A stretch of DNA of 64,000 nt from Beroe ovata. Its lineage: Eukaryota; Ctenophora; Nuda; Beroida; Beroidae. Both the position numbers and the translations under genes were made by a program. The notes beneath the pieces were generated by a model. That model worked only from the letters and a program-made list of their open reading frames with translations. It was not told where the DNA came from and did not search any database. The stretch is from assembly GCA_946803715.1 (NCBI GenBank), contig CAMPET010000027.1:119405-183404 (forward strand). Direction: 5' to 3'. This document shows positions 1-64,000 of this stretch, piece by piece (within the stretch, counting starts at the first letter, position 1; each line of letters opens with the position of its first letter).

Positions 1-53
1 AACCCACTCATTTCACCCCTTACTCTATCTAAACCCCCCCCCCCTTGTTGCAG

Positions 54-2801
54 TACTGCTAAACTCACACGTGGACGTAGTACCAGTGGAGGAGGACAAG
101 TGGATTGTGGATCCATTCTCCGGACACATCACCCCAGACGGTCGAATATACGGGCGAGGAACTCAGGTACTGCCATAGTCTGGTACCCATCTCCACTCTC
201 TGAAGAGCCCCTGGTGATACTTATACATGACCCCATACTGCCCCTTCTCTGCCCCTTTCTGACCCAATCATGACTTTGATTGACAGCAGGTTACTCCCAA
301 GAACTCACTCTTACACAACCCCTTGTCCAGGATATGAAATGTGTCGGTATACAGCACCTCGAGTCTGTGAGACGGATAAAGGAATCGGGGAAGAAGCTCT
401 TGTTAGTCCACCTTTCTCACATCCGAAATATGTGTCAAATGAGGGTGTTGGCAAGTTCTTCTACCTATTATTGATACTCTACGTAATACGTATGACACAC
501 AGGAGAACGCTCTATCTGTCATTTATGCCTGACGAGGAACTAGGAGGGCAGGATGGCATGGTTAAATTCTGTGTCAGCCCTGAGTTCCAGAACCTTAACG
601 TGGGCATGGCCCTCGATGAGGGCTTGGCAAGAGAAGACAGTGATATGACCGTTTTCTACGGGGAACGACATATTCTCTGGACTACGGTAAGAAACTCATG
701 ATGTCATGTTTTACCTGTAGCAGATCTGGCATTTCTTCACAATTCACATTTCACGCATCGCAGATAAAGTTTAGTGGAAATCCTGGTCATGGATCTCGGT
801 TCATTGAGGACACTGCTGTGGAGAAGATGAGTAAGTTGGTTCAGAAAGCACTCGCGTTCAGAGAGGAGCAAAGAAAGAGGTGAGGTTGTCGTGAAGGTTG
901 CTCTATTCGTTGTAATCCTGAGTTGTAACCTCCATATCCGACGCAGGTTGCTACATGAATCATGTATGTTGCTGGGTCAGGTGACAACTGTCAACGTTAC
1001 CATGGTAAACGGGGGTGTACAACCAAATGTGGTACCCAGCGAGTTCAACGTTACACTCGACTGCAGGTACAGGAACCATCTTAACCTTAACCCCGACCTC
1101 AGTTTTGACCTCATACTCGTATAGTCCTCGAATGATAAAAATTTTCATCAGACTCAATTTTACCAAGGGGAGCCGGGAGCCGCGATACCCCTTGCCCCCT
1201 GCCTAGGTAGGTATTGCATGCGGGTGTCAACGCATTCCTTCTTCAGAGATATGCAAATAGTTATGACGAATTAGTCCCGCATTCGTCACTGAGTCCTGTT
1301 ATGACGTACTGCATACTGGTGTCAACAGATTCCTAGGTCAGAGTCATGCAGTGGTGTCAGCTAGTTATGACGAATGAGTCCTGCATTCGTCACTGATTCC
1401 TGTTATGACGTACTGCATACTGGTGTCAACGCATTTCTACGTCAGAGTCATGCAGTGGTGTCAGCAAGTTATGACGAATGAGTCCTGCATTCGTCATTGT
1501 GTCTTGTTATGACGTACTGCATATTGGTGTGAACAGATTCCTACGTCAGAGTCATGCAGTGGTGTCAGCAAGTTATGACGAATTGGTCCCGCAATCGTCA
1601 CTGAGTCCTGTCATGACGTACCACATACTGGTGTCAACGCATTCGTAAGAGGTCAATTTCAGTTGAACGGGTGAATTTTTTTGAAAATTTTCATCAAAGA
1701 CCCGACTTTTCCGAGGTGGGCTGAGGCCTCTCTGCCCCCTGTCTTCGTGCCTGATGACGTACTCTTGACTCTTCAGAGTATCGCATGAGTATACATTTGA
1801 GGAGTTTAAGAACATCGTTAGAGGATGGGTGGAGGAGTCCGGCGGTGGTGAGGTAACATTCAACAGATCAACAGCCAGCGAGAATCTCTCGAGCACTGAC
1901 CCCAAGNACGCACTGCATACTGGTGTCAATGCATTCCTACGTCATAGCGATGCAGTGATGTCAGCAAGTTATGACGAATTAGTCCTGCATTCGTCAGTGA
2001 TTCCTGTTATGACGTACTGCATACTGGTGTCAACGCATTTCTACGTCAGACTCATACAGTGGTGCCAGCAAGTGGCAGAGGGGGTCTGGGGGCACTGTCC
2101 CCAGAAGCAAGAGGTCAATTTCAGTTGAAAGGGTGAATTTTTTTGAAAATTTTCATCAAAGACCCGACTTTTCCGAGGTGGGCCGCGGCCGCTCTGCTCC
2201 CTCCCCCCTGTTGTCGTGCTTGATGATAATGATATGACGTACTCTTGACTCTTCAGAGTATCGCATGAGTATGCATTTGAGGAGTTTAAGAACATCGTTA
2301 GAGGATGGGTGGAGGAGTCTGGTGGTGGTGAGGTAACATTCAACAGATCGACAGCCAGCGAGAATCTCTCGAGCACTGACCCCAAGGACAAGTGGTGGTC
2401 GGCCATTTCTAGTGAGTTTTCATCACCATATTATCGTGATGCTGTTCCTGTAGGATTACTTCCAATCCTCGCTGGCGGGATTTTATCTCGGCGCAATGGG
2501 GGGATGAAATCCTACAGTTCCTGTTATACTTATAAAACCTATAATCAGTAGTCTGATTATCATGATACCTGCAGGTGCATGTGCTGCTCACTCTGTGACC
2601 CTCAAACCCGAGATATTCCCCGCGGGAACCGATTCCCGGTACCTCCGAAACCAGGGTATCCCGGCATACGGGTTCTCCCCGATCAACAACACTCCCATAC
2701 TGCTGCACGACCACAACGAGTGGTTGGGGGTCGACACTTTCCTCAGGGGGATAGACATCTTGCGGAGTGTTGTGGAGAGAGTGGCCAATGTTCCCGAGTG
2801 A
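54..2801 (+). CDS. ACY1: Aminoacylase-1 (N-acyl-L-amino-acid amidohydrolase, M20 family), 5'-partial
   Basis: Cytosolic zinc enzyme that hydrolyses N-acetylated amino acids. Exons by splice sites and phase: 54-166, 331-401, 503-686, 764-879, 947-1066, 2257-2411, 2575-2801 (stop). The window opens inside an intron, so the N-terminus is missing. The metal and catalytic motifs of the family are visible in order: SHVDVVP (zinc His and catalytic Asp), QDMKC (bridging Asp, formed across the 166/331 junction), PDEELGG (general-base Glu and zinc Glu), DEGLA (zinc Glu) and LLHDHNE near the C-terminus (zinc His). The dimerisation-domain segment with GNPGHGSRF and NGGVQPNVVP is also intact, so the enzyme looks functional. 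The 1067-2256 intron is filled with minisatellite and a duplicated partial copy of the next exon (1777-1906). I see no further family members beside it. Confidence 0.93.
1208..2070. repeat. Palindrome-containing minisatellite in an ACY1 intron
   Basis: Tandem units of roughly 110 bp run from 1208 to about 1645 and again from 1908 to about 2070. Each contains a short hairpin (tgacgaatgag ... cattcgtca), a gtggtgtcag/ctgacacc word and a cgtactgcatactggtgtcaa word. The interruption at 1646-1907 is the duplicated ACY1 exon segment. Related arrays lie at 20990-21560 and 62965-63430. Confidence 0.85.
1777..1906 (+). pseudogene. Duplicated partial copy of an ACY1 exon
   Basis: The first 130 bases of the ACY1 exon at 2257-2411 are repeated here with only a few substitutions, preceded by the same acceptor context (actcttgactcttcag). 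The copy stops at an N (1907) exactly where the real exon continues into DKWWSAIS. About 130 bp of upstream intron (1647-1776) is also duplicated (2119-2256), but with more differences and a small length change. It lacks the 3' end and donor, so I treat it as non-coding. Either a real local duplication or two alleles joined at the N would explain it. Confidence 0.8.
2446..2518. mobile_element. Small MITE-like element in the last ACY1 intron
   Basis: The short intron 2412-2574 holds a segment bounded by inverted cctgtaggatt / gaaatcctacag ends, with an internal ggcgggattttatctcg stretch. The ends resemble those of the element at 26863-26964. No clear target duplication is visible, so the assignment is tentative. 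Confidence 0.4.
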
Positions 2802-3109
2802 CAGACTTCTACTTATCGTGAGTGATCATTTGAATCGCTCCTCTGGATAAATTTCAAATGATAGTCTTTCAAAAAGACTTTTTAACCTTTTTCCCTTCGA
2901 TGATTTTTAGATGGATACATTTAATGTCTTTTGCTACTGTGTAGTGTTCAACAGGATAAATTTATGTCATGCACTTCATACGTTTCCGTGACTGCTTCCC
3001 ATTCTATACTGACAGTGACTTCGACATGGCATTTGATTTTATCCAAACATGATTTGATATCGACGATTTTATCACTATTCAATAATCAATTATTTTTAGC
3101 AAGAATCTG

Positions 3110-4255
3110 ATGTCAAGCACTCATCTTGCAGAATTACACCATGAAACAGCCACGCTTAGAGCTGATCTGCAAGAAATACGGTGTCAGACATTGAGTTTGA
3201 AGCAGGAACTTGGGCAGAGCATAGCTAATATAATCGAGTTTCTATTGTCAGTAAATTCACCTTCAAACAAGGATCCAGTTGTCCCTTGCCGGATCGCCAC
3301 GACACAATGCACACAGGAAGACAAGCAACTTGTTCCTGTACCACCAATGAAGAGTATCGGTACATTCAGGAGTTGTTTCCTAACGAAGAACGGGACTCCA
3401 CGACAGCCTAACATTTGCACATACGCTCGGGGTAGTCTCACGGTGGACTGTTTCGAGAACCGAGCCCATTCTCTCGAAGGTCTTGACTCCTTCTCCCACG
3501 TGTGGCTGATTTTCCTGTTTCACGAGAATAGACAGAGGAGCGAAGTGAAGACTAAGGTGGCACCGCCCAGACTGAATGGAGAACGGGTGGGTCTCTTTGC
3601 TACCCGGTCACCTCATCGTCCCAACCCTGTGGGTCTCAGCCTCGTCAAACTAGATGGAGTTTCAAATGGAACAATCTTTGTGTCTGGAGTCGATCTTATT
3701 GGTAAGTGCATAATATTTGGAATAATTTTATTGAAGTTGTGGCATCAATATGAATAAGAATATCGACACAATATAGCGTAAAATGTTCGTAATTTTGAAT
3801 CTAAATCTTCATTTCTGATGATCCTCGTTTCAGATGGTACGCCCGTTCTCGACATAAAGCCGTACATTCCTGGTTACGACACGCCCTCTGACACTCCCAT
3901 CACACCACAATGGGTTGCCCCACCATCAACCCCCGCCCTCAATGTACACTTCTCCGAGACTGCACTCAGTCAGCTGTCCGCCCTTAACTACACATCGGAC
4001 AACTACACGGGAAGCAGGAAACGGAAACCCAACACATCTCGCTTCATAAGGACTTCAGATGAGATGAAAAATTGCATTACTGATATAATTTCGGCTGACC
4101 CAAGGTCGTTCTACCGACGGAAGCAGGCTGATACCATATTCAGTTTCCCGTTGGATTGTGTCGATGTAAAAGTCGAAGTAAAGGGGAGTTTAGCAACTGT
4201 ACTCGATATTTCAGAAACACAGTTCCTCAGAAATTTGATGCAAACACGAATTTGA
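3110..4255 (+). CDS. TRMO: tRNA (adenine(37)-N6)-methyltransferase, TRMO/TsaA-like
   Basis: Predicted SAM-dependent enzyme that methylates N6-threonylcarbamoyl-adenosine at position 37 of tRNAs. Two exons, 3110-3701 and 3834-4255, joined in phase 1 (VDLI-G / DGTPVLD), give 337 residues. The TsaA-like domain starts near residue 83 (SIGTFRSCF) and includes KNGTPRQPNIC, the HVWLIFLFHENR strand, PPRLNGERVGLFATRSPHRPNPVGL and DGTPVLDIKPYIPGYD. The C-terminal part has the eukaryotic SADPRSFYRR motif. Residues 1-40 look like a coiled coil, as in animal TRMO. An in-frame stop lies upstream of the chosen ATG, but a ttttag just before it leaves an upstream coding exon possible. It starts about 310 bp after ACY1 on the same strand. 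An AATAAA lies at 4389. Confidence 0.93.
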
Positions 4256-4388
4256 TTGTTAGTACGATCAACTCCAAGTCCAAAACACAAAATTTAATCG
4301 CTAAATGTGACTCTGTTTTGGTGTTCGGGTAAAACTAAATACTAAAATTAAATAGCTCAAGCTGCTTAAATTCAGTACTCACTTTAAT

Positions 4389-4394
4389 AATAAA
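4389..4394 (+). terminator. Candidate polyadenylation signal of TRMO
   Basis: AATAAA about 135 bp after the TRMO stop codon and just before the 4408-4673 palindrome. Context only. Confidence 0.4.
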
Positions 4395-4407
4395 ATTTAA
4401 ATATGGT

Positions 4408-4673
4408 ATTTTTTCCAAAACCAAATAGGATTTGGTTGTTTCTGTTCGCGGCATCTGGCGTTCTTTATTCTAAACTGTATGATATGAAAAAGAACGCGGC
4501 ATATTTGACAGACTGCCGCCACATCACGTGTAGAAACACTGCAGCTTTTTCTAGCGATGTGGCGGCAGTCTGTCAAATATGCCGCGTTCTTTTTCATATC
4601 ATACAGTTTAGAATAAAGAACGCCAGATGCCGCGAACAGAAACAACCAAATCCTATTTGGTTTTGGAAAAAAT
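4408..4673. mobile_element. Fold-back element: perfect palindrome, 118-bp arms, 30-bp loop
   Basis: Arms at 4408-4525 and 4556-4673 are exact reverse complements by eye. Both strands therefore read the same conceptual peptide across the arms, which is a symmetry artefact and not a gene. Ends are attttttccaaaacc / ggttttggaaaaaat. The identical arms suggest recent insertion or ongoing gene conversion. A decayed relative lies at 16992-17152. No clear target duplication is seen. If transcribed, it would form a long double-stranded RNA hairpin. Confidence 0.85.
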
Positions 4674-4732
4674 TTCACTCTTTTTCATTGTCAGCTATGT
4701 GTGTTCGAAATTCGGGCAATTTGAGCGTAAAA

Positions 4733-5016
4733 TGGCTAATTGGTCAATTATTCAATCAGTTAATTGGGTCGAGAAAAGTTTTGCAGTCACTCATTAATAA
4801 GGTCAAGGAACACGGTAACACATCCCGTTGAAAAAACCAGCCTATCTGCCTCAGCTCACAAGATATTCACCTAATTGGCTAATTGGTCAATTATTCAATC
4901 AGTTAATTGGGTCGAGAAAAGTTTTGCAGTCACTCATTAATAAGGTCAAGGAACACGGTAACACATCCCGTTGAAAAAACCAGCCTATCTGCCTCAGCTC
5001 ACAAGATATTCACCTT
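4733..5016. repeat. Tandem duplication, 143-bp period, two copies
   Basis: Copy 1 is 4733-4875 and copy 2 is about 4876-5016. Both contain tggctaattggtcaatta, gtcgagaaaag and catcccgttgaaaaaacc and end at agatattcacct. They look essentially identical, so the event is recent or an assembly duplication. No coding potential. Confidence 0.85.
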
Positions 5017-5462
5017 AATTTGATCAATTGAAATTTGCTACTTTGTGACGTCATTATGACGTCATAGAACTATCATATAATCATTTTGATCGTCATTTTT
5101 GAAAAGCCCTATCCTTCTTCTTTCCAACGCTGTGTCGACATTTGATGTACCTTCTTTGGTTTAGAAGATATGTACATTCAAAGAGGGTACACTTTTGTGT
5201 TAAAATTGTTCGCTACCTATATAGATGTATGTATATATATATATATATATATGGTCGTAACCCTATTTAACAAGAACACCCTCGATTTCGGCAATTTCAA
5301 GTTGTTATAACTTTGTCATTTCTCAACCGATTGCCTTCAAATTTTTGTTGCTGCGTCTCTATGATACAAATCGACGGGATATCAAGTTTCATAACAATCG
5401 GATAAAAGGAAACGGAGTTATTGATAGTCGAAATTCGGCTAGTTTGGAAAAACATATGTATA
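5017..5462. other. Non-coding spacer with AT microsatellite and CRE-like palindrome
   Basis: AT-rich spacer. It contains tgacgtcattatgacgtcat (two TGACGTCA octamers) at about 5046-5065 and an (AT)n run at 5231-5252. I see no gene. Confidence 0.6.
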
Positions 5463-5632
5463 GGGTCTGGCAAGCGTCGCAGCTTTTCGCGCGTTGCATA
5501 AACGCACAAAGCTCACCGAGTCGGCCCTTCGGGCCGCCTCGGTGAGCGAGCTCGCAAAAAGGGCCCTTCGGGCCCTTTTTGCTCGCACGGGTAACATTAC
5601 CTACAGATGCCGCGAGGGGCTTGCCAGCCCCT
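5463..5632. mobile_element. MITE-like element with two strong stem-loops
   Basis: Begins agggtctggcaagc and ends gcttgccagcccct, giving imperfect inverted termini. Inside are two stem-loops built on the same ggcccttcgggcc core: one at 5512-5546 (ctcaccgag ... ctcggtgag) and a perfect 13-bp stem with a ttc loop at 5554-5582. The 3' end (ctacagatgccgcg...gccagcccc) recurs at 17616-17643 and about 55001-55034. Confidence 0.65.
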
Positions 5633-5789
5633 TGATAACTAAACTATAAGTTTCCATGATCACAAATGTTATATCTGTTTTGTGCTTGCTCATTCAATTT
5701 CAACATTGCAATTGCAGGATGCAGATGTAAATGTGATCTGGCAGTGGCCACTGTTTTAGCGGCGAGCGCCAGATAGCATTTATGGAAAT

Positions 5790-6110
5790 TTCGTGCAGTA
5801 TGTCGCTGCCCATGTCGATCGATTATAGACCCTGACGCGACGAGAACTTCGTTTTGTGCGCGCGCGGCGCAATAACTTATTCGCAGACAGGCTTGCTGAC
5901 TGCTGAGCCGCTGTTTCTGTGCGGCGCGGAAACAGCGGCTCAGCAGTCAGCTGTGTGACCAAGATACTTACTATAGTTATACTCCGCACGCTAAGCATCT
6001 CCGTGGTTTGGAGACTTTTTGGAGGATTTTACGACTTTTCAAATAACCGAGTAAATGAAAGACGCACAACGTGTGCACACGCTGTGGGTCTTTCATTTAC
6101 TCGCAGCTCG
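5790..6110. mobile_element. Nested GC-rich MITE and fold-back cluster
   Basis: Starts with tgtcgatcgattatagaccctg followed by a cgcgcgcggcgca stretch, matching the family inserted in the HECT exon. It continues into a perfect 23-bp hairpin (arms 5895-5917 and 5929-5951, loop 11 bp) and another palindrome at 6051-6100 with gtaaatgaaaga / ctttcatttac ends. The arrangement suggests elements inserted into one another. Confidence 0.6.
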
Positions 6111-6911
6111 TGCATTGCATCAGCGGTCTGGCATGGCATCGTCAGACAATCAAAAGACAAATTAAATTTGTGCGCTTCCTTTCAAGCTTATCAACAATTC
6201 ACTTATTACAATCAATCGGACACCTGAGTTTAAAGGGGGCGTTTATTCAAATGTCTGTTAATTTTTCTTTTCAGTGTTTCAGAGAATTATCCTTTTATTC
6301 ATTTATTTAGAAGATTTGCTTGATGTTTGCCCATTGATGTTCATTGTTTGACTTGGATTCTACTTACGCTCTTGTGATTTCACAATTGAGCACTCTAGTC
6401 TTGGAATGACGACAACTCAACAATTATATCTATTTATTTATTCATTTTATATGCAAGTGTGTCAAAGACAAAGTTTTGCAAAGTACTCGAACTTTATTCA
6501 AAAGTGAGCGTGTCACAAATATTTATCAAATTTTTTATCAAATTTGAGAAGTGAGGGCCATGCCACACTTTGTGGAGATCCTGAACAAAAGACTACAATG
6601 TTTTGAAACCTTCAGTAGATTTGTGGTGAAAAAGTGTGTGAGTTTGATTCAATTTACTTTGTATCACTGTCTACAATGTTCAATCATCTGAAACAGATTT
6701 TAAGTTTGTTAGTTAATTGATTCATCAATATGCACTATGCAGTATCACTAATCACAGGAGTTTTTCATTGTTCATTCACCAAAGTTTTTCACTGTTAATT
6801 GATCCCTCCCCGATAATACGATTCATTATTGGATTTTGGATTCTCATTTGGATCTGGACATTTCATCCATTATTTATCTTACAACTCATTTCCAGACCAT
6901 ATTGTAATGGA
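6111..6911. other. AT-rich spacer upstream of PMS2
   Basis: No gene recognised. The frame is open for 65 codons before the PMS2 start and would encode a hydrophobic stretch. PMS2 proteins have no such leader, so I read it as 5' flank or untranslated region. Confidence 0.5.
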
Positions 6912-9065
6912 ATGTTAGCTGCTCCATCAATCAAGTCAATTGATAACAATTCAGTACATAATCTCTGTTCAGGACAAGTAATTGTCACCCTTGCTACAGC
7001 AGTTAAAGAACTTGTCGAGAATGCTATAGATGCAGCTGCCAATTCTATTACAATAACATTCAAGGAATATGGTCTCAAAGGTATCGAGGTTGCTGATAAT
7101 GGGAGAGGTATTGAGGAGGCGAACTTTGAGGGTCTAGCACTAAAGCATCACACATCAAAGATACAAGAATTTGACGACATTGCCGATGTTTCAACGTTTG
7201 GATTCAGAGGGGAAGCTCTCAGCTCACTCTGTGCTTTAGGTGACCTCTCAGTTCTGACTTCTACTGGGTCATTGGGTCATTTCTTATCATTCAACAAAAA
7301 TGGTAACATTGCACAGAACAATATCCAAGCAAGACCTAGGGGAACAACAATTTATATTGATCATCTGTTTTCAACTCTTCCTGTGCGACATAAAGAGTTT
7401 ACAAAAAACATCAAGAAAGAATATCACAAGGCAATTGATTCTCTACAAGCTTATGCAATGATTTCACTGAATACCAGAATACATTGTATTAATTTTGTCA
7501 AAAAACATAAGCAAGTCATCTTTTCAACAAATGGGAAGCCAACCATCAGAGAGAACGTAATTGATGTTCTTGGAACATCTGTTTTCAAAAATTTGACTCA
7601 TATTGATTTCAAAACTCCATTGTTCAGTTTTCATGGCTATATATCAAAACCGCTGCCAAAGCATGGCAGGGGATCTGCTGACAAGCAATACATATTTATA
7701 AATGGAAGACCCTGTGATCACAACAGGATCAATAAAATGGTAAATCAGGTGTACAAGTGTTTAGAAAAATTCCAATATCCGATTTTTGTTATTGTTGTTA
7801 ATATGTCCAAAGAGAGCATTGATGTCAATGTTTGCCCTGATAAAAGAAAACTTTTCATTGACAATGAGAATGCGCTCATTGGCAAGTTTCAAGCATACCT
7901 TGAATCAGAGCTCCAAAAGTTTGCTGGCATATATCAGGAAAAAGATGCATCTAGGTTCTTGAAACTTGAAGTCCTTGAGAAAAGAGATGAGAATCAGAAA
8001 GATAATGAAAGTATTAGATCTAGTTATTCTTCAGAAGGCAGTGGTACTGCTAAGTTTTTCAGCTCCAAACCAAGTGTCCCCTATTGCAAAAACTATAGAG
8101 AAAGACCTGAAACGCAACATCTATGTTCCCCAAAGGCTTCTGGGTCAGAATCTTACAATCTCCCTGAGAGTAAAGGGAGTAAAAGTTCATTTCATATTGA
8201 ATTCATTGAACCTGATAAAGATGCGGCAGTAAAAATTGAGAGCAATTCAATTCAGGAATCATATAAATTGAGTAATGAGCAAACCATTGTTGAAGCGTTT
8301 GATAAGCCTATACCATTGCATGAAAGGAACTTTGTTCCATTGAGATGTTCATTGAAGTACATTAATGGTCGAGTGTCTGCTAGAAAGTCAAGTTCAGACA
8401 ACATAGCTGATGGTATCCACTTCAAACACCAAATAGATCCATCTGAAGATGCGGTTAGAGAGCTCAATCACCACATTGAAAAGTCGATGTTTAAAAGAAT
8501 GGCAATCATTGGTCAGTTTAATTTAGGCTTCATCATTGTCAAATTCGGACATAACCTTTTCATTATTGATCAGCATGCTAGTGATGAAAAATATAGATAT
8601 GAGCACCTGAAATCTGTGACAAATATTGAAACACAAAAGTTAATCATCCCTAAGAAGTTGAGCCTCAATGGTGCCCAAGAAGATTTGTTGCAATCATACG
8701 AACATATATTTAATAAAAATGGATTTGAGTTCATACATGACAACACAAAGGACCCTGGATGCAGAATTTCCCTGAGTGCGATGCCAAGGAGTGAATCAAT
8801 CATATTTGATGAGTCGGATGTTGAGGAGTTGCTATGGCTTTTATCTGAAGAGACATCAGTAAATGTGGAGAATTTGCGACCCTCCAAAGTTCATCGAATG
8901 TTTGCATCAAGGGCATGCAGGTCAGCTGTAATGATTGGTACTGCACTTAGTCAAGCTAAGATGAAGCAAATTTTAGATCACATGTCCGTTATGGAACAAC
9001 CATGGAATTGTCCACATGGTCGACCAACTATGAGGCATCTTGTGGATTTGTCGCGAATGAATTGA
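6912..9065 (+). CDS. PMS2: Mismatch-repair endonuclease PMS2 (MutL family), intronless
   Basis: ATPase/endonuclease partner of MLH1 that nicks the error-containing strand in mismatch repair. The ATG at 6912 starts MLAAPSIKSID, aligned with the family start, and gives 717 residues. The N-terminal GHKL ATPase is intact: ELVENAIDAAA (Mg/ATP Asn), VADNGRGI, LKHHTSKI, FGFRGEALSSL and RPRGTTI, then LFSTLPVRHKEF and the FINGRPCD transducer region. A linker of about 180 residues follows, shorter than in vertebrates. The C-terminal domain keeps all nuclease motifs: IGQFNLGFI, DQHASDEKYRYE (metal site), FASRACRSAVMIGTAL and CPHGRPTMRHL. No intron interrupts it, unlike its intron-rich neighbours, and codon use is AT-rich. 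Retroposition with continued selection is one explanation. The next gene begins 190 bp downstream. Confidence 0.96.
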   Translation: MLAAPSIKSIDNNSVHNLCSGQVIVTLATAVKELVENAIDAAANSITITFKEYGLKGIEVADNGRGIEEANFEGLALKHHTSKIQEFDDIADVSTFGFRGEALSSLCALGDLSVLTSTGSLGHFLSFNKNGNIAQNNIQARPRGTTIYIDHLFSTLPVRHKEFTKNIKKEYHKAIDSLQAYAMISLNTRIHCINFVKKHKQVIFSTNGKPTIRENVIDVLGTSVFKNLTHIDFKTPLFSFHGYISKPLPKHGRGSADKQYIFINGRPCDHNRINKMVNQVYKCLEKFQYPIFVIVVNMSKESIDVNVCPDKRKLFIDNENALIGKFQAYLESELQKFAGIYQEKDASRFLKLEVLEKRDENQKDNESIRSSYSSEGSGTAKFFSSKPSVPYCKNYRERPETQHLCSPKASGSESYNLPESKGSKSSFHIEFIEPDKDAAVKIESNSIQESYKLSNEQTIVEAFDKPIPLHERNFVPLRCSLKYINGRVSARKSSSDNIADGIHFKHQIDPSEDAVRELNHHIEKSMFKRMAIIGQFNLGFIIVKFGHNLFIIDQHASDEKYRYEHLKSVTNIETQKLIIPKKLSLNGAQEDLLQSYEHIFNKNGFEFIHDNTKDPGCRISLSAMPRSESIIFDESDVEELLWLLSEETSVNVENLRPSKVHRMFASRACRSAVMIGTALSQAKMKQILDHMSVMEQPWNCPHGRPTMRHLVDLSRMN

Positions 9066-9257
9066 TATTACATTTTATTAATCAGTTTGTCAGTTAATGA
9101 CCACTTGCGCACATATAAATGTCATATCAAATTTGACAATCTCACGCTATATACTATATAGGCGTCATGATCAACGTTCTGTTTCATTCAATGATTGCTA
9201 GATCATACAAGTGATACAATATTCCTTTTGAGCCTAACATGGTTTACTGATAAAGTA

Positions 9258-12200
9258 ATGGGCGAGAGCAGTTCCATTACTCCACAAGAAATGAAACAGA
9301 AAACAACTGAAATCTTTGAGAAAATAATGGCGCAGAGTAGCTTCAAACTATCTCGGACTGATGACAGCAATCAGGTCTTACTTCGTAGTTGTCACAAACT
9401 GTCGATTGTCGCACCTTATACGTAGATTTTAGATGATATTCTGTTAATTTCAAGAAAGCAGAAGGCCCCAATATAACAAAACTTGTCATTCAGGAGGCTT
9501 GTAGAAGTGATACAGATAATGATGAACCATTGAACATCAATAGAAAAAGGAGGAAAGTTGTGAAGAAAAAGCTGGTATCATCTTCTAGTGATGATGATTT
9601 CGAAGAGAGTCCGCTAAGGTGAGATTTGTCCCAACACTGCAGTCTTAATAAGCATGAAAAACTCGACTCCTCTTATGTAGTAATTATTGTGTTATTTTTT
9701 GTGACATTTTTCAGCCACTAATTCTCATACATGCGTTGTTGTTGATTGAGATTTCCCAGAAAGAGTTTATCACCGCCAAACCCGAGCTCCAAACGGAAAA
9801 CAAAGGCCTGCAAGCGCGGAAAAAACAACACCCTATCCAGTCCCAAAGCCAGGTGATCATTATTCATCTGCAGATCCACACATCATACCTAACTAGTGCC
9901 TATTAAGGTATAATTGCTTTCCTTGGTAATTCTCCTCTGTCCCCAGGTATATGACAAGGAACAAAAAGACAAGGAAGAAGATTTCATATGAAGGAGAAAC
10001 ACCTGAGAAACGAAACAGTAACTCTGACAGTGGCTCTATTCACAGGTTAATAAGCAAAGCAGGAAGCCTATTTTAGAGCCGTAGATCAATACCTAAAAAA
10101 TCTCATTTGATAACATTTTGATTACATTTAGATTATACTTTGTCTCTTTTCACAACATTTTAATAAAGGTATGACTATTGTTTTGGATGGTTTGATTTCT
10201 TAATGCATTTTAATTCGCTTTTACGTTTTTAACCAAAGAAAAGTAATTTGATGATTCATCACTTAGTAATTTTCTAATTATTATCTATAGTTAATTAATC
10301 TATTCAATTATGACCTCTCCATTTATCTTTTTGTTGCAATTTAAGCTACCCAAGTTGATTTGTTTGTGTGTGAAACTTAAGTTCTCATGACAGCCATACA
10401 TTCTACAATTATTGTATCACTCTGAAATATAGTCCTGATAGTGCTTTCATAGAAACTTAATACTTGCAAGCTGATACTGGCAATACTCTCGCCGCTGCAT
10501 GGAATATGTAATTCAATAATTGAACATTGTGTTGCTTACTTTGTCGCTAATCTTTGGCTGAACGATATCTCTGTACTAGGATGGAAAATATTTCAGTATT
10601 TTGGAGGATGCACTATGTTCCAGCGACGGTGATTGGACGGCTGGTGAGCAAAGGTGCGTACATATAATAGGCGGCATCAACGGTGCCAGTGATTCAATGA
10701 TCTTTTTTGACTGTCAAGTGAAGACTTCATGGAACGCGCGGCTATCATATTGTGCACGCCAGCAATCTGTAACGGCTTCACAAATTGCGCGCGCTGTAGT
10801 AGTCATTTATTCCTTTGACAAATAGCTAGCTAATTGAGTGTTGACTGATTGCCCACCCAATTGCTTAATTTCAACTTCCGTTAAAATGAAAGGTATTTAG
10901 CTAACCTAATTAGCGAACACACTAATCCTGATCCCATCTACCATGTCCGCTATTTCTGTCCAACTAATTGCTTTTTAATTGAGGGGCATCCTGTTAACTA
11001 TAGATGCTAATTACGTGCTGTATGACCCGTCTCGTCTACAATCTACATAGTAGATGTTTATTAGTTAATGAGTTTTCAAGATATTGTTCTCATGTATTAT
11101 TTCAGTATTGTGACCCTTGATTTAACGTCCATCTCTTGATCTTAGTAATTGTTTTCCCTTTACTTGACATATTACGACTTCATCCTGCAGTGAGGAACCC
11201 AAGTCAAAGAATATGCTATCACAAGAGGTGCCGCGTTCGAGCCGTATAGCATCCTGTAGCGATGATTTTGCACTGTCGGTTTCTAAAGGGAAGGGACCGA
11301 TTTCACGACTGAATAGGGAAACAAGTGAAGACAGTGATGATCCGTCGTTTCGTAATCCTAGTCGGCTGAGGAAGAAAGCCAACAGAATGTTCGATTCTGG
11401 TGACGAACAGGAAGACAGTGGACAGGACGGCGAGCGAGACAGCGAACAAGACGGTCAAGAAGACGGCGAGTCATCCCAAGAACCAGTGTTGAAAAATGTG
11501 TTGGATTCAGAGAGTCCGGCTGGTAGTCCCTCACAATGTATGGAAGTGGATAATGAGGGGGCTGAAGAATCCTCACAAGAAATGATGATTGTCTACAGAC
11601 CAAAAGGTGGGAAAATCTCGTAACCCGTATTATGAAAGTTGTGATTCTTCTAACGGTCGTTCACAAAAATGACATACTTTCAATGATAACTCAATTTCTT
11701 CATTTTCTTAGCAGTAACCCCGAAAAAGGCGGCACCAGTTTTTGGGCAGCAAGAAAAGAGGGTGAGAAAGGGCTACGGACGTTATGACGGCTCTTACTAC
11801 CGTGATAAAGCAGACGAGTGTGTCGCAAATCCCGGTGAAATGGATGATTTCATTGTACAGGAGGAACAATCATCGTCGTCAGAGAGTAGTGAGGATGAGA
11901 AGAGTCCCCCTAAGCGTGCGAGAAAACTGCAACTGGTATCAAGCGATGATGACAGGTTTGAGCTAGACTATAGTTCGCATAATTTGTTCCAATTTACAAA
12001 TGAGAGTGTGATGAGTATGTGATGAGTATGTGATGAGTATGTGATGAGTATGTGATGATAGCCTGAGTTCTCTCTACCTACAGCTCGACGAGGACACCTC
12101 CTGAAAATTCGGGTGAGGAGTCCGTGAGAGAGGGAAAGGAGACCGAAATCACACCAAGACGATCCTCACGACAAAAACCAGATAAACAGAGGGGAGGGTT

Positions 12201-15200
12201 GAAGGATTCTCTCGAGAAACTGCGCAAATCTCGAGAAACCGGGAAGATGCGTCATAGTTCTGGTGACGGGGAGTCCTATTCGGATTTAGATGAGGGTGCA
12301 CGCAAAAACAATGTCTATCGAGACGCTGAAGCTGAAAACTACTTCAATCATGGCGATTTTGCGAAGTTTGCCCGAGATTACGTTCCAAGACAAGGCGGAA
12401 GTGTGCGATCAAGACGGCCGAGAAGTCCGGAAGCAGAGGGAGTTGTCTCGAGTTCTGAGTGGAGTGATGATGATGATGTGGTAAGTGAGAAGAGTGATGA
12501 TCTACCTGTCATAAGGATGGATGTTGTTTTCCCAGAGGAGACAAGATGCAATGGTACAGCTGTTGAAGACGTGCATCCAGATGATACTGACGGAAGTGAA
12601 TTGGTGACAATTCTCAGGTTAAGCTCATCTCATCCAGATATTTATATCAGTACGCAGTACGCACTTTTTTACTGATAATTCGATATCGCGGACGTGTCTG
12701 TTGTTCAATCAATACAACCGTGTTTTTCCCCTCAGGCAAGGAAAAATCAGCGCCCTACCTTCAAATATAAGCCCAGATACCCATCCAAACCTCTTGTGTC
12801 AAGCCTCAAGAATCAGTACCCTAGAAATTGTCAGAGACCTCGTTGTTTGCTTCGGTTTGTGAATTGATTGAAATGAGCAGATAAACAGTACTACAATACG
12901 CTTATTCGTACTTTCTCTTAATTTACCTCTTTCTTATCAACTCACGTTCTTAACCAGGCTACGATGTGTGGAAGTCAGATAAGATTGGTCGTCCCCTGAC
13001 TCACGCTATTCTATACAACAGAAGTGACATTGTCCCTTTTCTGCTGCGGGAAATGCAGAACAAAGGACTGAAAATTGTCAACGAGATCTGTAGGAGGTAT
13101 TGCCGGAATTTCGATTCCACGTAACCAAGTTTCGACTTTCAATCAACATGAATAGCATCATGAACCTCTACACCTCCTGTTCAGATGTGCGAAGGAGTTA
13201 GCGCAGAACGTGGAGTGTTTGACAGCTGTCATAGATTGGCAGGAAAAAGACGAGGATTTGCAATGTATCGATGTTATTGACAATATACTGCGGGATGGTC
13301 GCGGGAGCAGAAAGATGTTTGGTACGTTGTTAACTGAATAAGTTGTATTACGACTCATGATATTTTGTATGCACCAAATCGTTGATTTGAAATATGGTAA
13401 GGCTGTTAATGCGCTAAACAACCGAAATTTTGTCAGAGGGTATCGGAGAGTCGCTATCTTCTTCTTCACTCGAACAAATCTACAATGTCAACCAAAGCTT
13501 GTCCGACTATTCCAATACAGAGCTACTTCTATTCAAATGTTTGGAAAACAAGGAAAGATGGGAGAAGGAAGAGACGTATTGTCTACAGTTCTTGGAATGT
13601 GTGATCAGTATACTCGGGAAATGCGTGATTGACGTGTGTGATAAGGAAGGATACACCCCACTGATGATTGCAGTCGCTAATGGTAAGTTGGCGTTACATG
13701 ATGACGCGCTATTCTGCATTCTACAATCACTACACAGTTCTCAGTTAGTACTTTTTCTGCAGATCCACGTAGCTCAAATCTCTCGTTTCCTCACTTTATC
13801 CATACTCTCAGGACTGATTCCAGCGGTGAAAGCACTCCTCAATCACGGTGCTGACCCTCTCGCGTTAGCATCATCCTCCGCCTCCTCCACCGACCCCTCC
13901 TACCTCTCCCAGCGATACCCTGATGCGCCCATACACACCACGGCACTGCACTTGGCTGCAGCATTGGGTCAGGACGAATGTGCCAAGATTATCGTGAAGA
14001 AGAACCGACAAACTCTCTCTGTTACCGACGAGTAAGTTGACTGAAGCTTCACGATGTCGGTTTGTCAAAAGAATGGGATATCTATTCACTGATGAGAAAA
14101 ATGTATTTCATTTGTCTCTGTATGCAACTGATCGGGATCAATTTCAGGGCAGGTTGGACACCCGTTATGTACGCAGTATATCAAGGACACTGGGATACCG
14201 TGAAGATGTTGTTGGGACGGACTCTGGCAGGTTCTTCATCTCTCATCTCGGCTATACACATGCTCAGAAATAGGAGGTATCACATAAGAAATGAGGAATG
14301 AGGATTGAGGATCATACTGTAACTACAGTCCCCGATCTTATTCTATCGGCGGGTGAATTTGTGACAATGAATTCAGGTATAAAAGCAGTGAGTCAGAACT
14401 GAGAGATAAGAATTTTGAGATGATTATCGAGTTGTTGAGGCATGTGGCGGAGAACGATGAGTACCGGGAACAACTCGACAAGTTGGTGGAGTCTTGTGCC
14501 ACGGGGACTTTCGGGAGACAGCTCGATGATCGGATTATTAACGAGCTATTCGAGATACCCGGCCTCATTTCACTTGGTTAGTACCTTGATTCGCGCGTGA
14601 AATGACCCAGCAAGTCTGAGATGATCATTTCTTAGCTTTTTTCAGTCCTGACATCCTTCGTTTTTCATGTGAATTCCTCAGCGACAAAGTTGAAGTATAT
14701 CAGGAGACACCACTCTCTAACATACTCTCGACACTGTCGAATAACTGTTAGAAGAGATGTTCTGCTGGAGGATCTCGTGACTCAGGGACGCATGATGGCT
14801 GGGTGTGGGCACCTGTCTGTGGGCTTCATCGGAGAACAAGCCGTTGGTCCAGGTTGGAAGTGTGATTGAACTCAGAGTTTTATCAAAACTCTATCAATAT
14901 AAAAAGCATTACTTCGCATCTATCAATAAAGTCCGACTATTTTCGTTCGTCGTTCCGATCAATGTTTAAACTCAGTTTTAAGATAGATTGGAATGACGAA
15001 CTATTATTTGTGCCTGAAACATGCCAGTTTCTCCCCCCTTCTGATGTTTCAATGACGGGAGCTTATTTCTTACCCTTCGTAACCCAGGTCCAACCAAAGA
15101 GTTTTACTCCCTGATATGTGATAAAGCTATGGAGGCTAAGCTGTTCGAACAGACGAAGGAGGGCTATGTCAAGTTTACGAATGTGATGTTACTCTACAAA

Positions 15201-16755
15201 GATGATGTCGAAAAGTTCGAATTCTTCAGAAATATGTTAGTTTCTCTGCCTCATTTCAATCTAGTATAAGAAGCAGGATTGTCGGATGTCGCTATTCACT
15301 GAGAAAACACTGAGTAAACACTCGTTTCAGCTACGAAGTTATTGGTGGACTTATAGCAAGATCTGTCTTGGCTAACATGCCAATTGGTCTACCCTTGTTA
15401 GAATATATCAGCAATTTCATTCTCGGGGGACATAAGAATGTCCTTAAAGATCTGGAGAATGCTGATAAGGATCTTTTCAATTCGCTCTCATCCCTTTCTC
15501 CTGAGGTAACAACTCTCATTTCCCCATCTCATATCTCTACTCTCGAGTTACGCTTATAAACTCCAGCTCAAGACTCTCAACCCTCCCCAGGAATTTGCCG
15601 ATCTAGAAATCCAGTTCTATGTGGACATAGTTGACCCGTTCACTGGGGAAACGAGGGAGGTGCCACTAAAGAGCAATATGGAGGAGGAAGTCATCGCTTT
15701 GGATAAGAAAGGGTGGGTATCATTGATGTTGAAATAGCCTGAGCCTTGATAAAACATTATGAGACGAGATTTTATTCCAAATGCACGCGACTTTTCCTCA
15801 AAGTAATCGACAAAATTGTGTGGAGCAAGCCGTAACCAGTTCTTCCCTCCCAGATACATGACGCTAAGGTCGAGGAAATGTTTATACGAGTTCGTGGAAT
15901 CTGAGCTGTGCGCGATAGAGCGCGGCTTTTCCAGCCTGTTTCCCGCCGAACTGAAGAAGATAATCACGCCCAAAGAACTGTCCGTGATTGTAGGAGGGGA
16001 GCAAAGTATTAACCTGCAAGATTGGATGTCCCATACTGCGTACACCAACATTAGTCAGGTATTATGCCCAGGGTATTTCATTCGATACCGTATATCCTGC
16101 TCCACCTTAGCTTGACGAAATCGGAAATAGATCTAAAGCCCCCATTGCGCGCGTAGTATTTGGGTCACGCAGCGCAGGAACACCATTGTCGCATTGCCTC
16201 TTTCTCGAATTGCTGTCTCATCACCAATTGACGCCCTAACGCCGTCCCCAGGAAACCAAGACGAATTTTTGGTCGATTGTCCAGTGTTTGAAGCAGGAAG
16301 ACAGGATGTTACTGTTACACTTTGCCACAGGCATATCACGCCTGCCTCCTGGTGGTTTTGCACAAATTCCGAGGTTAGAACTAATCATGTTGTTGTGAAG
16401 CATGCTACCGCCAGACTTCAGATTATGAGAAACTAGGTATATATTCTGTTTGGTAGTGGCTCAAGTGGGTAATGATTACCGTGTCAGGTTTAACCTGTGT
16501 AGAGCGCATGGGAGTGAAACAGATGTGCTACCCCGGGCTTCAACATGTTCCAATTCACTGATGCTACCCTCATACTTGGCTGTCGATGATAGCCCCTGTC
16601 GAGAATTCCATTGCGCGCGCGCCGCAAATCATTCTCGGCTCGCGTCAGCTGGGCCTAGCATCGCCAGGCAACCCTCATACACGTCTCGTGACGCTATGAG
16701 GAAATACATCCTCATTGCCATACGGTATGGAGCTAGAGGATTCGTGTTCGTATAA
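9258..16755 (+). CDS. Ankyrin-repeat HECT-type E3 ubiquitin ligase with acidic disordered N-terminus
   Basis: Predicted ubiquitin ligase of 1366 residues. Exons: 9258-9374, 9455-9618, 9760-9852, 9947-10045, 11191-11606, 11715-11955, 12084-12617, 12736-12854, 12958-13096, 13185-13321, 13437-13682, 13812-14031, 14148-14276, 14377-14576, 14646-14852, 15088-15235, 15331-15505, 15591-15712, 15854-16058, 16252-16373, 16488-16755. All phases agree. Residues 1-590 are low-complexity, rich in Ser/Asp/Glu clusters and basic patches. Ankyrin repeats lie near 595-885 (GRPLTHAILYNRSDIV, GYTPLMIAVANG, TTALHLAAALGQDE, GWTPVMYAVYQGHWDTV). HECT spans about 1000-1366 (VGFIGEQAVGPGPTKEF, LLLHFATGISRLPPGGF). The catalytic Cys is residue 1298 in LPRASTC, codon 16546-16548. 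Residues 1308-1342 come from a transposon insertion. I cannot assign it to HACE1, HECTD1 or another named member. Confidence 0.88.
10046..11190 (+). other. Long intron of the ankyrin-HECT gene
   Basis: Intron 4, much longer than its neighbours (mostly under 240 bp). It is AT-rich with a more GC-rich island at about 10600-10800, including gaacgcgcggc and ttgcgcgcgctg, which may be transposon-derived. No exon-like segment with correct phase was found. Confidence 0.5.
12007..12057. repeat. 11-bp tandem repeat in a HECT-gene intron
   Basis: About four and a half copies of gtgatgagtat, 26 bp upstream of the exon starting at 12084. Confidence 0.85.
16146..16180. mobile_element. Fragment of the GC-rich fold-back family in a HECT-gene intron
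   Basis: gcgcgcgtagtatttgggtcacgcagcgcagg matches a segment repeated at about 26455-26488, 26750-26780 and 56535-56567. It lies in the intron before the exon at 16252. Confidence 0.6.
16576..16670. mobile_element. 95-bp MITE inserted in frame in the HECT catalytic exon
   Basis: Flanked by the exact 10-bp direct repeat accctcatac (16566-16575 and 16671-16680). Its ends are imperfect inverted repeats: tggctgtcgatgatagccc, and tgcctggcgatgctaggccc on the opposite strand. The interior has gtcgagaatt and a gcgcgcgcgccgcaaa core shared with copies at about 5815, 26226, 26526 (inverted), 56145, 56415 and 57430. A target duplication of about 10 bp resembles Mutator-like elements, but no transposase is present to confirm this. 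Element plus duplication is 105 bp, a multiple of three, and contains no stop in the HECT frame. Confidence 0.88.
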
Positions 16756-16991
16756 TTAATTGAGTTCATCATTTTAATTGTCTGATTTATCGAACTGTTG
16801 AAAAACGACTCGTGAATTGATTATTGTTGATAGGGTAAAACGTGCATTTAATTTTTGGTACATAAATTAACGTATTTACAAGCAAATTACTGTTGCTTTG
16901 AACTGAGAAATCGGTGTTTAAAATGTTTAATCTTCGTCTGTTTATGAGTATATGATTAAGTCTGATAGTTTAATTCTGAGTAACTTAATTT

Positions 16992-17152
16992 TTCCCAAAA
17001 CCAAATGAGATTTGGTTGCTGTAGTCCGCAGCACCTGTGCGTTCTTTATTTTAAAGTCTGTGATATGAAGAAGAATGCGGCATATTCGTCAGACTGCCGT
17101 CACCTCAGTTGTAGAAACACTGTAGCGATGAGTTGCCAGCCCCTGAATATTT
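16992..17152. mobile_element. Decayed relative of the 4408-4673 fold-back element
   Basis: Shares ttttcccaaaaccaaat, gcgttctttatt, gatatgaa, gcggcatatt, cagactgccg and gtagaaacactg with the palindrome, including much of its loop. Many substitutions are present and the right arm is absent. Instead it ends in gttgccagcccctga, the terminus of the 5463-5632 element. This suggests the two families share ends or have recombined. Confidence 0.6.
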
Positions 17153-17195
17153 GTCATTAAATTCGATTTATTTTGTGATTTTGTTATGTTAACAG

Positions 17196-17805
17196 TTGAT
17201 ACCTTATAACATCCACAATCAGTCTTTCAGTATGTGTCGTTGGCGTTTGTCTATCGATGATAGTCCCGTCTTCGCGACTCATGTCACTGCGTCAGCTTGG
17301 CCCGGCATCGTCGGGATCGGAATTAAACTGAGGGTAGATTCTGCGCGCACACATCACCGCGCGCGCGCGCGTGATTACTTGATATGCGCATTCATTTGAA
17401 GTATTGAAGCGTCGCGCCTTACGCAAGTACCGATTTAAAGCAAGACATATGATCTTTCCCCGAAATGGAACAAACTTGTCACAAAGTGGGGACATACAAG
17501 AATGGGCGAATGTTGATGAACTTAGATCTCGGGTGCAACAGNGCGCGTTACATAAACGCATAAAGCTCACCGAGTCGGCCCTTCGGGCCTCCTCGGTGAC
17601 CTAGCTCAACAGAAGCTACAGATGCCGCGGGGGGCTTGCCAGCCCCCTGATTAGATCGGAATTAGATCGGAATTAGATTTTTATAGAATCGGATGGTAGA
17701 TTCTGCGCGCACACGCCAACGCGCGTAATTACTTGATATGCGCATTCATTTAGAGTATTGAAGCGTCGCGCCTTACGCAAGTACCGATTTGAAGCAAGAT
17801 GAAAT
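17196..17805. mobile_element. Cluster of GC-rich MITE remnants with a duplicated 105-110-bp block
   Basis: Contains tgtctatcgatgatagtccc (MITE family end), a block at about 17334-17444 repeated at 17697-17802 (gtagattctgcgcgcacac ... gcgtcgcgccttacgcaag), an N at 17542, and an element with the ggcccttcgggcc stem-loop (17566-17643). No coding sequence recognised. Confidence 0.6.
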
Positions 17806-18439
17806 AGTGATTGAAGATATCATACTATCATAGTTTGAAGTTCCAAATTCACACTTAAAAGTTCACTGTTCACTACTTTTTACCTACTTATTCACCAATT
17901 TCAAGCATGAGACATTCCGAAAGATTTCCATTTTCGCACAATGTAACCCAGAGATATGAATGTCATACCACAATACATGACTGCATGGGGTTAACGCAGA
18001 AACAATACATTGATGCCGAAGAAAGATTTAGTGTCGTCAGTGTCACATCATTATCCAATATTCGTGAGCATCAAATACAATGATAAAAGAAAAACTTTCT
18101 TAGCCGCTGTACGTTTACAGCATAATGATCAAAACAAACACATTTTGTCTGCATATCCCAATACCATGCTCTACAGGGATGTGGTTTATACATTTGTTTG
18201 ATATTAACTACTCATCCACCAAAAAGTATGAATGCGCTGATTAACCCATAAAGAGTCATAAAACACCACAAATAGTTACTGAAGATACTGGATGCAATAG
18301 ATAGGGAAGAGAGAAATTTAAAAGAAAATACTCTTATTGTTTCAGATTAATCAATAGCTCATTCCTATATTATGGAAAACAATTAGATCTGCAGTTCACC
18401 GGCTGAAAGTTGTATCCCACTGTCCTGACTAGGGTCTTT
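17806..18439. other. AT-rich spacer without a recognised gene
   Basis: Nothing with coding character or RNA structure was seen. Part is probably 3' flank of the minus-strand RAP1GDS1 gene. Confidence 0.4.
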
Positions 18440-18692
18440 CACCACAAGTCATTTGACCAGCACCACAAGTCATGTGACCAGCATCCACAGTCATGTGACC
18501 ACAGTCATGTGACCAGCATCACAAGTCATGTGACCAGCATCACAAGTCATNAGTCATGTGACCAACATCCACAGTCATGTGACCAGCATCCACAGTCATG
18601 TGACCAGCATCCACAGTCATGTGACCAGCATCCACAGTCATGTGACCAGCACCACAAGTCATTTGACCAGCACCACAAGTCACTTGACCAAC
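18440..18692. repeat. 21-bp minisatellite just downstream of RAP1GDS1
   Basis: About eleven or twelve units of catgtgaccagcatccacagt and variants (accacaagtcatttgaccagc), with an N at 18551. The stop of the minus-strand RAP1GDS1 gene is about 30 bp away, so the array may lie in its 3' untranslated region. Related words (cacaagtcacttgac) recur at 51793-51830. Confidence 0.85.
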
Positions 18693-18720
18693 ATCACGCA
18701 GTCACATTATGGGTAGGAGG

Positions 18721-21700
18721 TCACTTGAAAGGAGATAAGAGTTTTATCTCTGAAGCTAGTTGCTGTGCAGGAACATCACTACTCGAGACAGAAAGTCTAT
18801 CCAGCTGTTCACCCAGCTCCTTAATATCCTCCTCTTCAGCTATACTCGGAGTCAGCAACCTGTGAGAGAGCCAATTAGCAACTTGTTAGCAACCTGGGTT
18901 ACTTATATCTGAAGGGGCTTAAAATGAACATTATTTGAGTCGCTGAAGATTCACTCAAACTCGATTTATACGAAATATCCCATAGCTACTAGTTGAGCTC
19001 TGATAAACTTCATTGTTGGCGGAACAATTACAGGTCGATTACAGTTCATTATCATAATGACAGCTAAATGTCATACGATCTGAATCATTGATGACTCTAA
19101 GACATGAATAACTCATTAAGCCATTATCATGACAGTAGAGGATTAACCGCACAATGTACTGTAATTTGGTAATAGTCACGTGATCAGAATAAGCAACATA
19201 CCAGGAGTGATGTGTCCGCACATACACAGTGAACACAGACACAGACACACTTATACACATGCACACAAACACACAAACACATACACACACGCATACACAC
19301 ACACAGTACACACATGCACACAAACACATACACACACATACACACACACACAGTACACACACACACAGTACACACACACACGCTCGTTATTTGGCGGTTG
19401 ATAACAGGTTCTGAGAGCGTGTAACTGTCACTTACGTGTATCAGGGTAAACACTTTGAAACTGCAACACACAAATATCATAAGTATTGGGCAATGATTCT
19501 TGCAAAATGAAGAGCAGGATATAGCGAAAAGAAAGAGAAGTAGAAATATTAAAATACTGCTCATCCTATTTCTGACCATATTGATATTGTGACATATATT
19601 CAATAACCACTTATTACCTCACAATATTGAGAGCGAGAATCCTGACATTAGGATTTGTATCGCCGGTCAGTGATGTCTCGCAAAACTTCAGCACATTCTC
19701 TGATAAGAGCATAGTTCCATCCTTCATGGTATGTAGGATCTGTAGGATAGGTAATCAATTTAATTGAGTTAATTAAGTAATTAGGGGGCTATTATATAGC
19801 ACAAGACAGGCAGGACTATGTCGATTGATGGCTATCAGTGACAAAGCCAATAATCCATAAATGTATGCAAAGAGTGGGTACTATCAATGAATTAAAGTGT
19901 GGTGATATCAATATCTAATAAGATAATGACCTTCAATAGTCACTCTAAGGAGGCTAGCTTTGAGCGATTATCGCAATTTACGATTAGGTAGGCATCTACT
20001 CTTACAGTGGCATGCGGTGTAGCACACTGACACCGTGTTACAGGTGATACTATCAAAATAACACTGGTACACATGACACTATACTATAGAACTGCCACAG
20101 TGTCACATTGTCACACTGCCACCATGGCAGTATGACAGGCACTGTCATGATGGCTCAACATACTTTCTGTACGGCAAGCCATGCCTCGACTTGCAGCTGA
20201 GGGAACTCCTTTGACTTTGTCATCTGTAGAATTGTTTGGATAACCTCTGGCGACAGCTGAAATAGGTACGAATAGAGTAGGATTAGAGTAGGTTTGATTC
20301 TCATTCAAATTTACCATTCCTATGGTAAACCCTAACTAGATTATGTAATGATGATGATGACTCTTTTGAGGGCGAATTTTCATTTGAAATTTCTAAAGTA
20401 TAATGAGCAACAAACCATATCAGTGAGGCACTTTGGTGTCAGCTCGGCCTCTACAATCACAGTACAGAGTAGCCGTGGCGCCTCGCCCTGGATACCGTTA
20501 TGGTACGTGTACTTGTCACCCAGCCCAGCTACACTCTGCAAGAGAGGGGGATATGATGCAGGCAATCCGGACACCTGCATATCTATAGTCATTGTGAATA
20601 TAGAGATATGATGGGGGGACGCTGTTACACCACTCGTGAGTAGACCGTGTAATCAGCCTTTTGTTGTTAAATGAACTTTCCACGAGATGCGGATAATTTG
20701 GGTACATCAGCTAATTGGATCCTCTAATAGCGGACAGTTGTGTATGATGACACTACTCTTCACAACTCACTTTCTCTACCCTAGCGAGACTAATAATCTA
20801 GAAGTTATAGAATCTATTGTGAGAATACATAGCTCACTAAGTTTGAGTTTGATATGCCTGGAAGACAGATCACAGAACCTCATCTCCAACATATAACTCC
20901 TTCCATCACTCACAAGTCACACACAGTGACTTCCACTCACACAAAATCACTCGTACACTGTCACTAACTCACACAAAGTCTGGTCAAAGCAGGGCTGTGT
21001 AACGAATGAGCACCAATTCGTCACAACTTGCTGACACCACTGCATACCGGTCACGTAGGAATGCTTATTGCTTGCGAAGGAATTCGCTGACACCACTTCG
21101 TCAGAAAAGATATGTGTGACGAATGAGCACCAATTCGTCACAACTAACTGACACCACTGCATACCGGTGACGTAGGAATGCATGCGATGGAATGCGCTGA
21201 CACCACTACGTTAAAACAGGGCTGTGTGACGAATGAGCACCAATTCGTCACAACTTGCTGACACCACTGCATACCGGTGACGTAAGAGTGCTTGCGATGG
21301 AATGCGCTGACACCACTTCGTCAGAACAAAACTGTGTGAGGAATGTTGCACCTTTTCGTCACAACTTGCTGACACCACTGCATACCGGTGGCGTAAGAGT
21401 GCTTGCGATGGAATGCGCTGACACCAGTACGTCAGAACATGGCTGTGTCACGAATGATGTACCTTTTCGTCACAACTCGCTGACACCACTGTCCACTGCT
21501 TACCGGTGACGTATAAATGCTTGCGATGGAATGCGCTAACACCACTACGTCAGAACAGGGCTATGTGTTCTATACCCCAGTTCTTCGACCTATTTCCTTA
21601 CCCCCACCCCCTATCATATAATCATTCTAAATATCAAGGACACTACACACAGCATTACATATACGCTTGTACCTGTAATAAAGCAGATTCACCAGAGAGT

Positions 21701-23721
21701 TGAGTAGCAATGTCCTTATTCCCTCTTGTTAAACAGCGGACACACCCCACTGACTTGAAAACAATCATTGGCATGTCACATGTCACATAGGTCAGTAGTG
21801 TGGGCAGGTGCTGCCTTACCATCGGTTTGGCAGTCTCACAGATTGAGAGATTGCGTAGGGCTGATAGGGCAGCGTGCTTTACCTGGGTGCGATTGTATGA
21901 GTGTAATTACACCCATTATGAGTGTGATTACACCCATTACAGTAGACGTGATGTGATTAGAGTAGACGATGCGTGATTGTATAGATGTGTGAGTGAAGTA
22001 TGGTGCGATTGTTGTTGTACTGTGAATTATTACATTAGTTGTATCCTAGATCAAGGGAGACTGACACGCGAAACACTATTGATGATGAATCTGATTCTGA
22101 ATTTGACACTTTGTAAGGTAAATAACTCTATACAGCATATACTACAGTACCTCCATACTAAGTGTGTGTCACAATTATTACAACTTGCAGATTTAACACA
22201 TTTAATGATTCACACAATTCATAGAGAGATTGGTACGACATTTCTTCTGCCCGGTCTCGAGGAGCTGATCGTGGTATGAGGGTTTTGATAAACTATATGA
22301 CCTTTCGTCCCAAAACCCAACAGAATATAAAACAACTAAACTGGAAATTGATTTAACTTTACTAACACGAACCACTTTGGAGCAACTCCATTCAAATAGA
22401 TTACATAATAACACATTTCTGGCGACAACCCCAAATATGCGGCACAACCATTTAACGCGCAGAGCATACATCCAGGGGTGATTCAATCCGTACACATTTC
22501 ATAATAATAACGAGGTGACTGATCTACACGGACACACGTCACACAAACACATGACACACGTCACACAAACACGTGACACACGTGTTTGTGATCTCTGTCA
22601 CCTTGACAAGCATCTCCTCTGACGTGAACTCATGATCCAGTATCTGGAAGATAGTCTCCAGAAGTCCCGGGTACAGAGCCAACTCCGCACTTCGTGAATC
22701 AGACGTTGCCAGGTTACCAATCACTAGGGCGCCTGTGATCGAAAAGTGGGGGTCAGCGTATAACACTGTGAAGTTGAGCACCGCGATTCCGGAACACCTC
22801 CAACATAGGTACCATGCCGCATACCAGTTCCTTTGAGGTGCTCTAGATAACCCTTCATCCAGCCCATTGCTTCTTTAGTCAGATCCAGAGTTTCATCCTG
22901 AAAAGCAAGCTGCGAGATCCTATCATTCGATAGAAGAGATACCAGAATCTGAGGAAATGATCATGTGTCATTATCCAACCAACTATTTGAAAAATATGAA
23001 ACTGATATCGAATAGGCTAAAAGGGATGTGGAGCGTTAAATTTTTTTACCGATCAGTCACTACAGTGTGTAAAGTACTACGGTAGTGTACCAGAAAAAAG
23101 TCAGTATTCAGACATCGTTTCAGAAAGGACACCATGATCGCTACTTACTCTACACTTACACTTCTACATTTCAAGTTGGTTGTGTCTCCAACTCTCTGAT
23201 CCAGTGTGAATGAGTTGTACAAGAGAAGGGAGTGGGTGTTGTGAAACGTGTGTTACAAAGTGTGGTCAGTCCTCACCCTAATTCAATGTGGCTAATTCAA
23301 TACTATAATAGACAGATGGCAATATATAACATGGTTATATTGTAGGACAAATTTATGTACTACAAACACACTCACATTATGTGTTGTAAAGAATGTAGGT
23401 TTAATTCTTCATATTTGTTAGGATGGAGTTTTCTAACAGGTATAATTACGGTGGTAGGTACTTGACCATCTATACTACCATGCACAAATCGCTGAATTGA
23501 TCACAATCTGAGCCCTCCCACAGGGCGAAAAGACCCAGTATTCCACACGACTATAGTGCTCATGGTCACCAGTATAACTCTATCACAAGTGCATCGTGTG
23601 ATGATCCATAGTAACTCATGATCTTTACACTCTATGCTAGTGAACAACGTGATAATCGCTTGTACACCGTGACACCACTATTTGCACAGCTGGTGGAGAG
23701 AAGTGCAACCGTCACAGTGAT

Positions 23722-23752
<31 letters not shown>

Positions 23753-25692
23753 GTATCAGTTTCATGATACATTACAGAACGACGGAATGGAGCATGCTGT
23801 ATTTTCAGTTATAATCGAGAACAGGTGACGAAGCGGAGCTGAAGTTTTCAGAGTATAACAGCTCAAGTACCCTCAAATAGTATAGAAGGAACATGGTTGA
23901 TGGTGCAAACCCCTCATCTCAGTATAAACCCCGGTCCATGATATGAATATCATGCCGTGATAACCCGTGATTACTGTGATTACCCGTAATTACTGTGATT
24001 TCCCGTAATTACCTCACTGGCTATCCTTTCAATGGGGTCACTGCTTGTTTCATCCATTGACGTGTTGATTATGTCAATTACGTCACCAAGAACTCCTGCT
24101 TGGTACATTTCTATCTGGGCTTCTGGTTTCTCGAGGAAGTTGAAGTGACCAAGGACATCAAGTGCAGCTTCTTTCACCTGGACAATGATCTCACAAGGTA
24201 TTTCATCGATGATGATATGAGATCAGGTCATTATTGATCTCCGTTGCTGTTAAGTCAGCCTAAACGAATGACTTTATTATTCCGTATAAACATACCTAAA
24301 CATAACACCCTAAACATAACACCCTTTTTTGATGTAGGTAGGTACTTTGAAATGTACAATACATTGTTTCGAGGTTACAAATCATGTTGCATGACTGAAG
24401 TCATTCAATTCATGAAGCCATCATTTATTCAAAAATTCGTAATTACATGGTCATCCTCTTTATGCTGCTTGAGAACTTCACAGACAATGGAAGCAACACC
24501 AAGTGCCAGCGCCGAATTTGCTATCTGAGATGATAAAATATCTTACCTTAAATAAGAACATTTATTATGGTTGACCAGTGATGAAATTAGGTGACTGTCA
24601 TTCACTAACTTCATCGCCATGATCCAGAAATGTTGCTGTGATGTTCAGTACAAATCTCAGCACAGTAGCATCAGTACTGTATCTCAAATATTCAACTATT
24701 GTCGGGAAACACTGTAACCGAATAGCCTCTTTCTGAACCTGAAACAATGTAAGATGATTGAACAATTGAAAAGATATTTCCCACTCTATAGTCTAGTGAT
24801 GTATTGGAGTTAATAAGTCCTCTTTCTATCGGATAGAATTTGATTAATACAGCAAACCTCTTCATGATCCATACAGATAGTGTGAAATGCACCACACAAC
24901 ATGTAATGTATTGAATTGTTTTCCACAGTTGTTCTCTCAACTGGCTTCAGCTATAGAGTTATGGAGTAAAATCGAAAACAGAAAGTAATTAATATAATTA
25001 TAAGGTATAAAGAAGTAGCTCATTAAAAATTGATTAATGTCTGTGAATCAACTACGTACAATTCAGCTTTTAAATGAACTTTCCTTAAAGTGTATATCAT
25101 GACAACCTGATTTAAACGAGATACTAGGCCTGAAATGCCCCCTTCACTCAATACAATTTGCCGGCCAGTATGACTTTCAAAGCATAGGTTTCCCATTGCC
25201 CGACATGCTTGTCTCAATACGACGAGCGAGCTATTGTGGACCAATGAGACCAATGGAGGAATCACCTGGATCATAAACGTGATATCAGAAATAAAATTTT
25301 GTAGTTTTTGCAGATTCAAACAATTCATACGGTATGACTACATGAAGCAGTAAGCCTACTTCTTGTTGAATGTAGGCAATCCTGTTTTCTTCAGCCTTCG
25401 CCATTTCTGCTATGACTTCAGCTGCCTGCTCTGCTCTACTAGAACATAGAAGTTCTGAAAGTCTGTTGACAATGCCATCATTGAGTAGTTCTGAGCCAGC
25501 CTGTAATAAAAACATTCTGCCTCATGAGTAAAGGTGATTCATTTTCAGAATAGAATTAGTTTATGGTAAGCAGATCAGGATTAACATTTCTGAAATTACC
25601 TCAACTTCTATGCTCACTGTCTGAAGGAGACTTGCTAGATGTTGATCAACAACAGATGGTCTCCTCAATAATTGAGCATGGGGCTCTGTCAT
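18721..25692 (-). CDS. RAP1GDS1: Rap1 GTPase-GDP dissociation stimulator 1 (SmgGDS), armadillo-repeat protein
   Basis: Armadillo-repeat guanine-exchange factor and chaperone for small GTPases with polybasic tails (Rho and Ras families). Minus-strand exons: 25692-25600, 25500-25360, 25265-25107, 24950-24858, 24738-24610, 24524-24447, 24177-24013, 22948-22825, 22732-22602, 21882-21693, 20528-20416, 20256-20164, 19739-19618, 18859-18721. All phases join and give 589 residues, close to the roughly 607 of the human protein. Diagnostic segments are VVLRQACRAMGNLCFESHTGR, GALVIGNLATSD and KHAALSALRNLSICETAKPM. The rest is repeated helical armadillo units ending in an acidic tail (SIAEEEDIKELGEQL). 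The acceptor for the exon at 20528 was chosen to keep phase. No upstream coding exon was found. A possible extra 25-nt exon lies at 19436-19460. Confidence 0.92.
19216..19382. repeat. CA-rich microsatellite in the last RAP1GDS1 intron
   Basis: Imperfect (CA)n on the plus strand with tacacatgcacac variants. It reads as (TG)n in the RAP1GDS1 transcript. Confidence 0.9.
20990..21560. repeat. Palindrome-containing minisatellite in a RAP1GDS1 intron
   Basis: About five units of 110-120 bp, each with gtgtgacgaatgagcaccaattcgtcacaac (read in two parts as a hairpin), ctgacaccactgcataccggt, gacgtaagagtgcttgcgatgg and gcgctgacaccac. It lies wholly inside the intron 20529-21692. Same family as 1208-2070 and 62965-63430. 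Confidence 0.9.
23725..23750. repeat. (GA)n microsatellite
   Basis: Uninterrupted ga dinucleotide run in the RAP1GDS1 intron 22949-24012. The rest of that intron is unremarkable AT-rich sequence. Confidence 0.9.
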
Positions 25693-26139
25693 ACCCTGAA
25701 TGAGGATAAGATTGAATGGTACAAATTGGTATTATTATTATTATTGGTAAAAGTGCATAGGGGGAACAATTCTTGATAGTCCCTGACCATTCTAGTACTT
25801 ATAGAATTAGTAATGATCAATTACACAGAATTTTGACAATTTTTGTGATGAGTCTTCAAAAGTTTTACCATGATGATCAAATCTTTTAAAGCATTCCTTG
25901 AAATTTGCTTCCATAATTTACTATTTAGATTCACTGCTGAATCACTGCACTGCAGCTGTTTGATACAGCAATACTATTTCTATTTATATGCACAAGAGCA
26001 TGGAGAATGGAGATGATAAATGGTTAAATTGATATACACCAATAGTCAATACATGCAATATACATTGTTAAACTTTTATATTATAGTGGCACATCAACTT
26101 ATATGAACTTGATGAATTTGCCTGGCATTGATAGGCCTT

Positions 26140-26785
26140 CTGACGCGAGCCGGAGATTATTAGCGGCATATAAGTGCGTACGCGCGCGAAAACTGGGCCT
26201 ATAGTATACAGGCAACCAGTTGTCGATCGATGATAGACCCTGTCGAGAATTTCGTTTTTAATTGCGCGCGCGGCGCAAACTTATTGCTGACACAAGCCGC
26301 TTTGCGCCTTGTGGCTTGCATCAGCGGTTTCAGGTCTTGCATCGCCAGACAAGCATCCGCACCAGTGGATCACTATATCGTACTGCACACGTTGCGCGCC
26401 CCTGTTCTACTCATTGAACTGAAAAATCGTGAAAAGACCACGGACACGCGCAGCGCGCGCGGAGTATTTGGGTCACGCAGCGCGGGAANCGTCAGCAAGC
26501 CGCTGTCTGAGAATAAGTTTGCGCCGCGCGCGCGCGAAACGAAATTCTCGACATGGTCTATCATCGATCGACAATGCTGACACAAGCCGCTTCGCGCCTT
26601 GCGGCTTGCATCAGCGGTTTCAGGTCTTGCATCGCCAGACAAGCAACCGCACCAGTGGATCACTATATCGTGCACACGTTGCGCGCCCCTGTTCTACTCA
26701 TTGAACTGAAAAGTCGTAAAAAGACCACGGACACACGCAGCGCCGCGCGCGCGGAGTATTTGGGTCACGCAGCGCGGGAATAATC
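26140..26785. mobile_element. GC-rich MITE/fold-back cluster upstream of RAP1GDS1
   Basis: Two near-identical segments of about 200 bp (26287-26488 and 26579-26780; gctgacacaagccgctt ... gtcacgcagcgcggga) flank an inverted copy of the HECT-exon element (26526-26575: gcgccgcgcgcgcgcg ... ctatcatcgatcgaca). A direct copy of that element is at about 26226-26282. An N sits at 26489, at the end of the first segment. Open frames here follow the repeat and are not genes. Confidence 0.7.
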
Positions 26786-26862
26786 ACTATAATTATGAAA
26801 TAGATGTAAGAGAAATTCAGTCAAATAGCCCTCGATTAATTTTCAGATCTACCTGGCCTTGT

Positions 26863-26964
26863 TTGTAGAATTTTACCCTACCGTCGGCGCCACGCAATTA
26901 TCATCCAATTCCGCCTGGGATAAAATCCTGTCAGCATGAGCAAGGGTAGGGTGAAATCCTACAA
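26863..26964. mobile_element. 102-bp MITE with 20-bp terminal inverted repeats
   Basis: The left end ttgtagaattttaccctacc and the reverse complement of the right end, ttgtaggatttcaccctacc, match at 18 of 20 positions. The internal ggataaaatcctgtca resembles the element at 2446-2518. No open frame and no clear target duplication. Confidence 0.7.
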
Positions 26965-29900
26965 CTACCTTATAATCTAAAACTTTTTCAAGACCCAAGA
27001 GGTAAGCCTAGGACCTAAGTGAGTGTATATGAAACAAACCAATCATCTCCCATTTCCCAATTCAACAATTTTTGGAATACCAGTAATTTCCTTCAAATTC
27101 TAGGTAACTATGCAACTCTTAAAAGTAATTCCTCTCCAAATGTTTTGTCACAAAATTGTTTCTTCTTGAAAGAGAGCCTGATAAGCGATAGCAGTCACTC
27201 AGTCAGGGACTTTTTAATGATATGTATAGCTTTTTAAGGCCCCAGAATCTTCGATTGTCAAGTTCACTCATTCAGATGGTCGCATTTTTTGACTCAGAAC
27301 AGTAATAACATAGCTAGAAAAGTAGAGACCCGACTTTGTATAATGTATTCATGGTTATACCAATCAATGAAAAAATTTCTTATAATATGTGAATTTCAGG
27401 ACATGCAAAATTTTGGGGGTTAGGGGGGCAAAGCCCCCTGGTAAATTTTTCAAAAGTAGAGTTGAAGATGAAATCTGGTAATAAAAAAAACATCACAGTA
27501 ACTTAAAATAAGAGGAGCAAAAAAGTTATGCAAGAGTGAAGAACTGTAGAAAATGTGATGATTTGAGGCGTTAGATACTTATTTTAATTGCTGCTGAATA
27601 AATGGATTTTATTGTTTGTTGTAACAATGGAAATATAGTGGTTTCAGGTCACTATCCTGATATCCAAAGGTACTGAGAGAAAAGCATAAAGTCATCTATA
27701 ATGCAGAGCAGGGGTCTGGGGGCGCAGCCCCCAGAAGTCAGAGGATAAGTTTTGTTCAATAGTGTGAAATCCTTCAAAATTGTCCTCTTATTGTTTTGTT
27801 ACACTGGGAATAAGAGGGTCTTGGGGCACTGTCCTGATATATGTGCCTGCAATTCTTAGGTAATGTGTCCCTGTTGTGTATCTTAAAATGTAGCATTTTT
27901 TTGGATTATGATGTGTAAAGAATATTGAAAGTATATTGATTTCAGGCTTCCTTCCTTCCTTCCTGTCAATTATTCTTAGTCTATTGTAGCTCTTGGTGAC
28001 AACATTTCATGTTTTTAATTATTTCACACAGTTGTACATAGGAGCAGGATATTTTCATATTTTAGCTACCTCGATACTGTGTATTAGCTAACATATTTTA
28101 TTATCATCATTATTATTATTATAATTATTATTATTAGGTACCTACCATAGTTGTGAATAATGAGTAATCACAATTAATTCTTAAATTTAGCTTTATAGGA
28201 TTATTAGGAATTTAATCCCTCTTTTTAATTTGTGGTTCAGATTTTAGTATCATCCCAAGTTCTGAAGTTATGAGTTAAGAAATCAAATATGGTCTAATTT
28301 GTCTCTCCAACTACTATACACATAAAACAGTTGTTATTGTCTACTTCATTTCATTAATTATTCCCTGGATGTCCTTATTATCCAAGAATTGTGGAAGAAT
28401 AATTGCATATCAATCATACAATGATTAGCTGATAACTTCATAATCATTCCATTTTTGTAATATCTGTCCTGGGAGAGGAGTGATCTTCCTGTTCCGTCAC
28501 TGGGCAAGTGATTATTGATCTTGCTTTCTAAATGCACCATCATTCGTTTTGTGTATCTTTCTTCGAGGTGCAGCCACATTTCTATAAAGCATTTTGTGCA
28601 ATTTTCTCCCACAGCTAGGAATCTTGACTTATTATTTTGTTCCAATAATTATCAAAACATCACAAAATGGTTGGTAAAAACTACAAATGCCTCCATTTCC
28701 CTTTCATAGAAGTGTTTGTCTTTCACCCCGCCACAATAGTTCATTTTAAAAAATCAAAACATGAATATGTCAATAAAATTCAAGGATTTGATCAATAGGA
28801 TAGTACATTAGGTAGGTTTAATCTGATCTATCAATAATATAGGAATAAGGCAAAGTGTGAGAGTGGTTTCTGTGCATGTGTATATGGTCATCTCAACCAA
28901 GGAGAGTTAACAGTCAGAGATTGTTTAAGTTGGTAGAAAAATAAATTATGCTTTTGATGATCACTTCCGATTTTTGATTTAGGTCTTAGATTTTCTGATG
29001 GACGTTCAAAGATGGGAAAAGGGTCGCGAAAAACGACAATGCGGTATTGGATACAAGGGCATTGCTAGGTGATGTAGGAGTTGCATATGCATTATGCATA
29101 TTAAGTGAAAAATATGCACGTGTCATTTCCACTGTCATTTCGTTGATCCTTTTCTAATTAACTCAGTATCCCAAATTAAGTGTACCACGCCCACTTGGCA
29201 GGTGTTCTAGTTGCTTATATGAACAGATTAGAAAAAATGTTCAAATATGGGGTGCAGCCAATACCTACCACTGTACCAGAATCCAGTGCACAATGTACAA
29301 TGAATATTGAATAGCTTTCGTATTTTTTGCCATATTTTTTATGGCTATGGCGAAGGCCGAATCTGTCTGTGGTTGGATGAGAAGGCTATTTAACAATTTG
29401 GCAGCGTTCCTGTGCCTGTACGGGTGTACAGGATGTCAGGGCACCGACATGATCCTGCCATCCTTGTGAAGCAAGGCAATGATTGCGGATTATATTATGT
29501 ATACCTTCATAGTACTTGCCGGTCAGATGCTGCTGATCTCCATAATTTATATCAGGCATTCACATAATGATACTGTTAGGACCTACACTCCTTGAATGCT
29601 GGGCCACCAATGTCATGGGGTCCCACCATGACATTTGAGCACATCACTTTGGTCAGAGAATGGTTTTAGTGGGTTTAGTGGGTTAAGTGGATTGTTATTA
29701 GATTAATGGATTGTAAATAAGCTTTATGATTTGGTACCTATCAAGATAAGAGTTCTATAATACTATGCTATAAACAAGATCCAATGGCAGGAAAGGCTAT
29801 AGATGAGCTTCCTAATTGAGTTATTAATTAGCCATTTCACCACCGAATCATAAATTGAGAGAATTTTTTCTGCATAATCCCCGAATCAGGTTTTATTCTC

Positions 29901-32900
29901 ATAAAATTCCTTTCTGAATGCATCTAATTGATTTTTCCAATGGTTTCCATAAACCAACCTAAAGTATATTTTTCGTTCTTTTCCCTTGTTAGGCTGCTAC
30001 ATTAGGAGAGTCGTACCCGTGCTATCATCAGCATACCTACATGATGCAACACAGCATAATGTGTTGTGTCAGATTGAGACTGGGCTGTGAAAGTTTCCAG
30101 CATTGAAAAAAGTAATCCCGCTTTCCTGAGCAATATATATACAGAAATAACCGAACTTCACTTCCCTACTTTGAAAATGCGGCTCTCTGTATGCGAATTT
30201 GCTAATTAACATAATTCTGTTTTCGCGCTTTGCAAATTACTAGCCCACTGTCTGAACTTCTCTAAACAGACATCTGAGAACTCATGTCTCTACTAGATAC
30301 CTAGGTAGAATTACTCTTCCCTGCTAGAGGTGTTAACAAACTGAACGGCCGCCTGTTAATGTTAGATTATTTTCTAAAAACATCTCAGTACATAAATTTG
30401 GATTTTGTTTTTTTTCTGTGATTGATCCTAATGACTTCTTAATTGACATATCGAGTGCAACATATTTATTGTTATTCGTCCATAACCAACTGATGAGCAA
30501 GTACCATAATAGTATAATAATGGAGCCAGTGACCTGTGAGTGATAATTTCTTACTTAATGAGAAAACTTAGACTCTCAACTTGAATCATCTAATTAGTAT
30601 TTACCATTTACAGACTGTCAGTTTCGTTATGACTTGACGCCATACTAGGACTGAAGACTTAGGTACCTAGTAGGTACCTACCTCTAGTGATTAATCGTAT
30701 TACTGTATTGCCAAGCATACTTTGGCATGTCTACTTATTGTACCTAGTTAGTTATCTGCAATATTAGGATACTGAATTTGGAAAAATAAAATAAAGTGTG
30801 TATAGAAAGCTTTCATATGGTATAATAAAAGGAAGTAATTATGTCTCCTATCGAACATCTTCGATTTCGGTCTGATGGTAGAGAGATTAGGTGTAGACAG
30901 CTGCCGTTCGTGAAGCCAGACTTGAGTCGAATCTCAGATATTTCAACAGCAACGTACAGTACACTCTGTCCGAGATCATTTATTATGCGTACACTAGTCT
31001 TGACATGTTACACTTTTCTACTTTCCGACTTGTTGTGGATGAAAAATAGTATTTCCATGAAAGGTTGATTAATTCTTGATCTTGGCGAATGAGCTGTCAA
31101 TTGTTTAATGTGAACTACAGAAGTACCTACAAGCTTGTTAAGACTTGGTCGAGATGACGATAATTTACTCTCATGCCTTGTCTTTCAGCAAAATCTTTGG
31201 CGCTTTGCTAATCAGACCAGCCTGTACAAATACCATTTCACACTTCACATTTTGTATTCGCGCTGAATTTGTTTGATAACTTGCTAACCAGGTCAAAAGT
31301 CTGCCAGTCTGGAGATATTTTTTAGAGTTCTCATGCATCTGATGAAGTTGTATGCGAAAAAAATTGCAGTAAGAACTTTATTATCGTTTTAGACAACTTG
31401 GGCAGCTTCAGTTGGGTGGTGAGAGGTGTAATGCTTGCTCTATGGTTCTGTACCTATGTACTTCTGACTTTCCGAGATATGATAATTGTTATAATCACGA
31501 ACTTTTTGGAGGTAAAAGGTGGCCATTGTGTGAGACGATATTAAGTAGTGGACAGATGGATATAATAAGAGAATAAGCGAGTGATGACTCCATAATTGAG
31601 AAACCCGTCACATTATGGATAGACATAGTTTTATTGTAGTAATTTACAGCAATTTAGGCGACTCGAAGAAATCATGTTTTATTGGAGCTATCAAGTTTTT
31701 TCAACGTTCAATTAACTCGCTTAAATATGATATGTTTTAATAGAACATAGTTTTGTCCAGATTTATCTGTTCAGAGAAGTTGGAGCTGTGAGCTGTCCTC
31801 AGCTAAAATTTAGTACCCATCAGTAAACGCCAGACTTTGTTAAGGTATTATTATTTCTTGCCGGTTTACTGAGTCCTGAGGAACCTGACTGTAGTGTCAT
31901 GTATGTACAACCTGTTGAAGCAATATTATAGAGTCGGATTGAGTGCTCCTCTTCTTTATATTGGACAATAGACATCCACCATGGAAACTGTTCAGGTTAG
32001 GATGCATGTTCATATGTTATTTGGTGACCAGTACCGATCGGGAAACAGAGTTGCATTTCTTGTCAAACTTCCTCCGTTACTCTGTTACGCTTCATTAGTA
32101 ATTGTTACTTGTACGGCATCTGCATTCCTATATATTGTAACATTTATCCGGACCGTATTTCTATTGATTCCGCATCTAACGTAGTTCTACCATGTACCAA
32201 CTCTCGAATAACATGTGGCCAGGTGAAATGCATAACACTCAACAGGCGCACAAACAGAACTATTGTTGCAATGTTTTCAGTGTAGCTTTCTTTTTGTGCC
32301 TGTTTTCTCAATTCTCTGTACGAAATGAATTCTGTGTTATCAAAAATCTTGCTCGAGTTCGAGATGTTGTTTGTGAAGAACAGAATTTCTGCTACTATGC
32401 TGCATTGGATGGCCTGAAACGAATAAAGTTTAATCCACAAACAAATCCCCTGATAGCATGTTGTTTTGAAAAGCATCAAGCGAAAGGCCATGCCATTTTT
32501 GACAAGTCTGAATTTTTCATCTCAATTATAAACTTGCTTTTTTTCAGTCAATCGAAGGTGTAGAGCAATTGTTCCAAGGTCAGAACAAGAAGTATTCATA
32601 TATAAGAATCAACCAAGCTATTGGATTTAATCTCTCAATCTAATCGATACGAGCATATTCAACTTTATTACACTTCATCTTGACAATGCATGATTGCATG
32701 ACTATCATGATCGTCTAGGATGAATTTTAATTTTTAACTATTTTATAATTTCCTTCTTTATCTAATCTGCAATGGTCATCACGTAATTCCGACTATCTCT
32801 GATATACTTTCTTTATTAATTCGCATGTGATCATGAACATAGTTTTATCTTATGCTTTCTTATATCATGCTCTGTTATTCTAGAACATACCCTATTCTTT

Positions 32901-35900
32901 TCTCTTTTTAATAATCTAATACGAGCACACGTTTTATCCAGAGTGTACGTATGTTAGGGCGTTATTCATGTAGCAATCCTTGTCGCGTATGAGTAGTAAA
33001 TAATGGTAATCCCATTCTGCAATTATTCAGTTCCTCAGCTTCAAAACGACCTAAAGAAAACGGGTTTTTATTTTCCGTTGCTAATATTACATAAACATAC
33101 GTCATAATGTGATAGTGTCATAATAACACCGACAGCAAAACTTGTTGACAGGATTTGCTATAGAATCCCTCCTCTGACCATTATAAAGGTCCAAACCCTT
33201 GATGTTTAGTTAATTGGAACAAGAATTAAGTTCAGGTAAATAATGGTAGTCCTGTTAATATTATGCAGTAGACTATGTTTTGGCGTATATTCTATATTCC
33301 AGAAGGTCCAAACCTTTTCATCAACTCCATTATATTTAATAACTTTGTGCAACTTCCTCTGCTGTAAAATTCTGCTTTGCGCCAGAGTGACGTTATAAGG
33401 TGAAGGTATTCATCTTATTCTGGTTGAAAGGGATACCTATACAATCAGTATATTATGAGGTAGGAATCACGAACTTAGTGTGGAGATGTTCCATGGAACT
33501 TCCTATTTAGCTATTTCCTTCTGGGAGATTTCGTACTTCATAAAAAGGAAGGCGTCGATCTGTCGTAAGAGAGTTTACTGCAGGAGCTCAGCAGTAATTT
33601 TGGGGATCTTTACCAACATAACGCACACAGATACGCACGTGTTTTTTCAGTGATATCATGCTAAACATAAACTATTTGCTAAACCTATCATGTACATAAT
33701 GCGTCCGTGAATCAGTTTTATTTGATGTTACCCCCCTACCTGGTTTCAAAATCAGGCGTTATTTGTTCTTTGCATTCACTGAAGAACAATTAATAAAGAT
33801 GTCGTAGTAAGTAGGTATATCGTCCTAATTAAGTCATAAAGAACTGGTGGGGTGAAAGTCAGTTTGATCACCACTATAGTGATTTCATGATACAGCTGTC
33901 GACTCAATGCTTTGACTCTGCTGGAAGTAGTATACCGTAGATGTAAAAACGAAATAAGTTCAACCTTTCGACAGCTGTATGTCTGTGTGCGTGTCTGTGT
34001 GGTCTGTGTGCATGCGACATGCGTCTGTGTGTGTGTCTGTGTATATAGTTGTATAGCAGTTGTGCCCAGTTGTGCGAAGAAATTGGATTAAGTTGATAGT
34101 TTGTTCAGAGTCATTGATCAAAAATACATATGTAATATGGATAATAAGACATCATTCCAACAATCATTCTTCTTCTAATTGTTTATGGATTGGACGATTG
34201 AATAAGAGTCGCATTAGTTACGATGAGAGATAGTAATTAAACTCTCTTTTGACTCTATTAATAAATGAAAATGCGTCTTTTTAATTGCGATCAATTTCGT
34301 CGTTCAACGACATCGTCAGGCTCAAATTTTATCGTAATAAGTAGTGTTGATAAGTTTAAAACACTTCCACCAAACGGCCGATTCTCTGTGGTAGAGGTTT
34401 TTCGCCTTGCCTACTATAGAAAAATTTACCGTTGTCAGCTTTTATCACTGCACACGGAATTTTACGGAGACCAAATCTCAATCTTCGGGTACTACTAACG
34501 CCCTACGGTGTGCTAGTACTGAGATAATGCAGTAATTGTAATATTATGGCGTTGTTATCTGAGTACAAACTGTAGTGTTAATGGTATTGTTTATCGGTTA
34601 TATGTGTGTATGCTTTGTTATGTAGTTTAATATGATACAGTTGTCATATCATGTTATTGGATGAGTCGTAAGAATATCTAATACTATTGTACATCGGCAG
34701 ATACAACCACAATCTAAGTGAGTTCCTACATCCTCCATCGTCAACAATACGTTTCGCAATTTCAAATGTTCAAACTTTTCAGGCACGTCGACGGTCGAAC
34801 TTGGTGGCCCCCTGATCTGCTTCTTCGGACTTCAGAGACCAAAATCAATACACTTTGTCACAATGTCACATATTTACGCAGTAAAACGTATAATCGTATA
34901 TTCGCTATCCCTCGATTTGTCGTATACTAAAAACTCGAGAAGCAACGAACTATATTGAATCATGTAACCACGTGCCATTGCCCATTGTTATCTCGCCTTA
35001 TAGTCCGCTGAGGCAATGCTTCTCGATTACCGAACACGGAGTGTTGCTGATATGAAGTGTACCTATGAAGCACTTGATGTTCCAGGAAATTCTACATTAT
35101 TCTGAAATACCGCAGTCCTGACGTTATGCAGAATTATTGCCATATTTTGCAGCTTGCCTACTGATGTGTGCATATTTTTGTCAACTATTATAGTCTATCA
35201 TGTCTAACTTATCAACTACCAAATCAAGTACCTACTACCTATGCATGATGTTAATAACCATATTTGTAGTGAATTTTTTGTAGGCATTATCAATCGTCCT
35301 ATGTGTATTCAGAATTGTCCATCGAAATTCTTCAGTTTCGACACTTGGATACCTATTGATGAAGTGGCAAATCACAACGGCAAATATTATTAATTTTTTC
35401 TCTCTCTCTCTCTTTCTCTCTCTCGAACAGTTCTCGAGTGTATACAGTCAAATTCCAAAAATTGAAGTTAAGTTGTTTTAAATCAGTCATATAATATAGG
35501 TATACCTAGGCGTTCAATATTTTAAATTCATTTCTAGAGCGTCGTCAGTTATTACAGTTTAATTGTTACCCAGACCTGGCTCTGTCAACACTTCACAAAA
35601 AGTAGTGTCCGATAGATAGCGGACTCAAGATGCTTGTGTGTCGTTGTGTTGATAAATTTTGACACGCGATTAAAAGCTTGCATGAGCAGGAGGCTGGTTT
35701 CTTATGATCTTCGAAGCTCAATTAAAACGTATTGACATCGAATTAGGCATCAGCATTCCTGTGCAATTCGCGATCATGTAGGTATCTGATCCCATTTCAT
35801 GAGTTTGTCGTAGGTACCTGTAATGCAATCATTTTATTAGCTTTAGAATTTCTTTTGTACTGGCCCAACAAATATCCTTCCTATATTTTATTACTATGAT

Positions 35901-36483
35901 CCTCTAGCATTTCCCTCACGAATGTTAATTTCTTTACCGTTTTTTTAACTTCTACACGTTTATTAATAATTCTCCGACACATACACAAACACTAGGATAT
36001 GCATAGTGAATTTAAACTATATTTTGTACTTATAACTACTAAACTTTTGACTGTTGAGGTCGTCTATCGAGCTATGTTTGGATGTCATAATTGGAGCAAT
36101 GAGTGAAATTCGTACACTCACAATCTCAAAGGAAACTCTCCTGTCAGCTACTCTTCAAAGAAATTCATCGCTTGAGCCGTGTGTTCTCCAGTGTTCCTAT
36201 CATCAACATTTTTATTTTTTCACAACATTTTACCAGGGTGCTGAGGAGCATAATATTATGTTATTATAGTCATTAGGTGTGCATCTTGCTTCTCAGTTCT
36301 CGTATTCATTACTTCAATATGTTTTCTCTTTCGATGCTGCTACCTACCTACTGAATATAGTAGGTAATGAGCAATTTTGTCTACGCACTTGTACTTGAAT
36401 TACCTAATTGTTATCAAATATTGATTATGATTAATAACGCAGTCATACTTATGGTAGCGTGGAGCATGTAAGGGAACAGAGGA
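26965..36483. other. Long gene-free stretch
   Basis: About 9.5 kb, AT-rich, with no exon series I can recognise on either strand. It holds repeat remnants at 27415-27450 (gggggcaaagccccc), 27713-27745 (ggggtctgggggcgcagccccc) and 27821-27850, a (TTA)n tract near 28104-28136, tgtctgtg repeats at 33985-34045, a (CT)n run at 35399-35424, and scattered taggtaccta words. Isolated open frames of 60-120 codons have no family features. Non-coding 5' exons of the exchanger could lie here but cannot be seen. Confidence 0.5.
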
Positions 36484-39400
36484 ATGATGAGGAGCTTCAT
36501 CCTGTCTGCCTTGGTGGCATGTATCCTCTTGAGCTGTGTCGAAGCCGATAAAGTGACATGCAGTAGCATCAACAACACGAACTGTGACTGCTATTACAAT
36601 GACTCTCCGGGCTATCCTCTCGAACTATTCACCGAGTGTCAGATGAAAGATGGTGCCGTCTTGCTTCATGTGTTCGGTATTCTCTACATGTTCACTGCAT
36701 TGGCATTAGTCTGTGACGAGTTCTTCGTGCCAGCGTTGGAAGTTATCATAGAGGTTCTTGACATCAGTGATGATGTGGCTGGTGCAACGTTCATGGCTGC
36801 AGGCGGAAGTGCTCCTGAATTCTTCACCTCCGTCATCGGAGTCTTCATTTCTCAGTCGCAAGTCGGAGTAGGAACAATCATAGGATCTGCCGTGTTCAAC
36901 GTGCTCTTTGTTATTGGTATGTGCGCAGTATTTAGCAAGGAAATTCTGACACTTACATGGTGGCCACTCTTCCGTGACGTCACGTTCTACTCTATTGGAC
37001 TAACAATCCTAATCATCTCATTTATCGACCAAAAGATAGAGATTTACGAGGCGATTATTCTTTTCATTTGGTATCTCTGTTACTGTCTCTTCATGAAGAT
37101 CAACGAAGCCACGGAGAAATATGTGAGGAAACAGCTTGCAAAACTGCCATGTAACCAAGAAGCCCAGAAACCGGCAGACGGAAACATAGATCAGTCCCTG
37201 AAAACCATTTTTAGTGACAAAAACCAGCCAACAAAATGCAGTTGCCAAGCAACGCAGGTCAGTAGTACAGCTCTTCGATATAATTCATCAAAGAATTACT
37301 TGATATGTAATCAAATGCTATTTAATATTGATATAATGAAAGAATGAATCCCTTGGGATAACAGCATGTGATACGACACCAGCTGCAAATAAAGAATGCA
37401 TGCTGACTGATTTTTTTTCAGGCCGCTTCACAGTCTATTGACAAGAACGGTGACACCGATAAACTGAAGGAAAACGGAAAAGACGACGTTGAGATTCTTA
37501 TCCCTTGCAACAATCCCGAATGCCTGAATAGCAAAGTGACCCAATTTGCAACACTTGCACTGTGTGCTAATACATTAGATCCCGTTGGAAATGGTGAGTT
37601 ATTTTCATTTCATGGCTAACGAATAGGGAAAGATGCTGCATTTATGTTGAATTAAAGCACCATAGTTTTCCAATGGATATTTTCTAGAATTTCTTCTGCT
37701 ATTGCTCAATAACCATTTATCAGCTGCTTTACGGCTCCTTTGTACTTCATGAAGCTTCATATTGATTCAATCAATACAATCATATTGGTTCACGTCCACT
37801 TTTCACTCCAGAATAGACATATCACGCGGGTTCCTGATTGATATCTTTGCTCTGCTGATATGATCAGTCTTTCGCCAAATAATGCTCTGAATTAATGATA
37901 AATGAGCACGAACCTTTACTATAATTACAAAAGCGTCATAATCTTATGAGGGTTACCGAATGAACACTTAAATACAGCCGAACTTATAACCGCTGGTAAC
38001 ATTCGATAAGCCATGGCTGAATGCATCTTATGCTAATGATGCCTCAATAATACTCAATTAGTGTTGATAATCTTGACACTAGCACACACTACTAACCCAG
38101 CAGCAGATAAGAATGAAGGAGAACCACGAGATATGAAGGATGATCAAGGTAAAGAAGTTTCTATGATATGAACTATAGAACCGAGTCTGTCTTACCCAGA
38201 TTAATGAATGACCTTTAGAATCCAGATATAAGCTATAGGAACAAGTAAACTCAGAAGAACCTAAAACTAGGTAATCATTTCAACATAAAATAGTATAGAA
38301 TCAAGATATTCTTTTATTTTTATAACCTAAACATCTGCATGATGGAATTAGGAAATGGCAGTACCTGAGCCAGAATAATCAAATGCCTACTAATCAATCA
38401 TTGACGTGTAATGGAATGCCATGAATTTTGGGTGTATAATAGGTGTTCTGCAACCCGTCAAAACTGTATCCTGATCAGCATGGAATAAGAACAATCTGTT
38501 AGTTTGCCTTACCTAAGTTATAAGTACCTATCCAATCCATACATCGATAGGTAGGTAAGTACTTGTTTACTCCAACTTTCAAGCAATGATTGTAGATATA
38601 CCTTCTTTGCATGCGTTGATGGCGATTGGAGAACAAAATATCTACAAGAAAAACTATGTGGAGTTACACGCCAAGTGGAGAGTGAGACCTCAGATTCCAT
38701 ATTGGCTCCTCTCATGTGACTCTCTGTTCGCGTTACGTTTCTATCGTGTCCTTCTTGAGTTTTAGCATCTAGAACCTTGAATGTGACAGCTTCCTACGAT
38801 CTTTAAAACGTCAGCAAACGACTGCTAGCAGGCAAAGCAATTATTTTCCAACATACACTATCGTTGTACAACCTTTACGGTGAAGTGACCTTGAATTCCA
38901 CTTTCTGATCCTACAGAGAATCATTAGAGTAGGTATGGATTTTTGTTCTACAGGATATCCGTGGGCAGTGGACACGTCATGATAATATGACATTGTCTTG
39001 ATTGAAGTCTGGGGGAATGTCATTGTTCAGTTTCAAGAGTGGAGTCAATTCCTCTGAATATGCATGAACCGTTGACCAGGATGCCTGAAATCTCAATTCT
39101 CTAATCTCTATATAGTTTCTAAGACAATCATTAGAATCAAATCACCATGAATCGTCAATCTCATTGCAATATATGTTCACTGTTCACTGTTGCTCAATGT
39201 TTATAAGGCCTTCTTGAATTATTGCAAGCTCTCATATCTATCACTTCAAGCATACCATAATCTGCATGGCCCCTGAAACTCCCATTAGTTGTCCATAGCA
39301 CATACTATCAAGATGGAGCACAGTTTTGTAACAACTTTAATTCTTGCAGATAGTCTTCATTATCAATTCCCATTTCAGCAACATTTAACGATCGTGTCGG

Positions 39401-42400
39401 AGAATTACAACGTCTCCAGAAGATCAAACCCAGCTCAAGATCGAACCGATCCTTCTCTCGGGCGAGTCTTGCAACTCTCAGGGAACACAGGTTCTCAAGG
39501 TCGGCTCTCCATATCAACCTGCCTCCGGTAAACCACACGACAACCCTGAGCGGGAACAACCTCAACACTCTCGTGGTACGTATCCTCCTGAAAACAACTT
39601 ATCCAATATTTTTTCTCCTTACGTGACTCGAGCGATGAATTGTCGACGCGTTTTGGACGTTTGTATTCGTGTAAATAAAACATGCATGACTAATGACTAT
39701 TCACTATCCTGTTGTCGCAATTTAGATCAACTGTGACATTGCAAGGCCATTGGCTATGGCGCGTTTTGGTAGAACCTACATCATGTCCTGTCGTCGAGAT
39801 TATTCTATTATTCCCTCTGCAATCATCCTGAACTTAGAGAGGTGGGAGAAGTCAAATGGTCGTATAACACACGAGTGTAACATGGCTTAGCTAATTTGTC
39901 AGGCAGGTTTCAATGTTCCTGTCATCGAGCCGTGACGATCGGTCTGTGGGTGTGTGTATATTGTGACATTGTGTGTGTGTGTGGGTGTGTGTGTGNNNNN
40001 NNNNNNNNNNNNNNNNNNNNNNNNNNNNNNNNGTGTGTGTGTGTGTGTGTGGTACATGTACTATGTGTGTGGGTGGGTGGGTAAGCGACGTTAGGTTCAC
40101 TCACTTTGTACCTACCTTCTTACTATGTGAGTATGTAGGTTCAACTGATGCTGCACTTACCATCGTATCAGTTACCCAAACATTCCAATGATCATGATAT
40201 TGTATTTCATCAAATCATGCCCAATATCACGAAGTGCCAATCACTGGTTATGTGTATGAGTGTGTTTGATTGTCAGTGTGTTCGCGTGTGTGACATTGTA
40301 CCCTTGACGTCGCTTGTACGTAGGTTCTATGCGCGCCGAGCGGTTCTGTTACATGTCAAGAAGCATGGGTATCGCGATAATTGCTCTACGATTAAACGTT
40401 TGCCTCTTCGGAACTCAGGCATTCAGAATTCATTAGCTGGCGTGGCTGTCATAGAATATTTCGTTGGCATCCGAAATAGCTGACGCCTTAGGATATTCTA
40501 GCACTAAAATGCGCGGGAAATGGAGTGAGAATTCGGCTGGTTGATTAGTTGATTGTCAATTCTCCAAAATATAGAATGGAAACAATAATTTCTCTGCCTA
40601 TAGAGCTATAGGTAACATCTCGTATGTACCTAAATCCTTAACTCAAGGTCATTTTCGTTCCTTCTTTTTACACGTAAGGCTTGATTGTGGTAGGGTGACG
40701 TACGCTTTCACACGTATTTCGCTGGCAATTATCAGAGTTAATTACTAAAGCAAGTTTGTAGATAGGAAGATGGTTTCGGAGAATTTCTGACCGATTAAAC
40801 TATCTGATCTCAACTATGATAGCCACCGGGCACCGTCGTTCTAAGATATGATCAAGTAAAATATCCTACCCATGCCAGTACAGTCATTATGGCGATTTAA
40901 CGCACAATGTGGATTGCCCATTCCATCTTGCTCTGAAGCATTGAAAGTAGTAGTCAACCTCTTATTAAAGTGAGGCAAAGCATCGTAAATTCCATTTTAA
41001 GTGAGGCATAGCATTGTAGTTAGTTGGGTAATTAAGTAGTTAGGCCCAGTAATAGTTAGACTCGGATATAACAAAGCTAATCATACATTTACTCGTACCA
41101 GATCACAAATTTAGAACCATAAGCTTGCGAGAAACAACGCGTTCAAATCATAGGGGAAGTCGATGAAGTACTTAGGTACAATCTACATAAGAAGTTACCT
41201 ACCGAATATTTCATTTCATGCTATTTCATTCTATGCTACGTTTAGTGACTTACATTTACTAATTGAATCAAGATCTTTCAACACTGTCTATAATTGCACT
41301 TCAGTCAGTGATGACTTCTTATAGGTATTTAGATAGATATGCAAAGGATACTATTTAATACATATGCATTCATCGAAAATAAACAATTAAGATTTCAAAT
41401 GGGAACAGAAGCTAGGATCAGGGACGCAAATTTCCGAATGTAAATTATTGAACTTCTTGCAGAACGGTGATCTGGATGTTCTTGGAAGAAAGGTATGTCT
41501 GACCTTACCGATTTGAAAGGCTGAATGGAAGATGCATAGAATTATTCATTAACGCAACGTGTGAATGTGTTTTCGTGTGGCGGCCATATTTTCAAACGAA
41601 AGTTTGTGTATCAAAAAGATTAGAAGCTCCACAGGAATTCTATGAAATATGCTGCATGCTTTTCCTCACTAGTTAACGCTGGATTTATTCAATAAAGAGT
41701 GAAGCGTACATGATATAATAGCAGCTATAATTGCCCTGTAAATGTAACCAGTTGATTTAAGAATTGCGTGACTGTACCAGTGTGCGTATTCGTTGTGTGA
41801 CTCATGCTGAGGCCAGCATTAACCGTTTTCAACATTGCTAGATACTTCTGTCATCGAGCCTAGATGGGTCATGGAAGTTGAAATGAGGCATCTGTGCAAT
41901 TGAACACAATGATGCAGTTACGCCGGCCATTTGTAGTTGGTTTCGCTGATTTAGAACACTTCCAAGCAAGTTCAATGTCAATGCCTGCTCATATATATAC
42001 CTAGATGATTCGTCCGCTACTGTATTTATCTGCGTAGGGCTGAATAATCAATAATCATCCCCTGGAATTATGGAATTGGTAGGTACTTAGATCTGAACTA
42101 GGCGAGTACCCTTTAATGTACCTTGATACCTAGATAGTAGATACGTGATGCCCTGAAACTTTCTGCTACCGTATCAAAGTCTGTGGGTGGATATTCAAAT
42201 TAAGAAATAATTAAGGAAGTTATTGGAACCAGCCCGCATGTCGAAAATATGAGTTATAGACACCGCACTCTGTTGACACATTTTCATGCATGATGTTACC
42301 TGCCAATGCAAAAATTCGATCAAATTTCCTCAATCTTTGTTGACTCTAGGTTTATCTACACTCTGCAGTGTCTAGTTGCACTGAAATAAATGGTTATGAA

Positions 42401-45400
42401 TGAAAATGAATGAAATTTCAGAACCTATTTCGTAGCTGGACACTATGTGCATAATGTAGTCATCACATTCCCTCCCCTTATCCTATTACCTTATTTTGAT
42501 ATTTTGGGTGTTACCATGCGAAGTCAACTAGTAGAGTAGTAGGATCTTCGGTCAGCAGTGTTTTGGACCCTATATTGAAATTGCAAAATTCCGTTGAGGG
42601 TCTAATATGGTCGTTTTTTCCTGGTTTGTCATGTGGAAAAATATTCAAAAGATTGTGATGTTTTTCGTTTTTGAGACATTATATAATCTTCCGGAGGCAC
42701 ACTCTTCTTTTGTTCCGTTTGTTGGCCACCAAAATAGTCCATAGTCCATACGAGGACAACACAATAATTTTTGAAAAATATTGTTAAAAATGCTGCACAT
42801 ACACCCACATACATTTCACCGATTATTTTTGAGAACTTTTCAGGATTCACAAACTCTGTCTGAAGCTGTTTTCATAAGACTTCCTTTCTCAAATACTTCA
42901 TGTCTGGACCAATGTTTGAATTTCTCATAATGCTCGACGTCGGTCTACATACTGATAGACAGAATTCCATTCCTACATCGTTTTGCGAACGCGATTGAAA
43001 CTGTGCATTTTTTTGATGAGGGCGATCCTCAATCCCCATACTTCAAAATATGCTCATATTCGACAAAATTGATGAAAGCTACAACCAGTCTGTTGTCTTC
43101 AAACAGCAGAGGATGTCATTGATCCTCCTGGCTACTCATTATACATATAATACACATTCGATATAATAACCTGTATATTATATTATGCCAATGACCTGAA
43201 TTATACGCCCCTGGCATGCTATCTCCACTCTCTTCCACCGTAATCTACCTCAATATTATTTATAAAGTGTGGCTACCTAGCTGTTGTGTTGGTGTCAGGG
43301 GCTCCAGCTTTTTGTTTAGCCTAACTAATCTCTGGGCCCACTAAGATCTTGTTATTATGGTTTATTATATGAAACCAATCATCAGTACACTATAATACAT
43401 GAGGACCGACGTGTGCTTCAAGTACCTTCAATATTTTGCAATGATCACTTTACATCTGTGGAGAGAATGAGGATTGATAGTGAGAGTCGTTAGAGCATCA
43501 GATAATCGAAATATTATTGATAGATACACATAATCTTCACAATTATAACAACACATGATTCGATTTTGGAGATCTATCTAGTCTGTGTAGGCAGTATAGG
43601 TATATTTGAAAAGTTTGATCAACTGTATTAATTGTAACCGAGGATTGGTGATGCCCCTTCCCCTTATGACGCTAAATATTTGCTCGTGTGATATAACTAT
43701 ATTCGGGCGGGTTTATTAGATGAATAATAATGGATATATTATTGAGATCATTTGCATAAGATTGGTAAAGGTGTGCCATGATTGGGCAAACATTATCACA
43801 CTTCGTGAAATCACAGGACTTGCCATATCCATTACGGTTATAATCATCATTAAGGCGAATTCTGTGTGGTGGTCATTTGAGAGATTTTATATAAACTGAC
43901 ATGAGAACTGCTGCCAGATCGTGAGTGAAATTATACACTCTTGTCCACACTCACAGCACAATGTGGTGGGGTGAAATCTTGGAATTATTATAGGAATTAT
44001 CACAGTGGTGACGTTTTCTGGATATTTTAGGTTGTGGTTTCTTCCCTCTTATAGATACCACTTGAATGGGGGCACAATGGTAATTTGTATGAGTACCTAA
44101 TTAGTTAAGTAAGCATTATAATATCTATGTTTTATCTGTGATCAGAGAATAACGACTACTCAATTGTATGCGTCCCACATAGAGCTATAATAGAGTAGGA
44201 ATTTGAATCACGAATCACCCCCGTCGCATTATCAAACTATCAAGATTCCTCCTAAATGGTCGAGAACTTCACAGTTGACCCGCAACCTGGAAGGCATGAG
44301 TTTTGCCCGAATTGGATGTGTCTACGAATGCACTGACCCTGGAGCATGTGATCACTCGATAAAAGATCTGAAACTTAACGGGGATAACAACAGCACAACG
44401 TCCAGTGATGCCGAGGTTCACAAAACTGTTGATGAGATTTACTCGACGGTGAGTAACGGACAGGGTGTATCTAGCCCGAAGATGTGTGGTGTAGCTACCT
44501 ATCAATGGAAGGCGTATTATAGACTCCAGAGGAGTGAAAACGTCGCAAATATTTCAACTCATTTCAGTAGAAATAGTTATTGATTCTGTTGCTGATGACT
44601 AGATTCCTCAGATCATTCAAACTCGGTGGGTGTCAGCTGTGGCAAGATCCCGTTTGAGAAAAGAACACGCGCACAAAGATAAAAGGAAGATTTGCCCAGC
44701 TTCGGTATTCACTCGTTTGTCGTGGAAATTGTAGCATGTAAATTGTAAAATGCTCATACAATCTTACATATCACTCAGAGTCTTCTTTATTCATGAATCA
44801 GTCGTTCTTCTACACGTTGAACTTTTCATTGAAATAGAGTCCTCATTATTTCTTTCCCTCTTCATGGAACGAGATGTTTGAGATGTCAGCTTTTTACGTT
44901 ACCGTCTCTTGAATAGCATCCTGAATCTGACGCGAAGCCTTCAATTCGAAGCTAGTATTGCTTGCAGTGCAGCAGCAGTATTGCTTGCAGTGGAGTAAGC
45001 TCAACAGTCAACTTGCAAAATTCGGCCCATTCAGATTATTTTGAGAACGTAGGTATGAGTATACAATTGGTAGACGCAAGCTTTCTTACACCGCAAGCTG
45101 TAAGAGTAGAGACGTAAGGTATGTATTGCGTATAGGAACCTAAGCTATGATCATCAGAGCCTTGCTAACTCTTCTTTCACGAATAGTAAGCCGCTAGGTA
45201 GTAGGTACCTACCTTCCTTGCTATGCATTAATTGTTGAGGATTTATTTTCAAGTTTTCTCAAGTAGAATGAACTCAATCAGTCCCCATTATTACACATTC
45301 CGGATCAGCAGATTTGCGTACATTTTACATCTCCTAGTGGTTCGTGACTCGAAAGATGCCTTATTAAGAGATATAGAGAAGGGCCACCTCGAAGATGATT

Positions 45401-48400
45401 GTCTCTCCAACATCTTAGTAATGAATCTTTCAAACATTTGCATACCTGAAGCTGTGATATGATGATCAATGAGGCTGATTGGTGATCGTTGGAGTCAAGC
45501 TGGTGTCATGGTATCCATGATATTGGCCTCCATGTTTCATGAACTGCGATATGAACCTATTCTCGGAGTAACACTCAATCTAACAATATGTGGATAACGT
45601 TGTACTACCACTTGCTCACTTGCAGTCGTGGAGCGCTGTAATTCGTTCCTACGCTATACTCTCCATGGTTTTCATGGGAAAACATCGTAAGTTAAATCTC
45701 CGTGCTCAATGCCGTTCATCAGCTGTACAATGTTTCACATCCAGATGGTAAGATGATAAACGGTACAACCGTTTGTTTTTAAATTCCCACATGATGATAC
45801 TATTATGATGGTGTGTTACTCATCACATGTAACTGTTACCAGCGGTCAAAACAAGTTGGACATTCGCCAGACAATGACTAGATCGGAGGGAGGCCTCATG
45901 AAATAAGAAAATAGTTTACGGCGTGTAGAATATATCGGTGGAAGCGTCCATCTTACATAGGATCATGTTGTGCGTGTGTGTGTATGTGTGTATCTGGATC
46001 ATTTTACTTCATGTTATAGCACAGTGAGTATAATGTAGGGTCCTGGTGTACTAACGCTCCAGATGTTCATTTCATTACGGTTCTTGGAAAAATTTCTTAA
46101 TTTGAGGGTTTGTCGCTATTGTGCAACAGGACGTAGGTAGGTACCTACCAATGGATCATGGATACCTAGGCGGTACACCTAGGTAGTACACCTAGGTAGT
46201 ATACCTAGGTGGTACACCTAGGTAGTACACCTAGGTAGTACACGTCATGAATCAGCCGCATTTTTGGAAGTTCTCTTTCAACCTGTGGAAGTTCTCTCTC
46301 AACCTGTGGAATACCTATGTCCTATAATAGCACGTAATTCAATGATCAATGTTCAATCTTGGAGTATAATATGTACCCCTAGGTATACATATCATTGTAG
46401 AAAAACACATAAGTACCTACCTACATAGTAACTTTTAAAAAATCATAATGAGTTTTTTGCCAGAAGTTTACAACACTCTGACGCTCGAAACTCCCATCAA
46501 TCGTTAGCCCACACCACTCCTTGTGCCTAGTCTCCGATCGAGGGTAGAAATTCGAGGGAACAACGTCATAGTTGCGTTAGAGAACTTTATTCAACTTTTT
46601 CTGAGAGGTCACATTCTCTTTTTTCTCTTGTCGAACTCGAAGAAGTATTACGAATAACAATATCCAACATATTACATGTAGCCAAGCAGCTGACAGCAGT
46701 TGTGCAAGCATCCTATACACTTCAGCCAATATAATAAAAGCTTATAATCTCAAGCTATGTACTAGTCTAATTATTAAAGCAGGGTGTGTGCTATGCCTGC
46801 ATAATAACATGTATACCTACATGACCATACTATGCTTTACATGTTGTTGTTCTCAGAACAAAGATATCGAAAAATCTCAAATTTGAGTGATCATCACTTT
46901 ATTCTGTTTCCACTTGCCACTAAAGCTAATTAAGAAAGTTGTACCTATAAACTAAGCGGCTATTTCCTATTTATCGGTTCTACATCCATATTCCATATAC
47001 AGACAATGTCTGCCCTATGTCTGTCAGGCATAGTGCATGCATAATATATACCACATAATTAGGGCTTAATGAATAGCAGCTGCTACACAACACACGTCAC
47101 AATGTTAATGATTTAATAGATCCATCAAGCAGGTTGAATATTGTACGAGGCCACTAGGACTTGTTTACCTAGTTCTCAGGTAAATTGAACAGCAAACATC
47201 TGTTGCTAGGGGGGCAAGATCAACAGCTGATAAGCTCATGAATCATGATACGAATTTGAGACACAAATTTCCTCTCTTCAGAATTTCTTAAAAGCTTCTC
47301 TATAGATAATACTTCAATTCCTCATGATTTTGTAATAAACTGATTGTCATAAGGTCATATTCAGGTAAAAAGCTCTGTTGATTAGCGTGAAACATTGCTA
47401 GGAATCTGAATCTTAAATCTCAATTAGGTAGTTATTTTTACCATTTATGACCAAACTCAGCAGAAGTTGAGCTATGATGAATATTGTGTAGCTCCTGTCC
47501 TGATAGTTCAGTCATTCTGGTCGTGAATGGAGTATAATATATACTCTTGTTCATGACACGCATTACACAAAGGAATGAAAACATTTCACAGTGGCACATC
47601 AGGTGACACAAGTGGCTCACTAATCATGGCGAATATCTAGTCCTCAGTCATAATGATAAATACCTGTGACGAAAATAGAAATGTACGATGATCACTAGTC
47701 ATCAGTGAAGAAAGATTCTCTCTCATATCCTATGAATTATCCACTTCACAACTATAGCTGCAGTCACAAAAGTTGATAGCCTAATTACACATTGATTCTG
47801 GTGATATTGTGCTTAATGGTCGGTTCTTCCGCCTCATCTCTCAAATCAAGACTAGCTTATACAACATCTATTCGTTTTAATGGAGTACTGTGTAGGCACC
47901 CGTTGTCAAACACAAGGAAACATTTCATAATAACGGGACATTCAAAATCGAATTTGGTGAAGACAGATTGGTTATGTGCTAAGCCTGGCGAACTCGGTGG
48001 AAAACCTTGCAGTACGGCATTTTTATCAAGGAAACGACACCGTGGAGTTCCGTACAGTCCACTCTGTCACTGATGTTGATGATCACACTATGATATTTCC
48101 TGAAATTCTACCTGCCAACTTTAGGCATTGCATTCTGAAGTTACACATATATATAACTGGATCACCATTTTCAGAACGTCTTGTATTCAGAGGCGATTTG
48201 CACCACTGCGTGTGCATACCCATTGTCATGCTCACCCGATCACACCCATCAACAACCGACAATAACACAACGTCGCTCTCTTTTATAGTTACAACAGCTT
48301 GTTACCCTAGGTGCAACATATTGTTGAAACTGATGAGAATACTCGGTATTTACAGGCTATATGTTAGGTATGGGGGCGAGCCGCACATACTGTGATGTTA

Positions 48401-51400
48401 CTGAAAACGGTGTTTAGCTGGGATATAATGATGCACTGTTTAGGAAGAATAATGAACAACTCTCCCTCGCTTTCTTTTTCTGGAAGAAGAACCGATGTGT
48501 ACATCAGTTTTTCATATATATTATACGTCTTATATATTTATCTACTCTCTCCCCCTTCTTAGTCGCTACCACCAGATGGTAGGGGTAGCACCAGACTACA
48601 CACACAACTATATCATACACCGCATCATTTATCCAGGACAATGGGCAATTACCGAGTCTAAAATTAGATTTAATTTAATGAGGTACATTATTATGAAGTT
48701 TCGCATATGGTTGTACGACCGTCACTGTGACGACAATGGGCAGTGTGTGTTTAGCTGCTTCTTTCCACTAAAACAAATTGTATGCAGGAATTTGATGATA
48801 TTATGATCACCATGCCTGTGGATGAACTGGGATTCAAATCAATTGTGATCTCATTGCCTATGCACACTGTTCACTGAACAGGTCACTGTGTGACCTCAGT
48901 TGCTAGTGAGTAGTGACGTTAATGACTGAATTGTCGCTTCAAAAGTTCAAGTAAAGGTAAAGCAATTTAAACGTAGCGTGAGAAGAATTTGGGAAGTGTG
49001 AGAATATGAATCACTGGTTGGCATGGATGTGCTGATTATATGAGGGTTGCATGGTATAGTTCATGCACTTTTGGTTCTCTCCACCAATTACCTGTACGAG
49101 ATCACAGCGTCCAGATGATCTTTGTGTCACAAAACTGATTAACTGTAGACTTTCCATTGGTCGTTACCCTTGCGATGATCTCTCTCTCTCTCTCTCTGTG
49201 ATCACACGCGCCCTTCTTCTCTGAAAGATTCATTGATAATCAACAGCGGACAGCGGTGTACCATAATTTAATATGACTCAAATAAATTGTCAATAACCAT
49301 CTAACTCGAATCTATGATTTGATGTATGATATGCAGTTTATTCCATGGAAGAAACATGAATGATATCACGCACATGCCAGTGACATTATGATGAATAGTT
49401 TTGTTCAAAATGAGTTTCGAGAGAACATTGACTCAAACCTCACATTGTCCTCTATTTAGGCCGTGAATCCAGCTGGCAGCATCTGGTCCTTGGGCATGGA
49501 CAAGCGGCTAAGTCACATCACCCTCGTAAATATTGAACTACCGATAGTGCCTGATACTCGCAGGATAGTCTGGTTCTATCGTTCTACCATATTATAAACG
49601 ATTAGTCGCTACCACCAGTTCAACGATTCTAATTCTGACAAGCTGTTATAGCTACTTAGCTACGAAGCACTATACGTAGCCATCTTTTCTTACCTATTCT
49701 CAATCAACTATGACCTCATACAGTCATACCTTTCTTTCTTTAAACACAACTATCCTGGTTTCTACCCATCGACTAAGCTTAGTTTTTAACGACACTCTAT
49801 GACTCTATAGTTATTCAAATAATAACATCTAATCCTTGCTGGTGTATTGTGATTACCTACTCTCACGGTTTACTAACTACCTACCAAATGCGGATTGAGT
49901 ATGAATCTCTCGGTATATTTTGCTGGAATACTTCGACGATTGCACAACTTTTGCAATGTGTGAAGCGTCATAATCTGTCGCTGTGTAGTGCTTTTTGTGC
50001 TGTGAAATGTGATGTTTAAGAGAAATTCGCCATCATATTATTTTAGTAAGCTAATTGGTCAAACAGCCGCTTTCCAAAAGCGGGCTAATGCATTTTTCGT
50101 TGAAATAGACCTTTTATCCCAAATTTTGCGAATTACTCGCGGAGAAGTTAGACTGGAGAAGTACTACAAGTGGTATTGAAAAGAATTCTCAGAATTTCTG
50201 CAAACTCAAATTATCCCCTCGTGGTTATTGCCGTCTGGCATATTATATCCAATGGGGACTTATGCCCCAATTTCGAAGGCATATTCCAGCAGGGAAAGCA
50301 ATGATGCCCACACTGGCTACTTCAGATCTAGAAACACCCACCCCTGCCCCCTCTCTGTTCCCAATATCCCGTGTAATAGACACTAACGCCCCCCCTCTCC
50401 CAGGAGGAGCCAGAGGACAAGCCCGAGGAGGAGAGTGAGAGGCCCGCTGAGGAAGAGGAAGAGGATGAGGACGCAGAGGAACCACTCGATCTCTCGTGGC
50501 CCGATAGCGCCCGCGCTCGTCTCTTCTACATCATCCTGGCCCCCATCCTATTCCCCCTAGCTTTCTCAACACCTGATGTGAGACGAGCGGTTAGTTTGAA
50601 TACTGATTACCTATAACTCTATAATAGACCCTGTGTCGTTTGATTGCCTCGGCGCCTTCCCAGTGAGATTTGACGTGTTTTTCGATTCTTACCATCACTT
50701 TATCAAGTCGTGTGCTAGTCTCTCAGTAGCTATGTATACTATCGTGGTTCATAGCTCTCCGTCTCTTCATTTTTGGACTATCAGCCGATTATTCCTCCTT
50801 TAAGCAAGAGGAGTTGCCTGCGTCAACACTTAACTCGTTGAAAGGCATCGTCAATCACAAGTTTTATTCGAGAAACTAGTATTGGATTCCAGGAAAAATA
50901 TGAAGGATAATGAAGCTGCGTGTTAAAGCTTCCCTCTTGTGTATAGCGTGGTTCATCGGGTTGTACTTTGAGGGTTTTGGTAGTGAGGTTAAAGTATTTT
51001 ACTGCATGTTCAGGAAAATATAGATCTATGGAATTCGGTTGCCTAGTGTGAGAATTGGAATGCTCGCTGCTACCTAAGCATCACGTTTATAATAGAGTAA
51101 TAGGCAGGGTACCTATAATAATTAAATAGTTCAACACTGTCTACCATGAAGATATTCATCAGGAATTCAAACCACTCTTGGGATGATACTGCTGCGGTTT
51201 TTTATGTGTAAAGGAACGTTTTCCTTTACACACAAAAACAACAGATATCATGAATAATATCTGAAAGTTTGAGCGAAGCGATCACCCCCATTTTCCACTC
51301 CCTCACACCTAACACACCTGAGACACANNNNNNNNNNNNNNNNNNNNNNNNNNNNNNNNNNNNNNNNNNNNNNNNNNNNNNNNNNNNNNNNNNNNNNNNN

Positions 51401-54015
51401 NNNNNNNNNNNNNNNNNNNNNNNNNNNNNNNNNNNNNNNNNNNNNNNNNNNNNNNNNNNNNNNNNNACACACACACGTCACACACACACACGCACACATG
51501 ATATATTCAATGATAGATCATTCTCTCACCCCCTCAATAAATCATTCCCCTCGCTACACAAGCTCTTATCCGGTTCTGTATTAATTTCAGAAATGGAGGA
51601 TGTTCTTCCCCATCACGTTTGTCATGTCCATCCTGTGGATTGCTGTCTTCTCCTACCTCATGGTCTGGTGGACTGAAACACTCGGTCGAACTATCGGCCT
51701 CGGCGCCAAACCTGAGGTTAGTCTAAAGCCAAGTGAGCTATCCCTTTAATCCAACTTGAGGTGAGTCCAAGATCACCTTACAAAAAAGGTGCCACAAGTC
51801 ACTTGACGATAAGGTGTCACAAGTCACTTGACGATGTGTTCGGTTATATAGATTATCTTGTATTGACGCGCACAAGACAGATGTTAGTGTGTCGCATGCC
51901 AATCATCTTTGCGTACACGTCTTGTAAAGCGCGAATTTGTTGTACATCGCACTTCGAATTTCTTGAAAAACTTTGGATTATTCGGAAAAGTATTCCAAAA
52001 AAAGCATATTATTCGGAAACCCACTAAAATAATGCGTGAGATGTTCGAATAATTATTATTCGAAAAAAATCCATTCCTAGAGAGCTAGAGTAATTGTAAT
52101 TGCATAACTGATGCTATGTATGTGTATTATTATGGAGTGTAACGTCAGAGTTATTGTTCGAGCTGTGAATAATGAGCCTATTCGAGATTTAATTGGTGTT
52201 CATTATCTCTCCTTTGTGTTTGTCATTACATGCATTAGATCGAATTTGAAGCGCGTGTCGTGGTAGCCGGCTTCTGGGTACGGAAAGCCTATTAAGTATT
52301 AATGAAATTGACAATTTAGGAATTATAGGAATCACCTGGATAAATCATAATATTGGAAGATTGATAATCCCCGGGTAATTAATTGGTAGTTAATTGTCAA
52401 TCAAACACTGCACGTATCCATCTCGGAACTATTACACTGAGAACGTACCTGTATACCTGAATAATATATACGTAACCTTGGCAACAATGCAATCCAAATA
52501 TAGTTTATTGGAAATATGCTGCTTATTCGTCTTCTATATCTATATGGATAGCGTTATAGCTTCATAGCTATCGAACACACCAAACCGATATGAAATCACG
52601 TCAAACGGACATGTTGGAATAGAAAAGTAGAGAAAATCATCACAAATAGCCACACTATTATAATATGATAGTGAGTCTCAACCTACTTCACACTGGGTTA
52701 AGGAATTTTACATTGGTGCAGTATCATGGTCAAACATACATACACGACTATTTGATTGCTTGAACAATACATAGGTAATTGCCTGGAATGAATGCAGTAG
52801 AGCACTGAACTTGAGACTGTCAACTTGTCAGATTAAATGCAACATTGTATTCTATCGAAATGTACATTCGTTCATGGTTGTCACTCCACAAAGAAGTGAG
52901 CAAATTGAAATGTTCGCGAATGTCCTTGGAATTTGGAAGGAATTTGAAATTTCACTGTCGCTATGTGTATGTCGTTAGTTGTATGTGACATGAAGAGTTC
53001 GTATGTGGAACAAAATGACAAACAGCCCTCATTGCAGTTCATTCAGTTTGACATAACTTAATGAATATTTTCGACATGTTTAACATTTGTTACAAATTTC
53101 AGTTGCGAGTTTTTATGATTTGCGAGTTTTATGATAAATGCGAAATTGTGTGAGCAAATATTTTGGTAAAGATTATGCGCATTTGTGTAGCGCGCGATGC
53201 GAATACTGCGTAAAGGTCATCTTGTTTGTAGCAGTTGGTATAACAGAGAGAAATTTGCTTCACCAATGAAAAAGGTAGGTAATTGAAACGTAGTAATATT
53301 AGTGATAACGTAAATACAAAACTGAGTTAACGACACACAGTCAACTGGGAGCAAGGGTATTTTAGAGTGAAGTACAGAAAGATCGAAAGAAGAAATTAGA
53401 AATATAGATTAATTCTATGATTTATGCGCGTGCATGTTTCCACTTTCTATGCGCGCTAAGCGTGGGACCTATTTTAAGCCTTACAAATTTGGTTATTATG
53501 CACCCACTCTGCACTCATTAAGATATTTTCAGATCATGGGTTTGACACTGATCGCTGCAGGAACCTCAGTTCCTGACCTCATCACCAGCGTGATTGTCGC
53601 TAGGAAAGGTCTTGGAGACATGGCTGTCTCTAGCTCACTTGGGAGCAACTTATTCGACATATGCGTTGGGTAAGTCATGGTGTGTCACCGCATATTTTTG
53701 TGTAATTCGTATTGATATTAAATATGAACCGAGTTTTTGACAGAATAGATACTCACCACCGCCCTCTCCAGCCTACCCATCCCGTGGATGTTGGCGATTG
53801 CCATCGGAAAAGATATCGAAGTTGAAGCAGACGGGATGTTCTGCTCTGTTCTCATGTTATTTGCTATGTTGATAGCTATCATTTGCATTATTGCAATTAG
53901 TAAGTGGCAAATGACCAAACTCTTGGGATGCTCGATGTTCCTGTCATACTTTGTGTACCTAGCGATCGCGCTGTGCATGGGGTTGGGAGTGATCAGCTGC
54001 ATTTTCGACAAGTAG
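36484..54015 (+). CDS. K+-dependent Na+/Ca2+ exchanger (NCKX/SLC24 family)
   Basis: Plasma-membrane exchanger that moves Ca2+ and K+ out for Na+ in. Exons: 36484-37257, 37422-37593, 38101-38148, 39379-39575, 41463-41492, 44275-44448, 49460-49525, 50404-50589, 51591-51716, 53533-53669, 53772-54015. Phases agree throughout and give 717 residues. A signal-like N-terminus (residues 1-21) is followed by a short Cys-rich extracellular part. The alpha-1 repeat is at about 99-125 ([17 protein letters not shown], with the transport Glu). A cytoplasmic loop of about 290 residues is assembled from small exons and ends in an acidic [11 protein letters not shown] stretch. The alpha-2 repeat is at about 593-637 ([17 protein letters not shown] and GSNLFD, carrying the Asp residues important for Ca2+ and K+ binding in NCKX2). 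The loop exons are the least certain part, since they rest on splice sites and phase. Which SLC24 member it matches cannot be told. Confidence 0.92.
39970..40080. repeat. (GT)n microsatellite with assembly gap
   Basis: GT-rich tract interrupted by 37 N (39996-40032) in an exchanger intron. Open frames across it are artefacts. Confidence 0.95.
46155..46245. repeat. Short palindromic minisatellite
   Basis: About six copies of a 15-16-bp unit, cacctaggtagta, each carrying the palindrome cctagg. It lies in the long exchanger intron 44449-49459 and is preceded by gtaggtaggtacctacc. Confidence 0.85.
51308..51495. repeat. (CA)n microsatellite with assembly gap
   Basis: CA-rich sequence on both sides of 139 N (51328-51466), in the exchanger intron about 100 bp before the exon at 51591. 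Confidence 0.95.
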
Positions 54016-54352
54016 CTGTTGAAGTCGCTCCTTTCATCCCGTATATAATCTGCGTCGACACAATCTATATCAATCAAGACTTTGGGGAAATTAGTCAAGT
54101 AAAAAGCAGTATTCACGCCGCCCTGGGCCGCCAGTTCCAGAGTAGTTATGGAGGAAGGAATAAACAGCAAATATCGGCGGATGCCATGCCTCCAAAGGAC
54201 GCCTCACAGCGACTCTCAATCAATCATTCGTGCGTGTCATGCATGAAATTTGTTCCTCAATGAAAGTGACTATGAAACATGAATCAGCGATTGGTGGAAC
54301 ATTCCTTTCTATGCCAAAACCATCTTGCGTCTCATTATGTAACTTGTTATCC

Positions 54353-54358
54353 AATAAA
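54353..54358 (+). terminator. Candidate polyadenylation signal of the exchanger
   Basis: AATAAA about 340 bp after the stop codon, in a plausible 3' untranslated region. Confidence 0.5.
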
Positions 54359-54950
54359 CAGTGAACAAAAATAGATTCCACTCCTCATTCTTCCTACAAA
54401 TCGAAACATTATTGGCACAGAAAACGCAATTTGACAAGCAAAGCTTCAAGTTGGAGTGATACTTCATTTATATTGCAAGAAATGATATGCAAGAGAGCGA
54501 AAATTCGTAAAGGATGAAATCCACTTAATGAAAATGGTTTCCTCTTTTCCATTCTTCTCAATCTATATCTTGAAAATTTTTGGGTTCTATTACAATTTTT
54601 ATGATGAGTGAACTTGGAGTTTAATGATGAACCGTTCAGTTGCGTACTTTTTTAGTTTTATGCTAGCTTGGAGCACGAGTTTTGCCCCCGAATGCGATAG
54701 GAAGATTCCCAATTATAATTACGAGTACGAGTTCGCGGATAAGACGGTTGAGTTATAGAAGTTGCATGAGTAACGACAAGAGTTCATTTATTCTCGTTGG
54801 AGTCTGTAAATAAGCGAGAGTACCCGACTTCTTTAGTGGCAGTTGCTTTTATTAGCAGTCGCAAAGTGAGAAGACGTCTCTCATTTGCAAACAGAGTCAA
54901 AAGAGGATCGATGAACTTTCTGCTATTGGTAAAATACCTTCGTAGTAATA

Positions 54951-55036
54951 TGATGATTATGATAATAATAATAATAATAATATTTATCTCTACCTATNAT
55001 CTACAGATGCCGCGAGGGGCTTGCCAGCCCCTTGAT
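54951..55036. repeat. ATA microsatellite joined to a MITE terminus
   Basis: An (ATA)n run (about 54953-54982), then an N at 54998, then ctacagatgccgcgaggggc with a gccagccccttgata end, the 3' terminus of the 5463-5632 element. The rest of that element is missing at the N. Confidence 0.6.
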
Positions 55037-55698
55037 AAGCCATAATAATATTCCTCCTATAGTTATACAGTACTATAATTTATGAATATACGCAGTGTAA
55101 CTATGATATTTATAGTACATAGGAATTGAAATTTCGCGGGAAGATGCCTGTGAATTGAGTTTTTGACTTTTCTAGTTTAACGGCAACTTTTTGCCAAATC
55201 AACTTCAAATTTCGCGAAATACTACTTTGATCAGGCTACACACATAATTTCATGATACAATTCACTGGCGTTTTTCGCTGATAGGTTCGTGTTAATTATA
55301 TGAGCATAGAATATACAGGCATTCATCAAAAATGCAAAAACAGGAGAATATCTGTTCCCTTGATGATCAATTTCCAGCAATCAAGAAGGGTTTTCGGTAT
55401 GCTTACCATTTTCAAGTAAGAGCGATAACGGTGCAGCCACACTATTCGTTGGGATATTTAGCACTCAGTAGTATCAAAGTTTGAAAATAGTATTTGAGAT
55501 TTTTATTATATGAGTGATCTTGTTAATATGTTCAGTACGGATGATGATATATGAATTGTGTTAAATTTTATCAAGTTTGAACTGGAATATTATGAAATTA
55601 AGTACTCATGATTGTAGAAATACCAGAGTTTACTTTTCTTTACGGATGTCGCATGATCATGACGCGTATCCTCATTCTGACAGTCATGCAGTGTCAGG

Positions 55699-57575
55699 GT
55701 GAGGTATGTTGACGTAATTGTATGGTGGATCAGGAGGGTCACAGAATTTCATCTCTATAAAATAGAATTTGACCCTTCTGATCCATACACGTGGATCACA
55801 GAGTTCACAGAGTTCACCGGTGACCCTCCTGCTCCTCATTGCTCATGCTCATGCGCTTCTCTAGCTCTGGGGTCAATGCCATGCGATCACAATGAAAGTC
55901 CGCGACGCGGACACGAAATTCGGTGACCATGACCATGACCCTCGTTGCTCAATTGATCGGATCGTCATCCAACTGACGTGGCCGTGGATCAAAATTACTA
56001 ATAAATTACTATCAAGCAGGGTCACGTCGCGTCCCTCGAATCCAATTTGACCCCAAAAAGTTAAGCGGCAAGCGCACGTCGCGTGGCCGTGGATCAGCTC
56101 AGAATAGTCATCCGACGCGAACCGAAAGCATGAGCAGAAGGTGAACTCGAGAATTTCGCTTCGTGCGACCGTGCGTGCGTGCGCGGCGCAAATTTATTCT
56201 CAGACATCGACTTCCTATTCTAATTGTTTCCGCAATCCCGCGCTGCGTGACGGCCCAAATACAGACTATATAAGTATACTCCGCGTCATTCGCGCGCGCC
56301 GCGTCTCCTTTCTACGACGCGCGACGCGACTTTTCAGTTCACTGAGTAGAACAGGGGCGAACAAAATGTGCAAAGTGCAGCATCGCCCGACAAAAGCCGC
56401 GCGAATATAATTTGCGCGCGAAATGAAATTATCGACAGGGGCTATCATGTCATTGACTGTGCACACGTTGCGCGCCCCTGTTCTACTCAGTGAACTGAAA
56501 AGTCGTAGAAAGGAGACCACGGAGACGCGCAGCGCGCGCGGAGTATTTGGGTCACGCAGCGCGGGAACATCATTGACAGCAAAAAAATTCGGCATCATCG
56601 ATGAAAATGGTCAAAACTCAAAGGCGAAGTCAAATATGAAATAGCATCCTCTTATTGGTTATCAATTATTATCGCGCCGCGCAATGCTCGAATGATATAG
56701 ATACTATATTACTATATTACTATGTGGCAGCTTTTGCATTGCATGATTATGTCGGCATTTTGTCCGATCCTGCTCAGCTTCCCTTGATGGAGGCTAGTGA
56801 TTGTATTAATGATTAAATGCCGAAATAGGGCTCGAAATTATAGAATTCCATGTTGTCATTCCATATGGGAAGTTCTTTATATGAAGTCCTCTATATGGAA
56901 GTTCTTTATATGAGTACCTTGAAAAAAGGTTATATAAAGAGAGCCTGGACCTGAACGGCCCACAAGAGGATTATCCCGAGANATAAAATAGAATTTGACC
57001 CTTCTGATCCATACTCGTGGATCACAGAGTTCACCTTAGGTGACCCTCCTGCTCCTCATTGTTCATGCGCTTCTCTAGCTCTGCATGGGGTCGATGCCAA
57101 GTGCGACAATGAAAGTCCACGACCGCGACGCGAGCACGAAATTCGGTGACCATGACCATGACCCTCTTTGCTCTTGATCCAACTTACGTGGCCGTGGATC
57201 AAAATTAGATCAAGCAGGGTCACGTCCCTCGCCTCAAATCCAATTTGACGGCCCCAAAAAAGTTAAGCGCAAGTGGATCAATATTGCGGCCGGATGTTAT
57301 CTGTCCACTCATGTTTCTTGCGCGCGCCAGCTTCATCGAAGGCCGATTTCGCTTCGGCCTTCGCGTCGATGAAGGCGCGCTTGCGCGAGAAACAGGTCAG
57401 GTAACATCTGACAAGTCGATGACTCGGTGACATGATAGCCCCGGCCCCTGTCGATAATTTCATTTCGCGCGCAAATTGTATTCGCGCGGCTTTTGTCGGG
57501 CGATGCTGCACTTTGCACACGTTGCGCGCCCCTGTTCTACTCAGTGGATTGAAAAGTCGCGTCGTAGCTAGCAGT
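55699..57575. mobile_element. GC-rich fold-back element cluster
   Basis: Includes a segment at about 55757-56080 that recurs at 56983-57275 (ataaaatagaatttgaccc ... aaaagttaagcg), the second copy starting at an N (56982). A large inverted repeat at about 56244-56567 has arms sharing cagttcactgagtagaacag and gctgcgtgac. A second fold-back at about 57295-57411 is centred on gaaggccgatttcgcttcggccttc. Inverted or direct remnants of the HECT-exon MITE family (gacaggggctatcatg) lie at 56435 and 57430. No credible gene. Confidence 0.65.
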
Positions 57576-58009
57576 CCTCTATATGGAAGTTCTTTATATG
57601 ATTACCTTGAAAAAAGGTTACTTAACAATGATAGTAATTTTTCAAGAATGCAAATGATTATTTGAGTTGATCCTCTGTCAAAATCATTCTATTCTATTCT
57701 GTTATTATATCATGTGTTGTGACCACATTTAATGGTTTTTCACAATTCACAATCTGTATTTGTATCTTTAATTTGTGTCTGTTATTGTCAGGTATCTGTT
57801 ATTGCTGATATGAATTTTGATCTTAATTTTATCTGAAATTGTTGTAATTGAAAGGTGATATTTAAACATCGTAGGATTTCTTCCTACCAAGGTGTTGGGC
57901 AATATCAATTGCATCCTTGACAGGCAATAAATCCCACCAGCCAGGGTAGAGAGTTATCTTACCAATTCAAGCAATAAATATCATTATTTATTACGTATCT
58001 TGCAGAAGA

Positions 58010-58717
58010 ATGGCATACACTATTGATAAAAGTCATGCTAAACTAGGATCATCAGGAGGCTTTGATATTGATATACCCACCTCTCAACGTCAAACTTGTC
58101 GGAAATTGAGTTTAAGAAGAAACTACATTTTTGATGCGGATATGATCATCAAAGACTTTACAGCATTAACCTGGTTATGTTTGTCTGCTAATGCTCTTAC
58201 AGAATTCCCTAAGTGTATAGGCAGCTTATCTGGATTGAAACATTTATATATCAGTAACAATAAGATTTCAAAAATTGAACACCTCAAGGGATGTTTGAAT
58301 CTTAACACATTGGAAATAAGACATAACCAACTTACAGAAATTAATGGTATATGGCATATGGAAAATTTGCTAAATTTTTCTGCTAGTGGTAATCATATAA
58401 AGACAATTGAACCAAATGATATTCCACCCAAAGTTGAAATTCTTGGCCTTTTTGGAAACAACTTATCTGATGTTGATGAGCTTGTAGCAGCATTGTCAAA
58501 TCTGAAATGCTTGAGAAAGTTGTTTATTGGTGCTAATCCATTCTGTGGTAACTTGCCATTGAAAAAAGAGTTCAATTACATAATTCATCATGGGTACTCT
58601 ACAAATGGATTTAAGAGATCTAAACTTGATCCAGAGTTTCGTGACATAGATGAACTTTTTGGTACTATCAAAAAAGCATGTCCAGCTATCAGCAATATTG
58701 ACAGCAATATTGTGTGA
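58010..58717 (+). CDS. Leucine-rich-repeat protein, intronless
   Basis: 235-residue protein of unknown role. Residues 30-165 form about six leucine-rich repeats: CRKLSLRRNYI, LTWLCLSANALTEFP, LKHLYISNNKISKI, LNTLEIRHNQLTEI, LLNFSASGNHIKTI and VEILGLFGNNLSDV. A C-terminal cap region with LRKLFIGANPFCG follows. There is no signal peptide or membrane segment, so it is probably a cytosolic protein-interaction scaffold. The single exon and AT-rich codons resemble the PMS2 gene and differ from the intron-rich neighbours. A ttgcag just before the ATG could be the acceptor of a non-coding first exon. I cannot match it to a named LRR family. Confidence 0.85.
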   Translation: MAYTIDKSHAKLGSSGGFDIDIPTSQRQTCRKLSLRRNYIFDADMIIKDFTALTWLCLSANALTEFPKCIGSLSGLKHLYISNNKISKIEHLKGCLNLNTLEIRHNQLTEINGIWHMENLLNFSASGNHIKTIEPNDIPPKVEILGLFGNNLSDVDELVAALSNLKCLRKLFIGANPFCGNLPLKKEFNYIIHHGYSTNGFKRSKLDPEFRDIDELFGTIKKACPAISNIDSNIV

Positions 58718-59038
58718 GATGGGTCTCAGTCTTTTTCCTTAGTTCACATCTTATTTAGTAGTTTTTCATATCTCCCCAAATCTTGAATCATTATTTTTCT
58801 CTTCTTTATTGATATTTGATATTCATGTTGTGCTAGTCAATACAATATACATCTCAGCTGGTTCAAACTACATACACGAGATGGAATCTGCTACTCTTCT
58901 TATGTGTATCAAGGACTTACCTTTAGATGATAGTCTCAAGTATCTCCTAGATAGTTTAATGTAAATACATTCCATTTTGCAACCAACCAGTTTCATCAAT
59001 ATTCGGTTTTTTCTCATCTTAGCTTTGTTTTACTAGGT

Positions 59039-60473
59039 ATGGGGAACACTGTTGCATATGCCAAGTCCGTGGAACCTCTTGATCTCTCTGCAGTACCAGA
59101 AATTGATGTTAATGCTGAAGCAGTAGACATTTCTCCAAAATCAAATGAAGAGAGTACCAAATCATCAAACCCAGGATCTTTTGAGGAGCTGCCTAGGAAG
59201 GTATACCTTTTTGTACACCCTTCTGGATTTGAGCGATATGTTAATTGTGTATCTGGTATGTAAAAACAATATTTTCAGACTAAGGAGGTTATAGCAAACC
59301 CGTTTGAAGGATGCAGATTCACATGGAACAAGATGATTACAGAGCGGTTCCAGGCCTCACACACAATTAACTTGTCTTCATTTAAACCAGCAAGTTATAA
59401 GTTCGGGGCCACATATGTGGGGGACATGAAACTGGGCCCTAATGAACAGTACCCCATCCTTATCAGGTGTGAAATTAGCCTATGACTATAGTAAATACTT
59501 ATGTAATTAAGCAAGTGATATTCCTATCATAACACATTTTCAGTGAGTATGGGAGTGGCGTTGTCCAGTTTCAAGGAATTCATTCCTTCACAAAGGAGAT
59601 TCAAGCCAAAGCCGTGATACATGCAACTGACAAGACCTTCTCCATGTATCAAGCCGACATTGGCTATAAGGGTGACAACTGTTCATTGCAGCTGACAGGA
59701 GTCAATGCCAGTATCATCAATCCTCAGGGTATATGGGTCGGACACTACCTACAGGTTTTAATTAGTGGTCAGCACGAATCGCAGTTTAAAATAAGTATTA
59801 GAAAACTTGAGCTTACTTTGACTCTCATTAAACTCGGTTATACTGATGTTAAATAATCCTCAGAAACTAACGAATAGTCTGGCTCTCGGAGGAGAGTTGT
59901 TATACCAGCATGGGATGGGTGCTAAATCAGCAGCGCTCACATTCGGGGGACGTTACAAGGACGAAAACAGTGAATGTGAGTGTGTCATTGTCATTTGTCT
60001 CTCATCGTGAAGTATAAGTAGTGATATGACTCGCCGATATTTTATATTCATGGGCATTGTCAATAAACCCCTCATTTGACTACACCTCACTTGACTACAC
60101 CTCACCTAACTACTCCTCACTTAACTACTTCTCACTTAACTACTCCTCACTTATCTGCCCTATTTCAGTCGTGGTTAAAACAGGAGAGCAGGGCACTAAC
60201 CTGTGTTACTACTGTAAAGGTAACGAGCAAGTGGAATGTGCAGTAGAGTTCGAATACGTAAAGCAAATTGGGCAATCAGTCACGACGTTCGGATACTCTG
60301 TAGACCTCCCTAAAGGACTATCCAAGTTCAAGGGTTCAGTGGACAGTGACTGGAGTGTCACGGGAGTATTAGAAAAGCGATTTGAAGCTTTTCCCTTCTG
60401 TTTCACTCTCAGCGGTTTGTTGAACCATAAGAAAAATCAGGCGAAGTTTGGTATAGGCTTTACCATAGGATAG
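59039..60473 (+). CDS. TOMM40: Mitochondrial import receptor subunit TOM40
   Basis: Beta-barrel channel of the outer-membrane translocase, through which almost all nuclear-encoded mitochondrial proteins pass. Five exons (59039-59200, 59279-59466, 59544-59754, 59864-59975, 60169-60473) with agreeing phases encode 325 residues. After a short Ser/Glu-rich N-terminal arm (about residues 1-54) comes the porin-3 barrel: NPFEGCRFTWNKMI, FQASHTINLSSF, YKFGATYVGD, FQGIHSFTKEIQAKAV, YQADIGYKGDNCS, GELLYQHGMGAKSAALTFGGRY and a typical barrel end, KKNQAKFGIGFTIG. Length and order fit animal TOM40. The ATG directly follows tactag, so an upstream non-coding exon is possible. EIF3D begins about 470 bp downstream on the same strand. 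Confidence 0.95.
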
Positions 60474-60945
60474 GAAGGGGAAGTTAAGTTATTACACTAG
60501 GAAAAATCACAGTGTGCTGATGTGAGCTGGCAGTAGCTATACTGCCTGTCGGTCTTTGTGTCACATAGCACTTCTTCCTATTTGTCTCCATTGTCTGATT
60601 GTTATTGACCAATTCTCTACTGATATTTGTGGTAGAATGACCTTGCGGTACTCTTAGCCATGATAAACAGCCATTGTCTTCCTTTATAACCTTTGAAGTC
60701 TTGGATAAGTTGACCCTAATTGATACGGAAATCTTTATTATAAGTTGTTAGTAATTTTTACAGAACTACCAATTTTATTTATAATCTTGTTCGTTTATAT
60801 GATTTGGTGGTTAAGTCACCAACTGAGATAGGAACTACAGCTACCACTCTACTAGACGAAGTCATGTGATAATCTGAACTGTTCATTTCCTTCTGTCCAA
60901 ATCCCCCTATTTCACAGTTATGATTATTTCTCTCTATAGTTGTTA

Positions 60946-61125
60946 ATGACAATGGTACAATCGGAAGACGAGAAGCCCGACTTTGCGACTCCTGGTGTTG
61001 TAAACAACCCCGACGGGTGGGGTCCTATCTCGATCCCCGAGCAGTTTCGAGATATCCCTTATCAGCCATTCAGCAAGAGTGATAACCTGGGACAGGTAGT
61101 TGTCACAGTCCACAGACACACACAG

Positions 61126-61188
<63 letters not shown>

Positions 61189-63959
61189 CACACACACACT
61201 NGCACACACACAGACACACACACGCACACACACACACACATACACATACACTATTCGCAGATAACGGACTGGACGGGTAATTTGCTGGAGAGACGGTACA
61301 ACTACAGGAACTACAACCAACAGTTCGGTACCGGACAACACTATGCTTACTACCACGATGAAGATGAGAGCTCATTCCAGGTCAGACATTTACCTCGCAA
61401 TGTGTGAATTATCTAGGATACGATTGTGTGACAGGGTGTGATGGGGTGTGATGAAACTAAGAATAGGAAAGTATAGAATTAAAAGAAAGGTGAAAAAGTG
61501 AATTAGAAATTTTCTCTTTCTCCAAATCTCAGTACCTAGCCTGCTCTATGTCTCCATCTGGATCAGGGTACTGGTATCGCGTGAATCACTCTATCCTAGT
61601 ACTGGTAAGATAGTCAATGACAACTGTCTCTTTCAATCCTCAGCTTGTGGACACATCCAAGCCACAACGCAGTCTGTACCAGAGATCTCGAGCTCGGTAC
61701 CAGAGGACACGGCACCAACGTCCCACACAGAGGGTACAGGATCCTAAGACTGGTCGAATGACGGTCATTCCCAAGTACAACCCCGTGAGACGCAACAACT
61801 GGAACCAACGTGGTCATGACAACAAGAACCAGGTACGAAACTGAACTGATAATCTATATCGTATGATATAATCTCACAATTTGGATATAAGTTTTGGTTT
61901 ATGAATAACCCTCTCATTGTTGATTGGTTGTGATGACTCCACGTCTTGTACTACTGATGTGGATGTCCGTATGTACATTGTATGTATGTACATATCCGTA
62001 TGTACAATGTACATTGTACATACATTGTACATACATTGTACAATTGACATCCGTATTGTGTTACCTAACCCGTGATGCAGGTGAAGCTGAAGGCATCTGT
62101 GGAAGTAAGGAAAGATTGGGAGCAGCAGGTTGAGATAGAGTTCTCACAGATTGCTAAGCTACATCTCCAATATCCGGAGAAAGAGATACAGACGCTGGTT
62201 GAGTGTGGTTCTCTCGAGTACTATGACAAGAAGTGAGTTATTGTCCTGACTCAAATATAGCAGTGGCTAGTGTACTATATGCATTATACACTTGATGATA
62301 CTGTTACTCGTATATCATTGTAAGTTGTAATCCTCACCCCTTACGGAAACCGTGGCCCCCTCTCCCACCTTCCCTCATCCTAATCCTAGCCCTATCCCTC
62401 TGCCCTCACTCTTTCCTGCACTCTCGCCATTCCTCTCAACTCTAACCTCCTGACCCATACCCGGTTATTTGCTCTGTACGATAACCCCCTGCCCTAGGTT
62501 TGACCGAATTACTATGAAGACGGAGCGGCCTCTGGGTACGACTGACCGTGTTTTCCACCACGTATCCACTGCTGACGATCCCATTATCCGAGAGTTGGTC
62601 AAGGAAGGTCACGTGTTCGCCACTGACTCCATCCTTGCTACTATCATGACGTGTCCACGGTCGTACTACAGCTGGGATATCATCATCCAGCGTGTAGGGA
62701 GCAGGTATGGGAACTTTCACATGATTTGATGGGAAGTGTCTGCCTACTGGTCGACCAGTTTATCGCTGGATACAGCCTTAGTGGGCCATCACTATGCAAA
62801 CGTCTCCTCGGGTTACCCTACGGGAACTGAAAAATGAAAAAAGCAAACTGATATTTTTTTCTCCTGAAGATTGAAGAATGAAGAAGATCAGAATTGATGA
62901 CAGAAAAATGGAATTTTATTATCGAATTTCATAAGATTGGGACAGTTTCAAACACATCTTACACTTTACGTCATGACAGGCCTCTGTGACGAATGAATGC
63001 CTATTCGTCATAACGTACTGACACCACTCTGACGTAGGAATGTGTTGACACCAGCATGTAATGCCTACGTCATGCCAGACTTCTGTGACGAATGGGGGAC
63101 CCATTCGTCTTAACTCGCTGACAGCACTACATAACTCTGACGTAAAAATGCGTCGACACCAGTTTACAGTACCGACGTCATGACAGGCGTCTGTGACGAA
63201 TGGGTGCCTATTCGTCATAACGTACTGACACCACTCTGACGTAGGAATGTGTTGACACCAGCATGAAATGCCTACGTCATGCCAGACTTCTGTGACGAAT
63301 GGGGGACCCATTCGTCATAACTCGCTGACACCACTACATAACTCTGACGTAGGAATGCGTCGACACCAGTATACAATACCTACGTCATAACAGGGCTCTG
63401 TGACGAATGGGGGATTCATTCGTCATAGCTTGTTTTTGATGGGAAAAGTTATAAGTTGTGATCTTCGACGTATATGAAATTCATGTATCAACACTGATTC
63501 ATTAATGAACGAAACCAGACTGGAAATCAAACCTGGAAACCAAACTGAAACTAAAATCTCGGGAACTGAAGGAAAACTTTTGTGCACTAATGCACTGATC
63601 AAACAGTATAAGTCTGGATACAGCATACTCGTACACGTGTTTTGGAGGGAGAAATGTCACTTGATTGGCGGAATGTCACGTGATGACCAAGAAAACACAA
63701 TGATCCTCACTTGCAGGTTGTTCTTCGATAAGCGTGACGACTCCGGGTTCGACTTCCTGACAGTTAACGAGACAGCTAACGACTTGCCGGGCGGAGACGG
63801 TAGTGCGAACTCTCTACGGAATCTGAGTGTGGAAGCGACACTCATTAACCAGACATTCTCACAGCAGTGCCTGAGGAAAGACATGAGGAAGGAGTTCAAG
63901 AGACCGAACCCCTTCGTGGACGAGGACGATAAAACGGAGCCGTGTTCCGTAGCATATAG
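60946..63959 (+). CDS. EIF3D: Eukaryotic translation initiation factor 3 subunit D, 3'-partial
   Basis: mRNA cap-binding subunit of eIF3. Exons in the window: 60946-61095, 61261-61380, 61644-61832, 62081-62232, 62498-62704, 63717-63959, in agreeing phases (353 codons; human has 548 residues). Family landmarks are [119 protein letters not shown] and NPFVDEDD. The RNA-rich linker ([13 protein letters not shown]) is shorter and differs from the human one. ATGs at 60946 and 60952 are both possible; the upstream tctatag suggests a spliced leader exon. The cap-binding domain continues past the end of the window. Confidence 0.95.
61128..61252. repeat. (CA)n microsatellite filling the first EIF3D intron
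   Basis: Nearly all of the 165-bp intron 61096-61260 is CA-rich, running to within about ten bases of the acceptor ctattcgcag. An N lies at 61201. Confidence 0.95.
62965..63430. repeat. Palindrome-containing minisatellite in an EIF3D intron
   Basis: About four to five units of roughly 105-110 bp with ctgtgacgaatg ... cattcgtcataac, ctgacaccact, ctgacgtaggaatg, gttgacaccagcatg and cctacgtcatg. It lies wholly inside the intron 62705-63716. Same family as 1208-2070 and 20990-21560. Confidence 0.9.
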
Positions 63960-63968
63960 GTTAGCAGA

Positions 63969-63971
<3 letters not shown>

Positions 63972-64000
<29 letters not shown>
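63972..64000. repeat. (GT)n microsatellite at the window end
   Basis: Uninterrupted GT run starting about 12 bp after the donor of the EIF3D exon ending at 63959. It continues outside the window. Confidence 0.95.

Follow-up and report, generated by a model that had tools for sequence, protein, structure and literature searches.

Results

An ankyrin–HECT gene with a lengthened last exon

The window, the whole stretch of 64,000 bp that was analysed, lies on contig C27 of a 77.8-Mb assembly made up of 534 contigs, and the genome searches reported here cover that assembly. On the plus strand it carries a gene for an ankyrin–HECT ligase (positions 11191–16755), modelled as 17 exons with 1,196 codons plus a stop. 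The 5′ end of the model is not fixed; all of its junctions are GT-AG with agreeing phases, and its single stop is terminal. Its Pfam matches are ankyrin repeats and a HECT domain (PF00632), the latter scoring 181 bits over profile positions 11–283 of 306. Two repeats of other kinds lie in the introns: a perfect 11-bp tandem repeat, TGTGATGAGTA, in 4.7 copies in intron 2 (12007–12058), and a second repeat family in intron 15 (16147–16208) with at least 49 other genomic matches.

The last coding exon (16488–16755, plus strand) encodes the catalytic Cys loop, an insert, the last helix, and the C-terminal tail, as read from its translation and its Pfam HECT match. It runs through LPRASTCSNSLMLPSY into 35 additional residues and then to TSRDAMRKYILIAIRYGARGFVFV and the stop. 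The catalytic Cys codon, at 16546–16548 on the plus strand, falls in the motif LPRASTC, as an alignment that includes 10 further HECT C-lobes from this genome shows; the residues SNSLMLPSY follow. An earlier, sequence-only reading of this DNA had placed an insertion ten residues past the active-site Cys, and translation of the exon bears this out. Taken alone, the exon matches HECT profile positions 254–283 of 306, and the match ends where the insertion begins. In the alignment with the 10 other C-lobes, the tail beyond profile position 283 resumes after the insert, and this remaining part (16681–16752, plus strand), TSRDAMRKYILIAIRYGARGFVFV, comprises the last helix and the −4 Phe, aligned with the 10 other tails.

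The gene thus described has the marks of a HECT E3 ligase, namely the profile domain, the catalytic Cys of the C-lobe, and a tail with the −4 Phe, and it has the motif LPxxxTCxN in common with HACE1, ITCH, and Rsp5. It is unlike those three enzymes in the 35 residues added between LPxY and the last helix. A short turn at this point is a common feature of the HECT family and not part of its definition.

HACE1 is an ankyrin–HECT ligase, and orthology of the window gene to HACE1 was considered and rejected: the top PDB match of the window gene is ITCH (108 bits), HACE1 scores 94 bits, and another gene of the genome, L031, matches HACE1 at 364 bits. L031 (C9:59583–60500) is a HACE1-like ankyrin–HECT gene with one open frame of 909 aa, intron-free in the part seen, compared with 16 introns in the ankyrin–HECT gene of the window.

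Structure and boundaries of the insertion

Between LPSY and TSRD lie 105 extra bp that are in frame and free of stops, so that the reading frame runs on into the HECT tail, as the earlier reading had stated; they encode 35 residues, counting those of a duplicated 9 bp. That reading had divided the 105 bp into a 95-bp element and a 10-bp duplication. The total and the inverted ends stand, and the split is better drawn as 96 + 9, since the ends fall out of register unless the last A is assigned to the element. With this split the ends pair in register at 16 of their first 20 bases. The duplication is taken as 9 bp and not 10 because the tenth match falls within the element's symmetrical TTG…CAA ends, which agree with those of its family. 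All three parts are given on the plus strand: the left copy of the target duplication, CCCTCATAC, occupies 16567–16575 and is repeated exactly at 16672–16680, where PSY recurs, and the element between them (16576–16671), delimited by family matches and inverted ends, supplies 32 codons in frame.

Exact 9-mer repeats at a spacing of 105 occur at 61 positions of the window, two of them here (16566 and 16567). The other 59 are confined to dense runs at 18468–18493, 51328–51353, and 55977–55983, the first of which lies within a tandem array. Downstream of the gene, 18440–18704 is a minisatellite with 21-bp units and a higher period of 105 bp.

The insert adds two Cys residues, which lie 17 and 22 positions past the catalytic Cys. 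Its RNA is predicted to form a hairpin of −38.3 kcal/mol (z −2.2; 6 of 200 shuffles were as good), to which we give no evidential weight.

A genome-wide MITE family

The left 26 bp of the element are found at 186 places in the genome with at most one mismatch, against none for the reversed control. A family similarity search, in which 40 of 533 first-look candidates were scored, gave at least 50 matches; 60 fetched, partly overlapping loci yielded 45 distinct two-ended copies once copies seen twice or without both ends had been dropped. Exact flanking duplications of 8 bp were found at 27 of these complete copies and of 9 bp at 10, with none at the remaining 8. The transposon origin that had been proposed from the inverted ends and the target duplication therefore holds up, in that a multi-copy family with matching ends is flanked by duplications at 37 of the 45 complete copies. 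By its sequence features (short length, inverted ends, high copy number, no coding capacity, and near-constant target duplications), the element is a copy of a genome-wide miniature inverted-repeat transposable element (MITE) family. The word "exonised", used in the earlier reading, is wrong for it, as the coding exon was already there when the element arrived, and neither an exon nor a splice site was gained. In the window, further members of the family, partial or nested, form clusters at 26118–26642 and 56176–57690, and a degenerate relative lies at 17247–17310.

The closest of the 45 copies, L002, differs from the HECT-exon copy at 2 of 96 bases, and the insertion into the HECT exon is therefore probably recent. 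A 26-base stretch over the centre of the HECT-exon copy is unique in the genome, and one of the base differences of this copy is also found in one longer copy; the 96-bp length may thus predate or postdate the insertion. If it arose afterward, the original insertion could have been out of frame.

Total length is divisible by three in 7 of the 37 copies with a duplication, and an open in-frame insert results from 13 of 222 combinations of copy, strand, and phase, two of the 13 coming from the HECT-exon copy itself. An open in-frame outcome is thus uncommon for the family. As evidence of selection this proportion is weak, because the HECT case was picked for being open.

Frames of at least 120 aa that span an element by 30 bp number five, at 4 of the 45 copies, a count that could miss short coding exons because the frame of the HECT exon itself, at 108 aa, falls below the 120-aa cut. 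Neither these five frames nor three further spanning frames (at L011, L030, and L080) gave a Pfam match. Around the 45 copies, 99 frames reach 75 aa or more, and the Pfam scan covered nine of them. At L021, a 437-aa exon assigned by Pfam to alanyl-tRNA synthetase is separated from the MITE copy by about 190 bp. The genome has transposase matches of the MULE (seven), hAT (four), and IS1595-like (three) types; the search for an autonomous partner covered 4 of these 14 loci, with about 1.5 kb on each side, and found the family ends at none of the four.

Other HECT C-lobes lack the insert

At LPxY|xS, ten further HECT C-lobes encoded in the genome can be aligned without any added residue, and an eleventh, L088, likewise has none; identical second copies enter this count once, and a HECT-like stretch on C389 is left out as having no recognisable C-lobe end. 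All 11 recognisable C-lobes other than that of the window therefore agree with the ancestral join LPSY-TSRD that had been deduced from the repeated PSY. Among the sequences in PDB to which the Rsp5 tail has a match, 56 of 56 span the site without an insert and with lengths within one residue, although this control is lenient, as a local search tends to miss or shorten chains with a long insert. The residue following the catalytic Cys is Ser in the window gene and F, M, I, V, or G in the 11 others, and on this comparison the enzyme may already have been unusual before the insertion.

Among the 50 matches listed for the locus (40 of 452 candidates scored), none is a second haplotype or paralogue lacking the insert: one is the locus itself, and the other 49 are a 35–62-base repeat of intron 15. 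A genome-wide HECT search for an alternative last exon detected no second C-lobe exon on the contig of the window, and a homologue and orthologue search gave 0 of 1,707 candidates at E ≤ 0.001. Elsewhere in the genome, L034 (C204) and L035 (C412) are HECT matches of identical score, length, and tail, representing either a recent duplication or separately kept haplotypes. L089 (C389:4500–9500), a HECT-like stretch in which neither the C-lobe Cys nor the tail is recognisable, is possibly a decayed gene.

Position of the insert in the enzyme

Structure models were weak (mean pLDDT 56 and 61), and only secondary structure was taken from them. In the model of the related HECT domain of L031 (mean pLDDT 60.7), a strand spans residues 277–280 and a helix residues 286–298, with the insertion site in between, in the strand–helix turn. 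Modelled by itself (mean pLDDT 56), the exon has values below 50 for residues 29–51, which make up most of the insert, and a confident last helix at about 86. The best 50 of 134 Foldseek matches are HECT structures, with TM scores of at most 0.59.

In a study of Rsp5, donor ubiquitin is contacted by L771, L798, A799, E802, and T803, the −4 residue Phe806 is required for ligation, and Phe778, the residue after the Cys, matters for ligation (PMC3738095). Work on UBR5 describes the same ubiquitin contact as made by a Leu-Ala pair of the C-lobe (PMC10830417), and according to a review this interface is kept up throughout catalysis (PMC13196369). By alignment, the window gene has Leu, Ile-Ala, and Phe at the positions of Rsp5 L771, L798-A799, and F806, and Tyr and Gly at those of E802 and T803. 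Counted back from Phe806, the insertion falls between Y786 and V787 on Rsp5 numbering, past the Cys strand and ahead of the helix whose far end contacts ubiquitin. Because the site lies in the strand–helix turn, a loop could be carried there with the ubiquitin-contact residues unmoved.

Discussion

We give about an even chance to the reading in which a 96-bp MITE with its 9-bp duplication sits in frame in the last exon and its 35-residue loop is likely disordered and likely tolerated. In the sequence of events that we envisage, the MITE would have inserted recently into an existing last coding exon, duplicating 9 bp, and the insert would be translated as a predicted disordered loop of 35 residues just past the catalytic Cys. 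The loop would exit from the turn between the post-Cys strand and the last helix; the last helix would then remain able to dock and to offer ubiquitin the end that contacts it, with at least partial enzyme activity kept. The main argument for tolerance, which we infer from the position of the site, is that the loop may be carried without shifting the contact residues. The Tyr and Gly aligned with E802 and T803, and the Ser after the Cys, weigh against it. Tolerance is also supported by the frame of 1,196 codons, intact across the 17 modelled exons, although that frame may just reflect a lack of time to decay, because the element and its closest copies are alike at all but 2 of 96 bases.

Nearly as likely, and ranking slightly below the tolerated loop, is a weakened or segregating allele: the C-lobe would be disrupted and the protein weak or dead, the insertion being either recent and polymorphic or the start of the gene's decay. 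We hold this to be a serious possibility, somewhat short of an even chance. The near-identity with other MITE copies suggests youth, and the last helix, which belongs to the surface that binds ubiquitin, would now be attached through a long linker. The near-constant length of the turn in all HECTs compared hints at a constraint, which also counts against tolerance. However, the assembly shows no second, empty version of the locus among the matches listed, the modelled exons are free of stops and frameshifts, and the tail with its −4 Phe is kept. As to functional outcome, the data lean toward an insert that is tolerated or not yet purged, choosing neither.

A function for the loop itself, such as that of a Cys-bearing flap tuning ubiquitin transfer, we consider improbable. 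Being both in frame and open, as only 13 of the 222 family combinations are, and having two extra Cys close to the active site speak in its favor; against this, the insert looks disordered in the weak model and the case was chosen for being open. The specific form of a regulatory insert made by a transposon, in which a mobile Cys-bearing loop at the hinge of the last helix would tune ubiquitin loading or transfer, seems to us equally doubtful.

If the element behaved like an introner, it would be removed from the mRNA and the loop never made. The family does have a GT close to its left end and an AG close to its right end, and with an 8-bp duplication these sites would, by arithmetic, leave 18 bases, in frame; introners adding bases in such a way are described in a study of these elements (PMC9860276). 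In the HECT-exon copy, however, the same pair, which is the one nearest the element ends, takes out 86 bases and leaves 19, shifting the frame. When all GT-AG pairs of the exon were enumerated, none removed the element exactly, and none removed it in frame while sparing the catalytic Cys and the tail. Pairs beginning upstream of the element lose or break the Cys codon, and the sole in-frame pair that spares the Cys and the tail removes just 51 bases. The donor GTs of the element score −3.8 and −5.1, below the 5.1 to 10.2 of the gene's 16 donors, on a matrix built from those same 16 donors. Splicing-out of the element is thus unlikely by these sequence measures, and we regard the introner-like account as very improbable. 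An assembly artefact that misplaced the element into the exon can be dismissed almost outright, since, although the element is repetitive and the window holds 183 N, the target duplication is exact on both sides, the element is shorter than common read lengths, and 11191–16755 contains no N.

The tolerated loop and the weakened allele would carry different lessons. A MITE in a catalytic lobe, ten residues past the Cys, amounts to a loop-insertion experiment carried out by nature. Activity of the enzyme would mark the turn ahead of the last HECT helix as permissive and would mean that a MITE had lengthened an enzyme core in a single step. An inactive enzyme, by contrast, would show clearly that a MITE had disabled an E3 with the reading frame undisturbed.

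Comparison with known in-frame mobile elements

The phenomenon, in-frame reading of mobile elements, is known, and the location in a HECT lobe is unusual; our literature search found no paper joining HECT domain, transposon, in-frame insertion, and ubiquitin ligase. Introners, as described in the study cited above (PMC9860276), resemble the HECT-exon MITE in being non-autonomous, in having inverted ends and duplications, and in targeting coding exons. They are spliced out, whereas no usable splice pair was identified for the HECT-exon MITE, which is in frame when left unspliced. In Pandoravirus salinus, according to one report, MITEs overlap predicted reading frames and so, like the HECT-exon MITE, are read as protein (PMC4495683). 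Those MITEs extend the ends of frames or form a whole frame, whereas the HECT-exon MITE interrupts a conserved catalytic domain.

Rickettsia palindromic elements (RPE) are small palindromic mobile elements that lie in frame in coding genes and add a peptide, and the HECT-exon MITE is like them a palindromic mobile insert read in frame (PMC10969869). The comparison is by analogy only, as the host here is a eukaryote with introns. RPE are bacterial and about 150 bp long and have hit many genes (PMC10969869); the HECT-exon MITE differs in being eukaryotic, in belonging to a family with 8–9-bp duplications, and in being the one recognisable coding case in 45 copies. Should the loop prove regulatory, the RPE peptides would have in it a eukaryotic equivalent, set within the active-site lobe of an enzyme at a point where length hardly varies among the other HECTs compared.
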